Below are positions 1-64,000 of a stretch of DNA of 64,000 bases, in pieces (position 1 is the stretch's first letter; every line of letters begins with the position of its first letter). This DNA comes from Winogradskyella sediminis (GTDB lineage Bacteria > Bacteroidota > Bacteroidia > Flavobacteriales > Flavobacteriaceae), in the NCBI RefSeq assembly GCF_003387355.1, contig NZ_QUNH01000001.1, positions 258,023 to 322,022 on the forward strand, in the 5' to 3' direction. The notes under the pieces were generated by a model. It ran no database searches and was not told where the DNA came from. It saw only the letters and a list, made by a program, of their open reading frames with translations. A program made the translations under genes and the position numbers.

Positions 1-110
1 GGCGCTTTTTCATATGGTGTTTCTTTCCCTAAAGCGCACTTTATCCTCACGCCTACCCTGATTAAAAGGCAACACATCATTAAAACTGTTTTAAATAGCA
101 ATTCTATTTC

Positions 111-260
111 ACACCCCTAAGGTCCCCTCAAAGGGACATTTGATTAAGGAAAATAGAATATTCATAGGATATCAGATTAGGTAATGGTAAAATCAATTTT
201 AATTTTTAAAACTTTTGCTTGTTGGTTAGGATTGTCCCCTTGAGGGGACTTTAGGGGTGT
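111..260. mobile_element. MITE-like palindrome-ended element beside DUF559 copy 1
   Basis: The 28-base ends at 111-138 and 233-260 are inverted repeats of each other, with 26 of 28 positions matching by eye. Each end holds ACACCCCTAA plus its own small hairpin (GTCCCC..GGGGAC at 234-249). The 94-base interior has no ORF. The right end overlaps the stop codon of the DUF559 gene at 251-253. In the second copy the left end is kept (1069-1096) but the right end is interrupted at about 1203. The architecture resembles REP/BIME or MITE elements; mobility is inferred. Confidence 0.55.
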
Positions 261-662
261 TTTCCTAACAATTCCCTAACCTTCTCTTCAATAACCAACA
301 AAACACTAAACATATTCTTTTTAACCTCCTCATTAGAAAACCTTAAAAAGGTAACATCATAAGCCTCTAGTGCACTTTGCCGTTTGGTATCATATAAAAA
401 ACGATGCTCATGACTATCTCCATCAATTTCAATAGCTAAACCTATTTCATGGCAATAAAAATCTACAATGTAATTTAGCATTGGTACTTGCCTATGAAAC
501 TGAACACCATAAGCACGCTGTTTTATATGTTGCCATAGCAAGACTTCAGGCAAAGTGCTATGCTTCCGGAGTTGTCTAGCCAGTGCTTTTAATTCTGGGT
601 TGTATGGAATGATGTTGTTTTTCATTTTACAGACTTTATGACGCGTCTTTTACACCCCTAAA
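250..662. mobile_element. Inverted-repeat-bounded DUF559 cassette, copy 1
   Basis: A perfect 11-base inverted repeat, TTTAGGGGTGT at 250-260 and ACACCCCTAAA at 652-662, brackets the 124-codon DUF559 gene. The left arm supplies the last codons and stop of the gene, so the arm and the ORF are locked together. No transposase is present. The cassette could be a small mobile unit or a gene that co-evolves with palindromic repeats; the sequence alone does not decide. Confidence 0.5.
251..625 (-). CDS. DUF559 (Vsr-like, PD-(D/E)XK) endonuclease-domain protein, copy 1
   Basis: A 124-aa protein that is almost entirely one DUF559 domain, a family related in fold to Vsr/PD-(D/E)XK nucleases. Candidate catalytic residues are D55 (in IVDFYC) and E66/D68 (in AIEIDGDSH), followed by H72 and H74. 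The N-terminal third is basic (ALARQLRKHST), suiting DNA binding. There is no signal peptide. The last three residues and the stop are encoded inside the flanking repeat arm. It differs from the copy at 1253-1627 at only six residues, four of them clustered at 80-85, and both frames are intact. The family is well known but its biological role is not established. Confidence 0.85.
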   Translation of the reverse strand: MKNNIIPYNPELKALARQLRKHSTLPEVLLWQHIKQRAYGVQFHRQVPMLNYIVDFYCHEIGLAIEIDGDSHEHRFLYDTKRQSALEAYDVTFLRFSNEEVKKNMFSVLLVIEEKVRELLGKHP

Positions 663-960
663 AAGCTATACTAAGAACTTTATACGACAGCAGACTTTTC
701 AGCTCAATAATCCTCAAACAGACAATCCATACTAAGGAACTTTCAGTAAAAAAGAACGTCTAGACTACCAAAGGGATGATGTCACTAATACTGAATATAA
801 TACAAATCAAACCAAGGGTTCACCCATATTTACCTCGGGTATTAAGCGGGTCATAAGCGGGTTATCCTCGGGTATATACCGCCCTATCCTAAACTAAAAG
901 GCCAATAACAAATACTAAAAAACTTCAATTAGAATAAAGCCAACACCCTAGAACTATCGA
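663..960. other. Non-coding spacer between the two DUF559 cassettes, with 11-bp-period repeat
   Basis: No credible ORF. The left part (663-828) is the right flank of duplication copy 1 and is matched by 1682-1822. The right part begins with imperfect 11-base repeats (832-886), followed by AT-rich sequence up to the start of the second copy at 961. Confidence 0.7.
832..886. repeat. Imperfect 11-bp tandem repeat, about 5 units
   Basis: CGGG recurs at 836, 847, 858 and 869, with a degenerate fifth unit at 880, giving an exact 11-base period. The unit looks like ctCGGGTatta. Eleven is not a multiple of three, so this is not a coding repeat. The corresponding place after copy 2 (1827-1859) has a different 11-base repeat. 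Confidence 0.75.
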
Positions 961-1235
961 CGCTTTTTCATATGGTGTTTCTTTCCCTAAAGCGCACTTT
1001 ATCCTCACGCCTACCCTGATTAAAAGGCAACACATCATTAAAACTGTTTTAAATAGCAATTCTATTTCACACCCCTAAGGTCCCCTCAAAGGGACATTTG
1101 ATTAAGGAAAATAGAATATTCATAGGATATCAGATTGAGTAATGGTAAAATCAATTTTAATTTTTAAAACTTTTGCTTGTTGGTTAGGATTGTCCCCTTG
1201 AGGATTATTGAGATGAAAATATATTTTCATTGAAG

Positions 1236-1681
1236 ATACCGAGCGTAGCTCATTAGGGGTGTTTTCCTAACAATTCCCTAACCTTCTCTTCAATAACCAA
1301 CAACACACTAAACATATTCTTTTTAACCTCGTCATTAGAAAACCTTAAAAAAGTAACATCATAAGCCTCTAATTTAGTATGCCGTTTTGCATCATATAAA
1401 AAACGATGCTCATGACTATCTCCATCTATTTCAATAGCTAAACCTATTTCATGGCAATAAAAATCTACAATGTAATTTAGCATTGGCACTTGCCTATGAA
1501 ACTGAACACCGTAAGCACGTTGTTTTATATGTTGCCATAGCAAGACCTCAGGCAAAGTGCTATGTTTCCGGAGTTGTCTAGCCAGTGCTTTTAATTCTGG
1601 ATTGTATGGAATGATTTTGTTTTTCATTTTACATACTTTATGACGCTGCTTTTTACACCCCTAAAGAGTTACGCTCGGTAT
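1236..1681. mobile_element. Inverted-repeat-bounded DUF559 cassette, copy 2
   Basis: The arms at 1236-1262 and 1655-1681 are 27 bases long and match at 25 of 27 positions as inverted repeats. Each has ATACCGAGCGTA, a 5-base spacer, then TTAGGGGTGT. The outer 12-base block is absent from copy 1, so this copy has longer ends. Between the arms lies one intact 124-codon DUF559 ORF and nothing else. Weak similarity continues outward for another ten or so bases. Confidence 0.55.
1253..1627 (-). CDS. DUF559 (Vsr-like, PD-(D/E)XK) endonuclease-domain protein, copy 2
   Basis: Near-identical paralogue (118/124 residues) of the protein at 251-625, with changes N4K, T80A, Q83H, S84T, A85K and E99D. The putative catalytic D55, E66 and D68 are unchanged. 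Retention of two open frames in a tandem duplication that otherwise collects substitutions and an insertion suggests either a recent event or selection on the protein. The ATG is the only start that keeps the basic N-terminus. The gene sits alone between inverted repeats at 1236-1262 and 1655-1681. Confidence 0.85.
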   Translation of the reverse strand: MKNKIIPYNPELKALARQLRKHSTLPEVLLWQHIKQRAYGVQFHRQVPMLNYIVDFYCHEIGLAIEIDGDSHEHRFLYDAKRHTKLEAYDVTFLRFSNDEVKKNMFSVLLVIEEKVRELLGKHP

Positions 1682-2035
1682 TTCCACGAAAGAATTCTTT
1701 AAGCTCAGTATTCCTAAAAGTGAACAATCCATACTAAGAAAGTTTTAGCAAAAAAGATAGTTAAGAAATTATGTCATTAAACTACTGAATTTAATACAAA
1801 TCAAACCAAGGGTTCACCCATAGCCCCTCCGTATGTACTCCGTATGTACTCCGAATCAACCGGAAATAGGCCACAACCTAAAATAAATACTAAGGATATG
1901 ATCTAAAGTTATCATTTTGTAAGGTTCCTCAATTAGTTTTAACTCTAATAGCTCCTTTAACGACTTTATCATGGTGTAGTACTTGAGTAAATTAAAAGTT
2001 CTAAGACTTCTACAAATTGGCTATAACGCCTATTA
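1682..2035. other. Non-coding region between DUF559 copy 2 and the ABC-F gene
   Basis: About 350 bases without a supportable gene. It holds the right flank of duplication copy 2, the 11-bp tandem repeat at 1827-1859 and then AT-rich sequence up to the 3' end of the ABC-F gene. No clear terminator was seen. Confidence 0.6.
1827..1859. repeat. 11-bp tandem repeat (CTCCGTATGTA), about 3 units
   Basis: CTCCGTATGTA occurs twice without change (1827-1837, 1838-1848), followed by a diverged third unit CTCCGAATCAA. It sits at the same position relative to its DUF559 cassette as the 832-886 repeat but has a different unit sequence. Confidence 0.8.
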
Positions 2036-3667
2036 CTAAAGATCCAATCCTTTCAAACTCTCAACACGATTCCTAATTAAGAAATCATCAATAGTTTCAA
2101 AATGTTCAACAACGCGTTTTTCTTTAAACTCAAAGACTTTATTTGAGAGTCCTTGTAAGAAATCCCTATCGTGAGACACGAGAATTAAAGTCCCATCAAA
2201 ATTTTGAAGTGCTTCTTTTAAAACATCCTTCGATTTTAAATCTAAGTGATTGGTAGGCTCATCGAGAATCAATAAGTTTACAGGTTCTAATAAGAGTTTC
2301 ACCATGGCTAATCTGGTTTTTTCTCCACCAGATAACACGCTCACTTTCTTTTCAACATCATCTCCTCTAAACATAAAACCTCCCAAAATACTTTTAATCT
2401 GAGTTCTTACATCACCTTGCGCCACTTCATCAACGGTTTGAAAAATAGTTAAACTTTCGTCTAATAAAGCCGCTTGATTTTGGGCAAAATACCCCACCTT
2501 AACGTTATGACCAAGAGTGCACGTGCCTTCTACATCAATTTCACCTAAAATAGCTTTTATCATGGTAGATTTTCCTTCACCGTTTCGTCCCACAAAACAG
2601 ACTTTTTCACCTCTTGCAATAGACATGTTAGCATCTTTAAATACCACATGGTCATCATAAGATTTAGAAACATCCTTTACCGTCACCGGATAATCACCAG
2701 AACGCTGTGTCGGTGGGAAACGCAATTTTAAAGCAGACGTATCAATCTCGTCTATTTCAATAATATCTAGTTTTTCTAACATGCGCTCTCTAGAAGACAC
2801 TTGGTTGGTTTTAGAATAGGTCCCTTTAAAGCGTTCAATAAACGCCATATTATCGGCAATAAACTTCTGCTGCTCTTGATACGCTTTTATTTGATGTACT
2901 CGTCGGTCTTCACGCAATTGAAGGTAATGCGTATAATTAGCCTTATAATCGTAAATACGACCCATAGTCACTTCAATCGTTCTGTTGGTAATATTATCTA
3001 CAAACGCGCGATCGTGAGAAATGACGACAACAGCATTCGCTTTATTCAGTAAAAAATCTTCGAGCCAAATGACCGATTCAATATCTATATGGTTGGTTGG
3101 CTCATCTAATAAAATCAAATCAGGTTTTTGCAATAAAATCTTAGCCAATTCAATTCGCATACGGTAACCTCCAGAAAATTCATTGGTTTGCCTTGTAAAA
3201 TCGTCTTGTTTAAACCCTAAACCTTTCAATGCTTTTTCAACTTCAGCATCATAATTCACATCTTCCAAAGCGTAATATTTCTCACCCAAATCAGACACAC
3301 GCTCAATGATTTTCATGTAGTCGTCAGATTCGTAATCCGTTCTAGTTTCTAATTGTTTATTTAGATCTTCCATTTCGTCGCGCATGGTGAATACATGACT
3401 AAAAGCTTTAGAAGCTTCATCAAAAACAGTGGTGTTATCTTCCGTTAACAAATGTTGAGGCAAATAGGCGATAACAGCATCTTTAGGGCATCTCACATTA
3501 CCACGTGTGGCACTTTGTACACCTGCAATAATTTTCATCATGGTCGATTTTCCCGCACCATTCTTACCCATAAGAGCAATTTTGTCATTTTCATTTATTG
3601 TAAACGACACATCGCTAAACAAAGTGTGACCACTAAATTCTACTGCCAAATTATCTACTGAAATCAT
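2036..3667 (-). CDS. ABC-F family ATP-binding protein (ribosome-associated type)
   Basis: 543 aa with two ABC cassettes and no membrane segments, the layout of the ABC-F family, whose members act on the ribosome rather than in transport. First cassette: Walker A GKNGAGKST (about 34-42), signature SGGYRMRIELAK, Walker B LILLDEPTNHID. Second: Walker A GRNGEGKST (about 358), signature SGGEKTRLAMVK, Walker B LLILDEPTNHLD. A charged linker of about 80 residues lies between. Length and linker suit the YbiT/EttA-like housekeeping members more than a dedicated antibiotic-resistance ABC-F, but this is a judgement by eye. The minus-strand promoter CAAAACTA (3688-3695) lies just upstream. Confidence 0.9.
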   Translation of the reverse strand: MISVDNLAVEFSGHTLFSDVSFTINENDKIALMGKNGAGKSTMMKIIAGVQSATRGNVRCPKDAVIAYLPQHLLTEDNTTVFDEASKAFSHVFTMRDEMEDLNKQLETRTDYESDDYMKIIERVSDLGEKYYALEDVNYDAEVEKALKGLGFKQDDFTRQTNEFSGGYRMRIELAKILLQKPDLILLDEPTNHIDIESVIWLEDFLLNKANAVVVISHDRAFVDNITNRTIEVTMGRIYDYKANYTHYLQLREDRRVHQIKAYQEQQKFIADNMAFIERFKGTYSKTNQVSSRERMLEKLDIIEIDEIDTSALKLRFPPTQRSGDYPVTVKDVSKSYDDHVVFKDANMSIARGEKVCFVGRNGEGKSTMIKAILGEIDVEGTCTLGHNVKVGYFAQNQAALLDESLTIFQTVDEVAQGDVRTQIKSILGGFMFRGDDVEKKVSVLSGGEKTRLAMVKLLLEPVNLLILDEPTNHLDLKSKDVLKEALQNFDGTLILVSHDRDFLQGLSNKVFEFKEKRVVEHFETIDDFLIRNRVESLKGLDL

Positions 3668-3687
3668 AATCGAAATTTTGAAGTTGC

Positions 3688-3695
3688 AAAACTAC
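3688..3695 (-). promoter_or_regulatory. -7 element TAGTTTTG for the ABC-F gene
   Basis: Reads TAGTTTTG on the minus strand, a full match to the flavobacterial -7 consensus TAnnTTTG, 21 bases before the ABC-F start codon. Confidence 0.55.
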
Positions 3696-3741
3696 TAAAT
3701 GGAACGTCATTATTTATACATATAACGAAAATTGTATAAGG

Positions 3742-3777
3742 TCCTATTTCAGTTAATTCTAATCCTATTTCCGTTAA
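3742..3777. promoter_or_regulatory. Direct repeat of 15 bases with 21-bp period between divergent genes
   Basis: TCCTATTTCAGTTAA (3742-3756) and TCCTATTTCCGTTAA (3763-3777) differ at one base and are spaced by two helical turns. They lie between the divergent ABC-F gene and the 49-aa peptide gene, where a regulator binding one face of the helix could sit. No regulator can be named. Confidence 0.4.
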
Positions 3778-3822
3778 CCACTCTACGACTTAAAAGCTAA
3801 TTTTAAAAACATAGTATTAATT

Positions 3823-3830
3823 TAAATTTG
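3823..3830 (+). promoter_or_regulatory. -7 element TAAATTTG for the 49-aa gene
   Basis: Full match to TAnnTTTG ending 7 bases before the ATG at 3838, so the mRNA would be leaderless or nearly so. Confidence 0.55.
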
Positions 3831-3837
3831 AACCATT

Positions 3838-3987
3838 ATGATTATCACAAAAGTCTTAGGATTAACTAGTGCATTAACTAAAAGTAAAAAAGCAAAAATC
3901 GCTATCTTAGGTTTAGAAATGGCAGTATTAGGATATGCATTATATCAACAAAAGCAAGAAAATAAAAATAAACGTCTTAAATCTTAG
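3838..3987 (+). CDS. 49-aa single-membrane-span peptide
   Basis: ATG to TAG encodes 49 residues: a basic N-terminal segment (LTKSKKAKIA), one hydrophobic stretch of about 17 residues (ILGLEMAVLGYALY) and a charged tail (QQKQENKNKRLKS). A perfect TAnnTTTG promoter stands immediately upstream, which supports expression. The family is not recognised. It is followed by the sua5 remnant at 4033 and is divergent from the ABC-F gene. Confidence 0.6.
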   Translation: MIITKVLGLTSALTKSKKAKIAILGLEMAVLGYALYQQKQENKNKRLKS

Positions 3988-4005
3988 TGGTATGAGATTT
4001 TGAAG

Positions 4006-4013
4006 TAATTTTG
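4006..4013 (+). promoter_or_regulatory. -7 element TAATTTTG before the sua5 remnant
   Basis: TAATTTTG is identical to the element before the intact sua5 gene (4889-4896). The promoter seems to have been duplicated together with the 5' end of the gene. Confidence 0.45.
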
Positions 4014-4032
4014 CAATCGTCTTTATAAGATA

Positions 4033-4149
4033 ATGAGTATTATTTCAAAAGATATATAAGAAGCCGTTAAACTTCTTACGGCAAAAGACATTGTTGCTAT
4101 CCCAACAGAAACAGTCTATGCATTAGCCGGTAACCTATATATTGAAAAA
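4033..4149 (+). pseudogene. Truncated, decayed duplicate of the 5' end of sua5
   Basis: These 117 bases align without gaps to 4913-5029, the first 39 codons of the intact sua5 gene, at about 80% identity by eye. The ninth codon is TAA, so the reading frame is dead. The characteristic segment IVAIPTETVY is still readable after the stop. The remnant ends where the convergent TonB-plug-like gene begins (stop at 4151-4153). The divergence is too high for a fresh duplication; it is either an old paralogue fragment or a relic of gene replacement. Confidence 0.8.
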
Positions 4150-4150
4150 A

Positions 4151-4795
4151 TTAATTAGTTGTTATTATGATGACACCATTTGCTCCTCTAACTCCATAAG
4201 ACGCAGCTGAACTATCCTTAAGAATACTAACACTTTTTATATTTGAAGGTACAAGACTAGAAATTACACTGGTTGGCGATCCATTAACAATAAATAGAGG
4301 TTCGCTCGACCCATTAAAACTAATATCATATCCCCTTATTCTAATTTGATTGTCAGAAGATATTTTTAGCATTGGTGCTTTTGCTCTAAGGTAATCATAT
4401 ATAGTAGCAAAATATTGATCGGGTTTAGTTTTTCTTGCTTTTTTTTGTCTATCTAAAGCAAGTAATTCAATATAATCACCTTTATTTAAACTTTCTTTAG
4501 TAAAAGTAATGGTTGCTTTATTATTTTCTTTAAAAACAATGCTCTCGAAACCTTCCTTTTCAGAATAAGCAGAGATAGTTGTTGGCAGTTCTTTCACTTT
4601 TATTTTCAATTCACCTTTTTTATTAGTTGTTTTTCTATTTTTAACGTCATCTAAAAAAACTATTGCATTATGAACTGCATTGTCTAAAGAATCCTTAACT
4701 GTAATAGTTATAGTAACCTTCTTGTCTAGTTTTTGAGCAAAACCAAGTAACGAAAAGGTAATAGCAACAGTAAGTAAAGTGTGTTTTAATTTCAT
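4151..4795 (-). CDS. TonB-receptor plug-like secreted/outer membrane protein
   Basis: 214 aa from the ATG at 4795, which gives a good signal peptide (MKLKHTLLTVAITFSLLGFA); a longer frame to 4843 adds 16 residues that spoil it. Residues about 20-100 resemble a carboxypeptidase-regulatory-like beta-sandwich. The C-terminal 80 residues resemble a TonB-dependent receptor plug (IRIRGYDISF, PLFIVNG, IKSVSILKDSSAASYGVRGA, NGVIIITTN). The protein ends exactly where the beta-barrel of a SusC-type receptor would begin, so it is a barrel-less plug protein or a truncated receptor. Free-standing plugs of this kind occur in Bacteroidota. It lies between the sua5 remnant and intact sua5. Confidence 0.75.
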   Translation of the reverse strand: MKLKHTLLTVAITFSLLGFAQKLDKKVTITITVKDSLDNAVHNAIVFLDDVKNRKTTNKKGELKIKVKELPTTISAYSEKEGFESIVFKENNKATITFTKESLNKGDYIELLALDRQKKARKTKPDQYFATIYDYLRAKAPMLKISSDNQIRIRGYDISFNGSSEPLFIVNGSPTSVISSLVPSNIKSVSILKDSSAASYGVRGANGVIIITTN

Positions 4796-4888
4796 TAAAA
4801 AAAATTTGATTACACAATATACGATTATTTTATAATCCATCACTATTTTCTAATTAGAAATCCCAAGAATAAATTTAATATATTAGAT

Positions 4889-4896
4889 TAATTTTG
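4889..4896 (+). promoter_or_regulatory. -7 element TAATTTTG for sua5
   Basis: Perfect TAnnTTTG only 4 bases before the upstream ATG at 4901. The transcript would start at about 4902, which favours the ATG at 4913 as the true sua5 start. Confidence 0.55.
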
Positions 4897-4912
4897 TCAC
4901 ATGGAAACAAAG

Positions 4913-5884
4913 ATGAGTATTATTTCAAAAGACATATCAAAAGCGATTCAACTCTTAACAGCTGAGGATATTGTTGCTATTCCAACAGAAACAGTCTATG
5001 GTTTAGCAGGTAATATCTATAGTGAAAAAGCGATAAAAGCTATTTTTGAAACGAAAAGGCGACCATTTTTTAATCCGCTTATTGTTCATATTCCTTCTAT
5101 AGACGAGCTTTCTAATATAGTTGAACACATCCCAGCAAAAGCACAATTATTAGCAGAAGCCTTTTGGCCAGGACCAATAACACTGGTTTTAAAAAAGAAA
5201 GGGATTATTCCAGATTTAATAACGGGAGGAAAAGATACCGTTGCCGTGCGTGTGCCTAATCACCCAACAACGTTAGAATTATTAAATCGCTTAGATTTTC
5301 CATTAGCAGCACCAAGTGCCAATCCTTTTAGTAGTATTAGCCCAACTACAGCGCAGCATGTAGAAGCTTATTTTAAAGATGCTATTAAAATGGTTTTAGA
5401 TGGTGGAGCGTGTACAAGTGGTATTGAATCCACTATTATTGGTTTTGAAAATGACGAACCTATGATATATAGACTCGGTTCAAAATCACTAGAAGATATT
5501 GAAGCCATAGTTGGAACGATTGAAATTAAAAATTCGGTTAAAAGTCAAACGGAAGCTATTCCCGATGCACCAGGCATGTTAGAACGTCACTACGCACCAA
5601 AAACAAAAACCATCTTAACAACTAATATTTTAGAATCAATAAATCTTCATAAAAACAAACGTATTGGACTATTAACGTTTCAGTCTGAAATTGATCATCC
5701 TAATATTGAGGTTCAAATAGCACTATCAACATCTGGTGTTTTAGTTGAATCGGCTTCAAATTTATATGATGTGCTTCATCAGTTAGATAAGATGCATCTC
5801 GATATTATTATTGCTGAAGAATTTCCAGATTACGGTTTAGGAAAATCTATAAACGACCGACTTACTAGAGCTACAAAACACTAA
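4913..5884 (+). CDS. sua5: L-threonylcarbamoyladenylate synthase (Sua5/YrdC)
   Basis: Makes threonylcarbamoyl-AMP from threonine, bicarbonate and ATP for the t6A modification of tRNAs reading ANN codons. About 323 aa, which is the two-domain Sua5 form: an N-terminal YrdC domain (IVAIPTETVYGLAG; the KRRPFFNPL basic motif; PSANPFSSISPTTA) and a C-terminal Sua5 domain after about residue 220 (PGMLERHYAPKTKT). An ATG at 4901 is in frame, but the promoter position and the matching start in the 4033 remnant favour 4913. It ends just before the rplM promoter region. Confidence 0.92.
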   Translation: MSIISKDISKAIQLLTAEDIVAIPTETVYGLAGNIYSEKAIKAIFETKRRPFFNPLIVHIPSIDELSNIVEHIPAKAQLLAEAFWPGPITLVLKKKGIIPDLITGGKDTVAVRVPNHPTTLELLNRLDFPLAAPSANPFSSISPTTAQHVEAYFKDAIKMVLDGGACTSGIESTIIGFENDEPMIYRLGSKSLEDIEAIVGTIEIKNSVKSQTEAIPDAPGMLERHYAPKTKTILTTNILESINLHKNKRIGLLTFQSEIDHPNIEVQIALSTSGVLVESASNLYDVLHQLDKMHLDIIIAEEFPDYGLGKSINDRLTRATKH

Positions 5885-5942
5885 GCAAAAAAGCCTTTTT
5901 TTAAACACGCTGATTTTCAGCGCAAAAATATATGCATCAAGG

Positions 5943-5973
5943 TTTGGTAAATCAATACTTTATCGTAAATTTG
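5943..5973 (+). promoter_or_regulatory. Promoter of rplM-rpsI (-33 TTTGG, -7 TAAATTTG)
   Basis: TTTGG at 5943-5947 and TAAATTTG at 5966-5973 are 18 bases apart, a textbook flavobacterial sigma-A promoter. Predicted start is about 5979, giving a leader of about 65 bases. Confidence 0.7.
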
Positions 5974-5977
5974 CAAA

Positions 5978-6027
5978 CTCTTTTTTGAAGAGGAATGTTT
6001 AATCTATTGTGTCATTTAAGGCACAAT
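5978..6027 (+). promoter_or_regulatory. Candidate structured leader of rplM
   Basis: Two hairpins fit between the promoter and the GTG start: CTCTT/AAGAG (5978-5992) and an 8-bp stem ATTGTGTC/GGCACAAT (6006-6027, one G.U pair, 6-base loop). Ribosomal-protein operons are often autoregulated by such leaders; binding by L13 or S9 here is inferred. Confidence 0.45.
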
Positions 6028-6043
6028 TATAAATCAAATTAGT

Positions 6044-6499
6044 GTGGATACATTAAGCTACAAAACAGTTTCAGCTAACAAAGCTACCGTTAATAAGGAG
6101 TGGATTTTAGTTGATGCTGAAGGACAAACTTTAGGTCGCTTAGCTTCAAGAGTCGCAATACTTTTAAGAGGTAAGCACAAACCTAATTTTACGCCACACG
6201 TTGATTGCGGTGATAACGTAATTGTTATCAATGCAGAAAAAATCAACTTAACTGGTAACAAATGGACGGAAAAAAGTTACATCCGTCACACAGGTTATCC
6301 AGGTGGACAAAAAAGTCTGACAGCTACTGAAATGTTTGAGAAAGACCCAACCAGATTAGTAGAAAAGTCAGTGAAAGGAATGTTGCCTAAAAACAAATTA
6401 GGAGCAACCCTTTTTAGAAACTTAACTGTTGTTTCAGGTACAGAGCATGCACATGCAGCGCAAAAACCTAAAGCAATGAAATTAAATGAAATTAACTAA
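6044..6499 (+). CDS. rplM: 50S ribosomal protein L13 (uL13)
   Basis: 151 aa, close to the usual length. The start is GTG at 6044; the resulting N-terminus [20 protein letters not shown] is the standard flavobacterial L13 start, so the GTG is real and no ATG alternative exists nearby. Typical L13 segments follow: [29 protein letters not shown] and the basic [16 protein letters not shown]. The stop codon directly abuts the ATG of rpsI (0-base spacing), so the two are translationally linked as in most bacteria. Confidence 0.97.
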
Positions 6500-6886
6500 A
6501 TGGAAGTAATTCACAAAATTGGCCGTAGAAAGACGGCTGTTGCTCGTGTGTACGTTGCCGAAGGTACTGGCAAAATCACAGTGAACAAAAAAGACATGGC
6601 GGATTATTTTAGTACTGCAACATTGCAATACAAAGTAAACCAACCTTTAGCCTTGACTAACAATGATGGCAACTTTGATATTACTGTTAACGTATATGGA
6701 GGTGGTATCACCGGCCAGGCAGAAGCAATACGTTTAGGATTATCTCGCGCTATGTGCGAACTAGATCCTGAAAACAGACTAGTATTAAAGCCAGAAGGTC
6801 TATTAACGAGAGACCCAAGAATGGTAGAGCGTAAGAAATTCGGACAGAAGAAAGCGCGTAAGAAATTCCAATTCTCGAAACGTTAA
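6500..6886 (+). CDS. rpsI: 30S ribosomal protein S9 (uS9)
   Basis: 128 aa with the S9 hallmarks [13 protein letters not shown] near the N-terminus, [19 protein letters not shown] in the middle and the basic C-terminal tail [12 protein letters not shown], which reaches the P-site tRNA. It starts immediately after the rplM stop. A strong stem-loop follows at 6903-6934, so rplM-rpsI is a complete two-gene operon separate from rpsB. Confidence 0.97.
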
Positions 6887-6902
6887 TATCCAAACAACAC
6901 TT

Positions 6903-6934
6903 AATTCAGAACTTGTATTTACGAGTTCTGAATT
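6903..6934 (+). terminator. Terminator after rpsI
   Basis: The stem AATTCAGAACT/AGTTCTGAATT, extended inward by three more pairs around an ATTT loop, is followed by an AT-rich, T-rich tract. Confidence 0.75.
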
Positions 6935-7103
6935 ATTTTATTTTATTGAAAAGATTCTGAAATACTTTAGAATCAATTAAAACAGATCTTGAAATAAATT
7001 CAGGACTAAAAGTTTAGCATCTAAATGAAGCCAACAGCCAATAGCTAATAACTAAAAGCCCAACGGAACATTGCTAATTTAACAGAACGTAAACTATTAC
7101 AAC

Positions 7104-7892
7104 ATGGAAAAAGTAGAAGTAAAAGAATTACTTGACGCAGGTGTACACTTCGGTCACCTTACACGTAAGTGGAACCCAAACATGGCCCCTTACATTTATA
7201 TGGAACGTAACGGTATCCATATTATCAACCTTTACAAAACAGCAGCAAAAATTGAAGAAACTTCTGAAGCCTTAGCTAAAATAGCAGCATCAGGAAAGAA
7301 AATCTTATTCGTTGCCACTAAAAAACAAGCCAAAGACATCGTTGCTGAAAAAGCAGGTGCTGTAAACCAACCTTATATTACTGAGCGTTGGCCAGGTGGA
7401 ATGTTAACCAACTTTGTAACTATCAGAAAAGCCGTAAAGAAAATGGCTTCTATTGATAGAATGAAGAAAGACGGTACATTCAACTCTTTATCTAAAAAAG
7501 AACGTTTACAAGTAAATCGTTTACGTGCAAAATTAGAAAAGAACTTAGGTTCTATTTCTGATATGACACGTTTACCAGGTGCAATCTTTGTTGTAGATAT
7601 TATGCGTGAGCATATTGCAATTAAAGAAGCTCAAAAATTGAACATTCCAATTTTTGCAATGGTAGATACAAACTCTGATCCACGTGAAGTTGATTATTTA
7701 ATCCCTTCAAACGATGATGCTTCTAAATCTATAGACAAAATCTTATCTATCGTAACTTCTGCTATTGCTGATGGTTTAAACGAAAGAAAAGCAGAACGTT
7801 CAGAAAAAGAAGGTAAAGCTAAAAAAGCAGACGCAAAAGCAAAACCTGCTCCAAAAGCAGACGCAGCAGTTGCATCTGAGGAAGAAGAATAA
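7104..7892 (+). CDS. rpsB: 30S ribosomal protein S2 (uS2)
   Basis: 262 aa. Recognisable S2 blocks: LLDAGVHFGHLTRKWNPNM at the N-terminus, TERWPGGMLTNF, and LPGAIFVVDIMREHIAIKEA with FAMVDTNSDP. The last 35 residues are a Lys/Ala/Glu-rich extension of low complexity (EGKAKKADAKAKPAPKA), common in Bacteroidota S2. It is followed by a terminator-like hairpin (7912-7960) before tsf, so tsf is reached by partial readthrough or its own weak promoter. Confidence 0.97.
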   Translation: MEKVEVKELLDAGVHFGHLTRKWNPNMAPYIYMERNGIHIINLYKTAAKIEETSEALAKIAASGKKILFVATKKQAKDIVAEKAGAVNQPYITERWPGGMLTNFVTIRKAVKKMASIDRMKKDGTFNSLSKKERLQVNRLRAKLEKNLGSISDMTRLPGAIFVVDIMREHIAIKEAQKLNIPIFAMVDTNSDPREVDYLIPSNDDASKSIDKILSIVTSAIADGLNERKAERSEKEGKAKKADAKAKPAPKADAAVASEEEE

Positions 7893-7911
7893 ATAACATT
7901 TATACAATATT

Positions 7912-7960
7912 AAAAGTCATTTAGTTCTTTTCGTTTTGAAAATTAATTAAATGACTTTTT
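7912..7960 (+). terminator. Hairpin between rpsB and tsf
   Basis: The 12-bp perfect stem AAAAGTCATTTA/TAAATGACTTTT encloses a 24-base loop and ends in T's. It may reduce tsf expression relative to rpsB. Confidence 0.55.
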
Positions 7961-7973
7961 AAATTTAAAAATT

Positions 7974-8948
7974 ATGGAAAATACTGTAAAAATTACAGCA
8001 GCAGAAGTAAACAAGCTTAGAAAAGCTACTGGTGCTGGTATGATGGATTGTAAAAAAGCTTTAGTTGAAGCTGGTGGTGATTTTGATAAAGCCATTGAAG
8101 TTTTACGTAAAAAAGGACAAAAAGTTGCAGAAAAAAGAGCCGACAGAGATTCTTCTGAAGGTGCTGCAATCGCAAAAATTAATGCAGATAATACATCTGG
8201 TGTAGCTATAGTATTAGGTTGTGAAACTGATTTTGTTGGTAAAAATGAAAATTTCGTAGCATTAGCTAACCAATTAGCTGATATCGCTTTAAACCATGAC
8301 TCTAAAGAAGCATTTTTAGCTGCTGATTTTGATGGTATGACTGTAGCTGAAAAATTAGTTGAACAAACTGGGGTTATCGGTGAAAAATTAGACATCACTG
8401 CTTTCGAAAAGTTAGATGCTCCTTATGTTGGACAATATGTTCACATTAACAAAATTGCTGCTTTAGTAGGGTTATCTGCAAAAGTAGATAATGCTGAAAC
8501 TTTAGTTAAAGATGTTGCTATGCAAGTTGCTTCTATGGGAGCAACCTCATTATCTTACAAAGATTTTGATCCAGCTTATGTTGCCTCTGAAACAGAAGCT
8601 CGTATCGCTGTAATTGAAAAAGATAATATTGAATTAGGACGTTTAGGTAAAACCTTAAAGAATGTACCAAAATACATCTCTATGGCACAATTAACTCCGG
8701 AAGTGATAGCTGAAGCTGAAGAAGCTGCAAAAGCAGAATTAAAAGCTGAAGGTAAGCCAGAGCAAATCTGGGACAGAATTTTACCTGGTAAAATGGAACG
8801 TTTTATTTCTGATAACACAACTTTAGACCAAGAACAATGTCTTTTAGACCAAAAGTTTATTAAAGACGAAAAGCAAACAGTTGCTGATTACGTTGCTTCT
8901 TATGGTGATGTTGCTGTTACTGGTTTTAAACGTGCTACAGTAGGTTAA
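7974..8948 (+). CDS. tsf: Translation elongation factor Ts
   Basis: 324 aa. EF-Ts is the guanine-nucleotide exchange factor for EF-Tu. The N-terminal UBA-like module reads EVNKLRKATGAGMMDCKKAL, and the EF-Tu contact motif TDFVGKNENF is present at about residue 85. The length, longer than in E. coli, matches the Bacteroidota form with a larger second subdomain. rpsB-tsf is the conserved order. Confidence 0.97.
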   Translation: MENTVKITAAEVNKLRKATGAGMMDCKKALVEAGGDFDKAIEVLRKKGQKVAEKRADRDSSEGAAIAKINADNTSGVAIVLGCETDFVGKNENFVALANQLADIALNHDSKEAFLAADFDGMTVAEKLVEQTGVIGEKLDITAFEKLDAPYVGQYVHINKIAALVGLSAKVDNAETLVKDVAMQVASMGATSLSYKDFDPAYVASETEARIAVIEKDNIELGRLGKTLKNVPKYISMAQLTPEVIAEAEEAAKAELKAEGKPEQIWDRILPGKMERFISDNTTLDQEQCLLDQKFIKDEKQTVADYVASYGDVAVTGFKRATVG

Positions 8949-8985
8949 TATATTACTCTGTAAACGCAGAAATCTATATCGTTAT

Positions 8986-9024
8986 AAAAGTCATTACTCT
9001 TAATTTGAGTAATGACTTTTTTTT
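8986..9024 (+). terminator. Terminator after tsf
   Basis: The perfect 14-bp stem AAAAGTCATTACTC/GAGTAATGACTTTT with a 7-base loop runs into eight T's. The stem begins with the same AAAAGTCATT as the rpsB hairpin. Confidence 0.85.
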
Positions 9025-9060
9025 GCTTTTTTTTCACTTTTACAGATGCTAATAATTACG

Positions 9061-9068
9061 TAGCTTTG
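9061..9068 (+). promoter_or_regulatory. -7 element TAGCTTTG for pyrH
   Basis: Full TAnnTTTG match about 110 bases before the pyrH start, leaving a long leader. Confidence 0.55.
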
Positions 9069-9095
9069 CCCAACCTTTAAATCATCTAACATCAG

Positions 9096-9179
9096 AATAA
9101 AAATGATATATTAATTTCATTTTTATTTTGTATTAGATTATTACGTAACGCCATTAAATAGCAATAGAAACAATCTAAT
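9096..9179 (+). promoter_or_regulatory. Structured pyrH leader; second stem covers the start codon
   Basis: Two inverted repeats: an 11-bp perfect stem AATAAAAATGA/TCATTTTTATT (9096-9106/9117-9127), and ATTAGATT (9132-9139) with AATCTAAT (9172-9179), which pairs across the A and U of the pyrH AUG (9178-9180). Pairing would hide the start codon, suggesting translational control; ligand or factor unknown. Confidence 0.4.
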
Positions 9180-9885
9180 GAAATACAAAAGAATATTACT
9201 CAAATTATCTGGTGAGGCCTTAATGGGTAACCGTCAATATGGTATAGATCCAGAGCGCCTTTCAGAGTATGCCAAGGATATTAAAGAAATAACTGAATTA
9301 GGTGTAGAAGTTGCTATCGTTATTGGTGGCGGAAATATCTTTAGAGGTGTTGCAGGTGCTATGAATGGTATGGATCGTGTACAAGGAGACCATATGGGTA
9401 TGCTGGCTACAGTTATTAATGGTTTAGCTTTACAGAATGCCTTAGAAGATGCTGGCATTAAAACACGCTTACAAACAGCCATTAAAATAAATGAAGTTGC
9501 AGAACCGTTTATAAGAAGAAAAGCAATGAGCCACCTTAATAAAGGCCGTGTTGTTATCTTTGGTGGCGGAACCGGAAATCCTTACTTTACTACCGATTCT
9601 GCAGCCGTATTACGCGCTATAGAAATCGAAGCCGATGTAATTTTAAAAGGTACACGTGTAGATGGTATTTATTCTGCAGACCCAGAAAAAGATAGCACAG
9701 CTGTAAAGTTTGATCAAATATCTTTTAAAGATGTTTTGCTTAAAGGTTTAAAGGTTATGGATACGACAGCATTCACTTTAAGTCAAGAAAATGAATTACC
9801 AATTATTGTTTTTGATATGAATAAAAAAGGAAACTTATTAAAAGTAGTTTCTGGAGAAAATATAGGAACAGAAGTTAATGTTTAA
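9178..9885 (+). CDS. pyrH: UMP kinase
   Basis: 235 aa amino-acid-kinase-fold enzyme phosphorylating UMP to UDP with ATP, a regulated step of pyrimidine supply. Motifs: KLSGEALMG at the N-terminus, [10 protein letters not shown] for phosphate binding, [17 protein letters not shown], and [15 protein letters not shown] for nucleotide binding. Its place between tsf and frr is the conserved bacterial cluster. The unusual leader with an occluded start codon is described separately. Confidence 0.97.
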
Positions 9886-9932
9886 AAACTTTGGCTTAAA
9901 CTTTGATAACTCTCAACTAAAACGTTAATACA

Positions 9933-10487
9933 ATGAACGAAGACATTAAATTTATAATCGATAGTGCAAAAGAAGCTATGGATGCTGCTCTAAAGCATTT
10001 AGCTAAACAATTAACTAATATTAGAGCTGGTAAAGCTAGTCCTGCAATGTTAGGTAGTGTTATGGTAGATTATTATGGTTCGCAAACACCATTAAGTCAG
10101 GTAGCAAATGTAAATACACCAGACGGACGAACTATATCTGTTCAACCTTGGGAAAAGAATATGCTTCAAGAAATTGAACGCGGTATTATGATTGCAAATC
10201 TTGGTTTTAATCCTATGAATAATGGTGATACTATCATTATAAACGTGCCACCATTAACTGAAGAGAGACGACGTAATTTAGCAAAACAGGCCAAATCTGA
10301 AGCTGAAGATGCTAAAATTGGTATTAGAAATGCACGTAAAGACGCTAATCACGAAATAAAAGACTTAGATGTTTCTGAAGATTTACAAAAAAATGCAGAG
10401 ATAGAAATTCAAAAATTAACGGATACTTACGTTAAGAAAATCGATGAAACTCTAGAGATAAAAGAAAGTGAAATTATGACGGTGTAA
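9933..10487 (+). CDS. frr: Ribosome recycling factor
   Basis: 184 aa, the normal RRF length. RRF splits the post-termination ribosome together with EF-G. Typical sequence: LTNIRAGKASPAML, YYGSQTPLSQVANVNTPDGR, IQPW-like (VQPWEKN), and the helical PLTEERRRNLAKQAK. It is 47 bases downstream of pyrH and followed by a terminator at 10511-10541. Confidence 0.97.
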   Translation: MNEDIKFIIDSAKEAMDAALKHLAKQLTNIRAGKASPAMLGSVMVDYYGSQTPLSQVANVNTPDGRTISVQPWEKNMLQEIERGIMIANLGFNPMNNGDTIIINVPPLTEERRRNLAKQAKSEAEDAKIGIRNARKDANHEIKDLDVSEDLQKNAEIEIQKLTDTYVKKIDETLEIKESEIMTV

Positions 10488-10510
10488 TTTCAACATTCAA
10501 AAAACGCATA

Positions 10511-10541
10511 ACATCCCAAGTCTTTTTTTGGGATGTTTTTT
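10511..10541 (+). terminator. Terminator after frr
   Basis: ACATCCCAA/TTGGGATGT stem followed by T's, ending the pyrH-frr unit. Confidence 0.8.
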
Positions 10542-10565
10542 TACATATAAAATTAAACCTATAAC

Positions 10566-11846
10566 ATGCGAAAGCACCTGTTTGTCGTTTTACTTTTAAC
10601 GCTTGCATCGCACGGTTATGCACAGCGAGGCCTCCAAAGTAAAAAAGATTCTACAAAAACAGTTCAGGATTCCATTAAGAAAATAGAATTCTTAAAAAAT
10701 ATAGGAAACGGTTTTTTGCCTTTTAATTACTTTAATCTCGATTTAAAATATCTTATTAAATTCAACCAATACGAAGGCTTACGAAGTGGATTAGGCGGCA
10801 TTACAAACGATCGTTTTTCAGACCGATACCGTGTTGATGGATATGTTGTTTACGGTTTTAAAGACAAACGATTTAAATACAAAATTGGTGGAGGCTTTAG
10901 AATTAACAAATCTTCAAACACATGGATTAACCTCGCATATATAGATGATCTGCAAGAAACTGGAAGTTCCAAATTTTTAACAGATAAGCGTTTTTTTACC
11001 TTTTTTGAACCCAGATTACTCAACATCGATTTGTTTCATAAACACATCACTAAATCAGTTGGACTACAACATAAATTCTCTAATCATTTACTATTAGAAT
11101 CCCAGTTAGCGACTTCAAAAGTTGAACCAACATACTTTTACAATTTTTTAATAGATAATAAAATCTATTCTAATTTTGATTTAAGCACTGCTAAAACAAG
11201 CTTACAATGGAGTCCGTTTAGCGAATTTTCAGAAATCAATGGCAAATTTGAAGAAACAAAAAATGGTTTTCCCAAATTTACATTACAATATACCCAAGGG
11301 TTTAAATCTGTTTTAGGTAGTGATTTTACGTTTTCAAAAATAGACTTTAGAACCATTCAAGAATTTAAACATAAGAATGAGGCCAACACTAAACTTACGC
11401 TTGTGGCCGGACTTGCCAAAGGAGATGTTCCCATCACACATTTGTATCATGCCTCTCCGAACAACATCACTAAAGAAACTATAATGCAACGCTTTTCTGT
11501 AGCAGGTTTAAACAGTTTTGAAACTATGTATTTTAATGAATTTTTTAGCGATAGATTTTCGACATTACAGATAAAACACACTTTTAAACCCTTCAAAATA
11601 TCGGACCGTTTTAAACCACAGTTAGTATTAATATCGCGATACGCTATTGGTAACATGAATAATATAGAAAGACACCAAGGCATACAGTTCAATACATTGA
11701 ATAAGCTCTATTCAGAATCTGGTATTGAAATCAACAAATTGCTTTTCGGTTTTGGTTTGAGTTTTGCCTATAGGTATGGTGGTTACCACCTCGAAGATTT
11801 TGAAGATAACATAGCCTTTAAGTTTACCTTCAATATTTCATTATAA
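10566..11846 (+). CDS. DUF5686-type outer membrane beta-barrel protein (short form)
   Basis: 426 aa with a signal peptide (MRKHLFVVLLLTLASHGYA). The body resembles the C-terminal barrel of DUF5686 proteins: GLRSGLGGITNDRFSDRYRV, then YVVYGFKDKRFKYKIGGG, alternating aromatic beta strands, and a final strand ending in Phe/Leu (FKFTFNISL) suited to barrel insertion. Full-length members have an N-terminal carboxypeptidase-regulatory-like domain and are about twice as long; here that part is absent and replaced by a short Lys/Ser/Thr linker. The function of the family is not known. Confidence 0.7.
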   Translation: MRKHLFVVLLLTLASHGYAQRGLQSKKDSTKTVQDSIKKIEFLKNIGNGFLPFNYFNLDLKYLIKFNQYEGLRSGLGGITNDRFSDRYRVDGYVVYGFKDKRFKYKIGGGFRINKSSNTWINLAYIDDLQETGSSKFLTDKRFFTFFEPRLLNIDLFHKHITKSVGLQHKFSNHLLLESQLATSKVEPTYFYNFLIDNKIYSNFDLSTAKTSLQWSPFSEFSEINGKFEETKNGFPKFTLQYTQGFKSVLGSDFTFSKIDFRTIQEFKHKNEANTKLTLVAGLAKGDVPITHLYHASPNNITKETIMQRFSVAGLNSFETMYFNEFFSDRFSTLQIKHTFKPFKISDRFKPQLVLISRYAIGNMNNIERHQGIQFNTLNKLYSESGIEINKLLFGFGLSFAYRYGGYHLEDFEDNIAFKFTFNISL

Positions 11847-11907
11847 TCCAAATTATATTACTGTTAATTAACCTACAAATCCTTAGGTTTTTTCTACCTT
11901 TACCACT

Positions 11908-11915
11908 TATTTTTG
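11908..11915 (+). promoter_or_regulatory. -7 element TATTTTTG before the MMPL gene
   Basis: Full TAnnTTTG match about 100 bases upstream of the ATG at 12013. Confidence 0.45.
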
Positions 11916-12012
11916 TCCATTAGCGATATTCAATATTATAAGCCTATCGTTTCAAAAATTAATAAATTTTAATTAATACCTCACGATCTCACTCTGAGGA
12001 AGTTACTAAAAC

Positions 12013-14421
12013 ATGTTAAAACTTTTTACCACAGGTTTTTGGGAAGCAATTGCGAGACTTATTCTACGTAACAAAATTTTTATACTTATCTCCATAATTT
12101 TGGCGACTATCTTTTTTAGCTTTCAATGGAAACACATGCGTTTTTCATCAACTGAAGCTAATTTATTGCCAGATGACCATGAGGTTAACTTAATATATAA
12201 CGAGTTTTTAGACATCTTTGGCGAAGAAGGTAATTTAGTGGTCTTAGGTATTAAAGATTCTACCTTATTTTCTGTAAAACAACTGAATGCCTGGAATGCT
12301 CTTGCAGATTCATTTAAAGGTTATGAGGAAGTTGAAGCAGTTGTATCTATAAAAGACCTTCAGAAACTAGTTAAAAATACCGAAAAAGTACAATTTGAGT
12401 TAGAGCCTTTTATTAAAGATTCTATATCGAGTCTTGCACAGGTCAATCAACTTCAAACAGAACTTTTTGAACAATACCCTTTTTACGACAATTTCTTATT
12501 TAACCCTGAGACCAAAACGGTTAGAACGGCTATTTACTTAAAAAAGGATATTATTAACACTCCTGAGAGAAAAGCGTTTATTATAAATCACTTGCAAGAA
12601 AAAATTGATACATATGAAGCTCAAACTGGTTTAGATGTTAGGGTTTCTGGAATGCCATATATACGTACCTTAAACTCTCAGAGTATTATTGATGAGATTC
12701 CTATTTTTATTGGAGGCGCACTGTTTGTAACTTCATTAATTTTCTTCTTATTTTTTAGATCATTTACAGCTACTTTTATTTCGCTAGTGGTTGTATGTAT
12801 TGGTGTAATGTGGACTTTTGGAATTCTCGGACTCCTTGGCTACGAAATTACGGTTCTTACCGCTTTAATTCCACCGTTAATTATCGTTATCGGTATTCCG
12901 AATTGTATTTTCTTAATTAATAAATTTCAGCACGAAGTTAAATCTCACGGTAATAAAGTAAAATCTTTACAGCGTGTAATTACTAAGGTTGGTAACGCTA
13001 CACTAATGACCAATGTCACAACAGCTTCTGGTTTTGCGACATTTATTCTTACGGAAAGTACGCTGCTTAAAGAGTTTGGTATTGTAGCATCATTGAGCAT
13101 TTTGGCAATTTTTACATTGTGCTTAATGATTATTCCTATAATGTATACGTTTTTGCCTTACCCTAAAGAACGCCATCTAGAGCATTTAAATAAGCGTTGG
13201 ATTGGTGCCTTTGTGAATTGGATGGAATCTATGGTAAAAAACAAAAAAATTACCATCTATATCACCACTCTAATCTTAATTGTAGCAAGTATTATTGGTA
13301 TTCATCAAATTAAGATTTCTGGAAGCCTTATAGAGGATATGCCTCAAAACACTACCTTTTTTAAAGACATTCGATTTTTTGAGTCTGAATTTAATGGTAT
13401 TATGCCGTTAGAAATAATGATTAATACCAAACGTAAAAAAGGGGTTATGAAATTAGCCACTTTAAAACGTATGGATGAGCTTGAAGAATTAATTGAGGAC
13501 ATACCAGAATTATCGCGGCCTATTTCAGTTGTAAGCTTAGTAAAATATAGTAAGCAAGCGTATTATAATGGCAATCCAAAATACTATCAACTACCAACAA
13601 GTCAAGAAAATAGTTTCATTTTATCTTATGCTAAAAATTCAGCAACTGATGTTGATATGCTTAATAATTTTGTGGATAGCACAGGACAATATGCACGCAT
13701 TACCACATTTATGAAAGATATTGGTACGGACAAAATGGAACGTATTCAAGAAGATCTTCAAGATGAAATAAACAAACTTTTCCCTAAAGAACGTTACGAC
13801 GTTATTATTACAGGTAAAGCTCTCGTTTTTCAGAAAGGAACAAAATATTTGGTTAAAAACCTAGCCATATCATTAACCTTAGCCATAGTACTTATCGCCT
13901 TATTTATGGCCTATTTATTCCGTTCTTTTAGAATGATTATTGTGTCGTTAATGCCAAATTTACTGCCGCTATTAGTTACGGCAGGTATTATGGGTTATAT
14001 TGGTGTCCCAATAAAACCATCTACAATTTTAGTGTTTAGTATCGCTTTTGGTATTTCTGTAGACGACACCATTCACTTTTTAGCAAAATACCGCCAAGAG
14101 CTACAAGCTAACAACTGGAAAATTAAAAAATCTGTATACGCTGCACTGCGAGAAACCGGAGTGAGTATGATTTATACTTCTATTGTATTATTCTTTGGAT
14201 TTTCGGTATTTACAATATCTAATTTTGGAGGCACAGTAGCTTTAGGAGCTTTAGTATCTATAACCTTATTATTTGCTATGCTATCTAACTTACTGTTATT
14301 ACCTTCGCTATTATTATCTTTAGAGCGAAATATTGCTAATAAAGAAGTATTAAGAGAACCTTCTATTAATATTATTGCATCGGAGGATATAGACGAAGAC
14401 TCAAAAAAAAGTAAAGACTAA
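12013..14421 (+). CDS. MMPL/RND-family inner membrane transporter
   Basis: 802 aa, two repeats each of one helix, a periplasmic domain and five helices, as in the MMPL/HpnN branch of the RND superfamily. Substrates of such proteins include lipids and sterols; none can be assigned here. The second repeat has the proton-relay motif AFGISVDDTIHFLAKYR, but the equivalent place in the first repeat reads VIGIPNCIFLINKFQHE, lacking the Asp pair. No outer membrane or fusion partners are next to it. It is 34 bases before asnS, so they may be cotranscribed. Confidence 0.85.
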   Translation: MLKLFTTGFWEAIARLILRNKIFILISIILATIFFSFQWKHMRFSSTEANLLPDDHEVNLIYNEFLDIFGEEGNLVVLGIKDSTLFSVKQLNAWNALADSFKGYEEVEAVVSIKDLQKLVKNTEKVQFELEPFIKDSISSLAQVNQLQTELFEQYPFYDNFLFNPETKTVRTAIYLKKDIINTPERKAFIINHLQEKIDTYEAQTGLDVRVSGMPYIRTLNSQSIIDEIPIFIGGALFVTSLIFFLFFRSFTATFISLVVVCIGVMWTFGILGLLGYEITVLTALIPPLIIVIGIPNCIFLINKFQHEVKSHGNKVKSLQRVITKVGNATLMTNVTTASGFATFILTESTLLKEFGIVASLSILAIFTLCLMIIPIMYTFLPYPKERHLEHLNKRWIGAFVNWMESMVKNKKITIYITTLILIVASIIGIHQIKISGSLIEDMPQNTTFFKDIRFFESEFNGIMPLEIMINTKRKKGVMKLATLKRMDELEELIEDIPELSRPISVVSLVKYSKQAYYNGNPKYYQLPTSQENSFILSYAKNSATDVDMLNNFVDSTGQYARITTFMKDIGTDKMERIQEDLQDEINKLFPKERYDVIITGKALVFQKGTKYLVKNLAISLTLAIVLIALFMAYLFRSFRMIIVSLMPNLLPLLVTAGIMGYIGVPIKPSTILVFSIAFGISVDDTIHFLAKYRQELQANNWKIKKSVYAALRETGVSMIYTSIVLFFGFSVFTISNFGGTVALGALVSITLLFAMLSNLLLLPSLLLSLERNIANKEVLREPSINIIASEDIDEDSKKSKD

Positions 14422-14455
14422 CAACATATTTAAGCATTTAAAATTATTTATAAAA

Positions 14456-15889
14456 ATGACTTCAAAAACTGTCGCACAATTATTATCACAAGATGTCACC
14501 TTACAAGACGTTTCTATTAAAGGTTGGGTAAGAACTTTTAGGGCAAACCGATTTATTGCCTTAAATGATGGTTCTACTATTAATAATATTCAATGTGTTG
14601 TTGATTTTGAAAATTTCGACGAAGCCCTTTTAAAGCGCGTCACTACAGGTGCAGCAATACATGTTACTGGAGAGTTGGTAGAAAGCCAGGGAAAAGGACA
14701 ATCGGTTGAAATTGTTGTAAAAACATTAGAAATTTTAGGAGATTCCGATCCTGAAACTTACCCTATTCAACCCAAAAAACACTCTTTTGAATTCTTAAGA
14801 GAAAACGCACATTTACGTACCAGAACAAACACTTTTAGTGCTGTAATGCGTTTACGTTCGTCATTATCATTTGCGGTTCACAAATATTTTAATGAGAACG
14901 GTTTTAACTATATGCATACACCTATTATAACCGGAAGTGATGCTGAAGGTGCAGGAGAAATGTTTAGAGTAACAGGTTTAGATGCAAAAAATCCTCCATT
15001 AAACGAAGATGGCTCCGTAAATTACAAAGAAGATTTCTTCGGAAAAGAAACTAATTTAACGGTGTCTGGCCAGCTTGAAGCTGAAACCTATGCCATGTCT
15101 TTAGGCAAAGTTTACACCTTTGGACCAACATTTAGAGCCGAAAATTCTAATACAACACGTCACCTAGCAGAGTTCTGGATGATTGAACCAGAAGTTGCCT
15201 TTATGGATTTGGCTGGTAATATGGATTTGGCGGAAGATTTTATGAAATCTGTTTTAAGTCATATCCTAGAAAACAATAAAGAAGATTTAGAATTTTTAGA
15301 GAAACGTCTTTTAGATGAGGAAAAAACAAAACCTCAGGCCCAACGTAGCGAGATGAGCTTAATTGAAAAAATTAAGTTTGTAGTAGATAATAACTTTAAA
15401 CGCGTAAGCTATACGGAAGCTATTGATATCTTAAGAAACTGTAAGCCAAATAAAAAGAAGAAATTCAACTACATCATTGAAGAATGGGGAGCAGATTTAC
15501 AGTCTGAACACGAACGTTATTTAGTTGAAAAACATTTTAAATGTCCGGTAATATTATTTGATTACCCAGCCAATATTAAAGCCTTCTACATGCGTCTAAA
15601 TGAAGATGGCAAAACCGTTAGAGCTATGGATATCCTGTTTCCAGGAATAGGAGAAATGGTAGGAGGATCGCAACGTGAAGAACGTTTAGACGTATTAAAA
15701 GAAAAAATGAAAGCTTTAGATATACCAGAAGAAGAGTTATGGTGGTATTTAGATTTACGAAAATATGGTACTGCAGTACACTCTGGCTTTGGTTTAGGGT
15801 TTGAGCGTTTGGTAATGTTTGCTACTGGGATGGGAAATATTAGAGATGTAATACCTTATCCTAGAACACCACAAAACGCAGAGTTTTAA
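14456..15889 (+). CDS. asnS: Asparagine-tRNA ligase
   Basis: 477 aa class II aminoacyl-tRNA synthetase. The N-terminal OB-fold anticodon-binding domain (about 1-115; VSIKGWVRTFRANRFIALND) is followed by the catalytic domain with motif 2 (GPTFRAENSNTTRHLAEFWM) and motif 3 (SGFGLGFERLVMFATGM). The ending PYPRTPQNAEF is the standard AsnRS C-terminus and separates it from AspRS. It is followed by a terminator (15901-15937) and rpoN. Confidence 0.97.
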   Translation: MTSKTVAQLLSQDVTLQDVSIKGWVRTFRANRFIALNDGSTINNIQCVVDFENFDEALLKRVTTGAAIHVTGELVESQGKGQSVEIVVKTLEILGDSDPETYPIQPKKHSFEFLRENAHLRTRTNTFSAVMRLRSSLSFAVHKYFNENGFNYMHTPIITGSDAEGAGEMFRVTGLDAKNPPLNEDGSVNYKEDFFGKETNLTVSGQLEAETYAMSLGKVYTFGPTFRAENSNTTRHLAEFWMIEPEVAFMDLAGNMDLAEDFMKSVLSHILENNKEDLEFLEKRLLDEEKTKPQAQRSEMSLIEKIKFVVDNNFKRVSYTEAIDILRNCKPNKKKKFNYIIEEWGADLQSEHERYLVEKHFKCPVILFDYPANIKAFYMRLNEDGKTVRAMDILFPGIGEMVGGSQREERLDVLKEKMKALDIPEEELWWYLDLRKYGTAVHSGFGLGFERLVMFATGMGNIRDVIPYPRTPQNAEF

Positions 15890-15900
15890 TTATTATATTT

Positions 15901-15937
15901 AAACCTGTTAGGTTGCAAAGCCTGATAGGTTTTTTTA
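15901..15937 (+). terminator. Terminator between asnS and rpoN
   Basis: AAACCTGTTAGG/CCTGATAGGTTT, an imperfect stem with G.U pairs, followed by seven T's. Confidence 0.75.
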
Positions 15938-15965
15938 TTATTTTTATCTTATCAATTAAAAGCAT

Positions 15966-17432
15966 ATGTCATTAAAGCAGTTTTTACAATTTAAGCTCTC
16001 TCAGAAGTTGTCTCCTCAACAGATTCAACTTATGAAGTTGATTCAATTGCCTACACAAGCTTTTGAGCAGCGTTTAAAACAAGAGTTAGAAGAAAATCCT
16101 GCCTTAGACACTGGAAAAGAATCAGAGACGTCTGAAGACAGTTTTGATGAGTTTGATAATTCTGAAGAAACATACGATGATAATGAAACTATAGAAGCTG
16201 ACGATATTAATATTGATGAATATCTAAGTGATGACGAAATACCTGAATACAGAACACAAGCCAATAACTACAGTGCGGATGATGACGATAAATCTGTGCC
16301 ATATGCCGCAGGGACTTCGTTTACACAGCATTTAATTAATCAGTTAAATACCTTCAGGTTAACTGACCAAGAAGAAGAAATTGCCTATTTCCTTGTTGGT
16401 AGTGTTGATGAAAGCGGTTATATACGTCGTTCCTTATCTGACATTACCGATGATTTAGCGTTTACGCAAAATGTATACACAACAGAAGAGGAAGTTGAAA
16501 AGGTTTTGGGAGTCGTTCATCAATTAGATCCTGCAGGAGTTGGCGCACGTAATCTGCAAGAGTGTTTAAGTATACAATTGCACCGCAAAGAACAGCATCC
16601 AGATGTAGAATTAGCAACGACTATTATAGATAATGGTTTTGAGCAATTTACTAAAAAGCATTACAAAAAGTTAATGCAAAAATTTAACATTAACGAGGAA
16701 CACCTTAAAGATGCTATTGAAGAAATTGAAAGGCTAAATCCTAAGCCAGGAGGTTCTTATGCTGGTAACAATAAAATTGTAGAACATATTGTACCTGATT
16801 TCGCCATAAAGATTGTGGATGGCGAATTAGAATTAACGCTCAATGGTAGAAATGCACCAGAGCTTCACGTCTCTAGAGAATACAATAACATGCTAAAAGG
16901 CTATAAAGAGACAAAAGATAAATCTAAAGCCCAAAAGGATGCCGTAATGTTTATAAAGCAAAAGTTAGATGCTGCCAAATGGTTTATAGAAGCTGTAAGA
17001 CAACGTCAGCAAACATTATTTGTGACTATGAGCGCTATTATGCACTATCAAAAGGAATATTTCTTAACAGGGGACGAGCGTAATTTGCGACCAATGATCT
17101 TAAAGGATATTGCCGATGAAATTGAAATGGATGTTTCCACTATTTCTCGTGTGGCCAATAGCAAATATGTTGACACTCCTTATGGTACAAAATTGATAAA
17201 AGAATTCTTTTCAGAATCTATGACTAACGATCAGGGTGAAGAAGTTTCTACCAGAGAAATTAAAAAGATTCTTGAAACCGTTATAGACGAAGAAAGCAAA
17301 AAGAAACCATTAACAGACGAAGCCCTTTCTAAAATTCTAAAGGAAAAAGGTTATCCTATTGCAAGACGAACTGTCGCCAAATACAGAGAACAATTAGACA
17401 TTCCTGTAGCTCGATTACGAAAAGAGCTTTGA
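15966..17432 (+). CDS. rpoN: RNA polymerase sigma-54 factor
   Basis: 488 aa. Region I is the Gln/Leu-rich N-terminus (MSLKQFLQFKLSQKLSPQQI), which contacts enhancer-binding activators. Region II is highly acidic (about 48-110, many Asp/Glu). The core-binding and HTH parts follow, including MDVSTISRVANSKYV. The C-terminal RpoN box ARRTVAKYRE is intact. It starts 76 bases after asnS, behind a terminator. No obvious sigma-54 promoter or activator gene was found in the window. Confidence 0.96.
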   Translation: MSLKQFLQFKLSQKLSPQQIQLMKLIQLPTQAFEQRLKQELEENPALDTGKESETSEDSFDEFDNSEETYDDNETIEADDINIDEYLSDDEIPEYRTQANNYSADDDDKSVPYAAGTSFTQHLINQLNTFRLTDQEEEIAYFLVGSVDESGYIRRSLSDITDDLAFTQNVYTTEEEVEKVLGVVHQLDPAGVGARNLQECLSIQLHRKEQHPDVELATTIIDNGFEQFTKKHYKKLMQKFNINEEHLKDAIEEIERLNPKPGGSYAGNNKIVEHIVPDFAIKIVDGELELTLNGRNAPELHVSREYNNMLKGYKETKDKSKAQKDAVMFIKQKLDAAKWFIEAVRQRQQTLFVTMSAIMHYQKEYFLTGDERNLRPMILKDIADEIEMDVSTISRVANSKYVDTPYGTKLIKEFFSESMTNDQGEEVSTREIKKILETVIDEESKKKPLTDEALSKILKEKGYPIARRTVAKYREQLDIPVARLRKEL

Positions 17433-17544
17433 GTTGAATACGAATAACAACTTTTATACTAATGCTGACGTCAATAAGCGTTGATCAAAAGCTAAAATAT
17501 AGACTGACTTTTATGAAGATAATACTTTACATTTGTTATTACAC

Positions 17545-18153
17545 ATGAAGGAATTTATCTTAAAAGGTATATCATTTGTTTTTCACCCATTAATAATGCC
17601 GTTATTGGGTATACTTTTCTATTTTTCTAAGACACCACGTTATATACCAGAGCCTGTAAGAAATGCTAAAATATTTTCGATTGTTATTCTTACCATTATA
17701 CTTCCCATTCTTCTGTTTTTCTTACTTAAAACAATTAATAAAGTCAACTCTATCTATTTAAAGAGTACCAAAGAACGATTAATACCACTTTTTATTAATT
17801 GTGTGATTACTTTATTGATTTTAATACGTGTATTACCACCAGAAGAAATTATTGAATTGTACTACTTCTTTGTAGGTATTCTATTATCTACATTGACGTG
17901 CTTTATACTAGCTGTTTTCAAAATTAAGGCAAGTATTCATATGATAGCAGCTTCGGGTTTCTTTATGTTTGCTGTTGCTATAAGCATGCATTACCACATC
18001 AATATAAATGGTACAATTGCATTAATGATGGTTATTCTTGGTGCCATAGCTACCTCACGTTTACATCTTAAAGCGCACACGTCTCAAGAGTTAATTGTAG
18101 GTATAATTACTGGTTTGGTTCCGCAGAGTATTCTACTACATTATTGGTTATAG
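17545..18153 (+). CDS. Multi-pass membrane protein with PAP2-like C-terminus
   Basis: 202 aa from the ATG at 17545; a TTG at 17533 is in frame but less likely. About six hydrophobic segments. The C-terminal pattern SRLHLKAHTSQELIVGIITG resembles the SRxxxxxHxxxD region of PAP2 phosphatases, with Glu in place of Asp, and no clear first PAP2 motif (KxxxxxxRP) is seen. It may be a PAP2-superfamily relative without proven catalytic residues. It converges on the porT-like gene; the two stop codons are directly adjacent (18148-18153). Confidence 0.6.
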   Translation: MKEFILKGISFVFHPLIMPLLGILFYFSKTPRYIPEPVRNAKIFSIVILTIILPILLFFLLKTINKVNSIYLKSTKERLIPLFINCVITLLILIRVLPPEEIIELYYFFVGILLSTLTCFILAVFKIKASIHMIAASGFFMFAVAISMHYHININGTIALMMVILGAIATSRLHLKAHTSQELIVGIITGLVPQSILLHYWL

Positions 18154-18846
18154 AATGTAAAACATTAATCCTATTTTTAAGGAGGTCATGTCTAAACTAT
18201 TACCTTCAAAAGACGTCGTACCATCAAATATAGAATTAAGTCCATAATATACATGAAAATTCCATGTTCCATAACCAGCACTCAAGGTTAATCCATATTG
18301 CATACTATTAAAACTATTGATATTAGAGAGCTTTTCTGTAGTGACCTCGCTCTTAAACTTTGTTGTATTATAAACCACGTAACCCACTTTAAATCCTGTG
18401 TAAATACGCCAAAAATTATATTCGCTTTGGCTTGATGTTCTCCATCTCAACTCAAAAGGAACTTCAACTAGGTAGGTCGCAAACTTATTTTTGGATACAT
18501 CATAATCACCTTCATCAATTTTAGTAAAATTAATAGTATTATCAATTTCCTGAATTAAAACATTTTTCTGGTTATATGAATTTGCGGAAATACCTAAACC
18601 TAAACCCAAGGCTACATTACGCCTTTTATTAATGGGCATATCTCGTATAAAGCCCAGATGAAAACCAGAAGAAAAACCTGTTTGAGAAATATCACTAGGT
18701 TTATCATTAAGTAAATTATAGGTCACAGCTGCATAAAACTGATCTTCTCTGTACTTGGTATAAAGCTCTGGCGTATTGGTATCATACTTTTGAGAAAAGC
18801 CCAAAAAACTCATTAATATAAGGATTGGTAACAGATAACGTTTCAT
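18148..18846 (-). CDS. porT: PorT-like outer membrane beta-barrel protein (possible T9SS component)
   Basis: 232 aa from the ATG at 18846, which gives a clean signal peptide (MKRYLLPILILMSFLGFSQ); a longer frame reaches 18882. The body is an eight-strand-type barrel with GFHLGFIRDMPINKRRNVAL, FELRWRTSS and a C-terminal strand LKIGLMFYIL. The length and the DMPINKRRNVALGLGLG block fit the PorT/SprT family, a component required for type IX secretion and gliding in Bacteroidota. General porin-family proteins look similar, so the symbol is tentative. It lies downstream of the exbD genes on the same strand, beyond a terminator at 18941-18970. Confidence 0.65.
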   Translation of the reverse strand: MKRYLLPILILMSFLGFSQKYDTNTPELYTKYREDQFYAAVTYNLLNDKPSDISQTGFSSGFHLGFIRDMPINKRRNVALGLGLGISANSYNQKNVLIQEIDNTINFTKIDEGDYDVSKNKFATYLVEVPFELRWRTSSQSEYNFWRIYTGFKVGYVVYNTTKFKSEVTTEKLSNINSFNSMQYGLTLSAGYGTWNFHVYYGLNSIFDGTTSFEGNSLDMTSLKIGLMFYIL

Positions 18847-18940
18847 GTGCAATCTCAATAATTTAATATATATACTAGACATTGAATACCTCTTGTTATG
18901 GATGCCTAAAGCTACAAAATCTTTAATATCTATAATACAA

Positions 18941-18970
18941 AAAAGCGCCCTGATTACTCAGGACGCTTCT
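18941..18970 (-). terminator. Terminator after the exbB-exbD operon
   Basis: GCGCCCTGA/TCAGGACGC stem with loop TTAC (18945-18966 core), with an A tract on the plus strand that reads as T's on the minus strand. Confidence 0.7.
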
Positions 18971-18990
18971 TCAATAAAATTAAGAATATA

Positions 18991-19458
18991 TTAAAACTCT
19001 TCAGTTTTTGTATTCGCAATATACATTACTTTTAATGCATTTGCTTTACGCAGTTCTTGTTTTATATCAGATACTAAACCTGCGTTGGTATTTTTATCAA
19101 CTTTAAGACCTACAACAACTTTACTTTGTAGTTCTTCATTCATTTCAACAATACCTTGATTAATAGAAGACTGAACATCTTCTACAGTAATAAATGCATC
19201 GTTGTACTGAATTCTTGGTTCTTCACCAAATTGCTTGTACTGACTACTAGGTTTACCTGCATAGATAAAAATTGTTCTATCTTTTTTCAGCTTTTCTACT
19301 TGGTCTGCACTTGGTAATTGGTTCTCAATCATTAATGAACTATCGCGCATTACAGTTGCAACCATAAAAAAGAAAAGCAACATAAATACAATATCTGGTA
19401 ATGATGCCGTTGAAATTGCAGGCAAATCACCTTTATCTTTCTTTCTAAATTTAGACAT
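18991..19458 (-). CDS. exbD: ExbD/TolR-type biopolymer transport protein
   Basis: 155 aa. One N-terminal membrane helix (about 22-42; SLPDIVFMLLFFFMVATVM) carries the conserved proton-relay Asp (D22), followed by a periplasmic domain. With ExbB it converts proton-motive force into TonB movement for outer membrane receptors. It is 12 bases downstream of a longer exbD, and together they form the distal part of the exbB operon. Two ExbD paralogues next to each other are usual in Bacteroidota. Confidence 0.88.
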   Translation of the reverse strand: MSKFRKKDKGDLPAISTASLPDIVFMLLFFFMVATVMRDSSLMIENQLPSADQVEKLKKDRTIFIYAGKPSSQYKQFGEEPRIQYNDAFITVEDVQSSINQGIVEMNEELQSKVVVGLKVDKNTNAGLVSDIKQELRKANALKVMYIANTKTEEF

Positions 19459-19470
19459 AATTGTTACTTT

Positions 19471-20106
19471 TTATTTTTTATCTGGTTCTGCTTCGGACAA
19501 TTTCATTGGGAATAACTTCTTAATGGTTTCTATACGCTCATTAAGAACTTCATCCTTACTAAATTGATTCTTCTCTTTCTCTTCAAGCATAGCCGTAAAT
19601 ACTTTTTCTGCATCTGGGTAATACTTTTTATAAAGTCTAGATGCTTCTCGCTCTCTTAAGAAATTATAAGCTGCAACCAACTCATTTTGTACATCCATGT
19701 ACTTTTCATAAGTGGTTTCTCTATCGTGTTTCATTGAGATAATTGCTTTATCAGGGTGATCAGAGGAATCCTCTAAACGTTTTCCTTTACAATAATCACA
19801 ACGCTCACCAGCTTGGTTCGTTCCGCCACCATTATCTAAGAAATCTATAGTCGCTTGTCTTAACTCGCTAATAGGAATTTCTTCTTCCTCAACTAAAAGT
19901 TGATTATTACGGTTAATATTAACTGTAAATAGGTTTTTCTGTTTAATTACAGGTGGTTCAACTTCGGTGTCATCAATAGGCGGCAAACTTCTTAATAATC
20001 CTTTATCCTTCTCAATAGTTGTGGTAACTAAGAAAAATATAAGTAATAAGAAGGCAATGTCAGCCATTGATCCTGCATTAACTTCGGGTGCTGCTCTTTT
20101 TGCCAT
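19471..20106 (-). CDS. exbD: ExbD/TolR-type protein with CxxC-containing insertion
   Basis: 211 aa, longer than a standard ExbD (about 140). The helix with its relay Asp (D16, GSMADIAFLLLIFFLVTTT) is intact. The periplasmic part holds an insertion of about 60 residues with a CDYC pair (C103/C106) followed by a charged helical stretch (EKYMDVQNELVAAYNFLRE) before the domain resumes. The cysteines could form a disulfide or bind metal; role unknown. The gene lies between the 148-aa membrane protein (6-base gap) and the second exbD. Confidence 0.85.
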   Translation of the reverse strand: MAKRAAPEVNAGSMADIAFLLLIFFLVTTTIEKDKGLLRSLPPIDDTEVEPPVIKQKNLFTVNINRNNQLLVEEEEIPISELRQATIDFLDNGGGTNQAGERCDYCKGKRLEDSSDHPDKAIISMKHDRETTYEKYMDVQNELVAAYNFLREREASRLYKKYYPDAEKVFTAMLEEKEKNQFSKDEVLNERIETIKKLFPMKLSEAEPDKK

Positions 20107-20112
20107 GTTATA

Positions 20113-20559
20113 TTATTTACTGATTACTTTTTTAACTCCTGAAAAAATCATAGTTATTGCAGCAACAGCTAATAATATATAAAAAGCTACTAAACCAGCT
20201 CCTACCATTGTAGATTGACTTTCTGTTGCAATACCATCTTGTAATTTATACTGCATATCGTCTCCACCAGAAATCACATATGAAATGATTAATACGGCTG
20301 CAAAAGCTCCTACACCAATAAGTGTGTTTTTTAGTCCTGCTGTATTTGTGAATAGATTCTTTAAGACAAAAACCACCACAAATAATAAAACGAGTCCTAA
20401 TATAATATAAGCTGTAATAGCTATCGGATCTACAATAGCAGTATCTCCTGCTAATGCCGCTGCTTTTATTTCATCATCACCTACCGCAATTATTCTTCCA
20501 AGAAAGATAATGCCAAGTACACTGATAATAGCAGCTACTATTTTTAATATTTTGTGCAT
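20113..20559 (-). CDS. Small membrane protein of the exbB-exbD operon
   Basis: 148 aa with four predicted membrane helices (about 5-25, 45-67, 80-98, 120-140), separated by short acidic loops (AVGDDEIKAAALAGD; SGGDDMQYKLQDG). No family recognised. It is tightly packed between exbB (9 bases) and exbD (6 bases), so it is very likely an accessory subunit of this ExbB/ExbD complex. Confidence 0.75.
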   Translation of the reverse strand: MHKILKIVAAIISVLGIIFLGRIIAVGDDEIKAAALAGDTAIVDPIAITAYIILGLVLLFVVVFVLKNLFTNTAGLKNTLIGVGAFAAVLIISYVISGGDDMQYKLQDGIATESQSTMVGAGLVAFYILLAVAAITMIFSGVKKVISK

Positions 20560-20568
20560 AATTGTTTT

Positions 20569-21339
20569 TTATTTTTTGTGTCTTACTAATAAATCCATCA
20601 ATGTAATTGATGCATCCTCCATATCATTTACAATACTATCAATTTTAGCAATGATGTAATTGTAAAAGATTTGAAGTATAATCGCTACAATAAGTCCAAA
20701 TACCGTTGTTAAAAGTGCTACTTTAATACCACCTGCTACTAAAGAAGGTTGCATATCACCAGCGGCTTCAATTTTATCAAAGGCTTGAATCATACCGATT
20801 ACCGTACCCATGAAACCAAGCATTGGTGCTAAAGCGATAAATAATGATATCCAAGACACGTTCTTTTCTAATTGTCCCATTTGCACGCCACCATAAGCTA
20901 CAACAGCTTTTTCAGCAGCATCAATATCTTCATCGGCTCTGTCTAAACCTTGATAGAAAATAGAAGCAACAGGCCCTTTTGTATTTCTACAAACTTCTTT
21001 TGCAGCTTCGATACCACCAGAATTCAGGGCATCTTCTACATTTTGTGTTAATTTTTTAGTGTTTGTTGTCGAAAGATTTAAAAAGATAATTCTCTCTATA
21101 GCGATAGCTAAACCAAGAATTAAACATAATAGTACAATTCCCATGAAGCCTGGACCACCTTCGATAAAACGCTTTTTTAATTCTTGATGGAAACTCACAT
21201 CTTCGGAAGCTGTTTCTTCTGCTTGAGTTACACTAGTTACAGTTGCTGTTGCACTTGCAAAGGCTGTTGTTGCATTGGCATTAACAGTTCCGATAGCCAT
21301 TAAACATGTTATGGCAAGGATAGAAAATAATCTTTTCAT
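20569..21339 (-). CDS. exbB: ExbB/TolQ/MotA-family proton channel protein
   Basis: 256 aa. Starts with a signal-peptide-like segment (MKRLFSILAITCLMAIGTVN) that is typical of Bacteroidota ExbB and absent from the E. coli protein. Three further helices follow: GFMGIVLLCLILGLAIAIER, WISLFIALAPMLGFMGTVIG and IKVALLTTVFGLIVAIILQI. The signature LAPMLGFMGTVIGMIQAF is the MotA/TolQ/ExbB domain. First gene of a four-gene operon; a weak -7 element TACCTTTA (21373-21380, minus strand) lies upstream, next to tRNA-Ser. Confidence 0.93.
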   Translation of the reverse strand: MKRLFSILAITCLMAIGTVNANATTAFASATATVTSVTQAEETASEDVSFHQELKKRFIEGGPGFMGIVLLCLILGLAIAIERIIFLNLSTTNTKKLTQNVEDALNSGGIEAAKEVCRNTKGPVASIFYQGLDRADEDIDAAEKAVVAYGGVQMGQLEKNVSWISLFIALAPMLGFMGTVIGMIQAFDKIEAAGDMQPSLVAGGIKVALLTTVFGLIVAIILQIFYNYIIAKIDSIVNDMEDASITLMDLLVRHKK

Positions 21340-21415
21340 TGTTCTGAATCTTAATTTTATTAGTTAAAGTGTTAAAGGTAAAAAAAAATATGCAATAATC
21401 GCGCATAAATATCAG

Positions 21416-21503
21416 CAGAGAGGAAGGGATTCGAACCCTCGATACCCTTTTGAGGTATACACACTTTCCAGGCGTGCGCCTTCGACCACTCGGCCACCTC
21501 TCT
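21416..21503 (-). tRNA. tRNA-Ser (anticodon GGA)
   Basis: On the minus strand the acceptor arms AGAGAGG and CCTCTCT pair perfectly (21497-21503 with 21417-21423), with discriminator G at 21416 and no encoded CCA. The anticodon stem CACGC/GTGTG (one wobble) has loop CTGGAAA, giving anticodon GGA, which reads UCC and UCU. A long variable arm (about 14 bases, ATACC..GGTAT) marks it as tRNA-Ser. The T arm GGGTTCGAATCCC is canonical. Confidence 0.97.
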
Positions 21504-21587
21504 CTAAATTTAGTCAAAAATTACATTGTGCCAAATAACAAAAAAATCTTCAAACACTAAAATTTATAATGTTATTTTCTGTTATTT

Positions 21588-22616
21588 TTAGGACATTTCC
21601 CCTCTTAAGGACGTTTCAAAAATAGTTTTGAATTCTTTTGCCTCTATTTTCTCTCCTAAAAGGTACATTAATTTGGTTAATGCAGCTTCTGTAGTGATGT
21701 CTTTTCCTGAAATAACTCCTAGTGTTTTTAACTGTGAACTGGTTTCATATTGCCCCATATTTACACTGCCTCCTGCGCACTGTGTGACATTGACTATATG
21801 AAGTCCTCTTGCAATGGCATCTTTTAGTAAATTTAAAAACCAATCTTCCGTGGTAGCATTACCAGAACCATAGGTTTCTATGATAAGTCCTTTAATTAAT
21901 TTACTTGTGAGAATGGCTTCGCATATGGGTCTAGAAATACCTGGAAATAGCTTAAGCACACCAATACTTGTATCCATTGCAGTACGTAAAATTAATTTTG
22001 TGTTTGGTGTAGGCTTCCATAAATATTCGGAATTCACTTTTAAATGTACACCAGATTCTGCAAGATGCGGATAGTTTAACGACTCAAACGCTTCAAAATG
22101 TTCTGCGTTTAGTTTGGTAGTTCTATTACCTCTGTATAATTTATATTCAAAATACAATCCTACTTCTCTAATTATAGGTATTCCTTCTATATTTAAAGAA
22201 GCCATTTGAATAGAGGTTATTAAATTTTCTTTTGCATCTGTACGCAAATCTCCTATCGGTAACTGCGAACCCGTAAAGATGACCGGTTTTGCTAAGTTTT
22301 CTAACATAAAACTTAGTGCTGATGCAGAGTAACTCATAGTATCACTGCCATGCAACACCACAAAGCCATCATAATTTAGGTAATTCTCACCAATTATGGT
22401 CGCAATGTCTCCCCAATATTTGGGATTCATATTAGAGGAATCTATTGGTTCATCAAATGAAATGGTATCAATGGTACAATCTAATAATCTCAATTCTGGA
22501 ATCTTAACAAGCAAACTATCAAAGTTAAAAGCCTTAAGTGCTCCGTTTTCAACATCTTTAACCATACCGATGGTACCACCTGTATAAATTAATAGGATAT
22601 GTGGTTGTTTAGTCAT
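21588..22616 (-). CDS. ansA: Type I (cytoplasmic) L-asparaginase
   Basis: 342 aa without signal peptide. Hydrolyses asparagine to aspartate and ammonia. The nucleophile motif LIYTGGTIGMVKD is at the N-terminus and the second motif VVLHGSDTMSYSASALSFM at about 80-100, both intact. Its start codon directly abuts the stop of tatD (22617-22619), so the two form an operon tatD-ansA, a common flavobacterial pair. Confidence 0.93.
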   Translation of the reverse strand: MTKQPHILLIYTGGTIGMVKDVENGALKAFNFDSLLVKIPELRLLDCTIDTISFDEPIDSSNMNPKYWGDIATIIGENYLNYDGFVVLHGSDTMSYSASALSFMLENLAKPVIFTGSQLPIGDLRTDAKENLITSIQMASLNIEGIPIIREVGLYFEYKLYRGNRTTKLNAEHFEAFESLNYPHLAESGVHLKVNSEYLWKPTPNTKLILRTAMDTSIGVLKLFPGISRPICEAILTSKLIKGLIIETYGSGNATTEDWFLNLLKDAIARGLHIVNVTQCAGGSVNMGQYETSSQLKTLGVISGKDITTEAALTKLMYLLGEKIEAKEFKTIFETSLRGEMS

Positions 22617-23384
22617 CTAGATTCCGAATATAGCTTTTGAATTTTCTGTTGTTATGTTTGCGATGTCTTCTACACCTGTATTATAAAGCTCCGCTAATTT
22701 TTCTAATACCTTGTTAATATAAGCACTTTCATTTCGTTTCCCTCTATATGGCTTTGGTGACAAATACGGTGCATCGGTTTCCAAAACAATGTGTTTAAGC
22801 TCTATTTGATTAATAAATTGATCAATTTTTCCGTTTTTAAAAGTAACCACACCTCCAATTCCTAATTTCATATTATAGGAAATGGCCTTTTGCGCCTGCT
22901 CTAAGGTTCCTGTAAAACAATGGAATATACCAAATAGATCATCAGATTGTTCCGCTTCTAAAACTTCAAAAATTTCATCAAAGGCTTCTCTACAATGAAT
23001 AACAATAGGAAGTTTATACTGTTTTGCTAACTTTATTTGATACCTAAAAGCTTCTATTTGAATATCTAAAGTAGAGGTATCCCAGTACAAATCAATTCCT
23101 ATTTCTCCGATAGCACAAAATTTGCGTTTCGCCAAGAAATCTTCCACCAAACGCAACTCTTCTTTATAATTATCTTTTACAGAAGTAGGGTGCAGTCCCA
23201 TCATTAAAAATACATGCTCAGGGAAATCTTTTTCCAATTGGAGCATGGATTCTGTATATGTAGAGTCTATTGCTGGAATAAAAAAACGTGTAACATTAGC
23301 ATCAATAGCACGTTGAATCATTTCTGCTCTGTCTTCGGCAAAAGCTTCACTATATAAATGGGTATGGGTATCGGTAATTATCAT
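22617..23384 (-). CDS. tatD: TatD-family metal-dependent deoxyribonuclease
   Basis: 255 aa, the usual TatD length. Metal-binding residues are visible: DTHTHLY at the N-terminus, GEIGIDLYWD (Glu), IVIHCREAFDEIF (His), FHCFTGTLEQA (His) and LETDAPYLSP (Asp). TatD enzymes are 3'-5' exonucleases or hydrolases linked to DNA repair and RNA quality control. A perfect minus-strand -7 element (23389-23396) lies only 4 bases from the start codon, implying a leaderless transcript. Confidence 0.93.
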   Translation of the reverse strand: MIITDTHTHLYSEAFAEDRAEMIQRAIDANVTRFFIPAIDSTYTESMLQLEKDFPEHVFLMMGLHPTSVKDNYKEELRLVEDFLAKRKFCAIGEIGIDLYWDTSTLDIQIEAFRYQIKLAKQYKLPIVIHCREAFDEIFEVLEAEQSDDLFGIFHCFTGTLEQAQKAISYNMKLGIGGVVTFKNGKIDQFINQIELKHIVLETDAPYLSPKPYRGKRNESAYINKVLEKLAELYNTGVEDIANITTENSKAIFGI

Positions 23385-23388
23385 TTTG

Positions 23389-23396
23389 CAAAAGTA
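23389..23396 (-). promoter_or_regulatory. -7 element TACTTTTG for tatD-ansA
   Basis: Full TAnnTTTG match on the minus strand, 4 bases before the tatD ATG, so transcription should begin at or next to the start codon. Confidence 0.55.
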
Positions 23397-23541
23397 AAAA
23401 AGTCAACTTGGATTTAATGACTTTCATTTTAGTATTTGTAATAAAAAGTAACACTCTGCTTTACCTTTAACATTAATTCATTCTCCTAAAACTCTTAGCA
23501 TCCGCTATTATTATAATGTTGAAAGGAGAATAGTGGTCTTA

Positions 23542-23892
23542 CTAAGATTTCACAACTAGATTAAAAACTAAGAAAACAATAAAGATGATAACACATAAGG
23601 CAATCATAAATTTATAAGAATGCGATTTGGAAGACGCTATACTATTAATATCTTCATCGTATATGGCGTTAAAATACTGACTAGAAATAACATCAAGATT
23701 TGCTTTAAAATCAGATATTGGTCGCTCATTTGTAATTTCATGTGTCAGATGATCGGAAATGTCTTTATATATTTCAAAAGCTTGCTTAAACTGAGCATCA
23801 GATCGCAAACGCTTATTAAAAATAGACAACTCATCTTTAGTTAAATCACCAACCAAGAACTTTTCGAACTGTATAAAATCTTGTTTTTCCAT
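23542..23892 (-). CDS. Anti-sigma-factor-like single-span membrane protein
   Basis: 116 aa. The N-terminal 85 residues are soluble and helical (FEKFLVGDLTKDELSIFNKRL), followed by one C-terminal membrane helix (about 91-112; FMIALCVIIFIVFLVFNLVV) and a three-residue tail. This cytoplasmic-domain-plus-anchor layout, and its position 4 bases downstream of an ECF-type sigma gene, suggest an anti-sigma factor, but no zinc HxxxCxxC motif is present. Function inferred from context. Confidence 0.55.
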   Translation of the reverse strand: MEKQDFIQFEKFLVGDLTKDELSIFNKRLRSDAQFKQAFEIYKDISDHLTHEITNERPISDFKANLDVISSQYFNAIYDEDINSIASSKSHSYKFMIALCVIIFIVFLVFNLVVKS

Positions 23893-23896
23893 AAGT

Positions 23897-24478
23897 TTAG
23901 TAAAACTGTAGGTTAAATTTTGGTGCGTTCTGTACTAATTGGGTTAATTCACCAATACATAATACTTTTTGATTAACCGCGTCAGCATAATTGATTTTTA
24001 AGCTTTTAGCGACTTCGACCTTGGGCTTCGTTGAAAAAGTAGCTCTTAGTATCTCTTTACAAGCATCATCTAGATGCTGAAACACTTCATTATACAACGC
24101 GTGGTTTTGTTCATAAACAGAAGTCTCAACAGATAATACCTTAGCAGTATTATCTGTATTTAATTCATTTTCATCCATTATCTTGACAACATCTACATTT
24201 TCCTTCAACCGGTTTAACCATTTACGCTTACATAAATAAAAGAAATATGTTTCAAACGGACAGGTTAAGTGCAACTTCTGTTGTTTGGCCTGATTATATA
24301 TAGCAATTATAGTTTCTTGAATAACATCTTGGGCATGATAAGCATCACCATTATTTTGGTTGATATATTGAATTACTCGAGATGAAAACTTAACATAAAT
24401 CTCCTTAATAACCGTAGTATTATTGTTGGCCAATCCATCAATATATTTTTGGTCTTCGTGTAATTTATTTTCCCTCAT
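23897..24478 (-). CDS. ECF-like RNA polymerase sigma factor
   Basis: 193 aa. Region 2 is recognisable: NNNTTVIKEIYVKFSSRVIQ, then AQDVIQETIIAIYNQAK and the aromatic core of region 2.3 (FETYFFYLCKRKWLNRLK). The C-terminal region 4 is weak but includes PKVEVAKSLKINYADAVNQK as a possible HTH. Paired with the downstream membrane protein it makes a candidate sigma/anti-sigma switch. The signal is unknown. Confidence 0.7.
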   Translation of the reverse strand: MRENKLHEDQKYIDGLANNNTTVIKEIYVKFSSRVIQYINQNNGDAYHAQDVIQETIIAIYNQAKQQKLHLTCPFETYFFYLCKRKWLNRLKENVDVVKIMDENELNTDNTAKVLSVETSVYEQNHALYNEVFQHLDDACKEILRATFSTKPKVEVAKSLKINYADAVNQKVLCIGELTQLVQNAPKFNLQFY

Positions 24479-24837
24479 GAACCCATTATTTTCAACGAAT
24501 TTAAAAAATCTTTATGTAAAACGAATAACAATTTATAAGGTCTTTTTAGAAGCCTATATATCATATTAACACAAAACAACGTTCTCTATTATATAAGGAT
24601 GACATCTTACTAAAAGTATAGCCTTTATTTTAATTGCTTATGAGGAAAATTATGTGCTAATTTTAAACAATTAAGACATTTGGTTTAGCAATAATTATCC
24701 TTATTATTAAAGACTTTTATATATTATTGTCAATAACCACATATTAAACTTTAAACAACTCTTGCTTATTACACCATCTCATTTTAGGCTTGATAATTGC
24801 ATAATCTATTTTGGTTATTAAAAATCGAACAAAACAT
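24479..24837. other. AT-rich divergent intergenic region
   Basis: About 360 bases between the minus-strand sigma gene and the plus-strand retropepsin gene. Very AT-rich, with no ORF above noise and no clear palindrome or terminator. It must contain both promoters; the nearest fit for the plus strand is TATTTTG at 24808-24814, one base short of consensus spacing. Confidence 0.5.
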
Positions 24838-25278
24838 ATGGAAACATTAAAGGACTTCCTCCTTAATAAAGGCTATTCAAAAGTGAAGTTAAAACTCACT
24901 AAAACCAATCATTTTGAAATAAAAGCTAGTGTTAATGGTGTAAAAGGACGCTTTATCCTAGACACAGGAGCATCGAGTAGTTGTGTTGGCTTTGAAGCTA
25001 TTGAACGTTTTAAACTTAAAGTAAAAGACTCTGAAATTAAAGCGGTTGGCGCAGGTGCCTCTGACATGTTGACGCAAATCTCATCATCTAATGCCATAAA
25101 AGTAGGAAAATGGAAAAAAAACCGAGTCGCTCTCATTCTTTTTAATTTATCCCATGTCAATAATGGTTTAATGAATCATAATGCCGACCCTGTAGATGGT
25201 ATTATTGGAGCAGACATCTTAAAAAAGGGTAAAGGGATTATAGACTATGAGAAAAAATACTTGTATTTAAAGTTGTAG
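24838..25278 (+). CDS. Retropepsin-like aspartic protease domain protein
   Basis: 146 aa from the ATG at 24838; an in-frame TTG at 24811 is a weaker start. The core has the retroviral-type active site FILDTGASSSCVG (D42) and a C-terminal flap-like strand GIIGADILKKG, the single-domain architecture of clan AA proteases that act as homodimers. No signal peptide, so it is probably cytoplasmic. Substrates are unknown. It precedes the response regulator gene by 80 bases on the same strand. Confidence 0.78.
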   Translation: METLKDFLLNKGYSKVKLKLTKTNHFEIKASVNGVKGRFILDTGASSSCVGFEAIERFKLKVKDSEIKAVGAGASDMLTQISSSNAIKVGKWKKNRVALILFNLSHVNNGLMNHNADPVDGIIGADILKKGKGIIDYEKKYLYLKL

Positions 25279-25358
25279 AATCTTTTTAATTGTAAATAGC
25301 ATGGAGAAGTTTTTTTTACTAAAGTTTCTTATTACCTTTAAATAATTAATAGCAAAAA

Positions 25359-25982
25359 ATGAATCCTACTATCATTATAGCAGATGACCATCCTCTGGTC
25401 CTCAAAGGTCTGCATGATTTTTTAATAGAAAAAGAATATAACGTATTAGCAAGTGCAAAAAATGGTAAAGAAGCTTTAACTCTGATTAAAGCACATACTC
25501 CAGACATTGCCATTTTAGATATTAAAATGCCGTTTTACTCTGGTTTAGAAATTGCCGAGAAATGTAAAAAGGATAAGCTTCCGACTAAAATTGTACTTAT
25601 TACTTTTGAGAAAGATGAAAAAATATACCGCGAAGCAAAAGCTTTAGACATTTACGGTTATGTTCTAAAAGAATTTGCACTGGTAGAAATTGAAAACTGC
25701 ATCTCATCTGTAGTAAAAAACAACTCTTATTTTAGTCCAGAACTATTAAAGTTTTTAGAACTAAATGAGTTGCCTGAAAATTTTGAGTTACTTACCAAAC
25801 ACGAAAAAGGTATCGTAAAATTAATTTCTGAAAACAAAACTGGTGTTGAAATTGCCGATATACTTTTAATTTCTCCGAGAACCGTTGAAAAACATAAAAG
25901 TAATATTATAAAAAAGCTAAAATTAGAGCGCAAACAAAACAGTTTACTCATCTGGGCAAAGGAAAATTCACATCATTTATGA
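25359..25982 (+). CDS. NarL/FixJ (LuxR-HTH) response regulator
   Basis: 207 aa. Receiver domain about 1-120: acidic pocket D9/D10, phosphoacceptor D54 (AILDIKMPF) and conserved Lys in YVLKEF (about 105). C-terminal LuxR-type HTH about 147-190 (LTKHEKGIVKLISEN..GVEIADILLISPRTVEKHKS). No histidine kinase gene is in the window, so the partner is elsewhere. Directly downstream lie two small transcription units whose promoters share a near-perfect 16-bp palindrome centred about 43 bases before the predicted starts, where a NarL-type activator would bind. Confidence 0.92.
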   Translation: MNPTIIIADDHPLVLKGLHDFLIEKEYNVLASAKNGKEALTLIKAHTPDIAILDIKMPFYSGLEIAEKCKKDKLPTKIVLITFEKDEKIYREAKALDIYGYVLKEFALVEIENCISSVVKNNSYFSPELLKFLELNELPENFELLTKHEKGIVKLISENKTGVEIADILLISPRTVEKHKSNIIKKLKLERKQNSLLIWAKENSHHL

Positions 25983-26007
25983 TCCTATTTTAAAAAAAGT
26001 CACAAAC

Positions 26008-26023
26008 TACGTAAAGTTACGTA
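26008..26023. promoter_or_regulatory. Perfect 16-bp palindrome, operator 1
   Basis: TACGTAAAGTTACGTA consists of half-sites TACGTAA and TTACGTA around AG. It begins 26 bases after the response regulator stop and exactly 42 bases before the promoter block CTTTACA at 26050. A second copy with the same spacing occurs at 26200. NarL-family regulators often bind such 7-2-7 inverted repeats. Confidence 0.65.
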
Positions 26024-26057
26024 TAGTATCATATTATTTTTTTTATGACCTTTACAC

Positions 26058-26181
26058 CATGTTACAAATGTAGGGGTTGTAACATACAATTTGCTATTAG
26101 TTAATTCTAAAACATCATAGAATTGATTAATTCTTAGGGATTATTATGGCCTTGAACTTATGTTCAGGGCCTTTTTTTTTT
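26058..26181 (+). ncRNA. Candidate structured small RNA (about 120 nt)
   Basis: From the predicted start near 26058 to the T tract at 26172-26181. Stem 1: ATGTTACAA/TTGTAACAT (26059-26067/26077-26085, 9 bp perfect). Stem 2: AATTCTA/TAGAATT (26103-26109/26118-26124), which competes with AGAATT/AATTCT (26119-26124/26129-26134). A strong terminator hairpin closes the transcript (26148-26171). The only ATG frames are 4 codons or fewer, so it is non-coding. Its promoter carries operator 1 next to the response regulator. Confidence 0.6.
26148..26181 (+). terminator. Terminator of the candidate small RNA
   Basis: GGCCTTGAAC/GTTCAGGGCC stem (one G.U pair), loop TTAT, followed by ten T's. Confidence 0.85.
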
Positions 26182-26199
26182 ACAAAAAAGACAAAAAAA

Positions 26200-26215
26200 T
26201 ACGTAAAGTCACGTA
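26200..26215. promoter_or_regulatory. 16-bp palindrome, operator 2
   Basis: TACGTAAAGTCACGTA differs from operator 1 at one base. It again stands exactly 42 bases before a CTTTACA block (26242-26248), upstream of the 38-aa peptide gene. Confidence 0.65.
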
Positions 26216-26334
26216 TTGTATTGTGTTATAATTAATTGCAACTTTACATCAGCTATTAATTCAAACTTCAAATTATAATCCTATAAGCTCGAAATTAAAA
26301 TATAATTCAGAGTTTATAATAACACAATAAGTCC

Positions 26335-26451
26335 ATGGAAACAATGAAAAAAGAATCGAGTACAAAAAGCGATAAGATCTTTGTAATCTTATTAATTGTT
26401 AGTTCAGTAATTGTTATTTCAGCAAATATCGCTGTTAACTTCTTTAATTAA
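26335..26451 (+). CDS. 38-aa single-span membrane peptide
   Basis: ATG to TAA, 38 residues: a charged N-terminus (METMKKESSTKSDK) and one hydrophobic helix (IFVILLIVSSVIVISANIAV). The second ATG (codon 4) is an alternative start. Transcription is predicted from the operator-2 promoter (about 26250) to the terminator at 26494-26520. No family recognised. The shared operator with the small RNA suggests both answer to the neighbouring response regulator. Confidence 0.55.
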   Translation: METMKKESSTKSDKIFVILLIVSSVIVISANIAVNFFN

Positions 26452-26493
26452 TTTTAGTTAGTTAAGCACTCTTGTTAGTTAGGAGTAAAAAAA

Positions 26494-26520
26494 AAGCGCA
26501 ACTCTTCTGGAGTTGCGCTT
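26494..26520. terminator. Bidirectional terminator between the 38-aa gene and odhB
   Basis: AAGCGCAACTC/GAGTTGCGCTT, 11-bp perfect stem with a 5-base loop, with an A run on the left (terminates odhB on the minus strand) and T-rich sequence on the right. Confidence 0.8.
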
Positions 26521-26546
26521 TCTCATTTTTATATGTTAGATAAGAT

Positions 26547-27761
26547 TTACAGCTCTAAAGCCTTCTTAACATTATTATCCATTAATAACTCTTCCGGGTT
26601 TTCTAGTGCTTCTTTTACAGCAACTAGGAATCCAACAGATTCTTTACCATCAATAATGCGGTGGTCATAAGACAATGCCACATACATCATTGGGTGAATT
26701 TCAACATTACCATTTACGGCTATAGGTCTTTCGATTATGTTATGCATTCCTAAAATTCCACTTTGTGGAGGATTAATAATTGGTGTAGATAACATACTAC
26801 CAAATACTCCACCATTGGTAATGGTAAATGTACCACCTGTCATTTCATCTACCGTAATTTGTCCATCTCTAGCTCTAAGAGCTAAACGTTTTACTTCTGA
26901 CTCTATACCTCTAAATGATAAATTTTCTGCATTTCTAATTACAGGTACCATTAAACCTTTCGGACCTGAAACGGCAATACTAATATCTACAAAATCGTAA
27001 GACAACATTTCCTTTCCATCAATCATAGAATTAACGGCAGGATACATTTGTAGTGCTCTAACTACAGCTAAAGAAAAGAAGCTCATAAACCCAAGGCTTA
27101 CACCGTGTTTTGCTTTAAAGTCTTCTTTATACTGCTTACGCAACTCAAAAATTGGTGTCATATTAACCTCATTAAATGTGGTTAACATTGCTGTTGTATT
27201 TTTTGCTTCAACCAAACGCTCGGCAACTTTACGACGGAGCATTGACATTTTACTACGCGTTGTTCCTCTATTTCCACCTGTAGGAGTTCCCATAGATGGT
27301 ACAGCTTTTACAGCATCGTCTTTAGTAATTCTGCCATCTTTTCCTGTTCCAGAAACCGCACTGGCATCAATTCCTTTTTCAGCTAATACTTTCTTTGCGG
27401 CAGGACTTGCAGTTCCTGTTGCATACGTTTGAGCATTAGAAGTGGCAGGTTGAGTTTCTACTTTTGCAGGAGACTCTTCCTTCTTTTCTTCTTTTGCTGG
27501 AGCGTCACTACCTTCTGGTTTGGCCGCACCAGTATCTATTAAACAAACAATTGCACCAACTTCAACAGCATCACCTTCCTCGGCTTTTAGTGTAATTGTT
27601 CCACTAGCTTCTGCTGGCAACTCTAAGGTTGCTTTATCACTATCTACTTCAGCTATTGCTTGGTCTTTTTCTACATAGTCACCATCTTGCACTAACCATT
27701 CTGCAATTTCTACCTCAGTAATTGATTCGCCTGGTGAAGGCACTTTCATTTCTAAAATCAT
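26547..27761 (-). CDS. odhB: Dihydrolipoyllysine succinyltransferase (E2 of 2-oxoglutarate dehydrogenase)
   Basis: 404 aa. N-terminal lipoyl domain with the lipoylated Lys43 in [10 protein letters not shown]; a Pro/Ala/Glu-rich hinge; the peripheral E3/E1-binding domain ([23 protein letters not shown]); and the C-terminal acyltransferase domain with catalytic [12 protein letters not shown]. It transfers succinyl groups to CoA in the TCA cycle. It is 47 bases downstream of odhA in the same operon, and a bidirectional terminator follows it. Confidence 0.96.
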
Positions 27762-27808
27762 GCTTTATTGTTTTATTTAAGCTCTAATTTGCGTTGTGTT
27801 TATTCTAT

Positions 27809-30565
27809 TTATCTTTGGTTGTTTTTGGCTTTATCAAAAACGTAATCTATAACTTCTTTGTGTCTAATCTTAGAACGCACTGAACTTCCTGCTGCTGGAG
27901 CTCCATAAGGTCTTCTACTAGCCACTCTAAATTGTTTTGCTTCATCAAAGTTCATTAGCATATGGCCATAAGCTCCCATATTTCTTGGTTCTTCTTGAGC
28001 CCAAACAATGTCCTCTGCATGTTTATATTTATCCAATACAGCTCTCATATCTTTAGAAGGTAAAGGGAATAATTGTTCTATTCTAACTAAAGCAACATCA
28101 TCTCTTTCTAATAGTTCTCGTTCTTCTAATAAATCGTAATAAAATTTACCTGTAACAAAAACTAACGTTTTTATCTTTTCTACTTGTACCGTAGCATCAT
28201 CTATTAACATCTGGAAACTTCCGTTTACAAATTCATCTACTGTAGAAATTACTTTTGGATGGCGTAATAAACTTTTTGGAGTAAATACAATTAATGGTTT
28301 TCTGTAGTCTGCTTTTACTTGTCTACGTAATAAATGGAACATATTCGCAGGTGTTGTACAATCGGCAACAAACATATTATCCTTAGCACAGAGTTGTAAA
28401 TAGCGCTCCATACGGCCAGATGAATGTTCTGCTCCTTGACCTTCATAACCATGAGGTAATAACATCACTAAGCCATTCTGTAGTTTCCACTTATCTTCTG
28501 CAGCAGAGATATATTGGTCTAACATTATTTGAGCTCCATTACTAAAGTCACCAAACTGTGCTTCCCAAATTGTCAATGTTTCAGGACTCGCCATGGCATA
28601 ACCATAATCGAAACCAACCACACCATACTCAGATAACAGAGAGTTATATATATAAAACTTACCTTGGTCGTCACTTAGTTTGTTATGTAATATAATTTCT
28701 TCCTCACTATCTTCTACTTTAACTACTGCATGACGATGTGAAAAAGTACCACGTTCTACATCTTGTCCAGACATACGCACGTCATTTCCGTCTAACAAGA
28801 TAGAACCATAAGCTAAATGTTCTGCCATTGCCCAGTCCAATCGATCTTCTTCAAACATCGTTTTTCTTGACTCTATTAAGCGTTGTATTTTTCTTATAAA
28901 TTTTTTGTCTTCTGGTAAACTAGAGATGGTTTCCGCAATTTTTTTAAGCCCTTCTCTAGAGTATGATGTATCCACTGGCTGCATCATTTTATCCTCTTGA
29001 GCTGTTGTAAAATTGGTCCACTCATTTTGCATGAATGGTGTAATCTCAGTTTTCTTTATTTTTCGAGAATCTTCAAGCTTTTCTTCAAGCTTATCTTTGT
29101 ACTCTTTCTCTATTTCAGTTACAAAATCACTATTAATAACACCTTCAGCGATTAAACGTTCGGCGTAAATATCTCTCGGATTTTTATGCTTTGCAATTGC
29201 TTTATATAATAAAGGCTGAGTAAACTTAGGCTCATCCCCTTCATTATGTCCATATTTTCTATAACCTAACATATCAATAAACACATCGCGCTTAAACTTC
29301 ATTCTAAAATGAAGCGCAAATAATGTGGCATGTACAACGGCTTCAGCGTCATCTGCATTAACATGCAGCACTGGTGAAAGTGTCACTTTACCAACGTCTG
29401 TACAATACGTACTAGAACGTGCGTCTAAATAATTGGTAGTAAACCCGATTTGGTTATTAACTACAATATGAATGGTTCCGTTGGTTTTATAACCATCTAA
29501 TTTGGCCATCTGTATCAACTCGTACACCAAACCTTGACCTGCAATAGCAGCATCTCCATGTACAATAATTGGTAATACTTGCGATGGATTATCAGGATAT
29601 TTATCGTCTTGTTTTGCTCTAACTATACCTTCTACAACAGCACCAACTGTTTCTAAATGCGAAGGGTTTGGAGCTATATTTAGGTTAATTCTTTTACCTG
29701 CATCACTCACACGATCGCTCGTCCATCCTAAATGGTATTTTACATCACCATCAAAAACCTCTTGCTCGTAATCTTTACCATCAAATTCGCTAAAAATATC
29801 TTTTGCAGATTTTCCAAAGATATTTGTTAAAGTACTTAAACGGCCACGGTGTGCCATACCCATAACAAACTCTTTTACATCGTAACCCGATGCATGTTCA
29901 ATTAATGCATCTAAAGCCGGAATTAAAGCTTCACCTCCTTCTAAAGAAAATCGTTTCTGACCTACATATTTAGTATGCAAGAAATTCTCGAATGATACGG
30001 CTTCGTTGAGTTTTCTTAAAATTGTCTTCTTCTGATCTGGTGAAAACTGCGGATGATTATCATTGACATTCAGCTTCTGCTGAATCCACTTAATTTCTTC
30101 AGGTTTTCTGATATACATATACTCTACACCAATAGATTCGCAATATACGCGTTCTAAATGATCTATAATAGTTTGCAAAGTTGCCGACCCTAAACCTAGT
30201 ACTTCTCCGGCAGAGAATACGGTTTGTAAATCATTTTTTGATAAACCAAAGTTTTCAACTTCTAAGGTTGGTGCGTATTTACGTCTTGCTCGTACAGGGT
30301 TTGTTTTTGTAAACAAATGCCCTCTACTTCTATAACCATCAATAAGTTTTAGAACTTGAAATTCTTTTTGAACCTGTTCTGGGATTTGGGTAGAAACACC
30401 CTCTATAATTTCACCATCTAATCCAAAAGTTTCGGATCCGAAGTCGTAGCCTTGGAAAAAGGCACGCCAACTTGGCTCTACAGAATCTGGGTTTTTTAAA
30501 TATTGGTCGTATAAATCAGCAAAATATGCCGTATGTGCCGCGTTGAGAAAGGAATATTTATCCAT
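27809..30565 (-). CDS. odhA: 2-oxoglutarate dehydrogenase E1 component
   Basis: 918 aa, full length. Thiamine-diphosphate-dependent decarboxylation of 2-oxoglutarate. The N-terminus (AYFADLYDQYLKNPDSVEPS) is the E2-binding segment; ThDP/Mg motifs include HGDAAIAGQGLVYE and VVNNQIGFTT; the substrate His region is EFVMGMAHRGRLSTL; the C-terminal part has EAQFGDFSNGAQ and LPHGYEGQGAEHSSGRMERY. First gene of odhA-odhB. Minus-strand -7 element at 30605-30612. Confidence 0.97.
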   Translation of the reverse strand: MDKYSFLNAAHTAYFADLYDQYLKNPDSVEPSWRAFFQGYDFGSETFGLDGEIIEGVSTQIPEQVQKEFQVLKLIDGYRSRGHLFTKTNPVRARRKYAPTLEVENFGLSKNDLQTVFSAGEVLGLGSATLQTIIDHLERVYCESIGVEYMYIRKPEEIKWIQQKLNVNDNHPQFSPDQKKTILRKLNEAVSFENFLHTKYVGQKRFSLEGGEALIPALDALIEHASGYDVKEFVMGMAHRGRLSTLTNIFGKSAKDIFSEFDGKDYEQEVFDGDVKYHLGWTSDRVSDAGKRINLNIAPNPSHLETVGAVVEGIVRAKQDDKYPDNPSQVLPIIVHGDAAIAGQGLVYELIQMAKLDGYKTNGTIHIVVNNQIGFTTNYLDARSSTYCTDVGKVTLSPVLHVNADDAEAVVHATLFALHFRMKFKRDVFIDMLGYRKYGHNEGDEPKFTQPLLYKAIAKHKNPRDIYAERLIAEGVINSDFVTEIEKEYKDKLEEKLEDSRKIKKTEITPFMQNEWTNFTTAQEDKMMQPVDTSYSREGLKKIAETISSLPEDKKFIRKIQRLIESRKTMFEEDRLDWAMAEHLAYGSILLDGNDVRMSGQDVERGTFSHRHAVVKVEDSEEEIILHNKLSDDQGKFYIYNSLLSEYGVVGFDYGYAMASPETLTIWEAQFGDFSNGAQIMLDQYISAAEDKWKLQNGLVMLLPHGYEGQGAEHSSGRMERYLQLCAKDNMFVADCTTPANMFHLLRRQVKADYRKPLIVFTPKSLLRHPKVISTVDEFVNGSFQMLIDDATVQVEKIKTLVFVTGKFYYDLLEERELLERDDVALVRIEQLFPLPSKDMRAVLDKYKHAEDIVWAQEEPRNMGAYGHMLMNFDEAKQFRVASRRPYGAPAAGSSVRSKIRHKEVIDYVFDKAKNNQR

Positions 30566-30604
30566 TTTACTTTTTGAGACGTTGTCGTTTCAACATAATT
30601 TAGT

Positions 30605-30612
30605 CAAAAATA
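30605..30612 (-). promoter_or_regulatory. -7 element TATTTTTG for odhA-odhB
   Basis: Full TAnnTTTG match on the minus strand, 39 bases before the odhA ATG. Confidence 0.55.
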
Positions 30613-30679
30613 CAACTTTTGGCAAATATAGATAAGGATTTATTATATTTATAACATATTGAATAGAACTAATAATGCT

Positions 30680-31225
30680 ATGACAAATTTGAAGTATTTT
30701 ATAACCTATAAAATAATACTATGCACAACTTTAATGTATTTTTTTACATTATTTGCATTTGCACAATCTCCAACCTCATCTAAGACTAATTTTTGGAATT
30801 CTGTAGAATACGGAGGAGGCATAGGTTTAAATTTTGGTGATGGGTTTTTCAATGGCTCATTGACACCCAATGCCGTATATAGGTTTAATCCTTATATCGC
30901 TTCAGGAATTGGACTAAACTTTTCTTATAGCAGCCAAAAAGACGTATATAAATCCACCGTTTTAGGAGGAAGTATTATCGGACTATTTAATCCATACAGA
31001 GAAATACAAATCTCAACAGAATTTGAACAGTTACACGTTAGCCGAACATTTGACGATAGATTTATCACTAATCTTGAAGAAGATTATTGGTATCCGGCAT
31101 TATTTTTAGGCGCAGGTTACTCTAATAACAATGTAACTATTGGAATTAGATATGATGTATTATACGACAAAGATAAAAGCATCTATTCTGAAGCTTGGAT
31201 GCCATTTGTACGTTTTAGGTTTTAA
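30680..31225 (+). CDS. Predicted outer membrane beta-barrel protein
   Basis: 181 aa from the ATG at 30680 (a TTG at 30659 is in frame). An N-terminal hydrophobic signal ends near FAFAQ, followed by alternating strands (SVEYGGGIGLNFGDG, YIASGIGLNFSYSS, LFLGAGYSNNNVTIGIRYDV) and a last strand WMPFVRFRF ending in Phe, as expected of a small barrel. It is divergent from odhA. Homologues may carry enzyme-type names borrowed from that neighbour; nothing here suggests enzymatic function. Confidence 0.65.
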   Translation: MTNLKYFITYKIILCTTLMYFFTLFAFAQSPTSSKTNFWNSVEYGGGIGLNFGDGFFNGSLTPNAVYRFNPYIASGIGLNFSYSSQKDVYKSTVLGGSIIGLFNPYREIQISTEFEQLHVSRTFDDRFITNLEEDYWYPALFLGAGYSNNNVTIGIRYDVLYDKDKSIYSEAWMPFVRFRF

Positions 31226-31298
31226 CTCCTTTAAACCAAGCCACCTCTTCACCTCTTATTAAACAAAACTTCAATCCATTAGCTTCACATCTGATTAA

Positions 31299-31318
31299 TT
31301 AGGACAAAATTATCCTAA
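31299..31318. promoter_or_regulatory. Rrf2-type palindromic operator upstream of nirK
   Basis: TTAGGACAAAATTATCCTAA matches the palindromes before ric (39523) and rrf2 (40032). Centre about 62 bases upstream of the predicted nirK start. Proposed binding site for the Rrf2/NsrR-like regulator in this cluster. Confidence 0.5.
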
Positions 31319-31337
31319 ATATGATATTTGTCATATT
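31318..31337. promoter_or_regulatory. CRP/FNR-type site upstream of nirK
   Basis: AATATGA/TCATATT inverted repeat around TATTTG gives TGA-N6-TCA, the spacing of CRP/FNR-family sites. Its centre is about 42 bases before the predicted transcription start near 31370, a classic activator position. Confidence 0.5.
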
Positions 31338-31356
31338 ATCTCATGATTTATCCGTT

Positions 31357-31364
31357 TATTTTTG
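31357..31364 (+). promoter_or_regulatory. -7 element TATTTTTG for nirK
   Basis: Full TAnnTTTG match, predicted start near 31370, 18 bases before the nirK ATG. Confidence 0.6.
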
Positions 31365-31387
31365 ACTAAATCAAACCACGTAAACCT

Positions 31388-32827
31388 ATGAAAACACTAA
31401 AAACAATTCTTCTTGGCTTAGCTTTAATCTTGTTAAGTTGTGGAGACGAGGAAAAAAAAGAACAGCATACCATAACTTCTGATATTCCTGTGAGTCGAGA
31501 GATGTTAGCAGAGTTAACTGCACCTCCTAATGTACCAACACCTGTTGGAAGACGAAAAGCAAAAAAGCTTATAGTTAATATGGAAATTCTTGAAGAGGAA
31601 GGAGAGTTAACAGATGGAGTAAAGTATGTCTATTGGACCTTCGGTGGTTCTGTGCCTGGCAGTTTTATTAGAACCAGAGTTGGAGATGAAGTTGAATTCA
31701 CGCTATCTAATCACCCAGACAATAAATTACCTCACAATATAGATTTACATGCCGTAACCGGACCAGGAGGTGGTGCAGAATCTTCTTTTGTTGCACCAGG
31801 ACACGAAAAAACATTTTCGTTTAAAACCCTAAACCCAGGTCTATATGTTTACCATTGTGCTACAGCACCTGTAGGTATGCACATTGCCAATGGTATGTAC
31901 GGTCTTATTTTAGTAGAACCAGAGGGTGGCTTACCTCAAGTTGATAAAGAATACTACATAATGCAAGGGGATTTTTACACCAAAGGCAAAAATGGGGAAC
32001 GCGGCTTACAGCCTTTTGACATGCAAAAAGCCGTTGATGAAAATGCCGATTATGTTGTCTTTAACGGAAGTGTAGGAGCGCTTACAGGTGACAAGGCCAT
32101 AACCGCTAAAGTAGGAGAAACGGTTAGACTTTTTGTCGGAAATGGTGGTCCCAACCTCGTCTCTTCTTTTCATGTTATTGGTGAAATTTTTGATAAAGTA
32201 CACGTTGAAGGTGGCGAATTAATTAATGAAAACGTACAAACGACATTGATTCCTGCAGGAGGTGCAGCGATTGTAGAGTTTAGAGTTGATGTTCCTGGGA
32301 CTTTTATTTTAGTAGATCACTCCATTTTTAGAGCGTTTAACAAAGGAGCTTTAGGCATGCTAAAAGTTGAAGGTGAAGAAGAAAAGAAAATCTATTCAGG
32401 TGAAATACGAGAAGGCATCTATCTGCCTGAAGGTCCAGGAATACAAAACATGCCAACTACCGATGAAATTGTAGAATCTGAAATTCCAGCAAAATCTTTT
32501 AAAGAACAAATGAAGTTTGGAAAACAAATTTATATGCAAACCTGTTTTGCTTGTCACCAAGCGGAAGGTCAAGGTATTCCTAATGCCTTTCCTCCATTAG
32601 CAAAATCAGATTATTTAAATGCCGATGTAAATAGAGCAATTGGAGTTGTGGTCAATGGGCTAAGCGGCGAAATTACAGTTAATGGTAACACCTATAATAG
32701 TGTTATGACGAAGCAAATGATTTCGTCAGACGATGTTGCCAACGTATTAACCTACGTCTACAACAGTTGGGGAAATTCTAAAAAAGTAGTGACCAAAAAG
32801 ATGGTTGACGACGTTAAAAAGAAATAA
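31388..32827 (+). CDS. nirK: Copper nitrite reductase fused to a C-terminal cytochrome c domain (lipoprotein)
   Basis: 479 aa. Reduces nitrite to nitric oxide. Lipobox LLSC (C18) predicts membrane anchoring. All copper and catalytic residues are visible: type 1 H116, C157, H165, M170; type 2 H121, H156, H311; catalytic D119 and H262. After two cupredoxin domains (about 60-328) comes a monohaem cytochrome c domain with CFACH (C386, C389, H390) and probable axial M440. This NirK-cyt c fusion provides a built-in electron donor. First gene of nirK-nirV-sco-porin. Confidence 0.95.
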
Positions 32828-32832
32828 TAATT

Positions 32833-33612
32833 ATGAAAGCTACGGTCTTTAGTTTGTTTACACTATGCTTAATGGTTCAATCCATAATGATTGGACAAAC
32901 TAAAGACATGGTGCTTATAGAAGGTAGTCGTTATATCCCTTTATATGGACGCGACTCTACAGTTGTTGAAGTCAAAGATTTTAAAATGGATATTTACCCT
33001 GTGACCACAGCAGAATACATTCAATTTGTAGAAACACACCCAAAGTGGAGAAAATCTAAAGTGATTTCATTATTTGCTGACAAGAGCTATTTGGCAGATT
33101 GGAAAATGGATTTAAAAATTAGGGATTCTATTTCCGAAAAAAATCCAATAACCTATGTATCATGGTTTGCTGCAAAAGCCTATTGCGAATGCCAAGGTAA
33201 ACGTTTGCCAACAGTAGATGAATGGGAATATGTTGCCATGGCAGATGAAACCACCAAAGATGCCAGAGTGAAGCCTGATTATAATCAGCAAATTTTAGCA
33301 TGGTATGAAGCACCAAGAACAAAGGAAAACAAAGTTGGCCAAACAAAAAAGAATGCTTGGGGAGTATACGATTTACATGGTTTGGTTTGGGAATGGACTT
33401 TAGATTTTAATTCAGTATTAATCACTGGAGAATCACGAAAAGACGTGGACAAAGACAGTAATCTATTCTGTGGAAGTGCAGCAGTTAATGCCACTGACCT
33501 CATGAATTATGCCGCATTTATGCGTTACGCTATAAGAGGAAGCCTTAAAGCGAAATATTCCATGAAAAACTTAGGCTTCCGATGTGTACAAGATTTAAAA
33601 GAACAACGATGA
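32833..33612 (+). CDS. nirV: SUMF1/FGE-like protein associated with nitrite reductase (NirV type)
   Basis: 259 aa with signal peptide. It has the formylglycine-generating-enzyme fold: VLIEGSRYIPLYG, FKMDIYPVTTAEYIQFV, PITYVSWFAAKAYCECQGKR, LPTVDEWEYVA, GVYDLHGLVWEWTLDF and NLGFRC at the C-terminus. A gene of this family next to nirK is called nirV in other denitrifiers; its exact role is not established. It is 5 bases after nirK, and its stop overlaps the sco start (ATGA at 33609-33612). Confidence 0.88.
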   Translation: MKATVFSLFTLCLMVQSIMIGQTKDMVLIEGSRYIPLYGRDSTVVEVKDFKMDIYPVTTAEYIQFVETHPKWRKSKVISLFADKSYLADWKMDLKIRDSISEKNPITYVSWFAAKAYCECQGKRLPTVDEWEYVAMADETTKDARVKPDYNQQILAWYEAPRTKENKVGQTKKNAWGVYDLHGLVWEWTLDFNSVLITGESRKDVDKDSNLFCGSAAVNATDLMNYAAFMRYAIRGSLKAKYSMKNLGFRCVQDLKEQR

Positions 33613-34325
33613 AACATTTAAAAATAATACTATCCACTTTTGTATTACTCGTATCACTTACGGCTTGTAATTCAAATACATCCAAACATACAACTGCAGA
33701 TTTAGCATTTTTTCAGTGTCCTATGCAATGTGAGGGAAACAAAACCTATAGCAAAGAAGGGAGTTGTCCTATTTGCAAAATGGATTTAAAACAATTAGAA
33801 GGCACTTCAAAAACCATAGAAACTGATGACATTTCAGAGGCATCTATTTTCAATCTTACAAGTAAATGGCACACAGAAGAAGGCAACGAAATTTTGCTTA
33901 AAGACCTTAAAGGAAAAACCTTAGTTGTGGTAATGATTTACACTTCTTGTAAAGCAGCTTGTCCAAGATTGGTGGCAGATATGCGAAACATTGAAGCTAA
34001 AATTCCTGCAAAAAACATAAATAATGTGCAGTTTGCTTTGGTTTCTATTGACCCAGAAACAGATACACCACAACGTTTAAAGGCATTTGCCATAGAAAAT
34101 GAAATGGATGGAGCGCAATGGACCTTTTTACAAGGCACAGAAAGTGGAGTGAGAGAATTTGCAAATGTACTTTCTGTAAAATATAAGGAAATTTCTCCTA
34201 TAGATTTTTCGCACTCTAATATTATTAGCGTGTTTAATGCCAAAGGAGAATTACAATACCAACAAGAAGGTTTAGGAGTAGAGAACAAAGACACTATAGA
34301 AACTATTCTGCAACTCTCCCATTAA
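33609..34325 (+). CDS. SCO1/SenC-family copper chaperone with N-terminal heavy-metal-binding domain
   Basis: 238 aa from the ATG at 33609, chosen because it overlaps the nirV stop (ATGA) and gives a lipoprotein signal (LTACNSN). Residues about 30-65 form a Cys-rich metal-binding module (FFQCPMQC..GSCPICKMDL). The Sco domain has the copper-binding CxxxC (TSCKAACPRL) and conserved His (FSHSNIISVF). Sco proteins metallate copper enzymes; here the obvious client is NirK. Confidence 0.92.
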   Translation: MKHLKIILSTFVLLVSLTACNSNTSKHTTADLAFFQCPMQCEGNKTYSKEGSCPICKMDLKQLEGTSKTIETDDISEASIFNLTSKWHTEEGNEILLKDLKGKTLVVVMIYTSCKAACPRLVADMRNIEAKIPAKNINNVQFALVSIDPETDTPQRLKAFAIENEMDGAQWTFLQGTESGVREFANVLSVKYKEISPIDFSHSNIISVFNAKGELQYQQEGLGVENKDTIETILQLSH

Positions 34326-34335
34326 AACGACCAAG

Positions 34336-35595
34336 ATGAAAACACTGTTAACAATCCTATGTTTAGGTGTTGTAATGACATCCTATGCTCAAGAATTTGA
34401 AATTTCAAGCGAGTTAAGACCACGTTTTGAATACCGACATGGCTATAAAACACTTTTCCCAGACAACAGTGATGCAGCGACCCTTATATCGCAACGCACA
34501 CGCTTAAATTTAAAGTATAAAAGTGAAAAGCTCCATACCTATATCGCTTTTCAAAATGTAAGAGTTTGGGGAGATGTTGCCACCTTATCAACTTCAGATG
34601 CTAACGGGATAACTATTCACGAAGCCTGGGCTCAGCTAGTACTAAATTCTAAAATCGCTTTAAAATTAGGTAGACAAGAACTAAAATATGATGATCATAG
34701 AATATTTGGAAATGTCGGTTGGGCGCAACAAGCAAGAAGCCATGATGCTTTGATATTAACCTACCAACCCAACGCTAAAAACCAAATTGACTTCGGTTTA
34801 GCAATGAATGAAAATGCGGAAACACTTTTTGAAGAAGACTACTTGGTTAATGATTATAAAGCTTTTCAATATGTATGGTATCACACTAAATTAAACGCTG
34901 TTAGTCTTAGTTTTTTAATCTTAAATAACGGCTTAACTTATGAAGATGACAATAACGAGCAAAACGTCAATTATAACCAAACTATAGGATCTAGAGTTGC
35001 TTATAAAAACAATAGATTAGATCTGGACGCTTCTTTATATTTTCAGACTGGAAAAATTGCTGACAGTGATTTAAATGCCATCAATATAGCTGCGAATGCT
35101 TATTATAAATTGAATACCCAATTAAAAACAGGCATAGGTATTGAATATCTTTCTGGGACAGATATGAATTCAACAGAAAACACTCTAAAATCATTTAATC
35201 CATGGTTTGGAACCAATCACAAATTCAATGGTCTTATGGATTACTTTTATGTCGGAAACCATATTAATTCGGTAGGTCTTATAGATATCCATGCCAATTT
35301 AAGTTGGCAAAAACATAACGCTTCAATAGCACTAACACCTCATATATTTTCTTCAGCAGCCAAAGTGATTGACATTTCAGGTAATAAGATGAATACGAGT
35401 TTAGGCACAGAGTTAGATGTGGTTTTAGGCTATAAATGGAGTGAGACAATTAAATTTGAAGCAGGATATTCTCAACTATTTGCTACCGAAACCATGGAAG
35501 TTTTAAAAGAAGGAAACAAAGACAATAACAATAATTGGGCTTGGATTATGGTTACAATAAACCCTAGCTTATTTAAAACAACATTTAAGAATTAA
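34336..35595 (+). CDS. Alginate-export-type outer membrane porin
   Basis: 419 aa with a signal peptide (MKTLLTILCLGVVMTSYAQ). The sequence ELRPRFEYRHGY, RTRLNLKYKSEKLHTYIAFQ, KLGRQELKYDDHRIFGNVGW resembles the alginate-export/long-chain porin family. Last gene of the nirK operon, 10 bases after sco. In this context it may admit nitrite or copper across the outer membrane rather than export alginate; this is inference from location. Confidence 0.8.
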   Translation: MKTLLTILCLGVVMTSYAQEFEISSELRPRFEYRHGYKTLFPDNSDAATLISQRTRLNLKYKSEKLHTYIAFQNVRVWGDVATLSTSDANGITIHEAWAQLVLNSKIALKLGRQELKYDDHRIFGNVGWAQQARSHDALILTYQPNAKNQIDFGLAMNENAETLFEEDYLVNDYKAFQYVWYHTKLNAVSLSFLILNNGLTYEDDNNEQNVNYNQTIGSRVAYKNNRLDLDASLYFQTGKIADSDLNAINIAANAYYKLNTQLKTGIGIEYLSGTDMNSTENTLKSFNPWFGTNHKFNGLMDYFYVGNHINSVGLIDIHANLSWQKHNASIALTPHIFSSAAKVIDISGNKMNTSLGTELDVVLGYKWSETIKFEAGYSQLFATETMEVLKEGNKDNNNNWAWIMVTINPSLFKTTFKN

Positions 35596-35610
35596 AAGAG
35601 GGCACCTTTG

Positions 35611-35630
35611 GTTTTTCAATTTTGAAAAAC
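35611..35630. terminator. Convergent hairpin between porin and flavin-binding genes
   Basis: GTTTTTCAA/TTGAAAAAC, a 9-bp AT-rich stem between convergent stop codons. Weak GC content, so only a possible terminator. Confidence 0.4.
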
Positions 35631-35634
35631 TATT

Positions 35635-36084
35635 TTAATCGTGCCGTAATTTACCTGTTAACTCGTTTATATCAATTATAAAAACTACAGCGGTTTCTTC
35701 AGAATCAATTTTAGCTGAAAATTCACTTATAAAATCAAGATCGCGTAATTCTTTGCGCAACACAACATCTTTAACACCCAATGAAAATTCGTGCAACATC
35801 GCTTTTGCACTGCTCCGCTCTAACTCAATAAACTGACCATGAGCTACAACAGATTTCCAGTTGGTAATAGAATTTATCTCAGCCACCTCCAAAGCCACCG
35901 AATTATGTTGACGCAAAGCATTTAATTTATGTCCTTCACCAGAATAACAAATAATCCTATTATCTCTATAAAAATAAGTAATGGGCACCACAAAAGGATG
36001 CCCTTGATATACATACGCTAAGTGGCCAATATAATTTTGGCTCAGCAATAATTGACACGCTTCTTTATCTAAAATTTTGATCAT
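35635..36084 (-). CDS. Pyridoxamine 5'-phosphate oxidase-like flavin-binding protein
   Basis: 149 aa, one split-barrel domain: LLSQNYIGHLAYVYQGHPFVVPITYFY, CYSGEGHKLNALRQHNSVALEVAEI, WKSVVAHGQFIEL. This family binds FMN, F420 or haem and often appears in NO/oxygen stress clusters. Specific activity unknown. It lies 36 bases downstream of the usp gene on the same strand and is likely cotranscribed. Confidence 0.8.
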   Translation of the reverse strand: MIKILDKEACQLLLSQNYIGHLAYVYQGHPFVVPITYFYRDNRIICYSGEGHKLNALRQHNSVALEVAEINSITNWKSVVAHGQFIELERSSAKAMLHEFSLGVKDVVLRKELRDLDFISEFSAKIDSEETAVVFIIDINELTGKLRHD

Positions 36085-36120
36085 GACTTATACACTTTTA
36101 AACCTATTTAATGACAATCC

Positions 36121-36945
36121 TTATGGACTGTGTAAAACTAACAGTGGTAATTTCATTCTAGAACTTAACACTTTTCTTGATGAATGACTAAATAATCGCT
36201 GTAACAGCGATTTGTCTTGCGCAATAAATGCCGTCATATTAATTGGGTGAGTTTGAAGATAACATGACACTGCATAGTCTACAGGTACATCTTCAATATT
36301 AGAATAATTAACTTTCAGCAATGATAAGCGCTCTCTATCTTCTAAGGCTATTTGAACGCTTTCTTTTTCTGAAGTTACTCTAAGCACATGCATCTTAAAA
36401 TTAAAATCCTCTAAAAGATCTATAATAATATCTCGTATACTGCTCGTTAACTTACAATTTTTATTTAAAGACACCAGACATTCTGTAACAGGTAAAAACT
36501 TATAATTATTAGGCACAACGATAGTTTTGCACTTTACCTTTTCTATAACATTAATAGTATTACTTCCAAAGATCACTTCTTTTACATTAGAAGCGCCATT
36601 ACTTCCCATAACTATAAAATCGATTGAAAATTTGCTTACAGCTTGGTTAATGGCATCGGTAAACACATCATAATCTATAATAATTTCAAAATGATAATCT
36701 TGTTTATAATGGTCTTTTTTTAATTTTTCGATTAAAGTATTTAGTTTCTTCGTGGGTTTTTCAGTTATAGAATCGTGAATAGAGTGTGTAGGAGACATCA
36801 GTAAATCATCGCTAACATAACCACCTACTTTATGCACATACATCACATAAAATGTACAAGATTGAGATTCAAAAAACCGCATTGCATAAGTTATGGCATT
36901 ATTCGCATTCTCAGAAAAATCAGTAAGTAAAAGAATCTTTTTCAT
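36121..36945 (-). CDS. Universal stress protein, tandem Usp form
   Basis: 274 aa. The first Usp domain (KKILLLTDFSENANNAITYAM) includes an ATP-type loop GSNGASNVKEVIFGSNT and ends at about 145; the second domain is degenerate, lacking this loop. Usp proteins respond to starvation and anaerobiosis in many bacteria. A CRP/FNR-type site lies about 50 bases upstream (36994-37007). Confidence 0.85.
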   Translation of the reverse strand: MKKILLLTDFSENANNAITYAMRFFESQSCTFYVMYVHKVGGYVSDDLLMSPTHSIHDSITEKPTKKLNTLIEKLKKDHYKQDYHFEIIIDYDVFTDAINQAVSKFSIDFIVMGSNGASNVKEVIFGSNTINVIEKVKCKTIVVPNNYKFLPVTECLVSLNKNCKLTSSIRDIIIDLLEDFNFKMHVLRVTSEKESVQIALEDRERLSLLKVNYSNIEDVPVDYAVSCYLQTHPINMTAFIAQDKSLLQRLFSHSSRKVLSSRMKLPLLVLHSP

Positions 36946-36993
36946 AATAAATGAACTTGTTCTTAAAACTAAATAAATCCCTAAATACCCACA

Positions 36994-37007
36994 ATGACAT
37001 TAATCAT
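36994..37007. promoter_or_regulatory. CRP/FNR-type site upstream of usp
   Basis: ATGACATTAATCAT, TGA-N6-TCA, same spacing and half-sites as the nirK site at 31318-31337. Placed about 49 bases before the usp start on the minus strand. Confidence 0.45.
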
Positions 37008-37018
37008 GTATTGCATCT

Positions 37019-37480
37019 CTACTTCCAAAACACATCAGTTTCATTGTCTTTAAAATTTTCAGGTTGATGTATATTCTCAATAAGACGCAACTGAGCTTCT
37101 GTAGCTTTATTCTGAATTTCTGGAAAAAGAATCCGTTCTTCAAAACGAATGTGTTGTTCTAGTTCTTCTTCAATTTTACTCAGCGTTTTTAAATCATCTC
37201 CTTTATAATTGAACAACCGCTCTAGGCGTCTGTGATCTGCTAAAGCTCGTTTCACCAACTCGTTTTCAGAATTTAAAATCGAAAAGACATGTGATTCTTC
37301 TAATTCAAAATGAAACACTAAATGATTTTCAAAAAACCAAGTAGCATAATGCCTAATACGTTTAGGGTCGATATCTTTACTAAATCCGGCTCTAATTTTC
37401 CATGATAATAACAAACCGTGATGATGTTCTCGGCTTAGAGGCTGAAGTGCTTTATGACGCTTTTGAGGTTTTAGTGACAT
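37019..37480 (-). CDS. Hemerythrin-domain protein
   Basis: 153 aa, helical HHE-type protein. Candidate di-iron ligands: LSREHHHGLLL, HLVFHFELEESHVF, HRRLERLF and HIRFEERILFPEI. Hemerythrin-like proteins bind O2 or NO or sense redox. Its first 29 bases overlap the 3' end of the upstream membrane-protein gene, indicating translational coupling. In context it is probably an NO/oxygen-binding accessory to the Ric system. Confidence 0.85.
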   Translation of the reverse strand: MSLKPQKRHKALQPLSREHHHGLLLSWKIRAGFSKDIDPKRIRHYATWFFENHLVFHFELEESHVFSILNSENELVKRALADHRRLERLFNYKGDDLKTLSKIEEELEQHIRFEERILFPEIQNKATEAQLRLIENIHQPENFKDNETDVFWK

Positions 37481-38663
37481 ATATTTTATGTTTAATCATA
37501 TTTAATAAGATAAATCCAATCCCTACAGGCAACAAAATGCTACATAGAAATAATAGCTTGTAATAATACGGAAGCATCCCACTACCGCTGTAAAACATTA
37601 CTCCCTGAATTAACAATAGGAATTCGGTGAATACAAAACCTAAAAGAAAGCTATAGACACCTATACTTAAGGTTTTAGAAATAGTAACTAAGTCGCTTTT
37701 TAAAATAAAAGCAAATAAAAATCCTGAAATCACACCTAACATAAGCAAGTGTATAAACCCAATTACAAAGTTTTGATGATAATAAACAACTGTAGAAAAC
37801 TGAGGTAAAATAGAAACTGATTGAAACAGTACTTTTAATATAAAACAAACAAGTGCAAAACGATACATATGGCTCACCAGCTTATTTGCATTAAAAAAAA
37901 TCAAATTTTTATTCTGTTTTACAAGTTGTAAAAATTTATAAAGCGCCATAATTTGAAGTGTCACTCCCACTCCATTAATCCAAAGCAGACCTCGATAAGA
38001 TGCAAACCACTGTACTGGCAATGCAAACGTTAAGATGGTTGATACGATTAACAATGAATAGAATTGCCGGAACGTTTTAGAGTGTTTTACTTTTAATACA
38101 TGAAAAAACACCGCGATAACACCAATTAAAAACCAACCATTAAACTGAAAATGCAAAAAGAACTGTATCGCAATATGATAGAACGAAGACGCTGCGCCAG
38201 ATATTGCAACAGCTGGTCCTAAACACCATACACCAATAGTAGATATAACCATGAATATGAGTGATGATTTTATGAGTTTTTCAGTTACTGAAGAAATAGT
38301 TTTAAGATGTTTCCAAATGAGATACACAAAATAATAGCTACAAAAAATATGTAATGTTGAAAAAGTTATTGAAACCGCAGCATATCCCTGTATTGGGAAA
38401 CTAATCATCATACCGACCACAGCAACTTCTGTTAGCCAAAATAAGCGCGCAAAACTCTTAGATTTATCCGGAACCACGTAATGAACAAAAAGCGTAAACA
38501 CCATTAAATACACCCAACCTAACATTGCAACATGAGAGTGTGCATGCGTTAAAAATCTATAATTTAAACCTATAGATTCTAAAAACGAAAAACGCAATGC
38601 TAAGCCCATTAAAGCAGCAATTAAAAAATTAATTAAACATATAATGACTAATTTTTTGGGCAT
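37452..38663 (-). CDS. 12-helix membrane protein resembling haem-copper oxidase/NnrS-like proteins
   Basis: 403 aa with about 11-12 hydrophobic helices. Conserved His-rich segments THAHSHVAMLGWVY, STLHIFCSYYF, FYHIAIQFFLHFQFNGW, VFFH and FIHLLMLG resemble the haem ligands of oxidase/NO-reductase subunit I and NnrS-type proteins, but no copper/active-site Tyr pattern or second subunit is present. It sits between hemerythrin (29-base overlap) and ric, so a role in NO handling is likely. Family assignment is uncertain. Confidence 0.6.
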   Translation of the reverse strand: MPKKLVIICLINFLIAALMGLALRFSFLESIGLNYRFLTHAHSHVAMLGWVYLMVFTLFVHYVVPDKSKSFARLFWLTEVAVVGMMISFPIQGYAAVSITFSTLHIFCSYYFVYLIWKHLKTISSVTEKLIKSSLIFMVISTIGVWCLGPAVAISGAASSFYHIAIQFFLHFQFNGWFLIGVIAVFFHVLKVKHSKTFRQFYSLLIVSTILTFALPVQWFASYRGLLWINGVGVTLQIMALYKFLQLVKQNKNLIFFNANKLVSHMYRFALVCFILKVLFQSVSILPQFSTVVYYHQNFVIGFIHLLMLGVISGFLFAFILKSDLVTISKTLSIGVYSFLLGFVFTEFLLLIQGVMFYSGSGMLPYYYKLLFLCSILLPVGIGFILLNMIKHKIYVTKTSKAS

Positions 38664-38775
38664 TATTTTTTTAGGTTATGAAATAGAAATATAAGTACTA
38701 CAAAATGAAAACCCCAAAAAGTTATGGACTAACATCTCAGGATTTTCAAAACTTAGAAATAAAAAAGGATTGCTA

Positions 38776-39507
38776 TTAACCAAATTGTCGCTCTAATTTT
38801 ATAGCCTTAGGAAATAGAATATTATTCTCTAAATGAATGTGTAGGTGCAAATCCTTTTCAAATTCCTCTAACATGGCATATGTTACTTTATAAGTATTAC
38901 AAGCATCTGCAGGCGGAGAATAGTTATTAGTTAGTTCGTCTATCTCTCTAAAACGCGCACCTTCGTTATCATGTTCTTCCATCATCATGGCAATAGGATT
39001 TTCTACCGTGCCAAATTGAGGAGATTGCACAACATCATTGTCCAATTGGGCTTTAACCATTTTTTTTATAAAAGGAAATAAGATAAGTTCTTCTTTCTTC
39101 ATGTGCGATGCTAATTCGCCAGAAGACACAGTGAATAGTTCATTGATTTTAAATAATTCAGGATGACGCTCTCCATGAACTTTACAAAGCTTTTCTAAAA
39201 ACTGACGTAGAACTGGTATTTTTTCTTCTACATATCTGTGATGTTTCTTTTCAATATACTCTGCCAATAAATCTATTGGCCATGCTTTATAATCAATCGT
39301 TTCTCCTCCCTTAGAATCTAAAACCGCATTGAGTTCATCTATGAGTACAGTACTGTCAATACCCTTTTTAATACAAGCCTCCTCTACTGTTCTGTGACCT
39401 TGACAACAAAAATCTATTTTATATTTAGAAAAAATCGCTGCAGTTCTAAAATCTTCGGCAACAAATTGCCCTATTTCTTTGAGTGTGTTTTTTTGAAGTG
39501 TTTCCAT
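38776..39507 (-). CDS. ric: Iron-sulfur cluster repair di-iron protein (Ric/ScdA/YtfE)
   Basis: 243 aa from the ATG at 39507; a longer frame to 39549 would run through the operator. The N-terminal ScdA_N motif is FSKYKIDFCCQGHRTVEEAC. The hemerythrin-like di-iron domain includes KKHHRYVEEKIPVL, HMKKEELILFPF, MMMEEHDNEGARF and HLHIHLENNILFPK. It repairs Fe-S clusters damaged by NO. A palindromic operator precedes it (39523-39536), and the Rrf2 regulator is immediately upstream. Confidence 0.93.
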   Translation of the reverse strand: METLQKNTLKEIGQFVAEDFRTAAIFSKYKIDFCCQGHRTVEEACIKKGIDSTVLIDELNAVLDSKGGETIDYKAWPIDLLAEYIEKKHHRYVEEKIPVLRQFLEKLCKVHGERHPELFKINELFTVSSGELASHMKKEELILFPFIKKMVKAQLDNDVVQSPQFGTVENPIAMMMEEHDNEGARFREIDELTNNYSPPADACNTYKVTYAMLEEFEKDLHLHIHLENNILFPKAIKLERQFG

Positions 39508-39522
39508 ATTATTTTTTATTTC

Positions 39523-39536
39523 GGATAATATTATCC
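39523..39536. promoter_or_regulatory. Rrf2-type palindromic operator upstream of ric
   Basis: GGATAATATTATCC is a perfect 14-bp palindrome, 16 bases before the ric ATG at 39507. Shares its core with the sites at 31299 and 40032. Confidence 0.6.
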
Positions 39537-39556
39537 TATTTGTATTCAAATTTTTT

Positions 39557-39991
39557 TTAGAGCTTTAAGAATGTAACTCCCGATTTTATATCTAAAGCTA
39601 ATTGCTCTAAACTCGTATTTTCTAACATAGCTCTCAGCTCCTCTCTAACCACCTTAAACTTGTTATGAACAGGGCACGGACGGTTTTCATCGCAAGTATG
39701 TAATCCTAGCCCACAACCTTTATAAATACTATCACCATCAATGGCATAGACGATTTGCGATAGCTTTGTTTTCGCTATTTTATCTTTATCTATTTCAAAA
39801 CCACCGTGAGCGCCTCTCACAGATTTTACAACGTTATGTCTTACTAAAGCTTGTAGAATTTTAGCCGTAAATGCCTGAGGAGAATCTATCTCTTCTGAAA
39901 TTTCCTTAGGGCTTACTCTCCTATTCTCAAAGGAATTTATAGCAATAAATATCGCTGCCTTAATTCCATACTCACACGCTTTTGAAAACAT
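39557..39991 (-). CDS. Rrf2-family transcriptional regulator (NsrR-like)
   Basis: 144 aa from the ATG at 39991 (MFSKACEYGIKAAIFIA, the standard Rrf2 start; a longer frame reaches 40015). Winged HTH with SPKEISEEIDSPQAFTAKIL and the wing KSVRGAHGGFEI. Three cysteines (GCGLGLHTCDENRPCP; C-x6-C-x5-C) fit an Fe-S sensor as in NsrR or IscR. The genomic context, with ric, nirK and hemerythrin, points to NO sensing. A 26-bp palindrome upstream (40032-40057) suggests autoregulation. Confidence 0.88.
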   Translation of the reverse strand: MFSKACEYGIKAAIFIAINSFENRRVSPKEISEEIDSPQAFTAKILQALVRHNVVKSVRGAHGGFEIDKDKIAKTKLSQIVYAIDGDSIYKGCGLGLHTCDENRPCPVHNKFKVVREELRAMLENTSLEQLALDIKSGVTFLKL

Positions 39992-40031
39992 TTTGACTGT
40001 TATTTTGAATAACAAAAATACAATTATTTTT

Positions 40032-40057
40032 TATATAGGACAATATTATCCTATATA
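40032..40057. promoter_or_regulatory. 26-bp palindrome upstream of the Rrf2 gene
   Basis: Symmetric around 40044/40045 with a single mismatched pair; the core is TAGGACAATATTATCCTA. The longest of three related sites, 41 bases before the Rrf2 start codon. Confidence 0.6.
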
Positions 40058-40065
40058 AATCGCTT

Positions 40066-40416
40066 TTAAGAATATTTAGATTTATACCATACCTTCTGCC
40101 ATTCGCGCTGTAAGATAATAAACGTAACGTCTTCAGATAACTTTATAACATCGCTACCATCTAACGCTTTAATTTTAGCTTCGGGTACATCTACTATATA
40201 AAGTAGATTTAGATAATCTGAAAATTTAGAATTTATGAGATTAAAAATAGTCTCTTGAAACACTAATTTTAGACTAGTTGGCAATGTCTCTACATCAAAT
40301 TCTAAATCGATATTAGCGTAAAGCAAATCCTTATTGAGTTGAATAATAAGTTTTTTATATAACTGTAGTGTTTCTGCTTCAAGAATTAAATCTTCAAAAT
40401 TTGATGGTAAATTCAT
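40066..40416 (-). CDS. Hypothetical protein downstream of the polyprenyl synthase
   Basis: 116 aa, mostly helical and acidic N-terminus (NFEDLILEAETLQLYKKLIIQL) with a compact C-terminal part ending in basic residues (EWQKVWYKSKYS). No signal peptide or membrane segment. Family not recognised. It starts 6 bases after the polyprenyl synthase gene, so it is likely cotranscribed with it. Confidence 0.65.
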   Translation of the reverse strand: MNLPSNFEDLILEAETLQLYKKLIIQLNKDLLYANIDLEFDVETLPTSLKLVFQETIFNLINSKFSDYLNLLYIVDVPEAKIKALDGSDVIKLSEDVTFIILQREWQKVWYKSKYS

Positions 40417-40422
40417 TGGGCC

Positions 40423-41397
40423 TTAAACGCGTCTAGTCATTAATTGTTCGCCAAATAATCGTAGTGATTGCTTTTTATCATTAGAGATTTGAAGTGTTTC
40501 TAAAACATCAAACGCCTTATTGGTATAGTTTTTTACCGCCTGTTGCGTAGCTTCCGCTGCACCAGAGGAATTAAATAACGTTTTAACTTTTTCTACTTTA
40601 TCGGCATTAGACAGATTTGACTGAGACATAAACGCTTGTAAGTTTGCACCATTGTCAGTAGTGCCTAACTCCAAAGTTTTTAGATATAAATACGTTTTTT
40701 TATTTTCAATAATATCTCCACCAACTTGTTTGCCAAACGTTTCAGGATTGCCAAAGGCATCTAAATAATCGTCTTGCAACTGAAAAGCGATACCTAGAAG
40801 GCGTCCAAAATTATAAATAGCTTTTTGATCCTCAACAGAAGCTCTAGCTACAATAGCACCCATTTGCATAGCTGCACCAACCAAAACAGCTGTTTTACAT
40901 TCAATCATTTTTAGATATTCAGCAATTGTAACATCTTCACGTGTTTCAAAATCGATATCATATTGCTGCCCTTCACACACCTCTAAGGCGGTTTTACTAA
41001 ATAGCTTTGCTAAATTTTGAAAGGTCTCGGCATCATAGTTCTCAAATAACTGATAGGCCATAATTAACATAGCATCACCAGAAAGAATTCCGGTATTTAA
41101 ATCCCATTTTTCATGAACCGTTTGTTTCCCGCGTCTCAATGGTGCATCGTCCATAATATCATCATGTACTAAAGAAAAATTATGGAATACCTCTATAGAT
41201 AAAGCGGCATCCAATGCGTTCTCCGTAGTTTCGCCAAAGACCTCAGCCGCCATTAATGTTAAAATAGGTCGTAATCGTTTTCCTCCTAATTCTAAAATAT
41301 AATTAACAGGATTGTATAAATTTTTAGGTTCTCTATCTACTGTAAAACTTTCCAAATACTTTAGAAAGGACTTTTGGTACTTCTCAATATGTTCCAT
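40423..41397 (-). CDS. Polyprenyl (geranylgeranyl/farnesyl-type) diphosphate synthase
   Basis: 324 aa from the ATG at 41397 (an in-frame ATG at 41415 is possible). Trans-prenyltransferase with both Asp-rich motifs: FARM HDDIMDDAPLRRG and SARM QLQDDYLDAFGN, plus GGKRLRP at about 48. It extends isoprenoid chains for menaquinone, carotenoids or lipid carriers. Bulky residues before the FARM (FSLVHDD) set chain length, but the product cannot be told by eye. Confidence 0.9.
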   Translation of the reverse strand: MEHIEKYQKSFLKYLESFTVDREPKNLYNPVNYILELGGKRLRPILTLMAAEVFGETTENALDAALSIEVFHNFSLVHDDIMDDAPLRRGKQTVHEKWDLNTGILSGDAMLIMAYQLFENYDAETFQNLAKLFSKTALEVCEGQQYDIDFETREDVTIAEYLKMIECKTAVLVGAAMQMGAIVARASVEDQKAIYNFGRLLGIAFQLQDDYLDAFGNPETFGKQVGGDIIENKKTYLYLKTLELGTTDNGANLQAFMSQSNLSNADKVEKVKTLFNSSGAAEATQQAVKNYTNKAFDVLETLQISNDKKQSLRLFGEQLMTRRV

Positions 41398-41466
41398 AAG
41401 ACAAAAATAATGCATTAAACATATTTTAAACTAATGTTAGCGGTGTTAAAAAATCATTAAAACTTT

Positions 41467-41494
41467 GGAAACTTTTTTGGTTTTTAAAGTTTCC
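41467..41494. promoter_or_regulatory. Inverted repeat, probable operator of the TetR gene
   Basis: GGAAACTTT (41467-41475) and AAAGTTTCC (41486-41494) are perfect inverted repeats with a 10-base spacer, lying just upstream of the -7 element and covering the -33 region. This is the usual place for TetR-type autorepression. Confidence 0.55.
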
Positions 41495-41499
41495 TGCCG

Positions 41500-41507
41500 T
41501 AGTTTTG
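41500..41507 (+). promoter_or_regulatory. -7 element TAGTTTTG for the tetR-tolC-hlyD-RND operon
   Basis: Full TAnnTTTG match, 40 bases before the TetR ATG at 41547 and directly after the inverted repeat. Confidence 0.6.
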
Positions 41508-41546
41508 CCCTCGTTAATGCGACAACCAAATCGCGAAGTACCACTA

Positions 41547-42149
41547 ATGAAAGATAAAATTATAATAAAATCCACTGAATTGTTCCTAAACTTAGGGTTT
41601 AAGAGTGTCACCATGGATGATATTGCAAATGAAATGGGTATTTCTAAAAAAACCATTTACCAACATTTTCAGAATAAAACTAAATTAGTAGAAGCCACTG
41701 CTATGTATGTTTTTGAAAAAATTTCAACTGGTATAGATTGTATTTGCAATCTCAATCAAAATCCGATAGAAGAAATTTATGAGATAAAACGATTTGTAAT
41801 GTTGAATCTAAAAGACGAAAAATCGTCTCCACAGTATCAACTTCAAAAGTACTATCCAAAAATCTATGCATCATTAAAAGGCAAACAATTTGAAAAGATG
41901 ATTAATTGCGTTACGCGCAATTTAGAACGTGGTGTAAGTCTGCAACTTTACAGAGACACTATAGATGTAGATTTTATAGCGCGTATGTACTTTAATGGTA
42001 TGCTTTCTTTAAAGGATCAGACTATTTTTCCACGCGATACATATACTATGAAAGACCTCATGAATAATTATATAGAATACCATGTAAGAGGCATTTGCTC
42101 AACCAAAGGATTAGAAACACTAACAGAATTAAATTCCAACCTCGAATAA
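41547..42149 (+). CDS. TetR-family transcriptional regulator
   Basis: 200 aa from the ATG at 41547 (MKDKIIIKSTELFLNLGFKS); a longer frame from 41505 starts inside the promoter. The N-terminal HTH is VTMDDIANEMGISKKTIYQHFQNKTKL. First gene of an efflux operon: tolC begins 3 bases after its stop. It probably represses its own operon through the inverted repeat at 41467-41494. The inducer is unknown. Confidence 0.92.
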   Translation: MKDKIIIKSTELFLNLGFKSVTMDDIANEMGISKKTIYQHFQNKTKLVEATAMYVFEKISTGIDCICNLNQNPIEEIYEIKRFVMLNLKDEKSSPQYQLQKYYPKIYASLKGKQFEKMINCVTRNLERGVSLQLYRDTIDVDFIARMYFNGMLSLKDQTIFPRDTYTMKDLMNNYIEYHVRGICSTKGLETLTELNSNLE

Positions 42150-42152
42150 CCT

Positions 42153-43475
42153 ATGAAAAAAACAATAACGCTAATAATAGGTTTTATTATTTTCCAAACT
42201 GGCTTTGCACAAGAGCAGCCTATTCGTTTATCGTTGCAAGAAGCCATCGATTACGCTTTAGAGAATAATAGATCTGCCATAAATGCTGCTAGAGATATTG
42301 ATGCCGCAAAAAAGCAAAAATGGGAAACCACAGCAACAGGTTTACCACAAATTGATGCCAGTATCAACTATACCAATAACATTAAACAACAGTTTGATGC
42401 TATTGATTTTGACCAGGATGGTGTGGTAGATTTTGGTGCCAAACAAACTATGAACCCATCAGTAACCTTAAATCAGTTGCTTTTTGACGGTTCTTATATT
42501 GTAGGATTACAATCTGCAAAAGTATTTTTAGAAATCTCTGAAAACGCCAAAACCAAAACAGACTTAGAGGTAAGAAAAGCCGTTATCGATGCTTATGGCA
42601 ATGTACTATTAGCCAATGAAAGTGTTGAGATTTTAAAACGAAACGTAGCGGTCTTAGAAAAAAACCTTTTTGAAACCGAAAAAATCTTTCAAAACGGATT
42701 AGAAGAAGAAGAAAGTGTAGAGCAATTACAAATTACATTGTCTGGTTTAAAAAGTAATTTAAATAGAACAGAACGTCTTCAACATATCGCTCTCCAAATG
42801 TTAAATATTAATTTGGGTATTGATGTGTATAACGATACTATTTTAACAGACACTTTAGAAACCTTAACCGACAAAAACATTAATCTCGACATTCTTAATA
42901 CAGAAACTAATGTAGAGAATAATATAGATTATAAAATTGCAAACAACGATAAAGTTTCTAAAGAATTACTTGTAAAACTTGAACAAAGTAAAGCACTTCC
43001 AACTTTAAGTGCCTATATTAATGGCGCCTATGTTGGTAACAGTAACGAATTTAGCTATTTTGATAAAGATCAACGCTGGATCGGAACCTCGGCATTTGGT
43101 GTTACTCTAAGTATTCCAATTTTTAGTTCTGGTATGCGAAGCGCGTCAACACAACGTGCAAAAATCAATCTTGAAAAAGCTGAAACGGATTTAACAGAAA
43201 CAGAACAACGCATTAAACTTGAAATTGCATCTGCTAAAAGCGATTATCAATTTGCTATTGAAGATTACGATAACAAAAGACAGAATTTATCTCTTGCAGA
43301 ACGTATAGAAACCAAAAATCAGACTAAATTTTTTGAAGGCATAGGTTCTAGTTTCGAGCTTAGACAGGCACAAACACAACTCTATTCTGCACAACAAGAA
43401 TTATTGCAAGCTATGTTAGATGTTATAAACTCTAAAGCGGCTTTAGAAACCGTATTAAACACACCAATCAAATAA
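42153..43475 (+). CDS. TolC-family outer membrane efflux protein
   Basis: 440 aa with a signal peptide (MKKTITLIIGFIIFQTGFAQ). Two OEP repeats of long helices and short strands: LSLQEAIDYALENNRSA, ASINYTNNIKQQ, and LEKAETDLTETEQRIKLEIA near the end. Forms the trimeric outer membrane duct of a tripartite pump with the next two genes. It contains an unusual DFDQDGVVDFGAK-type loop, a common feature of Bacteroidota TolC homologues. Confidence 0.92.
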   Translation: MKKTITLIIGFIIFQTGFAQEQPIRLSLQEAIDYALENNRSAINAARDIDAAKKQKWETTATGLPQIDASINYTNNIKQQFDAIDFDQDGVVDFGAKQTMNPSVTLNQLLFDGSYIVGLQSAKVFLEISENAKTKTDLEVRKAVIDAYGNVLLANESVEILKRNVAVLEKNLFETEKIFQNGLEEEESVEQLQITLSGLKSNLNRTERLQHIALQMLNINLGIDVYNDTILTDTLETLTDKNINLDILNTETNVENNIDYKIANNDKVSKELLVKLEQSKALPTLSAYINGAYVGNSNEFSYFDKDQRWIGTSAFGVTLSIPIFSSGMRSASTQRAKINLEKAETDLTETEQRIKLEIASAKSDYQFAIEDYDNKRQNLSLAERIETKNQTKFFEGIGSSFELRQAQTQLYSAQQELLQAMLDVINSKAALETVLNTPIK

Positions 43476-43497
43476 TATTAAAAAATCACTATTTAAA

Positions 43498-44679
43498 ATG
43501 AAATATATATTCTCTCTATTCATACTTGCACTTCTTACAGTGTCTTGCTCTGGCGAAAAGAAAAACTCTGTAGAAAACGTCATTGAAACTGGTAATCTCG
43601 AAACCTTAAGAGCAAAACGAGGAGAGCTTGTAGGAGAACAGCAAGCCATAAACGATAAGATTAAACTCTTAGATGAAAAAATAAAAACCTTAGATACGGT
43701 AAAACATGTTCCATTAATTACAACGATTAAAACCGAACCAGAAGTATTTAATCACGTATTAGAATTACAAGGAAATGTTACCACTAAAGACCTATTAACG
43801 ATTACGCCAGAGTACAGCGGTATTTTAACGAATGTGTATGTCAAAGAGGGCCAAAAAGTAACTAAAGGACAAACATTAGCAAAGATTGATGATGGTGGCT
43901 TAAGTCAGCAACTATCACAATTAAAAATCCAGGCAGAATTGGCTAAGACTACTTACGAGCGTCAACAACGTTTATGGGAACAAAATATTGGTAGTGAAAT
44001 TCAGTTTTTACAATCAAAATCTACTTACGAATCACAAGAAGAAGCGGTTAATCAATTAAAGCAACAAATTGCTAAAACTACAGTTAAAGCTCCTTTTTCT
44101 GGTACTATAGACGATATCATTACAGAACAGGGTTCAGTAGTGGCTGCAGGGCAATCACCACTTATGCGTATTGTAAATTTAGACAATATGTATATTGAAA
44201 CTGAAGTGCCAGAACGTTACGTTTCGGATGTTACAAAAGGTAAAAATGTAAGTGTAAATATTCCTGTTTTGGGAAAAACGATAGAAACAAAAATTCGTCA
44301 AGCTGGTGATTTTATTAATCCTGCAAACCGAACATTTAAAGTTGAAGTTGAAATACCTAATAAAGATAAATCTATTAAACCCAACCTATCTGCTCGACTA
44401 AAAATTAACGATTATACCAACGAAAAAGCCATATTAATTCCACAAAGTGTGGTTTCTGAAAATTCAGAAGGAGAACAATACGTGTATGTCGTTTCAGACA
44501 AAGACGCTCGAGGTATTGGTACAGCAGAACGTGTTATCATTAAAACAGGAAAAACACAAGGCGATATTATTGAAGTTTTAGAAGGACTTAATGATGGAGC
44601 AGAGATTATTAAAGAAGGAGCAAGAAGAGTACGAGATGGGCAGTCTGTAGAGGTACTTAACATAGACGAGAAGAATTAA
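43498..44679 (+). CDS. RND efflux periplasmic adaptor (HlyD/MFP family), lipoprotein
   Basis: 393 aa. Lipobox TVSC near residue 17. Then a coiled coil (about 30-60), a barrel-sandwich lipoyl hybrid (SGILTNVYVKEGQKVTKGQT), an alpha-hairpin (about 130-190) and a beta-barrel domain (PERYVSDVTKGKNVSVNIPV). Connects the RND permease to TolC. It lies 22 bases after tolC. Confidence 0.93.
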   Translation: MKYIFSLFILALLTVSCSGEKKNSVENVIETGNLETLRAKRGELVGEQQAINDKIKLLDEKIKTLDTVKHVPLITTIKTEPEVFNHVLELQGNVTTKDLLTITPEYSGILTNVYVKEGQKVTKGQTLAKIDDGGLSQQLSQLKIQAELAKTTYERQQRLWEQNIGSEIQFLQSKSTYESQEEAVNQLKQQIAKTTVKAPFSGTIDDIITEQGSVVAAGQSPLMRIVNLDNMYIETEVPERYVSDVTKGKNVSVNIPVLGKTIETKIRQAGDFINPANRTFKVEVEIPNKDKSIKPNLSARLKINDYTNEKAILIPQSVVSENSEGEQYVYVVSDKDARGIGTAERVIIKTGKTQGDIIEVLEGLNDGAEIIKEGARRVRDGQSVEVLNIDEKN

Positions 44680-44750
44680 AAGCCTATGCTAATGGCACTT
44701 AATCTTCAAAACATCAACCAATAATTCAAACGTCTAAAACATAAAGACAA

Positions 44751-47700
44751 ATGACTAAAAACAACAAAAAAAACACCGAAAAGGAATTTGGATGGTCATC
44801 GTGGGCAATTAATAATAAAACCACAATGTATGTGCTTATTGCTGTCTTTTTCTACTTGGGTATTTCGGCTTTTTTCGACATGCCAAGAGAATCTTTTCCA
44901 GAGGTTAATGAAACAAAAATATATGTCAGTACCATTTATCCTGGAAACACCGCTGAAGATATTGAAAAACTTATAACAGATCCGGTTGAAGATAAATTAA
45001 AAACCGTTAGTAATGTTGTAGAAATTACATCAACATCACAAGAAGATTACTCTATGGTAGTCATAGAATTTGACGAAAACATCACGGTAGAACAAGCCAA
45101 ACAAAAGGTTAAGGACGAAATAGATTCAGAAACTGCCAGTGAAGATTGGCCAACCTTTAACGGAGCAAAAGTAGAACCCGATGTTTTTGAATTGAGTCTT
45201 TCGGAAGAAATGCCCATCTTAAACATTAATATTTCGGGTGATTATCCAATTGAAAAATTAAAGGATTATGCCGAATATCTTCAAGATGAAATAGAAGATT
45301 TACAAGAAATTAAAAAGGCAGACATTAGAGGTGCTCAAGAAAAAGAAGTAGAAGTTGCTGTTGATATTTATAAAATGATGGCAGCCAAAGTTACATTTAA
45401 TGATATTCTTGGTGCTATTGGTAATGGAAATATTACACAATCGGCAGGAAACTTAAAAGCCAGTGGACAAAGACGAACTATAAGAATTATTGGTGAAATT
45501 GAAACCCCTTCGGAACTTGAAAATTTTGTAGTAAAATCGGATAATAACAATCCTATCTATTTAAAAGATGTAGCTTCTGTATCTTTTAAAGAAGAGGACA
45601 AAACCACGTATGCCAGAAAATCTGGAAAACCAGTAGTTATGCTAGATGTAAAAAAGCGTGCTGGTAAAAACATGGTGGCTGCAGCAGAACAAATTCAAGT
45701 TATTGTACAAGATGCTATTGAAAATGAATTTCCACAAGATGTTGTAGTATCCATAACCAACGACCAATCGTCTGTAACTATCGGACAGGTAGATGACTTA
45801 GTAAATAATATCATCTTTGGGGTAATCTTGGTGGTCACCGTACTAATGTTCTTTTTAGGTTTTAAAAATGCCCTATTTGTTGGGTTTGCTATACCTATGT
45901 CTATGTTTATGTCGCTTATGATTTTAGGCATGATTGGCTATAGTTTAAATACTATGGTACTTTTTGGACTTATCATGGGACTTGGTATGTTAGTGGATAA
46001 TGGTATTGTGGTGGTTGAAAACGTCTATCGTTTAATGGAAGATGAAGGTATGAATCGTGTGGAAGCGGCTAAAAAAGGTATTGGAGAAATTGCCTTTCCT
46101 ATCATCATTTCAACAGCAACAACGGTCGCTGCCTTTGTACCATTAGGACTTTGGCCAGGAATTATGGGCGAATTTATGAAGATTCTACCTATAACCTTAT
46201 CCATTGTTTTAGGCTCGTCATTAGCGGTTGCTATATTTTTTAATTCAGTACTTGTATCGCGCTATATGACCACTGAGGACAAGGATATGCCGTTGAAGCA
46301 AATTATTAAAATTTCTATCATTGTAGCCGGTCTTGGAATCTTAATTCTCATCATGGGAGGTCCTTACCGTGGTATGGGAACCATTATGGTGTTTACAGCA
46401 ATTATGCTTTGGGCATACCGACTTTTTATTAGAGGATGGGCTAACAAATTTCAGACTAAAGCCTTAGTGCGGTTAGAAAATTGGTACGAGCGTCGTTTAC
46501 GAAATGCGTTATCTAAAAAACAACCTTACATTTTAACCATCAGTACATTTTTGTTGTTGATAGCTGCATTTATCGCTTTTGGTATTTCACTATCCACACA
46601 ACGTACTAGTGTAGAATTTTTTCCAGATAATAAACCGAATCAAATTATTGTCTATATAGAATATCCTCAAGGTACAGCTATAGAAAAAACAAATGCGATC
46701 ACCAAACAAATTGAGAAACGCGTCTATGAAGTCATCAATGCTGATCGCTTTATGGACGATGGCAGAAACTTTTTAGTAGAAAGTGCTGTATCTCAAGTAG
46801 GTGAAGGAGCAGGAAACCCACAAACAGACATGGGCTCTGGAGCAGAAATGCCACATAAGGCTAAGATTACGGCTTCTATGCGAGAATATAAGTATAGACG
46901 TGGAGAGGATAGTGAATTACTACGCCAAAAAGTACAAGAAGCACTTGTTGGCATTTATCCTGGTGTCTTAATCTCAGTAGAGAAAAATGCAGATGGACCT
47001 CCCGCAGGATCTCCTATTAACATTGAACTGCAAGGCAACGATTACAATGAATTAATTGCTACAGCAGAACAAATGCGTTCGTTTATCAATTCAAAAAACA
47101 TTCCAGGTATAGACGAACTTAAAATCGATGTAAATAAAGACAAACCAACAATGTTGGTTGAAATTGACAGAAAAAAAGCAGGTGAATTAGGAGTGTCAGC
47201 CAAACAGATTGGTGATCAATTACGTAATTCCATCTTCGGATCTAAAGCTGGTATTTACAAAGAAGATGGTGATGACTTTGATATCTATGTGCGTTTTAAT
47301 GAGGCAAATCGTTATGATAAAAGTGCACTTTTTAATCAGAATATTACCTTTAGAGATAATACAGGTCAGATTAAAGAAATTCCGTTATCTACAGTAGCAA
47401 AACAAAAAAACAACTCTGGTTTTAGTGCCATAAAGCACAAAGATACCAAACGTGTGGTTACAGTCTATTCCGCATTATCTCCTGGTTATACAGATGCAGG
47501 AGCCATTGTAGCTCAAATTCAAAATGAAATGAAAAGTTATGAAGGTTTGTCCGATGATATTCATATTGATTATACTGGGCAGATTGAAGAGCAAAACAAG
47601 CAAATGGCCTTTTTAATGGGAGCCTTTTTTACAGGTCTTGGATTAATTTTCTTCATTTTAATATTTCAATTTAACTCCATATCGAAACCTACAATCATTA

Positions 47701-48293
47701 TGATTGCTATTTTCTTAAGTTTTATTGGTGTCTTTGGTGGTATTGTAATTTCTGGTAGTGCCTTTGTAATTATGATGACCATGGTAGGTATTATTTCATT
47801 AGCGGGAATTGTGGTTAACAATGGTGTGGTACTATTAGATTATGCCCAACTATTAATTGACCGTAAAAAGAATGAATTAAACCTCAAAGAAGATGATTAT
47901 TTAAAAACCGAAGATCTTTTTGAAAGCATTGTTAAAGCTGGTAAAGCAAGGTTAAGACCTGTATTATTAACTGCTATAACAACTATTTTAGGATTAATTC
48001 CATTAGCCATTGGCCTAAACATAAACTTCTTTACATTGTTCGCAGATTTTGATGCCAACATTTATATGGGTGGTGACAATGTGGTTTTTTGGGGACCTTT
48101 AGCTTGGACTGTTATTTATGGTTTACTTGTAGCTACCTTTTTAACTTTAATTGTAGTACCAATATTATTCTTTTTAAGTGTGAAGCTTAAAATGTGGGGA
48201 CGAAGAAAACTAACCTCACAACCCTTAAGGACGTTTGAAGCTCATCAAAATCCTCAAATAGAAGAAGCTTCTCAACTTGGCATTGAAGATTAA
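44751..48293 (+). CDS. RND-family efflux permease
   Basis: 1180 aa, longer than AcrB because of extra cytoplasmic or terminal segments. It has the two-fold 12-helix RND architecture with large periplasmic loops (PRESFPEVNETKIYV; QRTSVEFFPDNKPNQ). The TM4 motif is GLGMLVDNGIVVVENVYRL, i.e. Asp-Asn where AcrB has Asp-Asp. The segment 508-560 carries two additional hydrophobic stretches. Substrate unknown; the TetR-controlled context suggests drugs or toxic organics. A terminator follows at 48321-48346. Confidence 0.93.
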   Translation: MTKNNKKNTEKEFGWSSWAINNKTTMYVLIAVFFYLGISAFFDMPRESFPEVNETKIYVSTIYPGNTAEDIEKLITDPVEDKLKTVSNVVEITSTSQEDYSMVVIEFDENITVEQAKQKVKDEIDSETASEDWPTFNGAKVEPDVFELSLSEEMPILNINISGDYPIEKLKDYAEYLQDEIEDLQEIKKADIRGAQEKEVEVAVDIYKMMAAKVTFNDILGAIGNGNITQSAGNLKASGQRRTIRIIGEIETPSELENFVVKSDNNNPIYLKDVASVSFKEEDKTTYARKSGKPVVMLDVKKRAGKNMVAAAEQIQVIVQDAIENEFPQDVVVSITNDQSSVTIGQVDDLVNNIIFGVILVVTVLMFFLGFKNALFVGFAIPMSMFMSLMILGMIGYSLNTMVLFGLIMGLGMLVDNGIVVVENVYRLMEDEGMNRVEAAKKGIGEIAFPIIISTATTVAAFVPLGLWPGIMGEFMKILPITLSIVLGSSLAVAIFFNSVLVSRYMTTEDKDMPLKQIIKISIIVAGLGILILIMGGPYRGMGTIMVFTAIMLWAYRLFIRGWANKFQTKALVRLENWYERRLRNALSKKQPYILTISTFLLLIAAFIAFGISLSTQRTSVEFFPDNKPNQIIVYIEYPQGTAIEKTNAITKQIEKRVYEVINADRFMDDGRNFLVESAVSQVGEGAGNPQTDMGSGAEMPHKAKITASMREYKYRRGEDSELLRQKVQEALVGIYPGVLISVEKNADGPPAGSPINIELQGNDYNELIATAEQMRSFINSKNIPGIDELKIDVNKDKPTMLVEIDRKKAGELGVSAKQIGDQLRNSIFGSKAGIYKEDGDDFDIYVRFNEANRYDKSALFNQNITFRDNTGQIKEIPLSTVAKQKNNSGFSAIKHKDTKRVVTVYSALSPGYTDAGAIVAQIQNEMKSYEGLSDDIHIDYTGQIEEQNKQMAFLMGAFFTGLGLIFFILIFQFNSISKPTIIMIAIFLSFIGVFGGIVISGSAFVIMMTMVGIISLAGIVVNNGVVLLDYAQLLIDRKKNELNLKEDDYLKTEDLFESIVKAGKARLRPVLLTAITTILGLIPLAIGLNINFFTLFADFDANIYMGGDNVVFWGPLAWTVIYGLLVATFLTLIVVPILFFLSVKLKMWGRRKLTSQPLRTFEAHQNPQIEEASQLGIED

Positions 48294-48320
48294 TTGAAAT
48301 CCATTATTTAAACAGAAAAA

Positions 48321-48346
48321 TCCGAAGTCTTTACTTCGGATTTTTT
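48321..48346 (+). terminator. Terminator of the efflux operon
   Basis: TCCGAAGT/ACTTCGGA perfect 8-bp stem, loop CTTT, six T's. Its T tract doubles as the start of the aspS -7 element. Confidence 0.85.
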
Positions 48347-48353
48347 ACTTTTG
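48346..48353 (+). promoter_or_regulatory. -7 element TACTTTTG for aspS
   Basis: Full TAnnTTTG match 19 bases before the aspS ATG, sharing its first T with the preceding terminator's T tract. Confidence 0.6.
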
Positions 48354-48371
48354 CAATTCTAATAAAAATCT

Positions 48372-50126
48372 ATGTACAGAAGTCACAATTGTGGTGAATT
48401 AAGAGCATCACACAGCAATACAGAAGTTACACTTGCCGGTTGGGTTCAAGGTGTCCGAGATAAAGGTTTTATGATTTATGTAGATCTTCGCGATCGCTAT
48501 GGTATCACCCAACTCTATTTTGATGAAGAACGCACACCAAAAGCCATTATGGACAAGGCGTCAAAGTTAGGACGCGAGTTTGTAATCCAAGTTAAAGGTA
48601 ATGTTATTGAGCGTGCTTCAAAAAATCCTAATATACCAACTGGTGATATTGAAGTCGTTGTTTCAGAATTAACAATTTTAAACAGTTCTTTAGTGCCTCC
48701 TTTTACTATTGAAGACAAAACAGATGGAGGTGATGATTTGCGCATGAAGTATCGTTATATCGATATTCGTCGTAATCCTGTAAAAAACAGCTTAATTTTT
48801 AGAGCTAAAGTGGCTCAAGAGGTTAGAAACTATTTATCCAACGATGGATTTATTGAAGTTGAAACACCATATTTAATTAAATCTACACCAGAAGGAGCAC
48901 GTGATTTTGTAGTCCCTTCTCGTATGAACGAAGGACAATTTTACGCACTTCCTCAATCACCACAAACCTTCAAACAATTATTGATGGTTGGTGGCATGGA
49001 TAAATACTTTCAGATTGTTAAGTGTTTTAGAGATGAAGATTTACGAGCAGACAGACAACCAGAATTTACACAGATAGATTGTGAAATGGCGTTTGTTGAG
49101 CAAGAAGATATACTTAACGTTTTTGAAGGCTTAACTCGTCATTTACTAAAAGAAGTTAATGGTGTTGAGGTTGACAAATTTCCAAGAATGCTATATGATG
49201 ATGCCATGCGTTTATACGGAAACGACAAACCAGACATTAGATTTGGAATGGAGTTTGGCGAATTAAACGAAGTCACTCAGCACAAAGATTTTGGAGTATT
49301 TAATTCAGCAGAATTAGTAGTTGGTATTGCTGTTCCTGGCGGAAATGCCTTTACACGAAAAGAAATAGACAACTTAATTAAGTGGGTAAAACGCCCGCAA
49401 GTTGGCGCTATGGGTATGATTTATTCACGCTGTAATGATGACGGTACGTTTAAATCTTCTGTAGATAAATTTTATGACCAAGACGATTTAGCTAAATGGG
49501 CTGAAATTACAGGAGCAAAACCCGGAGATTTAGTTTGTGTATTATCTGGCGAGACCAATAAAGTAAGAGCTCAATTAAGTGCTCTACGTATGGAATTAGC
49601 AGAACGTTTAGGCTTAAGAGATCCTAAAACATTTGCTCCATTGTGGGTTATTGATTTTCCTTTATTAGAATTAGATGAAGAGACAGGGCATTACCATGCG
49701 ATGCACCATCCATTTACTTCACCAAAACCTGGACAATTAGAATTATTAGACACCAATCCTGGAGAAGTGAAAGCAAACGCCTACGATTTAGTGTTAAACG
49801 GAAACGAAATCGGAGGAGGTTCTATTAGAATACACGATAAAGCAACACAGGCTATAATGCTAAAACACTTAGGGTTTTCTGAAGATGAAGCTAGAGCGCA
49901 ATTTGGATTTTTAATGGATGCTTTTGAATATGGAGCACCTCCACATGGTGGTTTAGCTTTTGGTTTAGACCGATTAGTTGCAATCTTAGGTGGACAAGAA
50001 ACCATTAGAGATTTTATCGCTTTTCCTAAAAACAACTCTGGACGTGATGTAATGATTGATGCTCCGGCTCCAATCGATAAAGAACAACTAGACGAGCTTA
50101 ATTTAAAGCTTAATTTGAAACCATAA
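48372..50126 (+). CDS. aspS: Aspartate-tRNA ligase
   Basis: 584 aa class II synthetase. N-terminal OB-fold ([23 protein letters not shown]), catalytic motif 2 ([18 protein letters not shown]), the bacterial GAD insertion domain (about 280-420; [15 protein letters not shown]) and motif 3 ([16 protein letters not shown]). Length and insertion are normal for the bacterial type. It has its own promoter after the efflux terminator. Confidence 0.97.
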
Positions 50127-50158
50127 TATACCTATTGGGAAATGCTTTCTCAAAATTG

Positions 50159-50166
50159 TATATTTG
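50159..50166 (+). promoter_or_regulatory. -7 element TATATTTG upstream of the ClC gene
   Basis: Full TAnnTTTG match between aspS and the ClC gene; a transcript from here would carry the strong hairpin at 50203-50260 in its leader. Confidence 0.5.
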
Positions 50167-50202
50167 GTATATGAGTTTACATACTCAATAAAATAAATAG
50201 GT

Positions 50203-50260
50203 AGACCTGTAGGTTGTGTATTTAGCAATGCTAAAATGTACAACCTAACAGGTCTTTTTT
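50203..50260 (+). terminator. Terminator/attenuator hairpin abutting the ClC start codon
   Basis: A long stem pairs AGACCTGT..GGTTGT (50203-50217) with ACAACC..ACAGGTCT (50240-50255, one bulge), with an inner hairpin TTTAGC/GCTAAA and six T's at the end. The ClC ATG follows at 50266. It may end aspS, attenuate ClC, or both. Confidence 0.7.
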
Positions 50261-50265
50261 AAACG

Positions 50266-52068
50266 ATGCCAACAAAATCATTCATAAGACAATTGCTTTT
50301 ATTGCGGTACAAATATATATCGCAAAAAAACTTTGTTTATATATTAAGTACTGCTGTTGGCTTATTAACTGGTGTTGCTGCGGTCACGTTAAAAAACATT
50401 ACTTATGCCATTCAATCTGGTTTAGAAGAAGGGATCATATTTTCTAAAAATCAGCTCTATTTTATACTTCCTGTAATTGGTTTATTTCTGGTCTATCTTT
50501 TAGCAAAATATATGTTTCATAAAAGTATGACACCCTCTATTCCACCATATATAAAACGAGCTATACCATCATTACTTTATGCTTTACTAAGACAAAAGGG
50601 ACTTTTATCTTACAAACTTATTTATCATCCTTTAATAATGGCTCCTATTACTGTTGGTTTTGGTGGATCCGTTGGATTATTAGGACCTGCAATAACTTCT
50701 GGTTCTTCGCTAAGTTCCAACTTAAGTCGTATTCTGCACGTTGATAAAAAAACACGCACCTTACTTATTGCTTGTGCTACTGCAGCAGCTGTGGCCTCTA
50801 TGTTTAAATCACCTATTGCTGCTATAGTATTAGCCGTAGAAATTTTTAGTTTAGACCTTACATTTGCATCGCTGCTTCCTTTATTAATTGCGTCTATATC
50901 TTCTGTTTTAACATCCTACTTTTTCTTGGGTGATGAATTACTTTTTAACTTCAATGTTACGGAAAAGTTTAACCCAAGAGATACAGCTTTTTATATGATA
51001 TTAGGTTTAGCAACAGGAATAGCCTCTATATATTTTACCAAAATGTATTTTGCCATATATGCGTTTTTTGATCGTTTTAACTCACGATTTACCAAGTTAA
51101 TCGTTGGTGGTATCGCAATTGGTATAATGCTATATTTTATTCCACCTTTATATGGTGAAGGTTTAAGTTTTACCAAAGATCTATTTGAAGGTAATTATCT
51201 ACATGCCTTAGGGTCAAATCCGTTTGACAATTATGCAGATAATATTTGGATCGTTATCGTACTTCTTATTGGTTTCACCATATTTAAAGCCATTGCTATG
51301 ACTACCACATTTGCCGCTGGTGGTGTTGGTGGAGTTATCGTACCCACCATGGTGATGGGAAGCGCCCTAGGAAATGTAGTTGCCAAAATTATAAACAACA
51401 TTGGTCTAGGACACCAAATATCTGAAGCCAACTTTACTTTAATTGGTATGGCAGGATTAATCGCTGGCGTTATACACGCACCATTAACAGCGATATTCTT
51501 AATCGCCGAAATTACCGGAGGATATATTCTCTTTTTACCATTAATGATTACAGTTGCAATTTCATATATGATTACAAAAACCTATATGGAACATACTATT
51601 TACACACGAGAGTTAGCAGAACGCGGCGATTTATTAACTCACGATAAAGATCAAACGGTTCTTACCGTCATGACCTTAGATTCGGTGATAGAGAAAGATT
51701 TTATAGCGTTGCATCCAACCATGAGTCTTGGAGATATGTTAAAACATGCCGTTTCAAAGTCGAGTAGAAACTTATTTCCTGTTACGGATTCTAAAGGCAT
51801 GTTTGTAGGTATAATTCTCCTTGATGATATCCGCTCTGTTATGTTTGATCAAAGTTTATACGAATCAACAACCGTTGAAACCTTTATGCATCAAGCTCCA
51901 GATTATATTATATATGAAAAAGATGATATGCATAAGGTTATGAAAAAATTTCATACTTCAAAAGCATGGAATCTTCCGGTTATAAAAGACAATAAATACT
52001 ACGGTTTTGTGTCTAAATCAAAGTTATTAACGGCATATCGTACCGAATTAATTAATTTTACATCCTAA
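50266..52068 (+). CDS. ClC-family chloride channel-type protein with CBS domains
   Basis: 600 aa: ClC membrane domain (about 20-430) and two C-terminal CBS domains (about 465-590; LGDMLKHAVSKSSRNLFPVT, MKKFHTSKAWNLPVI). The usual gating-Glu motif GREGP is here GLLGP (L139), and the proton-Glu position of the exchangers (E203 in E. coli, FIIEEM) aligns to Ile in LAVEIF. Loss of both suggests a passive anion channel rather than an H+/Cl- exchanger. The selectivity region GVGGVIVPTMVMG is kept. Confidence 0.88.
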   Translation: MPTKSFIRQLLLLRYKYISQKNFVYILSTAVGLLTGVAAVTLKNITYAIQSGLEEGIIFSKNQLYFILPVIGLFLVYLLAKYMFHKSMTPSIPPYIKRAIPSLLYALLRQKGLLSYKLIYHPLIMAPITVGFGGSVGLLGPAITSGSSLSSNLSRILHVDKKTRTLLIACATAAAVASMFKSPIAAIVLAVEIFSLDLTFASLLPLLIASISSVLTSYFFLGDELLFNFNVTEKFNPRDTAFYMILGLATGIASIYFTKMYFAIYAFFDRFNSRFTKLIVGGIAIGIMLYFIPPLYGEGLSFTKDLFEGNYLHALGSNPFDNYADNIWIVIVLLIGFTIFKAIAMTTTFAAGGVGGVIVPTMVMGSALGNVVAKIINNIGLGHQISEANFTLIGMAGLIAGVIHAPLTAIFLIAEITGGYILFLPLMITVAISYMITKTYMEHTIYTRELAERGDLLTHDKDQTVLTVMTLDSVIEKDFIALHPTMSLGDMLKHAVSKSSRNLFPVTDSKGMFVGIILLDDIRSVMFDQSLYESTTVETFMHQAPDYIIYEKDDMHKVMKKFHTSKAWNLPVIKDNKYYGFVSKSKLLTAYRTELINFTS

Positions 52069-52100
52069 AATCACAATAGATTATAGATAAATTTAACACC

Positions 52101-52346
52101 ATGAAACCCATAAAAATAATCACATTTATTGCCTTTTTAGCTTCGTTTACAAGTATCGTTTGTGGCTTAATTTTAGATCTTGATTACGATCAGAAACTAA
52201 TAGGTTTTGGAGTGATGGGCTTATTTTTCGTTGTTTTCCCATTGTTTTCATACTATAGATGGAAGGATAAAGACGTTAAAGACTATATGCTCACTAAAGA
52301 AAATCTTGAGAAAATGCGTGATAATCAAGGTCATTCAAAAAAATAA
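52101..52346 (+). CDS. Small two-span membrane protein
   Basis: 81 aa with two hydrophobic helices (about 4-25 and 36-53) and a basic/charged C-terminal tail (RWKDKDVKDYMLTKENLEKM). No family recognised. It lies 32 bases after the ClC gene on the same strand and may be part of the same transcript. Confidence 0.65.
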   Translation: MKPIKIITFIAFLASFTSIVCGLILDLDYDQKLIGFGVMGLFFVVFPLFSYYRWKDKDVKDYMLTKENLEKMRDNQGHSKK

Positions 52347-52416
52347 CAGAATAACCAACAATTCAACAAAAAAATCATAAAACAAGAAACAATTTTTCAC
52401 CAATGGATTTTTATTT

Positions 52417-52424
52417 TATCTTTG
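52417..52424 (+). promoter_or_regulatory. -7 element TATCTTTG for the cold-shock gene
   Basis: Full TAnnTTTG match 25 bases before the ATG at 52450. The leader is short, unlike the long cspA leader of E. coli. Confidence 0.6.
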
Positions 52425-52449
52425 TACTTTAATTTTTATTTATATTATA

Positions 52450-52641
52450 ATGACTGGAACAGTTAAATTTTTTAATGATTCAAAAGGATTTGGATTCATT
52501 ACCAACGAAGAAACAGGAAAAGACATCTTCGTACATGTATCAAACCTTAATGGCGTAGAATTACGCGAAGGTGACAATGTAGAGTACGATGAAGAAGAAG
52601 GAAGAAAAGGATTAGTAGCTGCTAACGTGCAAGTACTATAA
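52450..52641 (+). CDS. Cold-shock domain protein
   Basis: 63 aa, a single CSD. RNP1 is KGFGFIT and RNP2 is DIFVHVS, both intact; the protein is slightly shorter than CspA (70 aa). Acts as a nucleic-acid chaperone. An efficient terminator follows at 52662-52692, so it is monocistronic. Confidence 0.95.
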
Positions 52642-52661
52642 GCATATATCTTAAAAGTTTC

Positions 52662-52692
52662 AACGCTCAACCTATGGTTGGGCGTTTTTTTT
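52662..52692 (+). terminator. Terminator after the cold-shock gene
   Basis: AACGCTCAACC/GGTTGGGCGTT (one G.U pair), loop TAT, then eight T's. Confidence 0.85.
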
Positions 52693-52730
52693 GCCTAAAT
52701 TTTAACTATGGGTTCTTAGATTTTTATAAT

Positions 52731-53186
52731 CTACTGAAAAATTATAGGACGTTCTGTTTTAGATATTTTAGCAATATAATAAGGTTGTGTCATTACACTT
52801 GTAGCATTTCCTGAAGGACTATGAAATTTTGTAACCACTAAGGTGCTTTCCGAATTTGCCAAAATATCTAATGTTATACGATGTCCTCCACTCCCCTTTA
52901 CATCATTAAATACAGCGATAACAGTATAACTAGAAAAGTCAATCTTAGTCTCTGTAAACTGTTCAGAGACCTTGTTTACCTTATCCATTTTAGATATTAA
53001 ATTTTCCCAATCGGCTTGGTTATCTATAATTATATTTTGCTTATCTATTCCTTCAGATCCTGCTCCATGCAAATTTCCTTTAGCAATTACAATTGGTTCT
53101 ATCGTTTTCATTTTAGCATTATTTTGATTGCTTTTACAACCCAAAACAAATACTAAAGATAATATTATTATGGTATGTGTTTTCAT
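52731..53186 (-). CDS. PrcB-like lipoprotein
   Basis: 151 aa. Lipoprotein signal with LGC lipobox (FVLGCKSNQ). The mature part resembles the PrcB C-terminal domain found in secreted protease-complex subunits: NIIIDNQADWENLIS, IDFSSYTVIAVFNDVKGSGG, SPSGNATSVMTQPYYIAKIS. The PrcB domain is known mainly from a treponemal protease complex; no protease partner gene is nearby, so the function here is unknown. Confidence 0.75.
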   Translation of the reverse strand: MKTHTIIILSLVFVLGCKSNQNNAKMKTIEPIVIAKGNLHGAGSEGIDKQNIIIDNQADWENLISKMDKVNKVSEQFTETKIDFSSYTVIAVFNDVKGSGGHRITLDILANSESTLVVTKFHSPSGNATSVMTQPYYIAKISKTERPIIFQ

Positions 53187-53217
53187 TGTATATCTTTATT
53201 TTAAATCCTAATAACTA

Positions 53218-53667
53218 TTAATTCAAATTGCGTTTTTCAATAAAAAATCGTTTCATTAATGCAGCAGCTTCATTTGCTAAAATACCACCAACTACTTCAG
53301 TCTTAGGGTGCAACTGTGTTCCCATGGTTTTAAAGCCACGTTGGTGGTCTGCTGCGCCATAGACAATTTTAGCAACCTGACTCCAATACAACGCTCCCGC
53401 ACACATTTGACACGGCTCTAAAGTAACGTATAATGTACATTTTGCAAGATACTTCCCTCCTAAAAAGTTTGCTGCAGAAGTAATGGCCTGCATTTCGGCA
53501 TGTGCGGTAACATCGTTTAGTAATTCGGTGAGGTTATGCGTTCGCGCAATGATTCTATCTTCTACTACAACTACTGCTCCAACTGGTATTTCACCTTTTT
53601 CAAAAGCCATCTCAGCCTCCTGAAGTGCTTTTTTCATAAAGTAAGTGTCGTCAAATGGGTTTATCAT
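53218..53667 (-). CDS. tadA: tRNA adenosine(34) deaminase / nucleoside deaminase
   Basis: 149 aa. Zinc-deaminase motifs: TAHAEMQAI (His/Glu) and PCQMCAGALYWSQV (Cys pair). The N-terminal FMKKALQEAEMAFEKGEIPVGAV is typical of TadA, which makes inosine at the wobble position of tRNA-Arg(ACG). Guanine deaminases look similar, but this spacing fits TadA. Confidence 0.9.
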   Translation of the reverse strand: MINPFDDTYFMKKALQEAEMAFEKGEIPVGAVVVVEDRIIARTHNLTELLNDVTAHAEMQAITSAANFLGGKYLAKCTLYVTLEPCQMCAGALYWSQVAKIVYGAADHQRGFKTMGTQLHPKTEVVGGILANEAAALMKRFFIEKRNLN

Positions 53668-53716
53668 AGTTGTAAAAATACGATTCTAAATCAATAATAA
53701 AATAAATTGCTTATAG

Positions 53717-53724
53717 TACATTTG
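53717..53724 (+). promoter_or_regulatory. -7 element TACATTTG for dxs
   Basis: Full TAnnTTTG match ending 7 bases before the dxs ATG, predicting a leaderless or nearly leaderless mRNA. Confidence 0.55.
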
Positions 53725-53731
53725 TATTTAA

Positions 53732-55513
53732 ATGAAAAAACTTCTTAACCATATTAATCTGCCAGAGGATTTACGTCAATTACCACAAAAAGCTTTACCG
53801 CAACTGGCAAAAGAGTTACGCAATTTTATAATAAATATCGTGGCTACAAAAGAAGGCCATTTAGGAGCTAGTTTAGGTGTTGTAGAATTAACAATTGCCT
53901 TACATTATGTATTTAACACTCCAGAAGATCAACTTATTTGGGATGTAGGCCACCAAGCGTATGGACACAAAATTCTTACTGGTAGAAAAGCTGTTTTTGA
54001 TACCAATAGACAACTAGGAGGTATTAGCGGTTTCCCAAAACGAAGTGAAAGCGTGTATGATACTTTTGGCGTTGGACATTCATCCACCTCAATTTCCGCT
54101 GCATTAGGAATGGCGATTGCCTCACAATTAAAAGGGGAAGACAAGCACCACATTGCCGTTATTGGTGATGCTTCAATTGCAAGCGGAATGGCTTTTGAAG
54201 GCTTAAATCATGCTGGAGTAACTAATGCTAACTTACTCGTTATTCTTAACGATAATGCTATCGGAATTGATCCGAGTGTTGGTGCTTTAAAACAATACTT
54301 AACCAACGTAAAAAAGGGCACTGAAAAACAAGACAATATATTTGAAGCCTTAAACTTTAATTATTCAGGTCCTATTGATGGCCATGATTTACCTACACTT
54401 CTATCCGAGTTAAAACGACTTAAAACGGTAAAAGGCCCTAAGTTTTTACACATCATTACGACTAAAGGAAAAGGTTTAAAACAAGCAGAATTAGACCAAG
54501 TAAAATACCATGCTCCTGGTAAATTTGATGCTAAAACTGGTGAGTTACCTTTAAAATCTAAGGAAAAACAACCACCTAAATTTCAAGATGTATTTGGAGA
54601 AACTATTGTAGAACTGGCTTTACAAAATGAAAGCATTGTTGGTATTACTCCTGCGATGCCAACTGGCAGTTCCTTAAAGTATATGATGTCCAGGATTCCA
54701 AATCGTGCATTCGATGTTGGTATTGCAGAACAACATGCTGTAACGATGGCTGCTGGTATGGCGACACAAGGTCTTATCCCGTTTTGCAATATTTACTCTA
54801 CGTTTTTACAACGTGCATACGACCAAGTTATACATGATGTCGCTTTACAAAATCTACCCGTAATTTTTTGTTTGGATCGTGCAGGATTAGTCGGTGAAGA
54901 TGGTGCTACACATCATGGTATTTTCGATTTAGCTTATCTTAATTGCATTCCTAATTTGGTAATTTTTGCACCAAAAGATGCCATAGCCCTAAGAAATATA
55001 ATGTACACTGTGCAATTAGGCATAGATTTCCCAATTGCTATACGTTATCCAAGAGGTCGTGGTCACTTACTTAATTGGAAAAAACCATTTAAAGCTATTG
55101 AAATAGGAAAAGGCAATGGTTTAAAAATAGGCACTCAAATTGCTGTTTTATCTATAGGTACTATTGCTAAAACTATTGAAGATGCCATTGTTGGTTTAGA
55201 TATCGCAGATGCTATTAGTCATTACGATATGCAATTTGTAAAACCCTTAGATGAAGTCCTTTTGCATAAGGTATTTAAAAACCATAGAGCTGTTATTACA
55301 GTTGAAGATGGCACCATCGTTGGTGGCTTTGGTAGTGCTATTTTGGCATTTGCAAATAAACACGACTACAAGCACAAGATTGTAACCTTAGGTATTGAAG
55401 ATCAATTTATAGAACATGGCTCGACAAACCAATTAATGCAATTGCAAAAACTAGATGCTGCATCTATTACAAAGGAAATTGAAGATTTATTTTTCCTTAT
55501 CAACAATGGCTAA
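53732..55513 (+). CDS. dxs: 1-deoxy-D-xylulose-5-phosphate synthase
   Basis: 593 aa. First enzyme of the MEP isoprenoid pathway: pyruvate + glyceraldehyde-3-phosphate to DXP, ThDP-dependent. ThDP motif VIGDASIASGMAFEGLNHAG, catalytic region EGHLGASLGVVELT and DVGHQAYGHKIL, transketolase C-terminal part LPVIFCLDRAGLVGEDG. Slightly shorter than E. coli Dxs (620) but complete. Its last 27 bases overlap the convergent 56-aa gene. Confidence 0.95.
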   Translation: MKKLLNHINLPEDLRQLPQKALPQLAKELRNFIINIVATKEGHLGASLGVVELTIALHYVFNTPEDQLIWDVGHQAYGHKILTGRKAVFDTNRQLGGISGFPKRSESVYDTFGVGHSSTSISAALGMAIASQLKGEDKHHIAVIGDASIASGMAFEGLNHAGVTNANLLVILNDNAIGIDPSVGALKQYLTNVKKGTEKQDNIFEALNFNYSGPIDGHDLPTLLSELKRLKTVKGPKFLHIITTKGKGLKQAELDQVKYHAPGKFDAKTGELPLKSKEKQPPKFQDVFGETIVELALQNESIVGITPAMPTGSSLKYMMSRIPNRAFDVGIAEQHAVTMAAGMATQGLIPFCNIYSTFLQRAYDQVIHDVALQNLPVIFCLDRAGLVGEDGATHHGIFDLAYLNCIPNLVIFAPKDAIALRNIMYTVQLGIDFPIAIRYPRGRGHLLNWKKPFKAIEIGKGNGLKIGTQIAVLSIGTIAKTIEDAIVGLDIADAISHYDMQFVKPLDEVLLHKVFKNHRAVITVEDGTIVGGFGSAILAFANKHDYKHKIVTLGIEDQFIEHGSTNQLMQLQKLDAASITKEIEDLFFLINNG

Positions 55514-55657
55514 ATCCGTATGAGTTTCTACCTTCTCATTTTTAACAGCCTCGTAAGTCGTTTGCTCCATTTTTTTGCTTGAAATATCGTCTAACATCAA
55601 TAAACAAGTCACTACCACTAAGAAAATGACAAGCCCTCCAAGTATATTATTTTTCAT
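55487..55657 (-). CDS. 56-aa single-span membrane protein
   Basis: 56 residues from the ATG at 55657 (a longer frame to 55741 would run into dgt). One N-terminal hydrophobic helix (ILGGLVIFLVVVTCLLMLDD) then a charged, probably periplasmic tail. No family recognised. It overlaps the 3' end of dxs by 27 bases in convergent orientation and lies 84 bases downstream of dgt on the same strand. Confidence 0.55.
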   Translation of the reverse strand: MKNNILGGLVIFLVVVTCLLMLDDISSKKMEQTTYEAVKNEKVETHTDLAIVDKEK

Positions 55658-55741
55658 AAGTAGGTTTTTTAAGGGGTTGATTATGAGGTAAATTAAATCA
55701 AAAAACCGCTGAAAAACAAATTTATTCGACGAAATGCACAT

Positions 55742-57082
55742 CTACAATATTTGGCCTTGTAATTTTTTATGCAATAGCATAGCATTAGTATCCGAAAGTT
55801 TAGATATATAAAGACACACTGCTAATAGATTCTTATACAAAGATTCATTACCTAATTTCACTGTCTCTGGCAGAATACTAAGTAGTAAATTATCGTAATT
55901 AGACATCTTATCTTCAAAATAATGTTGTGCCATTTTACCAAATGACTCTAACAATTGATTTAATATTTTATAACCTGCAATCTCCTTATTTATAACTTCT
56001 TTAGAGCAGTACACGTTTTTAATACTAATATTGATAATATCTTTAATTTGTGCTTTATACTGACTAACATCTAATAAGGCTGTTTCAAATTTACCAGCCA
56101 AAATATCCTCTTCATGTGTCATAAATAAAGTTGCCGCCTCATCAATTAATCTTCCAATAGCTAAAGCACGTAAATAACTTACACGATCTTCGGTAGTTTT
56201 TAATGCATGATAGTTTTCCGTTTTAATACTACCTCTTACTAAATTTATTAAATATTCTAACGCGTAATCTTCATCAATTAAACCTAGATTAATACCATCT
56301 TCAAAATCAATAATAGTGTAACAAATATCATCAGCTGCTTCAACTAAAAATGCTAAAGGGTGTCTATGGTAGCTTAAATATTCATCACTTCGTTTTTTTA
56401 AACCTAACTCCGACGCGATGCTCTCAAACATTCGCTTTTCACTCTGAAAAAAGCCATATTTCTTATCTACAATATGAGAGGTTGGTTTCTTAGGTAGTGA
56501 CTCTTTAGGATACTTTGTAAAAGCACCAAGTGTGGCATAACTTAATCTTAAACCACCTTCTCTTCCCTCTCGGCTTTCCGTTAATATTTTAAAACCATTG
56601 GCATTACCTTCAAAATCACATAAATCTTGATATTCTTTTTCAGTTAAATGCGATTTAAAAGCAGCACCACTACCTTCACTAAAATACGAGCCTATTGCTT
56701 TTTCGCCCGAATGACCAAAAGGTGGATTTCCGATATCGTGTGCCAAAGCTGCTGCTGCTACAATTGCACCAAAGTCATTCATCTTATAACCATGAACATT
56801 TTCTAATTGTGGATGTTTTTTTAATAACAACTGTCCAACTCTACGTCCTAAAGACCGTCCTACAACACTCACCTCTAAACTATGTGTTAGCCGCGTATGC
56901 ACAAAATCGGTTTTAGACAAAGGCACCACTTGGGTTTTATCTTGAAGCCCTCTAAATTCTGAAGAAAATATGATACGGTCATAGTCAACTTCAAAACCCA
57001 AACGAGTTTCATCTTGTTCTTTTCTTAATCTTTTATTGGTATCACCAAAGCGTTTTAAAGAGAGTAATTGTTCCCAGTTCAT
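55742..57082 (-). CDS. dgt: Deoxyguanosinetriphosphate triphosphohydrolase-like HD protein
   Basis: 446 aa. HD superfamily: RLTHSLEVSVVGRSLGRRVG, AHDIGNPPFGHSGE (the HD pair), and ADDICYTIIDFEDG at about 260. dGTPase splits dGTP to deoxyguanosine and triphosphate, tuning dNTP pools. Length is within the dGTPase-like range and the N-terminal DRIIFSSEFRGLQDKTQVVP is typical. Confidence 0.92.
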   Translation of the reverse strand: MNWEQLLSLKRFGDTNKRLRKEQDETRLGFEVDYDRIIFSSEFRGLQDKTQVVPLSKTDFVHTRLTHSLEVSVVGRSLGRRVGQLLLKKHPQLENVHGYKMNDFGAIVAAAALAHDIGNPPFGHSGEKAIGSYFSEGSGAAFKSHLTEKEYQDLCDFEGNANGFKILTESREGREGGLRLSYATLGAFTKYPKESLPKKPTSHIVDKKYGFFQSEKRMFESIASELGLKKRSDEYLSYHRHPLAFLVEAADDICYTIIDFEDGINLGLIDEDYALEYLINLVRGSIKTENYHALKTTEDRVSYLRALAIGRLIDEAATLFMTHEEDILAGKFETALLDVSQYKAQIKDIINISIKNVYCSKEVINKEIAGYKILNQLLESFGKMAQHYFEDKMSNYDNLLLSILPETVKLGNESLYKNLLAVCLYISKLSDTNAMLLHKKLQGQIL

Positions 57083-57199
57083 AATTTAATTATTAGAAGA
57101 TGCAAGATATATAAATTGCTATACAATTGATTGCATAAAGCTTATATAGATATTAGAAATTGTAATGTTATGTAATTGTATCCTAAATATGAAATCGCT

Positions 57200-57228
57200 T
57201 AATACTAAGCTAACAATCACCTAACCTT
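57200..57228 (+). promoter_or_regulatory. PHO-box-like direct repeats before the lipoprotein gene
   Basis: TAATACT (57200), TAACAAT (57211) and TAACCTT (57222) are in 11-base steps, the period of PhoB/PhoP boxes; the Bacillus PhoP unit TTAACA is very similar. Located about 90-115 bases before the lipoprotein start. Confidence 0.5.
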
Positions 57229-57316
57229 TTAGTCACGAATCTTTAATTTTCAAATAACCTTAAAAAACCATAATCAGAGTTTCTTTGCAGCATAACATTT
57301 AATGAACAAAAACAAA

Positions 57317-58621
57317 ATGAAAACAATTAAAAACTTATTTTTCTTACTTACATTTTCGCTTATCGCATTTAACTGTAGTAGTGATGATGATAACTCAGGT
57401 AGTGATGACGATGTATCACCAACTATTAGTTTCTCTGACGATGCAGATGCTTGGTCTTCTGCAGTTGCACAAGGTGCACAAACTACAGGTGCTGATTTAA
57501 ATGTATTTGGATGGACGTACACAGCGAGCCAAATGGCAGCTGCTATTGATGGTTTATCTTACGACAATCCAACTTGGACTGTTGATAGCCCACAAGCAGA
57601 CGAAACACATTCTGGTTTTATTACAGCTGATGAAACTTGGACAAATGACAGATTTCATATTTTAGATGGTAAAGTTTATGTTCAAGAAGGTGTAACATTA
57701 ACTATTGAGCCAGGTACAATTATTAAAGGTGCTGAATCTACAGGATCTAACGCATCTGCTTTAATTGTAGCTCAAGGAGGTATGATTAACGCAAACGGAA
57801 CAGCTAGTGCTCCAATTATCTTTACTGCAGAAAGTGATAACATCGCTTTAGGAACTAACGCAGGAACAAACCTTTCTATCGATGATAGAGCTTTATGGGG
57901 TGGAGTTTTAGTATTAGGTAAAGCACAAGGTTCTTTTTCTGGTGATGCAGAATCTATACAAATAGAAGGATTACCTGCAACTGAGCCAGGTTCTTACGGT
58001 GGAACAAATGATGCTGACGACTCTGGTGTATTAAACTACATCTCTATCAGACATGGTGGTGCTGTAATCGGATCAGATAACGAAATCAACGGTTTAACAC
58101 TTGGTGGTGTTGGTAGCGGTACTACAATTTCTAACATTGAAGTTGTTGCTAACTTAGATGATGGTATCGAATGGTTTGCAGGTGCTGTTAACGTATCTAA
58201 CCCAATCGTTTGGGGTTGTGCTGATGATTTATTAGACATAGATGAAGCGTTCTCTGGAACTATTAGTAATGCACTTACAATTTCTACAAACGTAACAGAT
58301 CACGCTATGGAAATTGATGGTCCTGCTGGTTCTTTCCAAGCTGGATTTACAATTGACGGTTTAACAATGATTGGTGATACTTCTGCTACAATTGATGGTG
58401 TAAGTGGAAACAGAGAATATTCTGATTTAAGAGATGGTGCTTTAGCTACAATCAACAATGTATATGCATACGGATTCAGAGCTGGTTCTGATGTAGAATT
58501 AGATGACGCTACTTCTGCTGCAAATTATGCTGCTGATAACATCAGTTTTTCTAATTGGCAAGTTGTTTACCCTTCTGGAGATGACAACTCAGTAATGTGG
58601 AATGATACAACAGTTGAGTAA
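57317..58621 (+). CDS. Secreted lipoprotein with beta-helix-like repeats
   Basis: 434 aa from the ATG at 57317 (57302 is an alternative). Lipobox IAFNCSSDDD followed by an Asp/Ser-rich linker. The body has repeated strand-turn units with many Gly/Asn (VQEGVTLTIEPGTIIKGAES, GGMINANGTASAPIIF, ISIRHGGAVIGS, GVGSGTTISNIEVVANLDDG), resembling a right-handed beta-helix. No enzyme motif is seen. It precedes a TonB-dependent receptor and carries PHO-like boxes upstream, suggesting a phosphate-limitation surface protein. Confidence 0.65.
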   Translation: MKTIKNLFFLLTFSLIAFNCSSDDDNSGSDDDVSPTISFSDDADAWSSAVAQGAQTTGADLNVFGWTYTASQMAAAIDGLSYDNPTWTVDSPQADETHSGFITADETWTNDRFHILDGKVYVQEGVTLTIEPGTIIKGAESTGSNASALIVAQGGMINANGTASAPIIFTAESDNIALGTNAGTNLSIDDRALWGGVLVLGKAQGSFSGDAESIQIEGLPATEPGSYGGTNDADDSGVLNYISIRHGGAVIGSDNEINGLTLGGVGSGTTISNIEVVANLDDGIEWFAGAVNVSNPIVWGCADDLLDIDEAFSGTISNALTISTNVTDHAMEIDGPAGSFQAGFTIDGLTMIGDTSATIDGVSGNREYSDLRDGALATINNVYAYGFRAGSDVELDDATSAANYAADNISFSNWQVVYPSGDDNSVMWNDTTVE

Positions 58622-58681
58622 TCTATTAAGAAATATAATTTTATTTGAATACACACTAGGTGTACTATTAAAATAATTTCA

Positions 58682-58712
58682 AACTCATCTCTGTCAAAGA
58701 GATGAGTTTTTT
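58682..58712 (+). terminator. Hairpin between the lipoprotein and TonB-receptor genes
   Basis: AACTCATCTCT/AGAGATGAGTT stem with a short loop and six T's. It probably reduces, rather than abolishes, readthrough into the receptor gene, which has no clear promoter of its own. Confidence 0.75.
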
Positions 58713-58732
58713 CTATACTTTAAAATATTAAG

Positions 58733-61534
58733 ATGAAACATTTATTTACGTTATTAGTTTTTAGTCTATTTTCTTTAGTTGGATTCTCTCAAACTGGTGT
58801 GGTAACCGGAAAGATCTATGACGCAGAATTTAATGACCTTCTACCCTTTGCCAATATTGTGGTAAAAAATACTACTATCGGTACCACTTCTGATTTTGAC
58901 GGAAATTATGAATTAGAGCTAGACCCTGGAACTTATGTTTTGGTATATTCATTTGTGGGTTATCAGCCTAAGGAAATAACCGATGTCGTTATTGAAGAGA
59001 ATACAGAAGTTACCATAAACGTCACCTTAAATCCGTCTTCAGAAAGTTTAGATGAGGTTGTAGTCTCTACATCTATAAGAAGAAACTCTGAGGCAGCTGT
59101 TTTAAACTTACAGCGTAAATCTGTTAATCTTTTCGATGGTCTCTCTATTGAAACCATGAAAAAATCTGGTGCGTCTAACGTCGCTAGTGCTGTTAAATCA
59201 GTACCTGGAGTGTCATTACAAGATGGAAAATTTGTATACGTAAGAGGTTTAGGAGATCGTTATACAAAATCAATTCTAAACGGTATGGATATTCCTGGTT
59301 TAGATCCCGATAGAAATACAGTACAATTAGATATTTTTCCATCTAATCTTATTGAAAATATAATAGTATATAAAACTTTAACTGCCGATTTACCTGCTGA
59401 TTTTACAGGTGGTGTTGTAGATATTGTTACCAAAGATTTTTCTAGTCGTGAAGAATACAATTTAAGTGTTGGTGTTGGCTATAATCCAAGCATGCATTTT
59501 AATTCAGATTTTATTACACAAAGTAAAAGTGGTACTGATTTCTTAGGTTTTGACAATGGTTTACGAGACGACCCTATTGCTTTAGGAGCATCTATTCCTG
59601 CCTTAGCAGATAATAGCCCAAGATTAACAGAATTGACAAGACGTTTTGAGCCTGAAATGGCTGCACAGAATGACACAAGTTTTATGAACTACAATTTTGG
59701 ATTTAGCACCTCTAATCAAATTGAAATTGGAGACCATAAATTAGGATACATTGCAGCTATTAGTTACAACGCAGAAACTACCTTATATGATGATTATACC
59801 CAAAACTTTTTATTTAAGCCACAAAGTTTAAGTGAAACAGAATTGGTACCTAATAGATTACAGAAAGGGTATTTATCTGAAGAAAATGTTCTAATTAGTG
59901 GTTTAGCAGGAATAACTTATAAACGTGATTTTTCAAAGTACAAAGCGGTATTTACAAAAGTGCAGAATGGAACTGCTAAAACGGGTAAATTTGAACAAGA
60001 AAGTTTTATAACCAACGCTGCTCTTTTCTACAGTGACAACTTAGAATACACAGAAAAAACTGTAAACAACTTATTGTTATCTGGTACACATGCGTTTAGT
60101 GCAGAAAGCTCAAATGAGCTCGACTGGAGTGTTTCTGGAACCAATGTTAAAGTTAATGATAAAGATGTTCGTTCTACATTATTTGAATATGATGATGGCC
60201 AATATATTATTAGACCAAGTATTGGAGAACCAAGAAGAATATGGAGAAACTTAGAAGAAAACAATTTATCATCTAAACTGAACTTTACTAAGAAACATCA
60301 ATTATTTAATAAAGATGCTAAATTCAAAGCCGGTTTAGCTCAAGTTTACAAGGAACGTGATTTTGACATTAATCAATACAGCTTAAGAATTGATGGTACA
60401 CCAGCCGCAGCTTTTAGTGGTAACCCAGATAATTTATTAATTTCTGAGAATATCTGGACAACCGATAATTCAGGTGGTACATACGTTGTAAGTAATTTTG
60501 AACCTGCTAACACATTTAACGCCTATGCTACAACTTACGCTGCTTATGTTTCAGAAGAATTTAAAATTACAGATAAGTTAAAAAGTGTTTTAGGTTTAAG
60601 ATTCGAAAAATATGATAGTTACTATACAGGTAGTAACACTATTGGAGATATAAATTATGACGATGAACGTATCATTGACGAAGCGGATTTATTCCCATCT
60701 TTAAACTTAATCTATAGTCTTAATGACAATACAAATTTAAGATTATCTTATGCAAAATCTACAGCTAGACCGTCATTCAAAGAAGCTTCTGTAGCTCAAA
60801 TTTTTGATCCTATTTCAAATATTACATTCAATGGTAATATTGACCTAAAAACAACTTATGTAGATAATTTCGATTTACGTTATGAAATTTTTAGTGAAGA
60901 TGCTGGCCTACTTGCGCTAAGTGGTTTTTACAAGTCATTTGATAATCCTATTGAGTTAACTATTTTTGGATTGGAAGCCATTAACGATGTCATCCCTAGA
61001 AACATTGGAGATGCTAAAGTGTACGGAGTAGAATTAGAATTTAGAAGAAATCTAGGTTTTATCTATGAAAACCTTAATAGCTTATCATTTAACACTAACA
61101 TTTCTGTTATTGAGTCTGAGCAAACTATGAACGAAGCTGAATATGAAGGTAGACTTTCTGCAGCGCGTGATGGAGAAGAAATTGATGATAAAAGACAGCT
61201 TCAGGGTCAATCCCCATATTTAATTAATGCAGGATTAAGCTACTCAAAAAACGGTATTCAGTCTGGTATTTATTATAATGTTCAAGGAGAAACACTACAA
61301 ATTGTTGGTATTGGTCAGGTATCAGACGTATATACAGATCCTTTCCATAGTTTAAACTTTAACTTTTCAAAATCATTTGGAGAAAAGGAAAACAGAACGA
61401 TCACTTTGAAGGTTGATAACATTTTGAATGATGAAATAAGATCTAACTATCAATCTTATAATGCCGAAGATCAAATTTTCAGCAATTATAGCCCAGGAGT
61501 AGAATTCTCTTTAAGCTATGCTATAAAATTCTAA
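58733..61534 (+). CDS. TonB-dependent outer membrane receptor with N-terminal carboxypeptidase-regulatory-like domain
   Basis: 933 aa with a signal peptide (MKHLFTLLVFSLFSLVGFSQ). Residues about 22-105 form a CarboxypepD_reg-like domain (GVVTGKIYDAEFNDLLPFAN). The plug (about 130-230; VASAVKSVPGVSLQDGK, FVYVRGLGDRYTKSILNGM) is followed by a 22-strand-type barrel ending ..FSLSYAIKF with C-terminal Phe. It is not SusC-like (no SusD partner). Its position between the PHO-boxed lipoprotein gene and the PiT gene suggests phosphate-compound uptake. Confidence 0.88.
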   Translation: MKHLFTLLVFSLFSLVGFSQTGVVTGKIYDAEFNDLLPFANIVVKNTTIGTTSDFDGNYELELDPGTYVLVYSFVGYQPKEITDVVIEENTEVTINVTLNPSSESLDEVVVSTSIRRNSEAAVLNLQRKSVNLFDGLSIETMKKSGASNVASAVKSVPGVSLQDGKFVYVRGLGDRYTKSILNGMDIPGLDPDRNTVQLDIFPSNLIENIIVYKTLTADLPADFTGGVVDIVTKDFSSREEYNLSVGVGYNPSMHFNSDFITQSKSGTDFLGFDNGLRDDPIALGASIPALADNSPRLTELTRRFEPEMAAQNDTSFMNYNFGFSTSNQIEIGDHKLGYIAAISYNAETTLYDDYTQNFLFKPQSLSETELVPNRLQKGYLSEENVLISGLAGITYKRDFSKYKAVFTKVQNGTAKTGKFEQESFITNAALFYSDNLEYTEKTVNNLLLSGTHAFSAESSNELDWSVSGTNVKVNDKDVRSTLFEYDDGQYIIRPSIGEPRRIWRNLEENNLSSKLNFTKKHQLFNKDAKFKAGLAQVYKERDFDINQYSLRIDGTPAAAFSGNPDNLLISENIWTTDNSGGTYVVSNFEPANTFNAYATTYAAYVSEEFKITDKLKSVLGLRFEKYDSYYTGSNTIGDINYDDERIIDEADLFPSLNLIYSLNDNTNLRLSYAKSTARPSFKEASVAQIFDPISNITFNGNIDLKTTYVDNFDLRYEIFSEDAGLLALSGFYKSFDNPIELTIFGLEAINDVIPRNIGDAKVYGVELEFRRNLGFIYENLNSLSFNTNISVIESEQTMNEAEYEGRLSAARDGEEIDDKRQLQGQSPYLINAGLSYSKNGIQSGIYYNVQGETLQIVGIGQVSDVYTDPFHSLNFNFSKSFGEKENRTITLKVDNILNDEIRSNYQSYNAEDQIFSNYSPGVEFSLSYAIKF

Positions 61535-61580
61535 TTTAGATCAAAACGATTCTAAACAGAATACAAACGTTCATTAAAAT

Positions 61581-61616
61581 AAAAAACCGTCTCATAAGCT
61601 TATGAGACGGTTTTTT
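61581..61616. terminator. Bidirectional terminator between TonB receptor and MORN genes
   Basis: A perfect 36-base palindrome with AAAAAACCGTCTCATAAG as its left arm: an 18-bp stem with A/T ends that terminates both converging genes. Confidence 0.9.
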
Positions 61617-61641
61617 TGTTTTGAACTTTATTTTATAATAA

Positions 61642-61998
61642 TTAATCTAAAGACACCAGTGTTCTATCATTAGACCATTCCACAACACTTACAATAGCAT
61701 TGTTTCTATAATCTACTTCTTTTAGCGAATCACCTTCCCAAAAGAACCATTTTCCAACTTTTTTACCAGCATCGTATGTGGCAACAGCTAATTTATTTCC
61801 ATCTACATCAAAACTAGTCCATTTGCCTTGCAGTTTACCATTGGCATCAAAGGCACCTGTTTGTTGTATTTCACCATTATCATGAAAATAAGTAGCGATT
61901 AACAAATCACCTTTCTTTTCTAATTGTGGCTTATTTTTATTTTGAGCATACGTAAATCCTACACTCAACATTACTAATATTATGACTATCTTTTTCAT
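61642..61998 (-). CDS. Secreted MORN-repeat (YwqK-like) protein
   Basis: 118 aa with a signal peptide (MKKIVIILVMLSVGFTYAQ). Three MORN-type repeats (YFHDNGEIQQTGAFDANGKL, QGKWTSFDVDGNKLAVATYD, VGKWFFWEGDSLKEVDYRNN). Proteins of this type are usually labelled YwqK-family antitoxins, but there is no toxin here. Its start is 40 bases from an array of five PHO-like half-sites (62038-62088). Confidence 0.75.
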   Translation of the reverse strand: MKKIVIILVMLSVGFTYAQNKNKPQLEKKGDLLIATYFHDNGEIQQTGAFDANGKLQGKWTSFDVDGNKLAVATYDAGKKVGKWFFWEGDSLKEVDYRNNAIVSVVEWSNDRTLVSLD

Positions 61999-62037
61999 AT
62001 CTATTTGGGTATTTAATTAATATTTACGTTACGAATA

Positions 62038-62088
62038 TAACATTAATTTTACATTTAAGCAATATTTACATAACATTAAGTTAACATT
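62038..62088. promoter_or_regulatory. Array of five PHO-like half-sites, 11-bp period
   Basis: Seven-base units start at 62038 (TAACATT), 62049 (TTACATT), 62060 (CAATATT), 62071 (TAACATT) and 62082 (TAACATT), each 11 bases apart. Tandem 11-bp units are how PhoB/PhoP-type response regulators bind DNA. The array lies 40-90 bases upstream of the divergent MORN gene. Confidence 0.6.
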
Positions 62089-62365
62089 GAATCTATATTT
62101 TACTGTTATTCAGCTACTTATATCAAAATACGTAATTTACATTATAAAAATAAATGGTTCAACTCCATTTAATCTCTAAACTTTAACTTTACATACCTTA
62201 TAAAAACCATAAAAGCCGAAACATCAGTTTAAACAAGCCAACCGTTTTAATGTGTGCACTTTTTATATAAATCAAATCCTCATTTCACCCCTATTTATCG
62301 GTCATTTTTAAAATCCCAAAATACGAAAGACACTAACTATATATTGCATTTGCAAGGTCTAATAA

Positions 62366-62383
62366 TAACATTTAGATAACATT
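62366..62383 (+). promoter_or_regulatory. PHO-box-like repeat before the PiT gene
   Basis: TAACATT at 62366 and 62377, period 11, about 51 bases before the PiT ATG and 19 bases before a -7-like TACTTTG. Confidence 0.55.
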
Positions 62384-62434
62384 CTCTTGGAAATAAAAAA
62401 GGTACTTTGCATTCAATTTTATTAATACTTTTTA

Positions 62435-64000
62435 ATGGAAAACCTTTATATCTATATGCTTGCTGCCTTAGCTTTTTTAGCTGTAGCAGATTTAGTTGTT
62501 GGTGTAAGTAACGATGCTGTTAATTTTTTAAATTCTGCAATAGGATCTAAAGCGGTATCATTTAAAACCATAATGATAGTTGCCAGTATTGGTGTAGCCG
62601 TTGGAGCCTTAACCTCAAGCGGTATGATGGAAGTCGCTCGTAAAGGTATCTTTAATCCTGGCGAGTTTATGTTCGATGAAATTATGGTCATTTTTATGGC
62701 TGTAATGTTAACGGATATTCTACTTCTAGATTTCTTTAACACCTTGGGCATGCCGACGTCAACAACAGTTTCAATTGTTTTTGAACTTTTAGGTGCTTCG
62801 GTAGCCGTGGCATTAATTAAAATTTACAACCATAGCGAGCAATCCATAACGGATTTATCTATATATATTAATAACTCTAAAGCTATTGAAATTATATTAG
62901 GTATACTTCTCTCTGTAGCCGTTGCCTTTACAGTTGGTGCTATAATACAATACGTCTCAAGGTTATTGCTTTCGTTTAAATTTCAAGAAAAACCATCGTG
63001 GTATGGAGCCATATTTAGTGGTATAGCAAATACCTCTATATTGTATTTCATCTTAATTAAAGGGGTGAAAAATGCCAGTTTTATGAGTGCTGAATTTACG
63101 GGTCTAATTTCAGCAAATCCGTTAGCGCTTATGGGCATTAGCTTTGTTGTTTTAACACTCATCTCATATGTAGTAATTCAAGTATTTAAAACTAATATTT
63201 ACACCGTTATTATTGTGGTAGGAACATTTGCTCTTGCTGTCGCTTTTGCCGGAAATGACCTCGTTAACTTTATAGGTGTTCCGATTGCCGCTTACAATTC
63301 TTACGAAGCATGGTCTACGAGTGGAGCTTTACCAACTGAATATGTAATGACAGCACTTAGTGCACCCGTAAAAACACAACCAGTTTTATTATTGATAGCT
63401 GGTCTTATAATGGTGTTAACCTTATGGTTCTCAAGCAAAGCTAGATCAGTGGTTAAAACCTCGGTAGATTTATCAAGACAAGATGAAGTAAAGGAACGTT
63501 TTGAACCTAATTTTTTATCTCGAAGTATCGTTAGAGGCACCATTGCTATATCAGATAGTTTAAATCATATTTTGCCAAACTCGTTTAAAATTTGGGCAGA
63601 TACCCAATTTATAAAGCCAAAAGTTGTAGCAAAAACACAAGATATGCCTGCCTTTGATTTGGTTAGAGCAGCTGTAAATTTAATGGTAGCCAGTGTCCTA
63701 ATCTCCATTGCGACCTCAATGAAGTTACCACTATCTACAACTTACGTTACCTTTATGGTAGCTATGGGTACCTCTTTAGCAGATAGAGCTTGGGGAAGTG
63801 AAAGTGCTGTTTATAGAGTTGCCGGAGTACTTAACGTTATCGGTGGATGGTTTTTTACCGCGTTTAGTGCTTTTGTTGCTGCAGCTATTATGGCCTACAT
63901 CTTATACCATGGACAAGGTTATGCTTTAGTTGGCTTATTGGTCTTAGCGCTATTATTGTTATTAAGAAGCTTTTTATCGCATCGTAAGAGTTCTAAGTTG
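62435..64000 (+). CDS. PiT-family inorganic phosphate transporter (3' end outside window)
   Basis: 522 codons from the ATG at 62435 run to the window edge without a stop, so the gene is partial. Low-affinity phosphate/H+ or Na+ symporter. Both PiT signatures are present: GVSNDAVNFLNSAIGSKA near residue 23 and FAGNDLVNFIGVPIAAYN near 271; PTSTTVSIVFELLG and PLSTTYVTFMVAMGT are the paired GxxxST helices. About ten membrane helices so far. Large Bacteroidota PiT proteins exceed 700 residues, so much of the C-terminus may lie beyond. PHO-like boxes upstream suggest phosphate control. Confidence 0.93.
   Translation, partial: MENLYIYMLAALAFLAVADLVVGVSNDAVNFLNSAIGSKAVSFKTIMIVASIGVAVGALTSSGMMEVARKGIFNPGEFMFDEIMVIFMAVMLTDILLLDFFNTLGMPTSTTVSIVFELLGASVAVALIKIYNHSEQSITDLSIYINNSKAIEIILGILLSVAVAFTVGAIIQYVSRLLLSFKFQEKPSWYGAIFSGIANTSILYFILIKGVKNASFMSAEFTGLISANPLALMGISFVVLTLISYVVIQVFKTNIYTVIIVVGTFALAVAFAGNDLVNFIGVPIAAYNSYEAWSTSGALPTEYVMTALSAPVKTQPVLLLIAGLIMVLTLWFSSKARSVVKTSVDLSRQDEVKERFEPNFLSRSIVRGTIAISDSLNHILPNSFKIWADTQFIKPKVVAKTQDMPAFDLVRAAVNLMVASVLISIATSMKLPLSTTYVTFMVAMGTSLADRAWGSESAVYRVAGVLNVIGGWFFTAFSAFVAAAIMAYILYHGQGYALVGLLVLALLLLLRSFLSHRKSSKL

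Follow-up and report, generated by a model that had tools for sequence, protein, structure and literature searches.

A predicted multicopy small RNA family linked to a LuxR-type response regulator in Winogradskyella sediminis and other Flavobacteriaceae, and its proposed feedback circuit

Introduction

Behind the gene of a LuxR-type response regulator (RR) of Winogradskyella sediminis lies a predicted member of an RR-linked, multicopy small RNA (sRNA) family with a new placement rule. The locus is part of a stretch of 64,000 nucleotides (here called the window; contig NZ_QUNH01000001.1, positions 258,023 to 322,022), for which an initial annotation, made from the sequence alone, had proposed an sRNA controlled by the adjacent regulator. 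Judged by comparison with related genomes, from which its architecture, conservation and complementarity are read, this sRNA is very probably real, and its proposed tie to the RR is supported by the conservation of operator, spacing, promoter core, terminator stem and position behind the RR. We regard it as probable that promoters activated by the RR give rise to this RNA (RNA1) as well as to a second RNA (RNA2) with a small protein, and that these RNAs pair with the RR mRNA at its start, where they probably prevent translation.

Layout of the locus

The features are listed below with their positions in the window and their strand, where one applies.

24841-25278, plus strand: retropepsin-like aspartyl protease gene, syntenic neighbour upstream of the RR (start METLKDF assumed)
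25344-25353, plus strand: AATTAATAGC in the RR translation-initiation region, complementary to the 5' GCUAUUAAUU of RNA2
25359-25982, plus strand: LuxR/NarL-type RR with receiver and GerE helix-turn-helix (Pfam Response_reg, GerE), the proposed activator
26008-26023: operator 1, TACGTAAAGTTACGTA, centred at about -43.5
26047-26054, plus strand: -7-like element GACCTTTA of the RNA1 promoter, from the conserved 27-nt spacer between operator and TTTAC and the position rule of PMC9723704
26059-26178, plus strand: predicted RNA1, about 120 nt, from conservation and fold (minimum free energy -36.7 kcal/mol)
26059-26085, plus strand: lineage-specific 5' hairpin of 9 bp with AGGGG in the loop, from the predicted fold
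26093-26180, plus strand: core matching the family model R1 (42 bits, E 3.9e-6), with seed GCUAUUAG at its 5' end
26148-26171, plus strand: stem-loop of the intrinsic RNA1 terminator with a T-run after it; stem covariation in other genera
26200-26215: operator 2, TACGTAAAGTCACGTA, preceding the 38-aa membrane open reading frame (ORF)
26239-26246, plus strand: -7-like element CAACTTTA of promoter 2, with the same spacer as promoter 1
26251-26334, plus strand: RNA2, or small-ORF leader, with seed GCUAUUAAUU at 26252-26261 and a weak stem at 26282-26318
26335-26451, plus strand: small ORF of 38 aa, from the translation, containing a single hydrophobic stretch that is interpreted as a membrane span (METMKKESSTKSDKIFVILLIVSSVIVISANIAVNFFN)

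Winogradskyella and many other genera share the gene order protease, RR, operator/RNA array, small ORF and sucB; two of the neighbouring genes are taken to be sucB and tatD. A search with the RR protein returned 59 loci, of which two (L065 and L066, 31-33% identical) were dropped and 57, mostly from Winogradskyella, were left. The receiver residue Asp54 is invariant across nine aligned RRs. The protease (Pfam Asp_protease_2, E 9e-13) adjoins the RR in relatives and has a match in 144 of 149 Flavobacteriaceae genera. In ten regions of other genera (L111, L112, L149, L153-L156, L159, L166 and L167), a gene for a kinase-like protein of about 670 aa lies between protease and RR, and the two of these proteins that were run through Pfam contain HisKA_3 and HATPase_c domains, one of them also TPR repeats. 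The kinase-like protein is likely the ancestral partner of the RR; in the W. sediminis genome there is no clear ortholog, the best match having 33% identity over 224 residues.

The window also contains, between tatD and the protease, a gene for an ECF-type sigma factor with a small neighbour (23542-24478), for which L017 alone gave a match (35-37% identity) within the fetched flanks of the 57 relatives. A 13-bp terminator hairpin (26493-26521) separates the small ORF from sucB; it is flanked by an A-run on one side and a T-run on the other and is therefore probably bidirectional.

Operators and promoters

The initial annotation had described a perfect 16-bp palindrome directly after the RR gene. 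Its 7-bp arms are indeed perfect, but operator 1 matches at 14 of 16 positions, because the two central bases are asymmetric and give 2 mismatches on the minus strand. For the promoter expected downstream there is a -7-like element at 26047-26054. In Flavobacterium psychrophilum the sigma-A box TAnnTTTG occupies positions -12 to -5, according to the available text of PMC9723704; by this rule, the two window promoters would have their +1 at about 26059 and 26251, with the operator centred at -43.5, in line with the activator position near -43 assigned earlier. Operator 2, which had been overlooked along with the small ORF, the match between the RNAs and the RR mRNA, and the RNA copies near other regulators, sits inside a 68-nt direct repeat (71% identity), and TTTAC is found 27 nt after each of the window's two operators.

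This arrangement is widespread in the relatives. An operator of the form TACGTA-N4-TACGTA (11 or 12 of the 12 fixed bases) lies within 1 kb past the RR stop codon in all 58 loci (the window and the 57 relatives), with at least two operators in 53 of them and 120 altogether, and no perfect operator was found in 2000 shuffled 1-kb regions. The Bacteroidota-type -7 core TTTRC follows exactly 27 nt after 107 of the 120 operators, the second commonest spacing being 19 nt (14 cases), mostly from a TTTGC upstream of the core. Where a locus has at least two perfect copies, the inner four operator bases are usually identical (34 of 45 loci). Within the W. sediminis genome, this locus supplies the only two operators with a spaced core when at most one mismatch is allowed. 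Another four exact operator-like sites (L003-L006) were left out of the regulon because all of them lack the spaced -7 core; two of these (L005 and L006) also have TTACGGTAAACCGTAA at a distance of about 65 nt, and their upstream sequence is similar.

By sequence, the sRNA promoter is thus preceded by an operator at the activator position, and we infer that the RR, as the proposed activator, would bind both operators and switch on both promoters.

The two RNAs and the small membrane protein

The predicted RNA1 shows features that had been ascribed to it: a length of about 120 bases (120 nt for 26059-26178), no ORF inside this interval (in a listing of ORFs of at least 50 aa), a perfect 9-bp hairpin pairing 26059-26067 with 26077-26085 and, after a long second hairpin, a strong terminator made up of the stem-loop at 26148-26171 and a T-run. 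In this lineage its seed GCUAUUAG is largely paired in the predicted fold, which was computed for an RNA 3 bases shorter at the 5' end and with which the 120-nt fold agrees. The seed of RNA2 (26252-26261) is unpaired in the predicted fold. RNA2 therefore appears to be the better pairing partner in this species, the seed of RNA1 being largely folded away.

Of 45 loci compared (the window, L008-L049, L053 and L055), 40 have a recognisable small ORF behind RNA2. Pairwise differences at codon positions 1, 2 and 3 number 3901, 817 and 9258, respectively, and single changes are synonymous in 6312 cases versus 1858 non-synonymous ones, a pattern typical of a real protein; searches of Pfam and NCBIfam gave no match above cut-off. 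Elsewhere in the family, at least two operator-leader units precede a small membrane ORF in several genera (e.g. L042, L050, L086, L101, L141 and L164). At five loci (L154-L156, L166 and L167), the operator-driven promoter runs directly into a small membrane ORF and the RNA is absent, which suggests that the small protein came early among the outputs and that the RNA was inserted later and has multiplied since. A strong terminator hairpin with a T-run is located between promoter 2 and the small ORF in L022, L024 and L034, and this suggests either attenuation or a dual output of RNA and protein.

Conservation of the RNA family in Flavobacteriaceae

The operator-spacer-core pattern (at most one mismatch, either strand) occurs in 68 of the 149 genera, which were drawn evenly; several of the 30 pattern loci that were returned have no RR nearby, so not all 68 represent arrays. 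Up to four copies are found at the RR site in other genera. The most conserved RNAs of these genera have GCUAUUAAUUAGUUCUUAGGGAGAAUUA at the 5' end and reach the end of the terminator after about 70 nt, and in most of them the first G coincides with +1 by the -12/-5 rule. Lack of conservation of the palindrome and the hairpins in sister species had been named as what would speak against the proposal; Winogradskyella and many further genera of the family do conserve the operator, its spacing, the core sequence, the terminator stem with compensatory changes and the position behind the RR.

The covariance model R1 was built from 28 RNAs of other genera, none of them labelled Winogradskyella, and it finds sequences outside this training set, namely the window RNA, as the best match of its own genome, and a match in 55 of 60 genomes of the genus (E 0.01). 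The next match in the W. sediminis genome (E 0.007) resembles a plain terminator, as do all seven inspected members of a set of 17 weaker own-genome matches. At E 0.001, R1 has a match in 52 of the 149 genera, which is an upper figure because 12 weaker matches away from the RR site may include chance terminators. Around the protease, 60 further regions were analysed, 28 of which lack the RR, and operators or RNA occur in two of these 28 (L132 = G121 and L144 = G069).

In the R1 alignment, 95.3% of cells are paired, compared with 87.2% after shuffling, and 13 of the 20 pairs are changed on both sides, 12 of those 13 in the terminator stem. The covariation among relatives that the initial annotation had suggested looking for is therefore seen in the terminator stem, which is compensated, but hardly in hairpin 1 (UAGUUCU-UAGGG-AGAAUUA), in which one of seven pairs is changed on both sides; this hairpin is paired in 90-95% of cells and varies too little for proof by covariation. 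Because it is only slightly more stable than shuffled sequences over 130 distinct RNAs (mean z -0.61), we claim it for the type-I RNAs only. RNAalifold, run on the mixed alignment A1, recovered the terminator stem only.

A known RNA family was rejected, as no Rfam model (4227 models, including GibS and Flavo-1) reached its gathering threshold, tRNAs excepted, in the window and 20 relative loci. The best hit on the RNA strand at E up to 10 was MicC (E 0.046), which scored 28 bits where its cut-off is 90, and the GibS model gave a weak match on the other strand of the window and none on the RNA strand.

Complementarity to the start of the regulator mRNA

Five bases upstream of the RR start codon, AATTAATAGC is fully complementary to GCUAUUAAUU of RNA2; its match to GCUAUUAGUU of RNA1 includes one G-U pair. 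Across loci, TTAATAGC is found in 43 of the 91 RR starts, compared with 3 of the 215 starts that served as controls (protease, sucB and tatD). Within the genus it is present in 28 of 39 RR starts (controls: protease 0/40, sucB 2/37, tatD 0/32) and outside the genus in 15 of 52 (protease 1/47, sucB 0/30, tatD 0/29); it is absent from the other 11 and 37, respectively, and at many of the RR starts outside the genus one motif or even both are missing. The second motif, CCCT, a possible partner of the AGGG loop, occurs in 17 of 39 and 29 of 52 RR starts versus 4 of 215 control starts. Mean z values of the duplexes with the RR start are -2.33 (n=39) and -1.81 (n=52), those of the protease, sucB and tatD controls -0.14 to +0.32.

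From the seed tests, loci without a recognised terminator or start were dropped, and five near-duplicate loci were also removed from the re-pairing test. In the latter, 8 of 5000 re-pairings were as good as the true seed-target pairs of 49 loci outside the genus, and in only 30 of the 49 loci did the true pair score better than the mean of the swapped ones; the loci are related, so that statistics over them are not independent. Ranked by energy among 55 genes of the window, the RR start comes first for the RNA1 seed and third (tied second) for the RNA2 seed; ranked by longest perfect match, it comes fifth and second, respectively. The best match of RNA2 (12 nt), in front of the minus-strand gene at 52731-53186, lies at the end of the preceding ORF, may be due to chance and was set aside.

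Complementarity to the regulator's own mRNA, as in Qrr-type systems, is thus found, though not at every locus. By analogy with Qrr and luxO, the match between the 5' end of the RNAs and the RR start suggests that the circuit may be one of negative feedback.

Copies behind other regulators

Of 31 R1 matches outside the RR site, 19 were fetched, the remaining 12 being weaker. Twelve of the 19 RNAs are located behind the gene of a 256-aa PAS-LuxR protein (Pfam PAS_3 and GerE), all under TACTCAAWTTGAGTA, and four behind that of a divergent 221-aa RR, under a palindrome of the TTACGG...CCGTAA type; the last three comprise one at a protease site without RR, a further copy near sucB and one with no regulator. 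The distance from operator centre to RNA start is 43.5 in most copies at the RR, 42.5 nt in the PAS class (43 by the exact 15-mer centre) and 41-43 nt in the class of the 221-aa RR. Thirteen genus regions were picked from the R1 listing, and four of them belong to the PAS class, one to the RR and eight lack any of the three regulators.

W. sediminis itself has a PAS-LuxR gene (L205, C3:144632-145387; 68% identity), which is followed by TACTTAAATTGAGTA, 27 nt, TTTGT and GCTATAAATCAAGGGG, the last being an RNA-like element that represents a divergent copy and is absent from the R1 matches. The genome also encodes an ortholog (55%) of the divergent 221-aa RR (L206, C2:298585-299247), and both a hairpin-terminator unit that contains GGG motifs and an imperfect TTACGG palindrome lie past its stop codon.

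In 20 of 21 cases, the complementary motifs are missing from the starts of the PAS-LuxR and second RR genes, and since RNA copies sit beside these two regulators, feedback on the adjacent gene is not the whole purpose of the family. We see about an even chance that the RNA is a portable cassette, with at least three regulators carrying the same RNA, each under its own palindrome at about -43, and with a shared seed for the RR mRNA, by which several signals would converge on the RR without Hfq or CsrA.

Proposed circuit and alternative explanations

In the proposed model, the RR, probably in its phosphorylated form, would bind the TACGTA-N4-TACGTA operators centred at about -43.5 and activate the two promoters right behind its own gene. 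Promoter 1 would produce the terminated RNA1, and promoter 2 a leader of the same family (RNA2) followed by the small membrane protein. Through the conserved 5' seed (GCUAUUAAUU) and the AGGG loop, the RNAs would then base-pair around the start of the RR mRNA and probably prevent its translation, which would make the circuit a negative feedback loop; transcription, binding by the RR and repression as the direction of the effect are the inferred steps. An Hfq-dependent trans-acting sRNA is ruled against by the absence of a PF17209 match (Hfq) in the W. sediminis genome.

The strongest competitor, to which we assign slightly less than an even chance, is that the RNAs act chiefly on other mRNAs, e.g. 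those of outer-membrane transporters, and that the RR mRNA is a minor target or none. The motif-free starts of the two other regulators with RNA copies (20 of 21) would fit such a role, as would FopS, RNAs of about 65-70 nt with a conserved 5' seed that target susC starts (PMC11697453, available text), whereas the match to the RR start is specific relative to three neighbouring genes and tends to be lineage-matched. A leader or attenuator of the small membrane protein, with RNA1 as a duplicate that lost its ORF and serves as decoy for any factor that binds the leader common to both, would account for the genera in which more than one operator-leader unit precedes the small membrane ORF, for the five loci in which the promoter leads directly into the ORF without RNA, and for the leaders of both units opening with the same GCUAUUAAU in many loci. 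We consider such a function unlikely: it does not predict that the RNAs are complementary to the RR start, RNA1 is closed by a strong terminator, and unit 2 is driven from a promoter of its own.

Two further explanations are less probable still. A LuxR-type RR, a palindromic operator and GGG motifs are reminiscent of the GacA-Rsm system, and the AGGG loops might sequester a translational regulator in the manner of CsrB or RsmY. GGG or GAGAG upstream of the terminator is found in 79 of 130 distinct RNAs versus about 53 in a rough shuffle (GAGAG unshuffled), but each RNA has few GGG motifs and the W. sediminis genome has no match to PF02599 (CsrA), which makes titration of this kind very improbable. 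The repeats might, finally, be DNA elements or bidirectional terminators without a functional RNA, as the plain-terminator appearance of the seven inspected weaker R1 matches could indicate; the conserved 5' core, the exact promoter spacing, the compensated stem and the position behind three regulators weigh against this, and we give it hardly any credence. The feedback model thus remains our preferred reading.

Relation to known small RNAs

LuxO works with sigma-54, and the Qrr RNAs need Hfq. The RR studied here is of the LuxR/NarL type and no Hfq was found. The likeness to Qrr/LuxO of Vibrio, in which sibling sRNAs under an RR repress that RR in negative feedback (PMC3262071, available text), is one of circuit logic, and no sequence relation is claimed. 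In Listeria monocytogenes, five near-identical copies of the sRNA LhrC all require one RR, LisR, similar to the multiple copies described here; LhrC has UCCC motifs in contrast to the AGGG loop, and feedback on lisR is not described in the available text (PMC4132741).

Closer in phylogeny, and a precedent for the form of the RNA, is FopS of Bacteroides thetaiotaomicron, which is about 65-70 nt long and acts next to the start codon, with susC as target. It shares with the present family the phylum Bacteroidota, paralogous copies, a conserved 5' seed directed at translation starts and an occurrence in taxa without classical RNA chaperones, and differs in its canonical sigma-A promoters and its susC target; placement behind LuxR-type regulators with operators is not described in the available text (PMC11697453). 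Among the RNAs Rfp1-89 reported for F. psychrophilum, Rfp18 is a conserved sRNA of the same bacterial family, which, as described, differs in its at least 3 stem-loops and predicted metalloprotease targets (PMC9723704, available text). A description of the present RNA family or its feedback circuit was not found in the open-licence literature, taken without the Rfp1-89 sequence list.

Conclusions

sRNA circuits in Flavobacteriaceae are little studied, and one strain, in which no Hfq or CsrA was found, here offers a family-wide RNA for which an activator, an operator, a promoter, a seed and a first target are predicted. The analysis also points to a 38-aa membrane protein that is conserved but matches nothing in Pfam or NCBIfam above cut-off. 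If the cassette model is true, several signals would converge at the RNA level on one RR that also makes a small membrane protein, and one RNA placed behind several different regulators would be an unusual way of wiring signals together.
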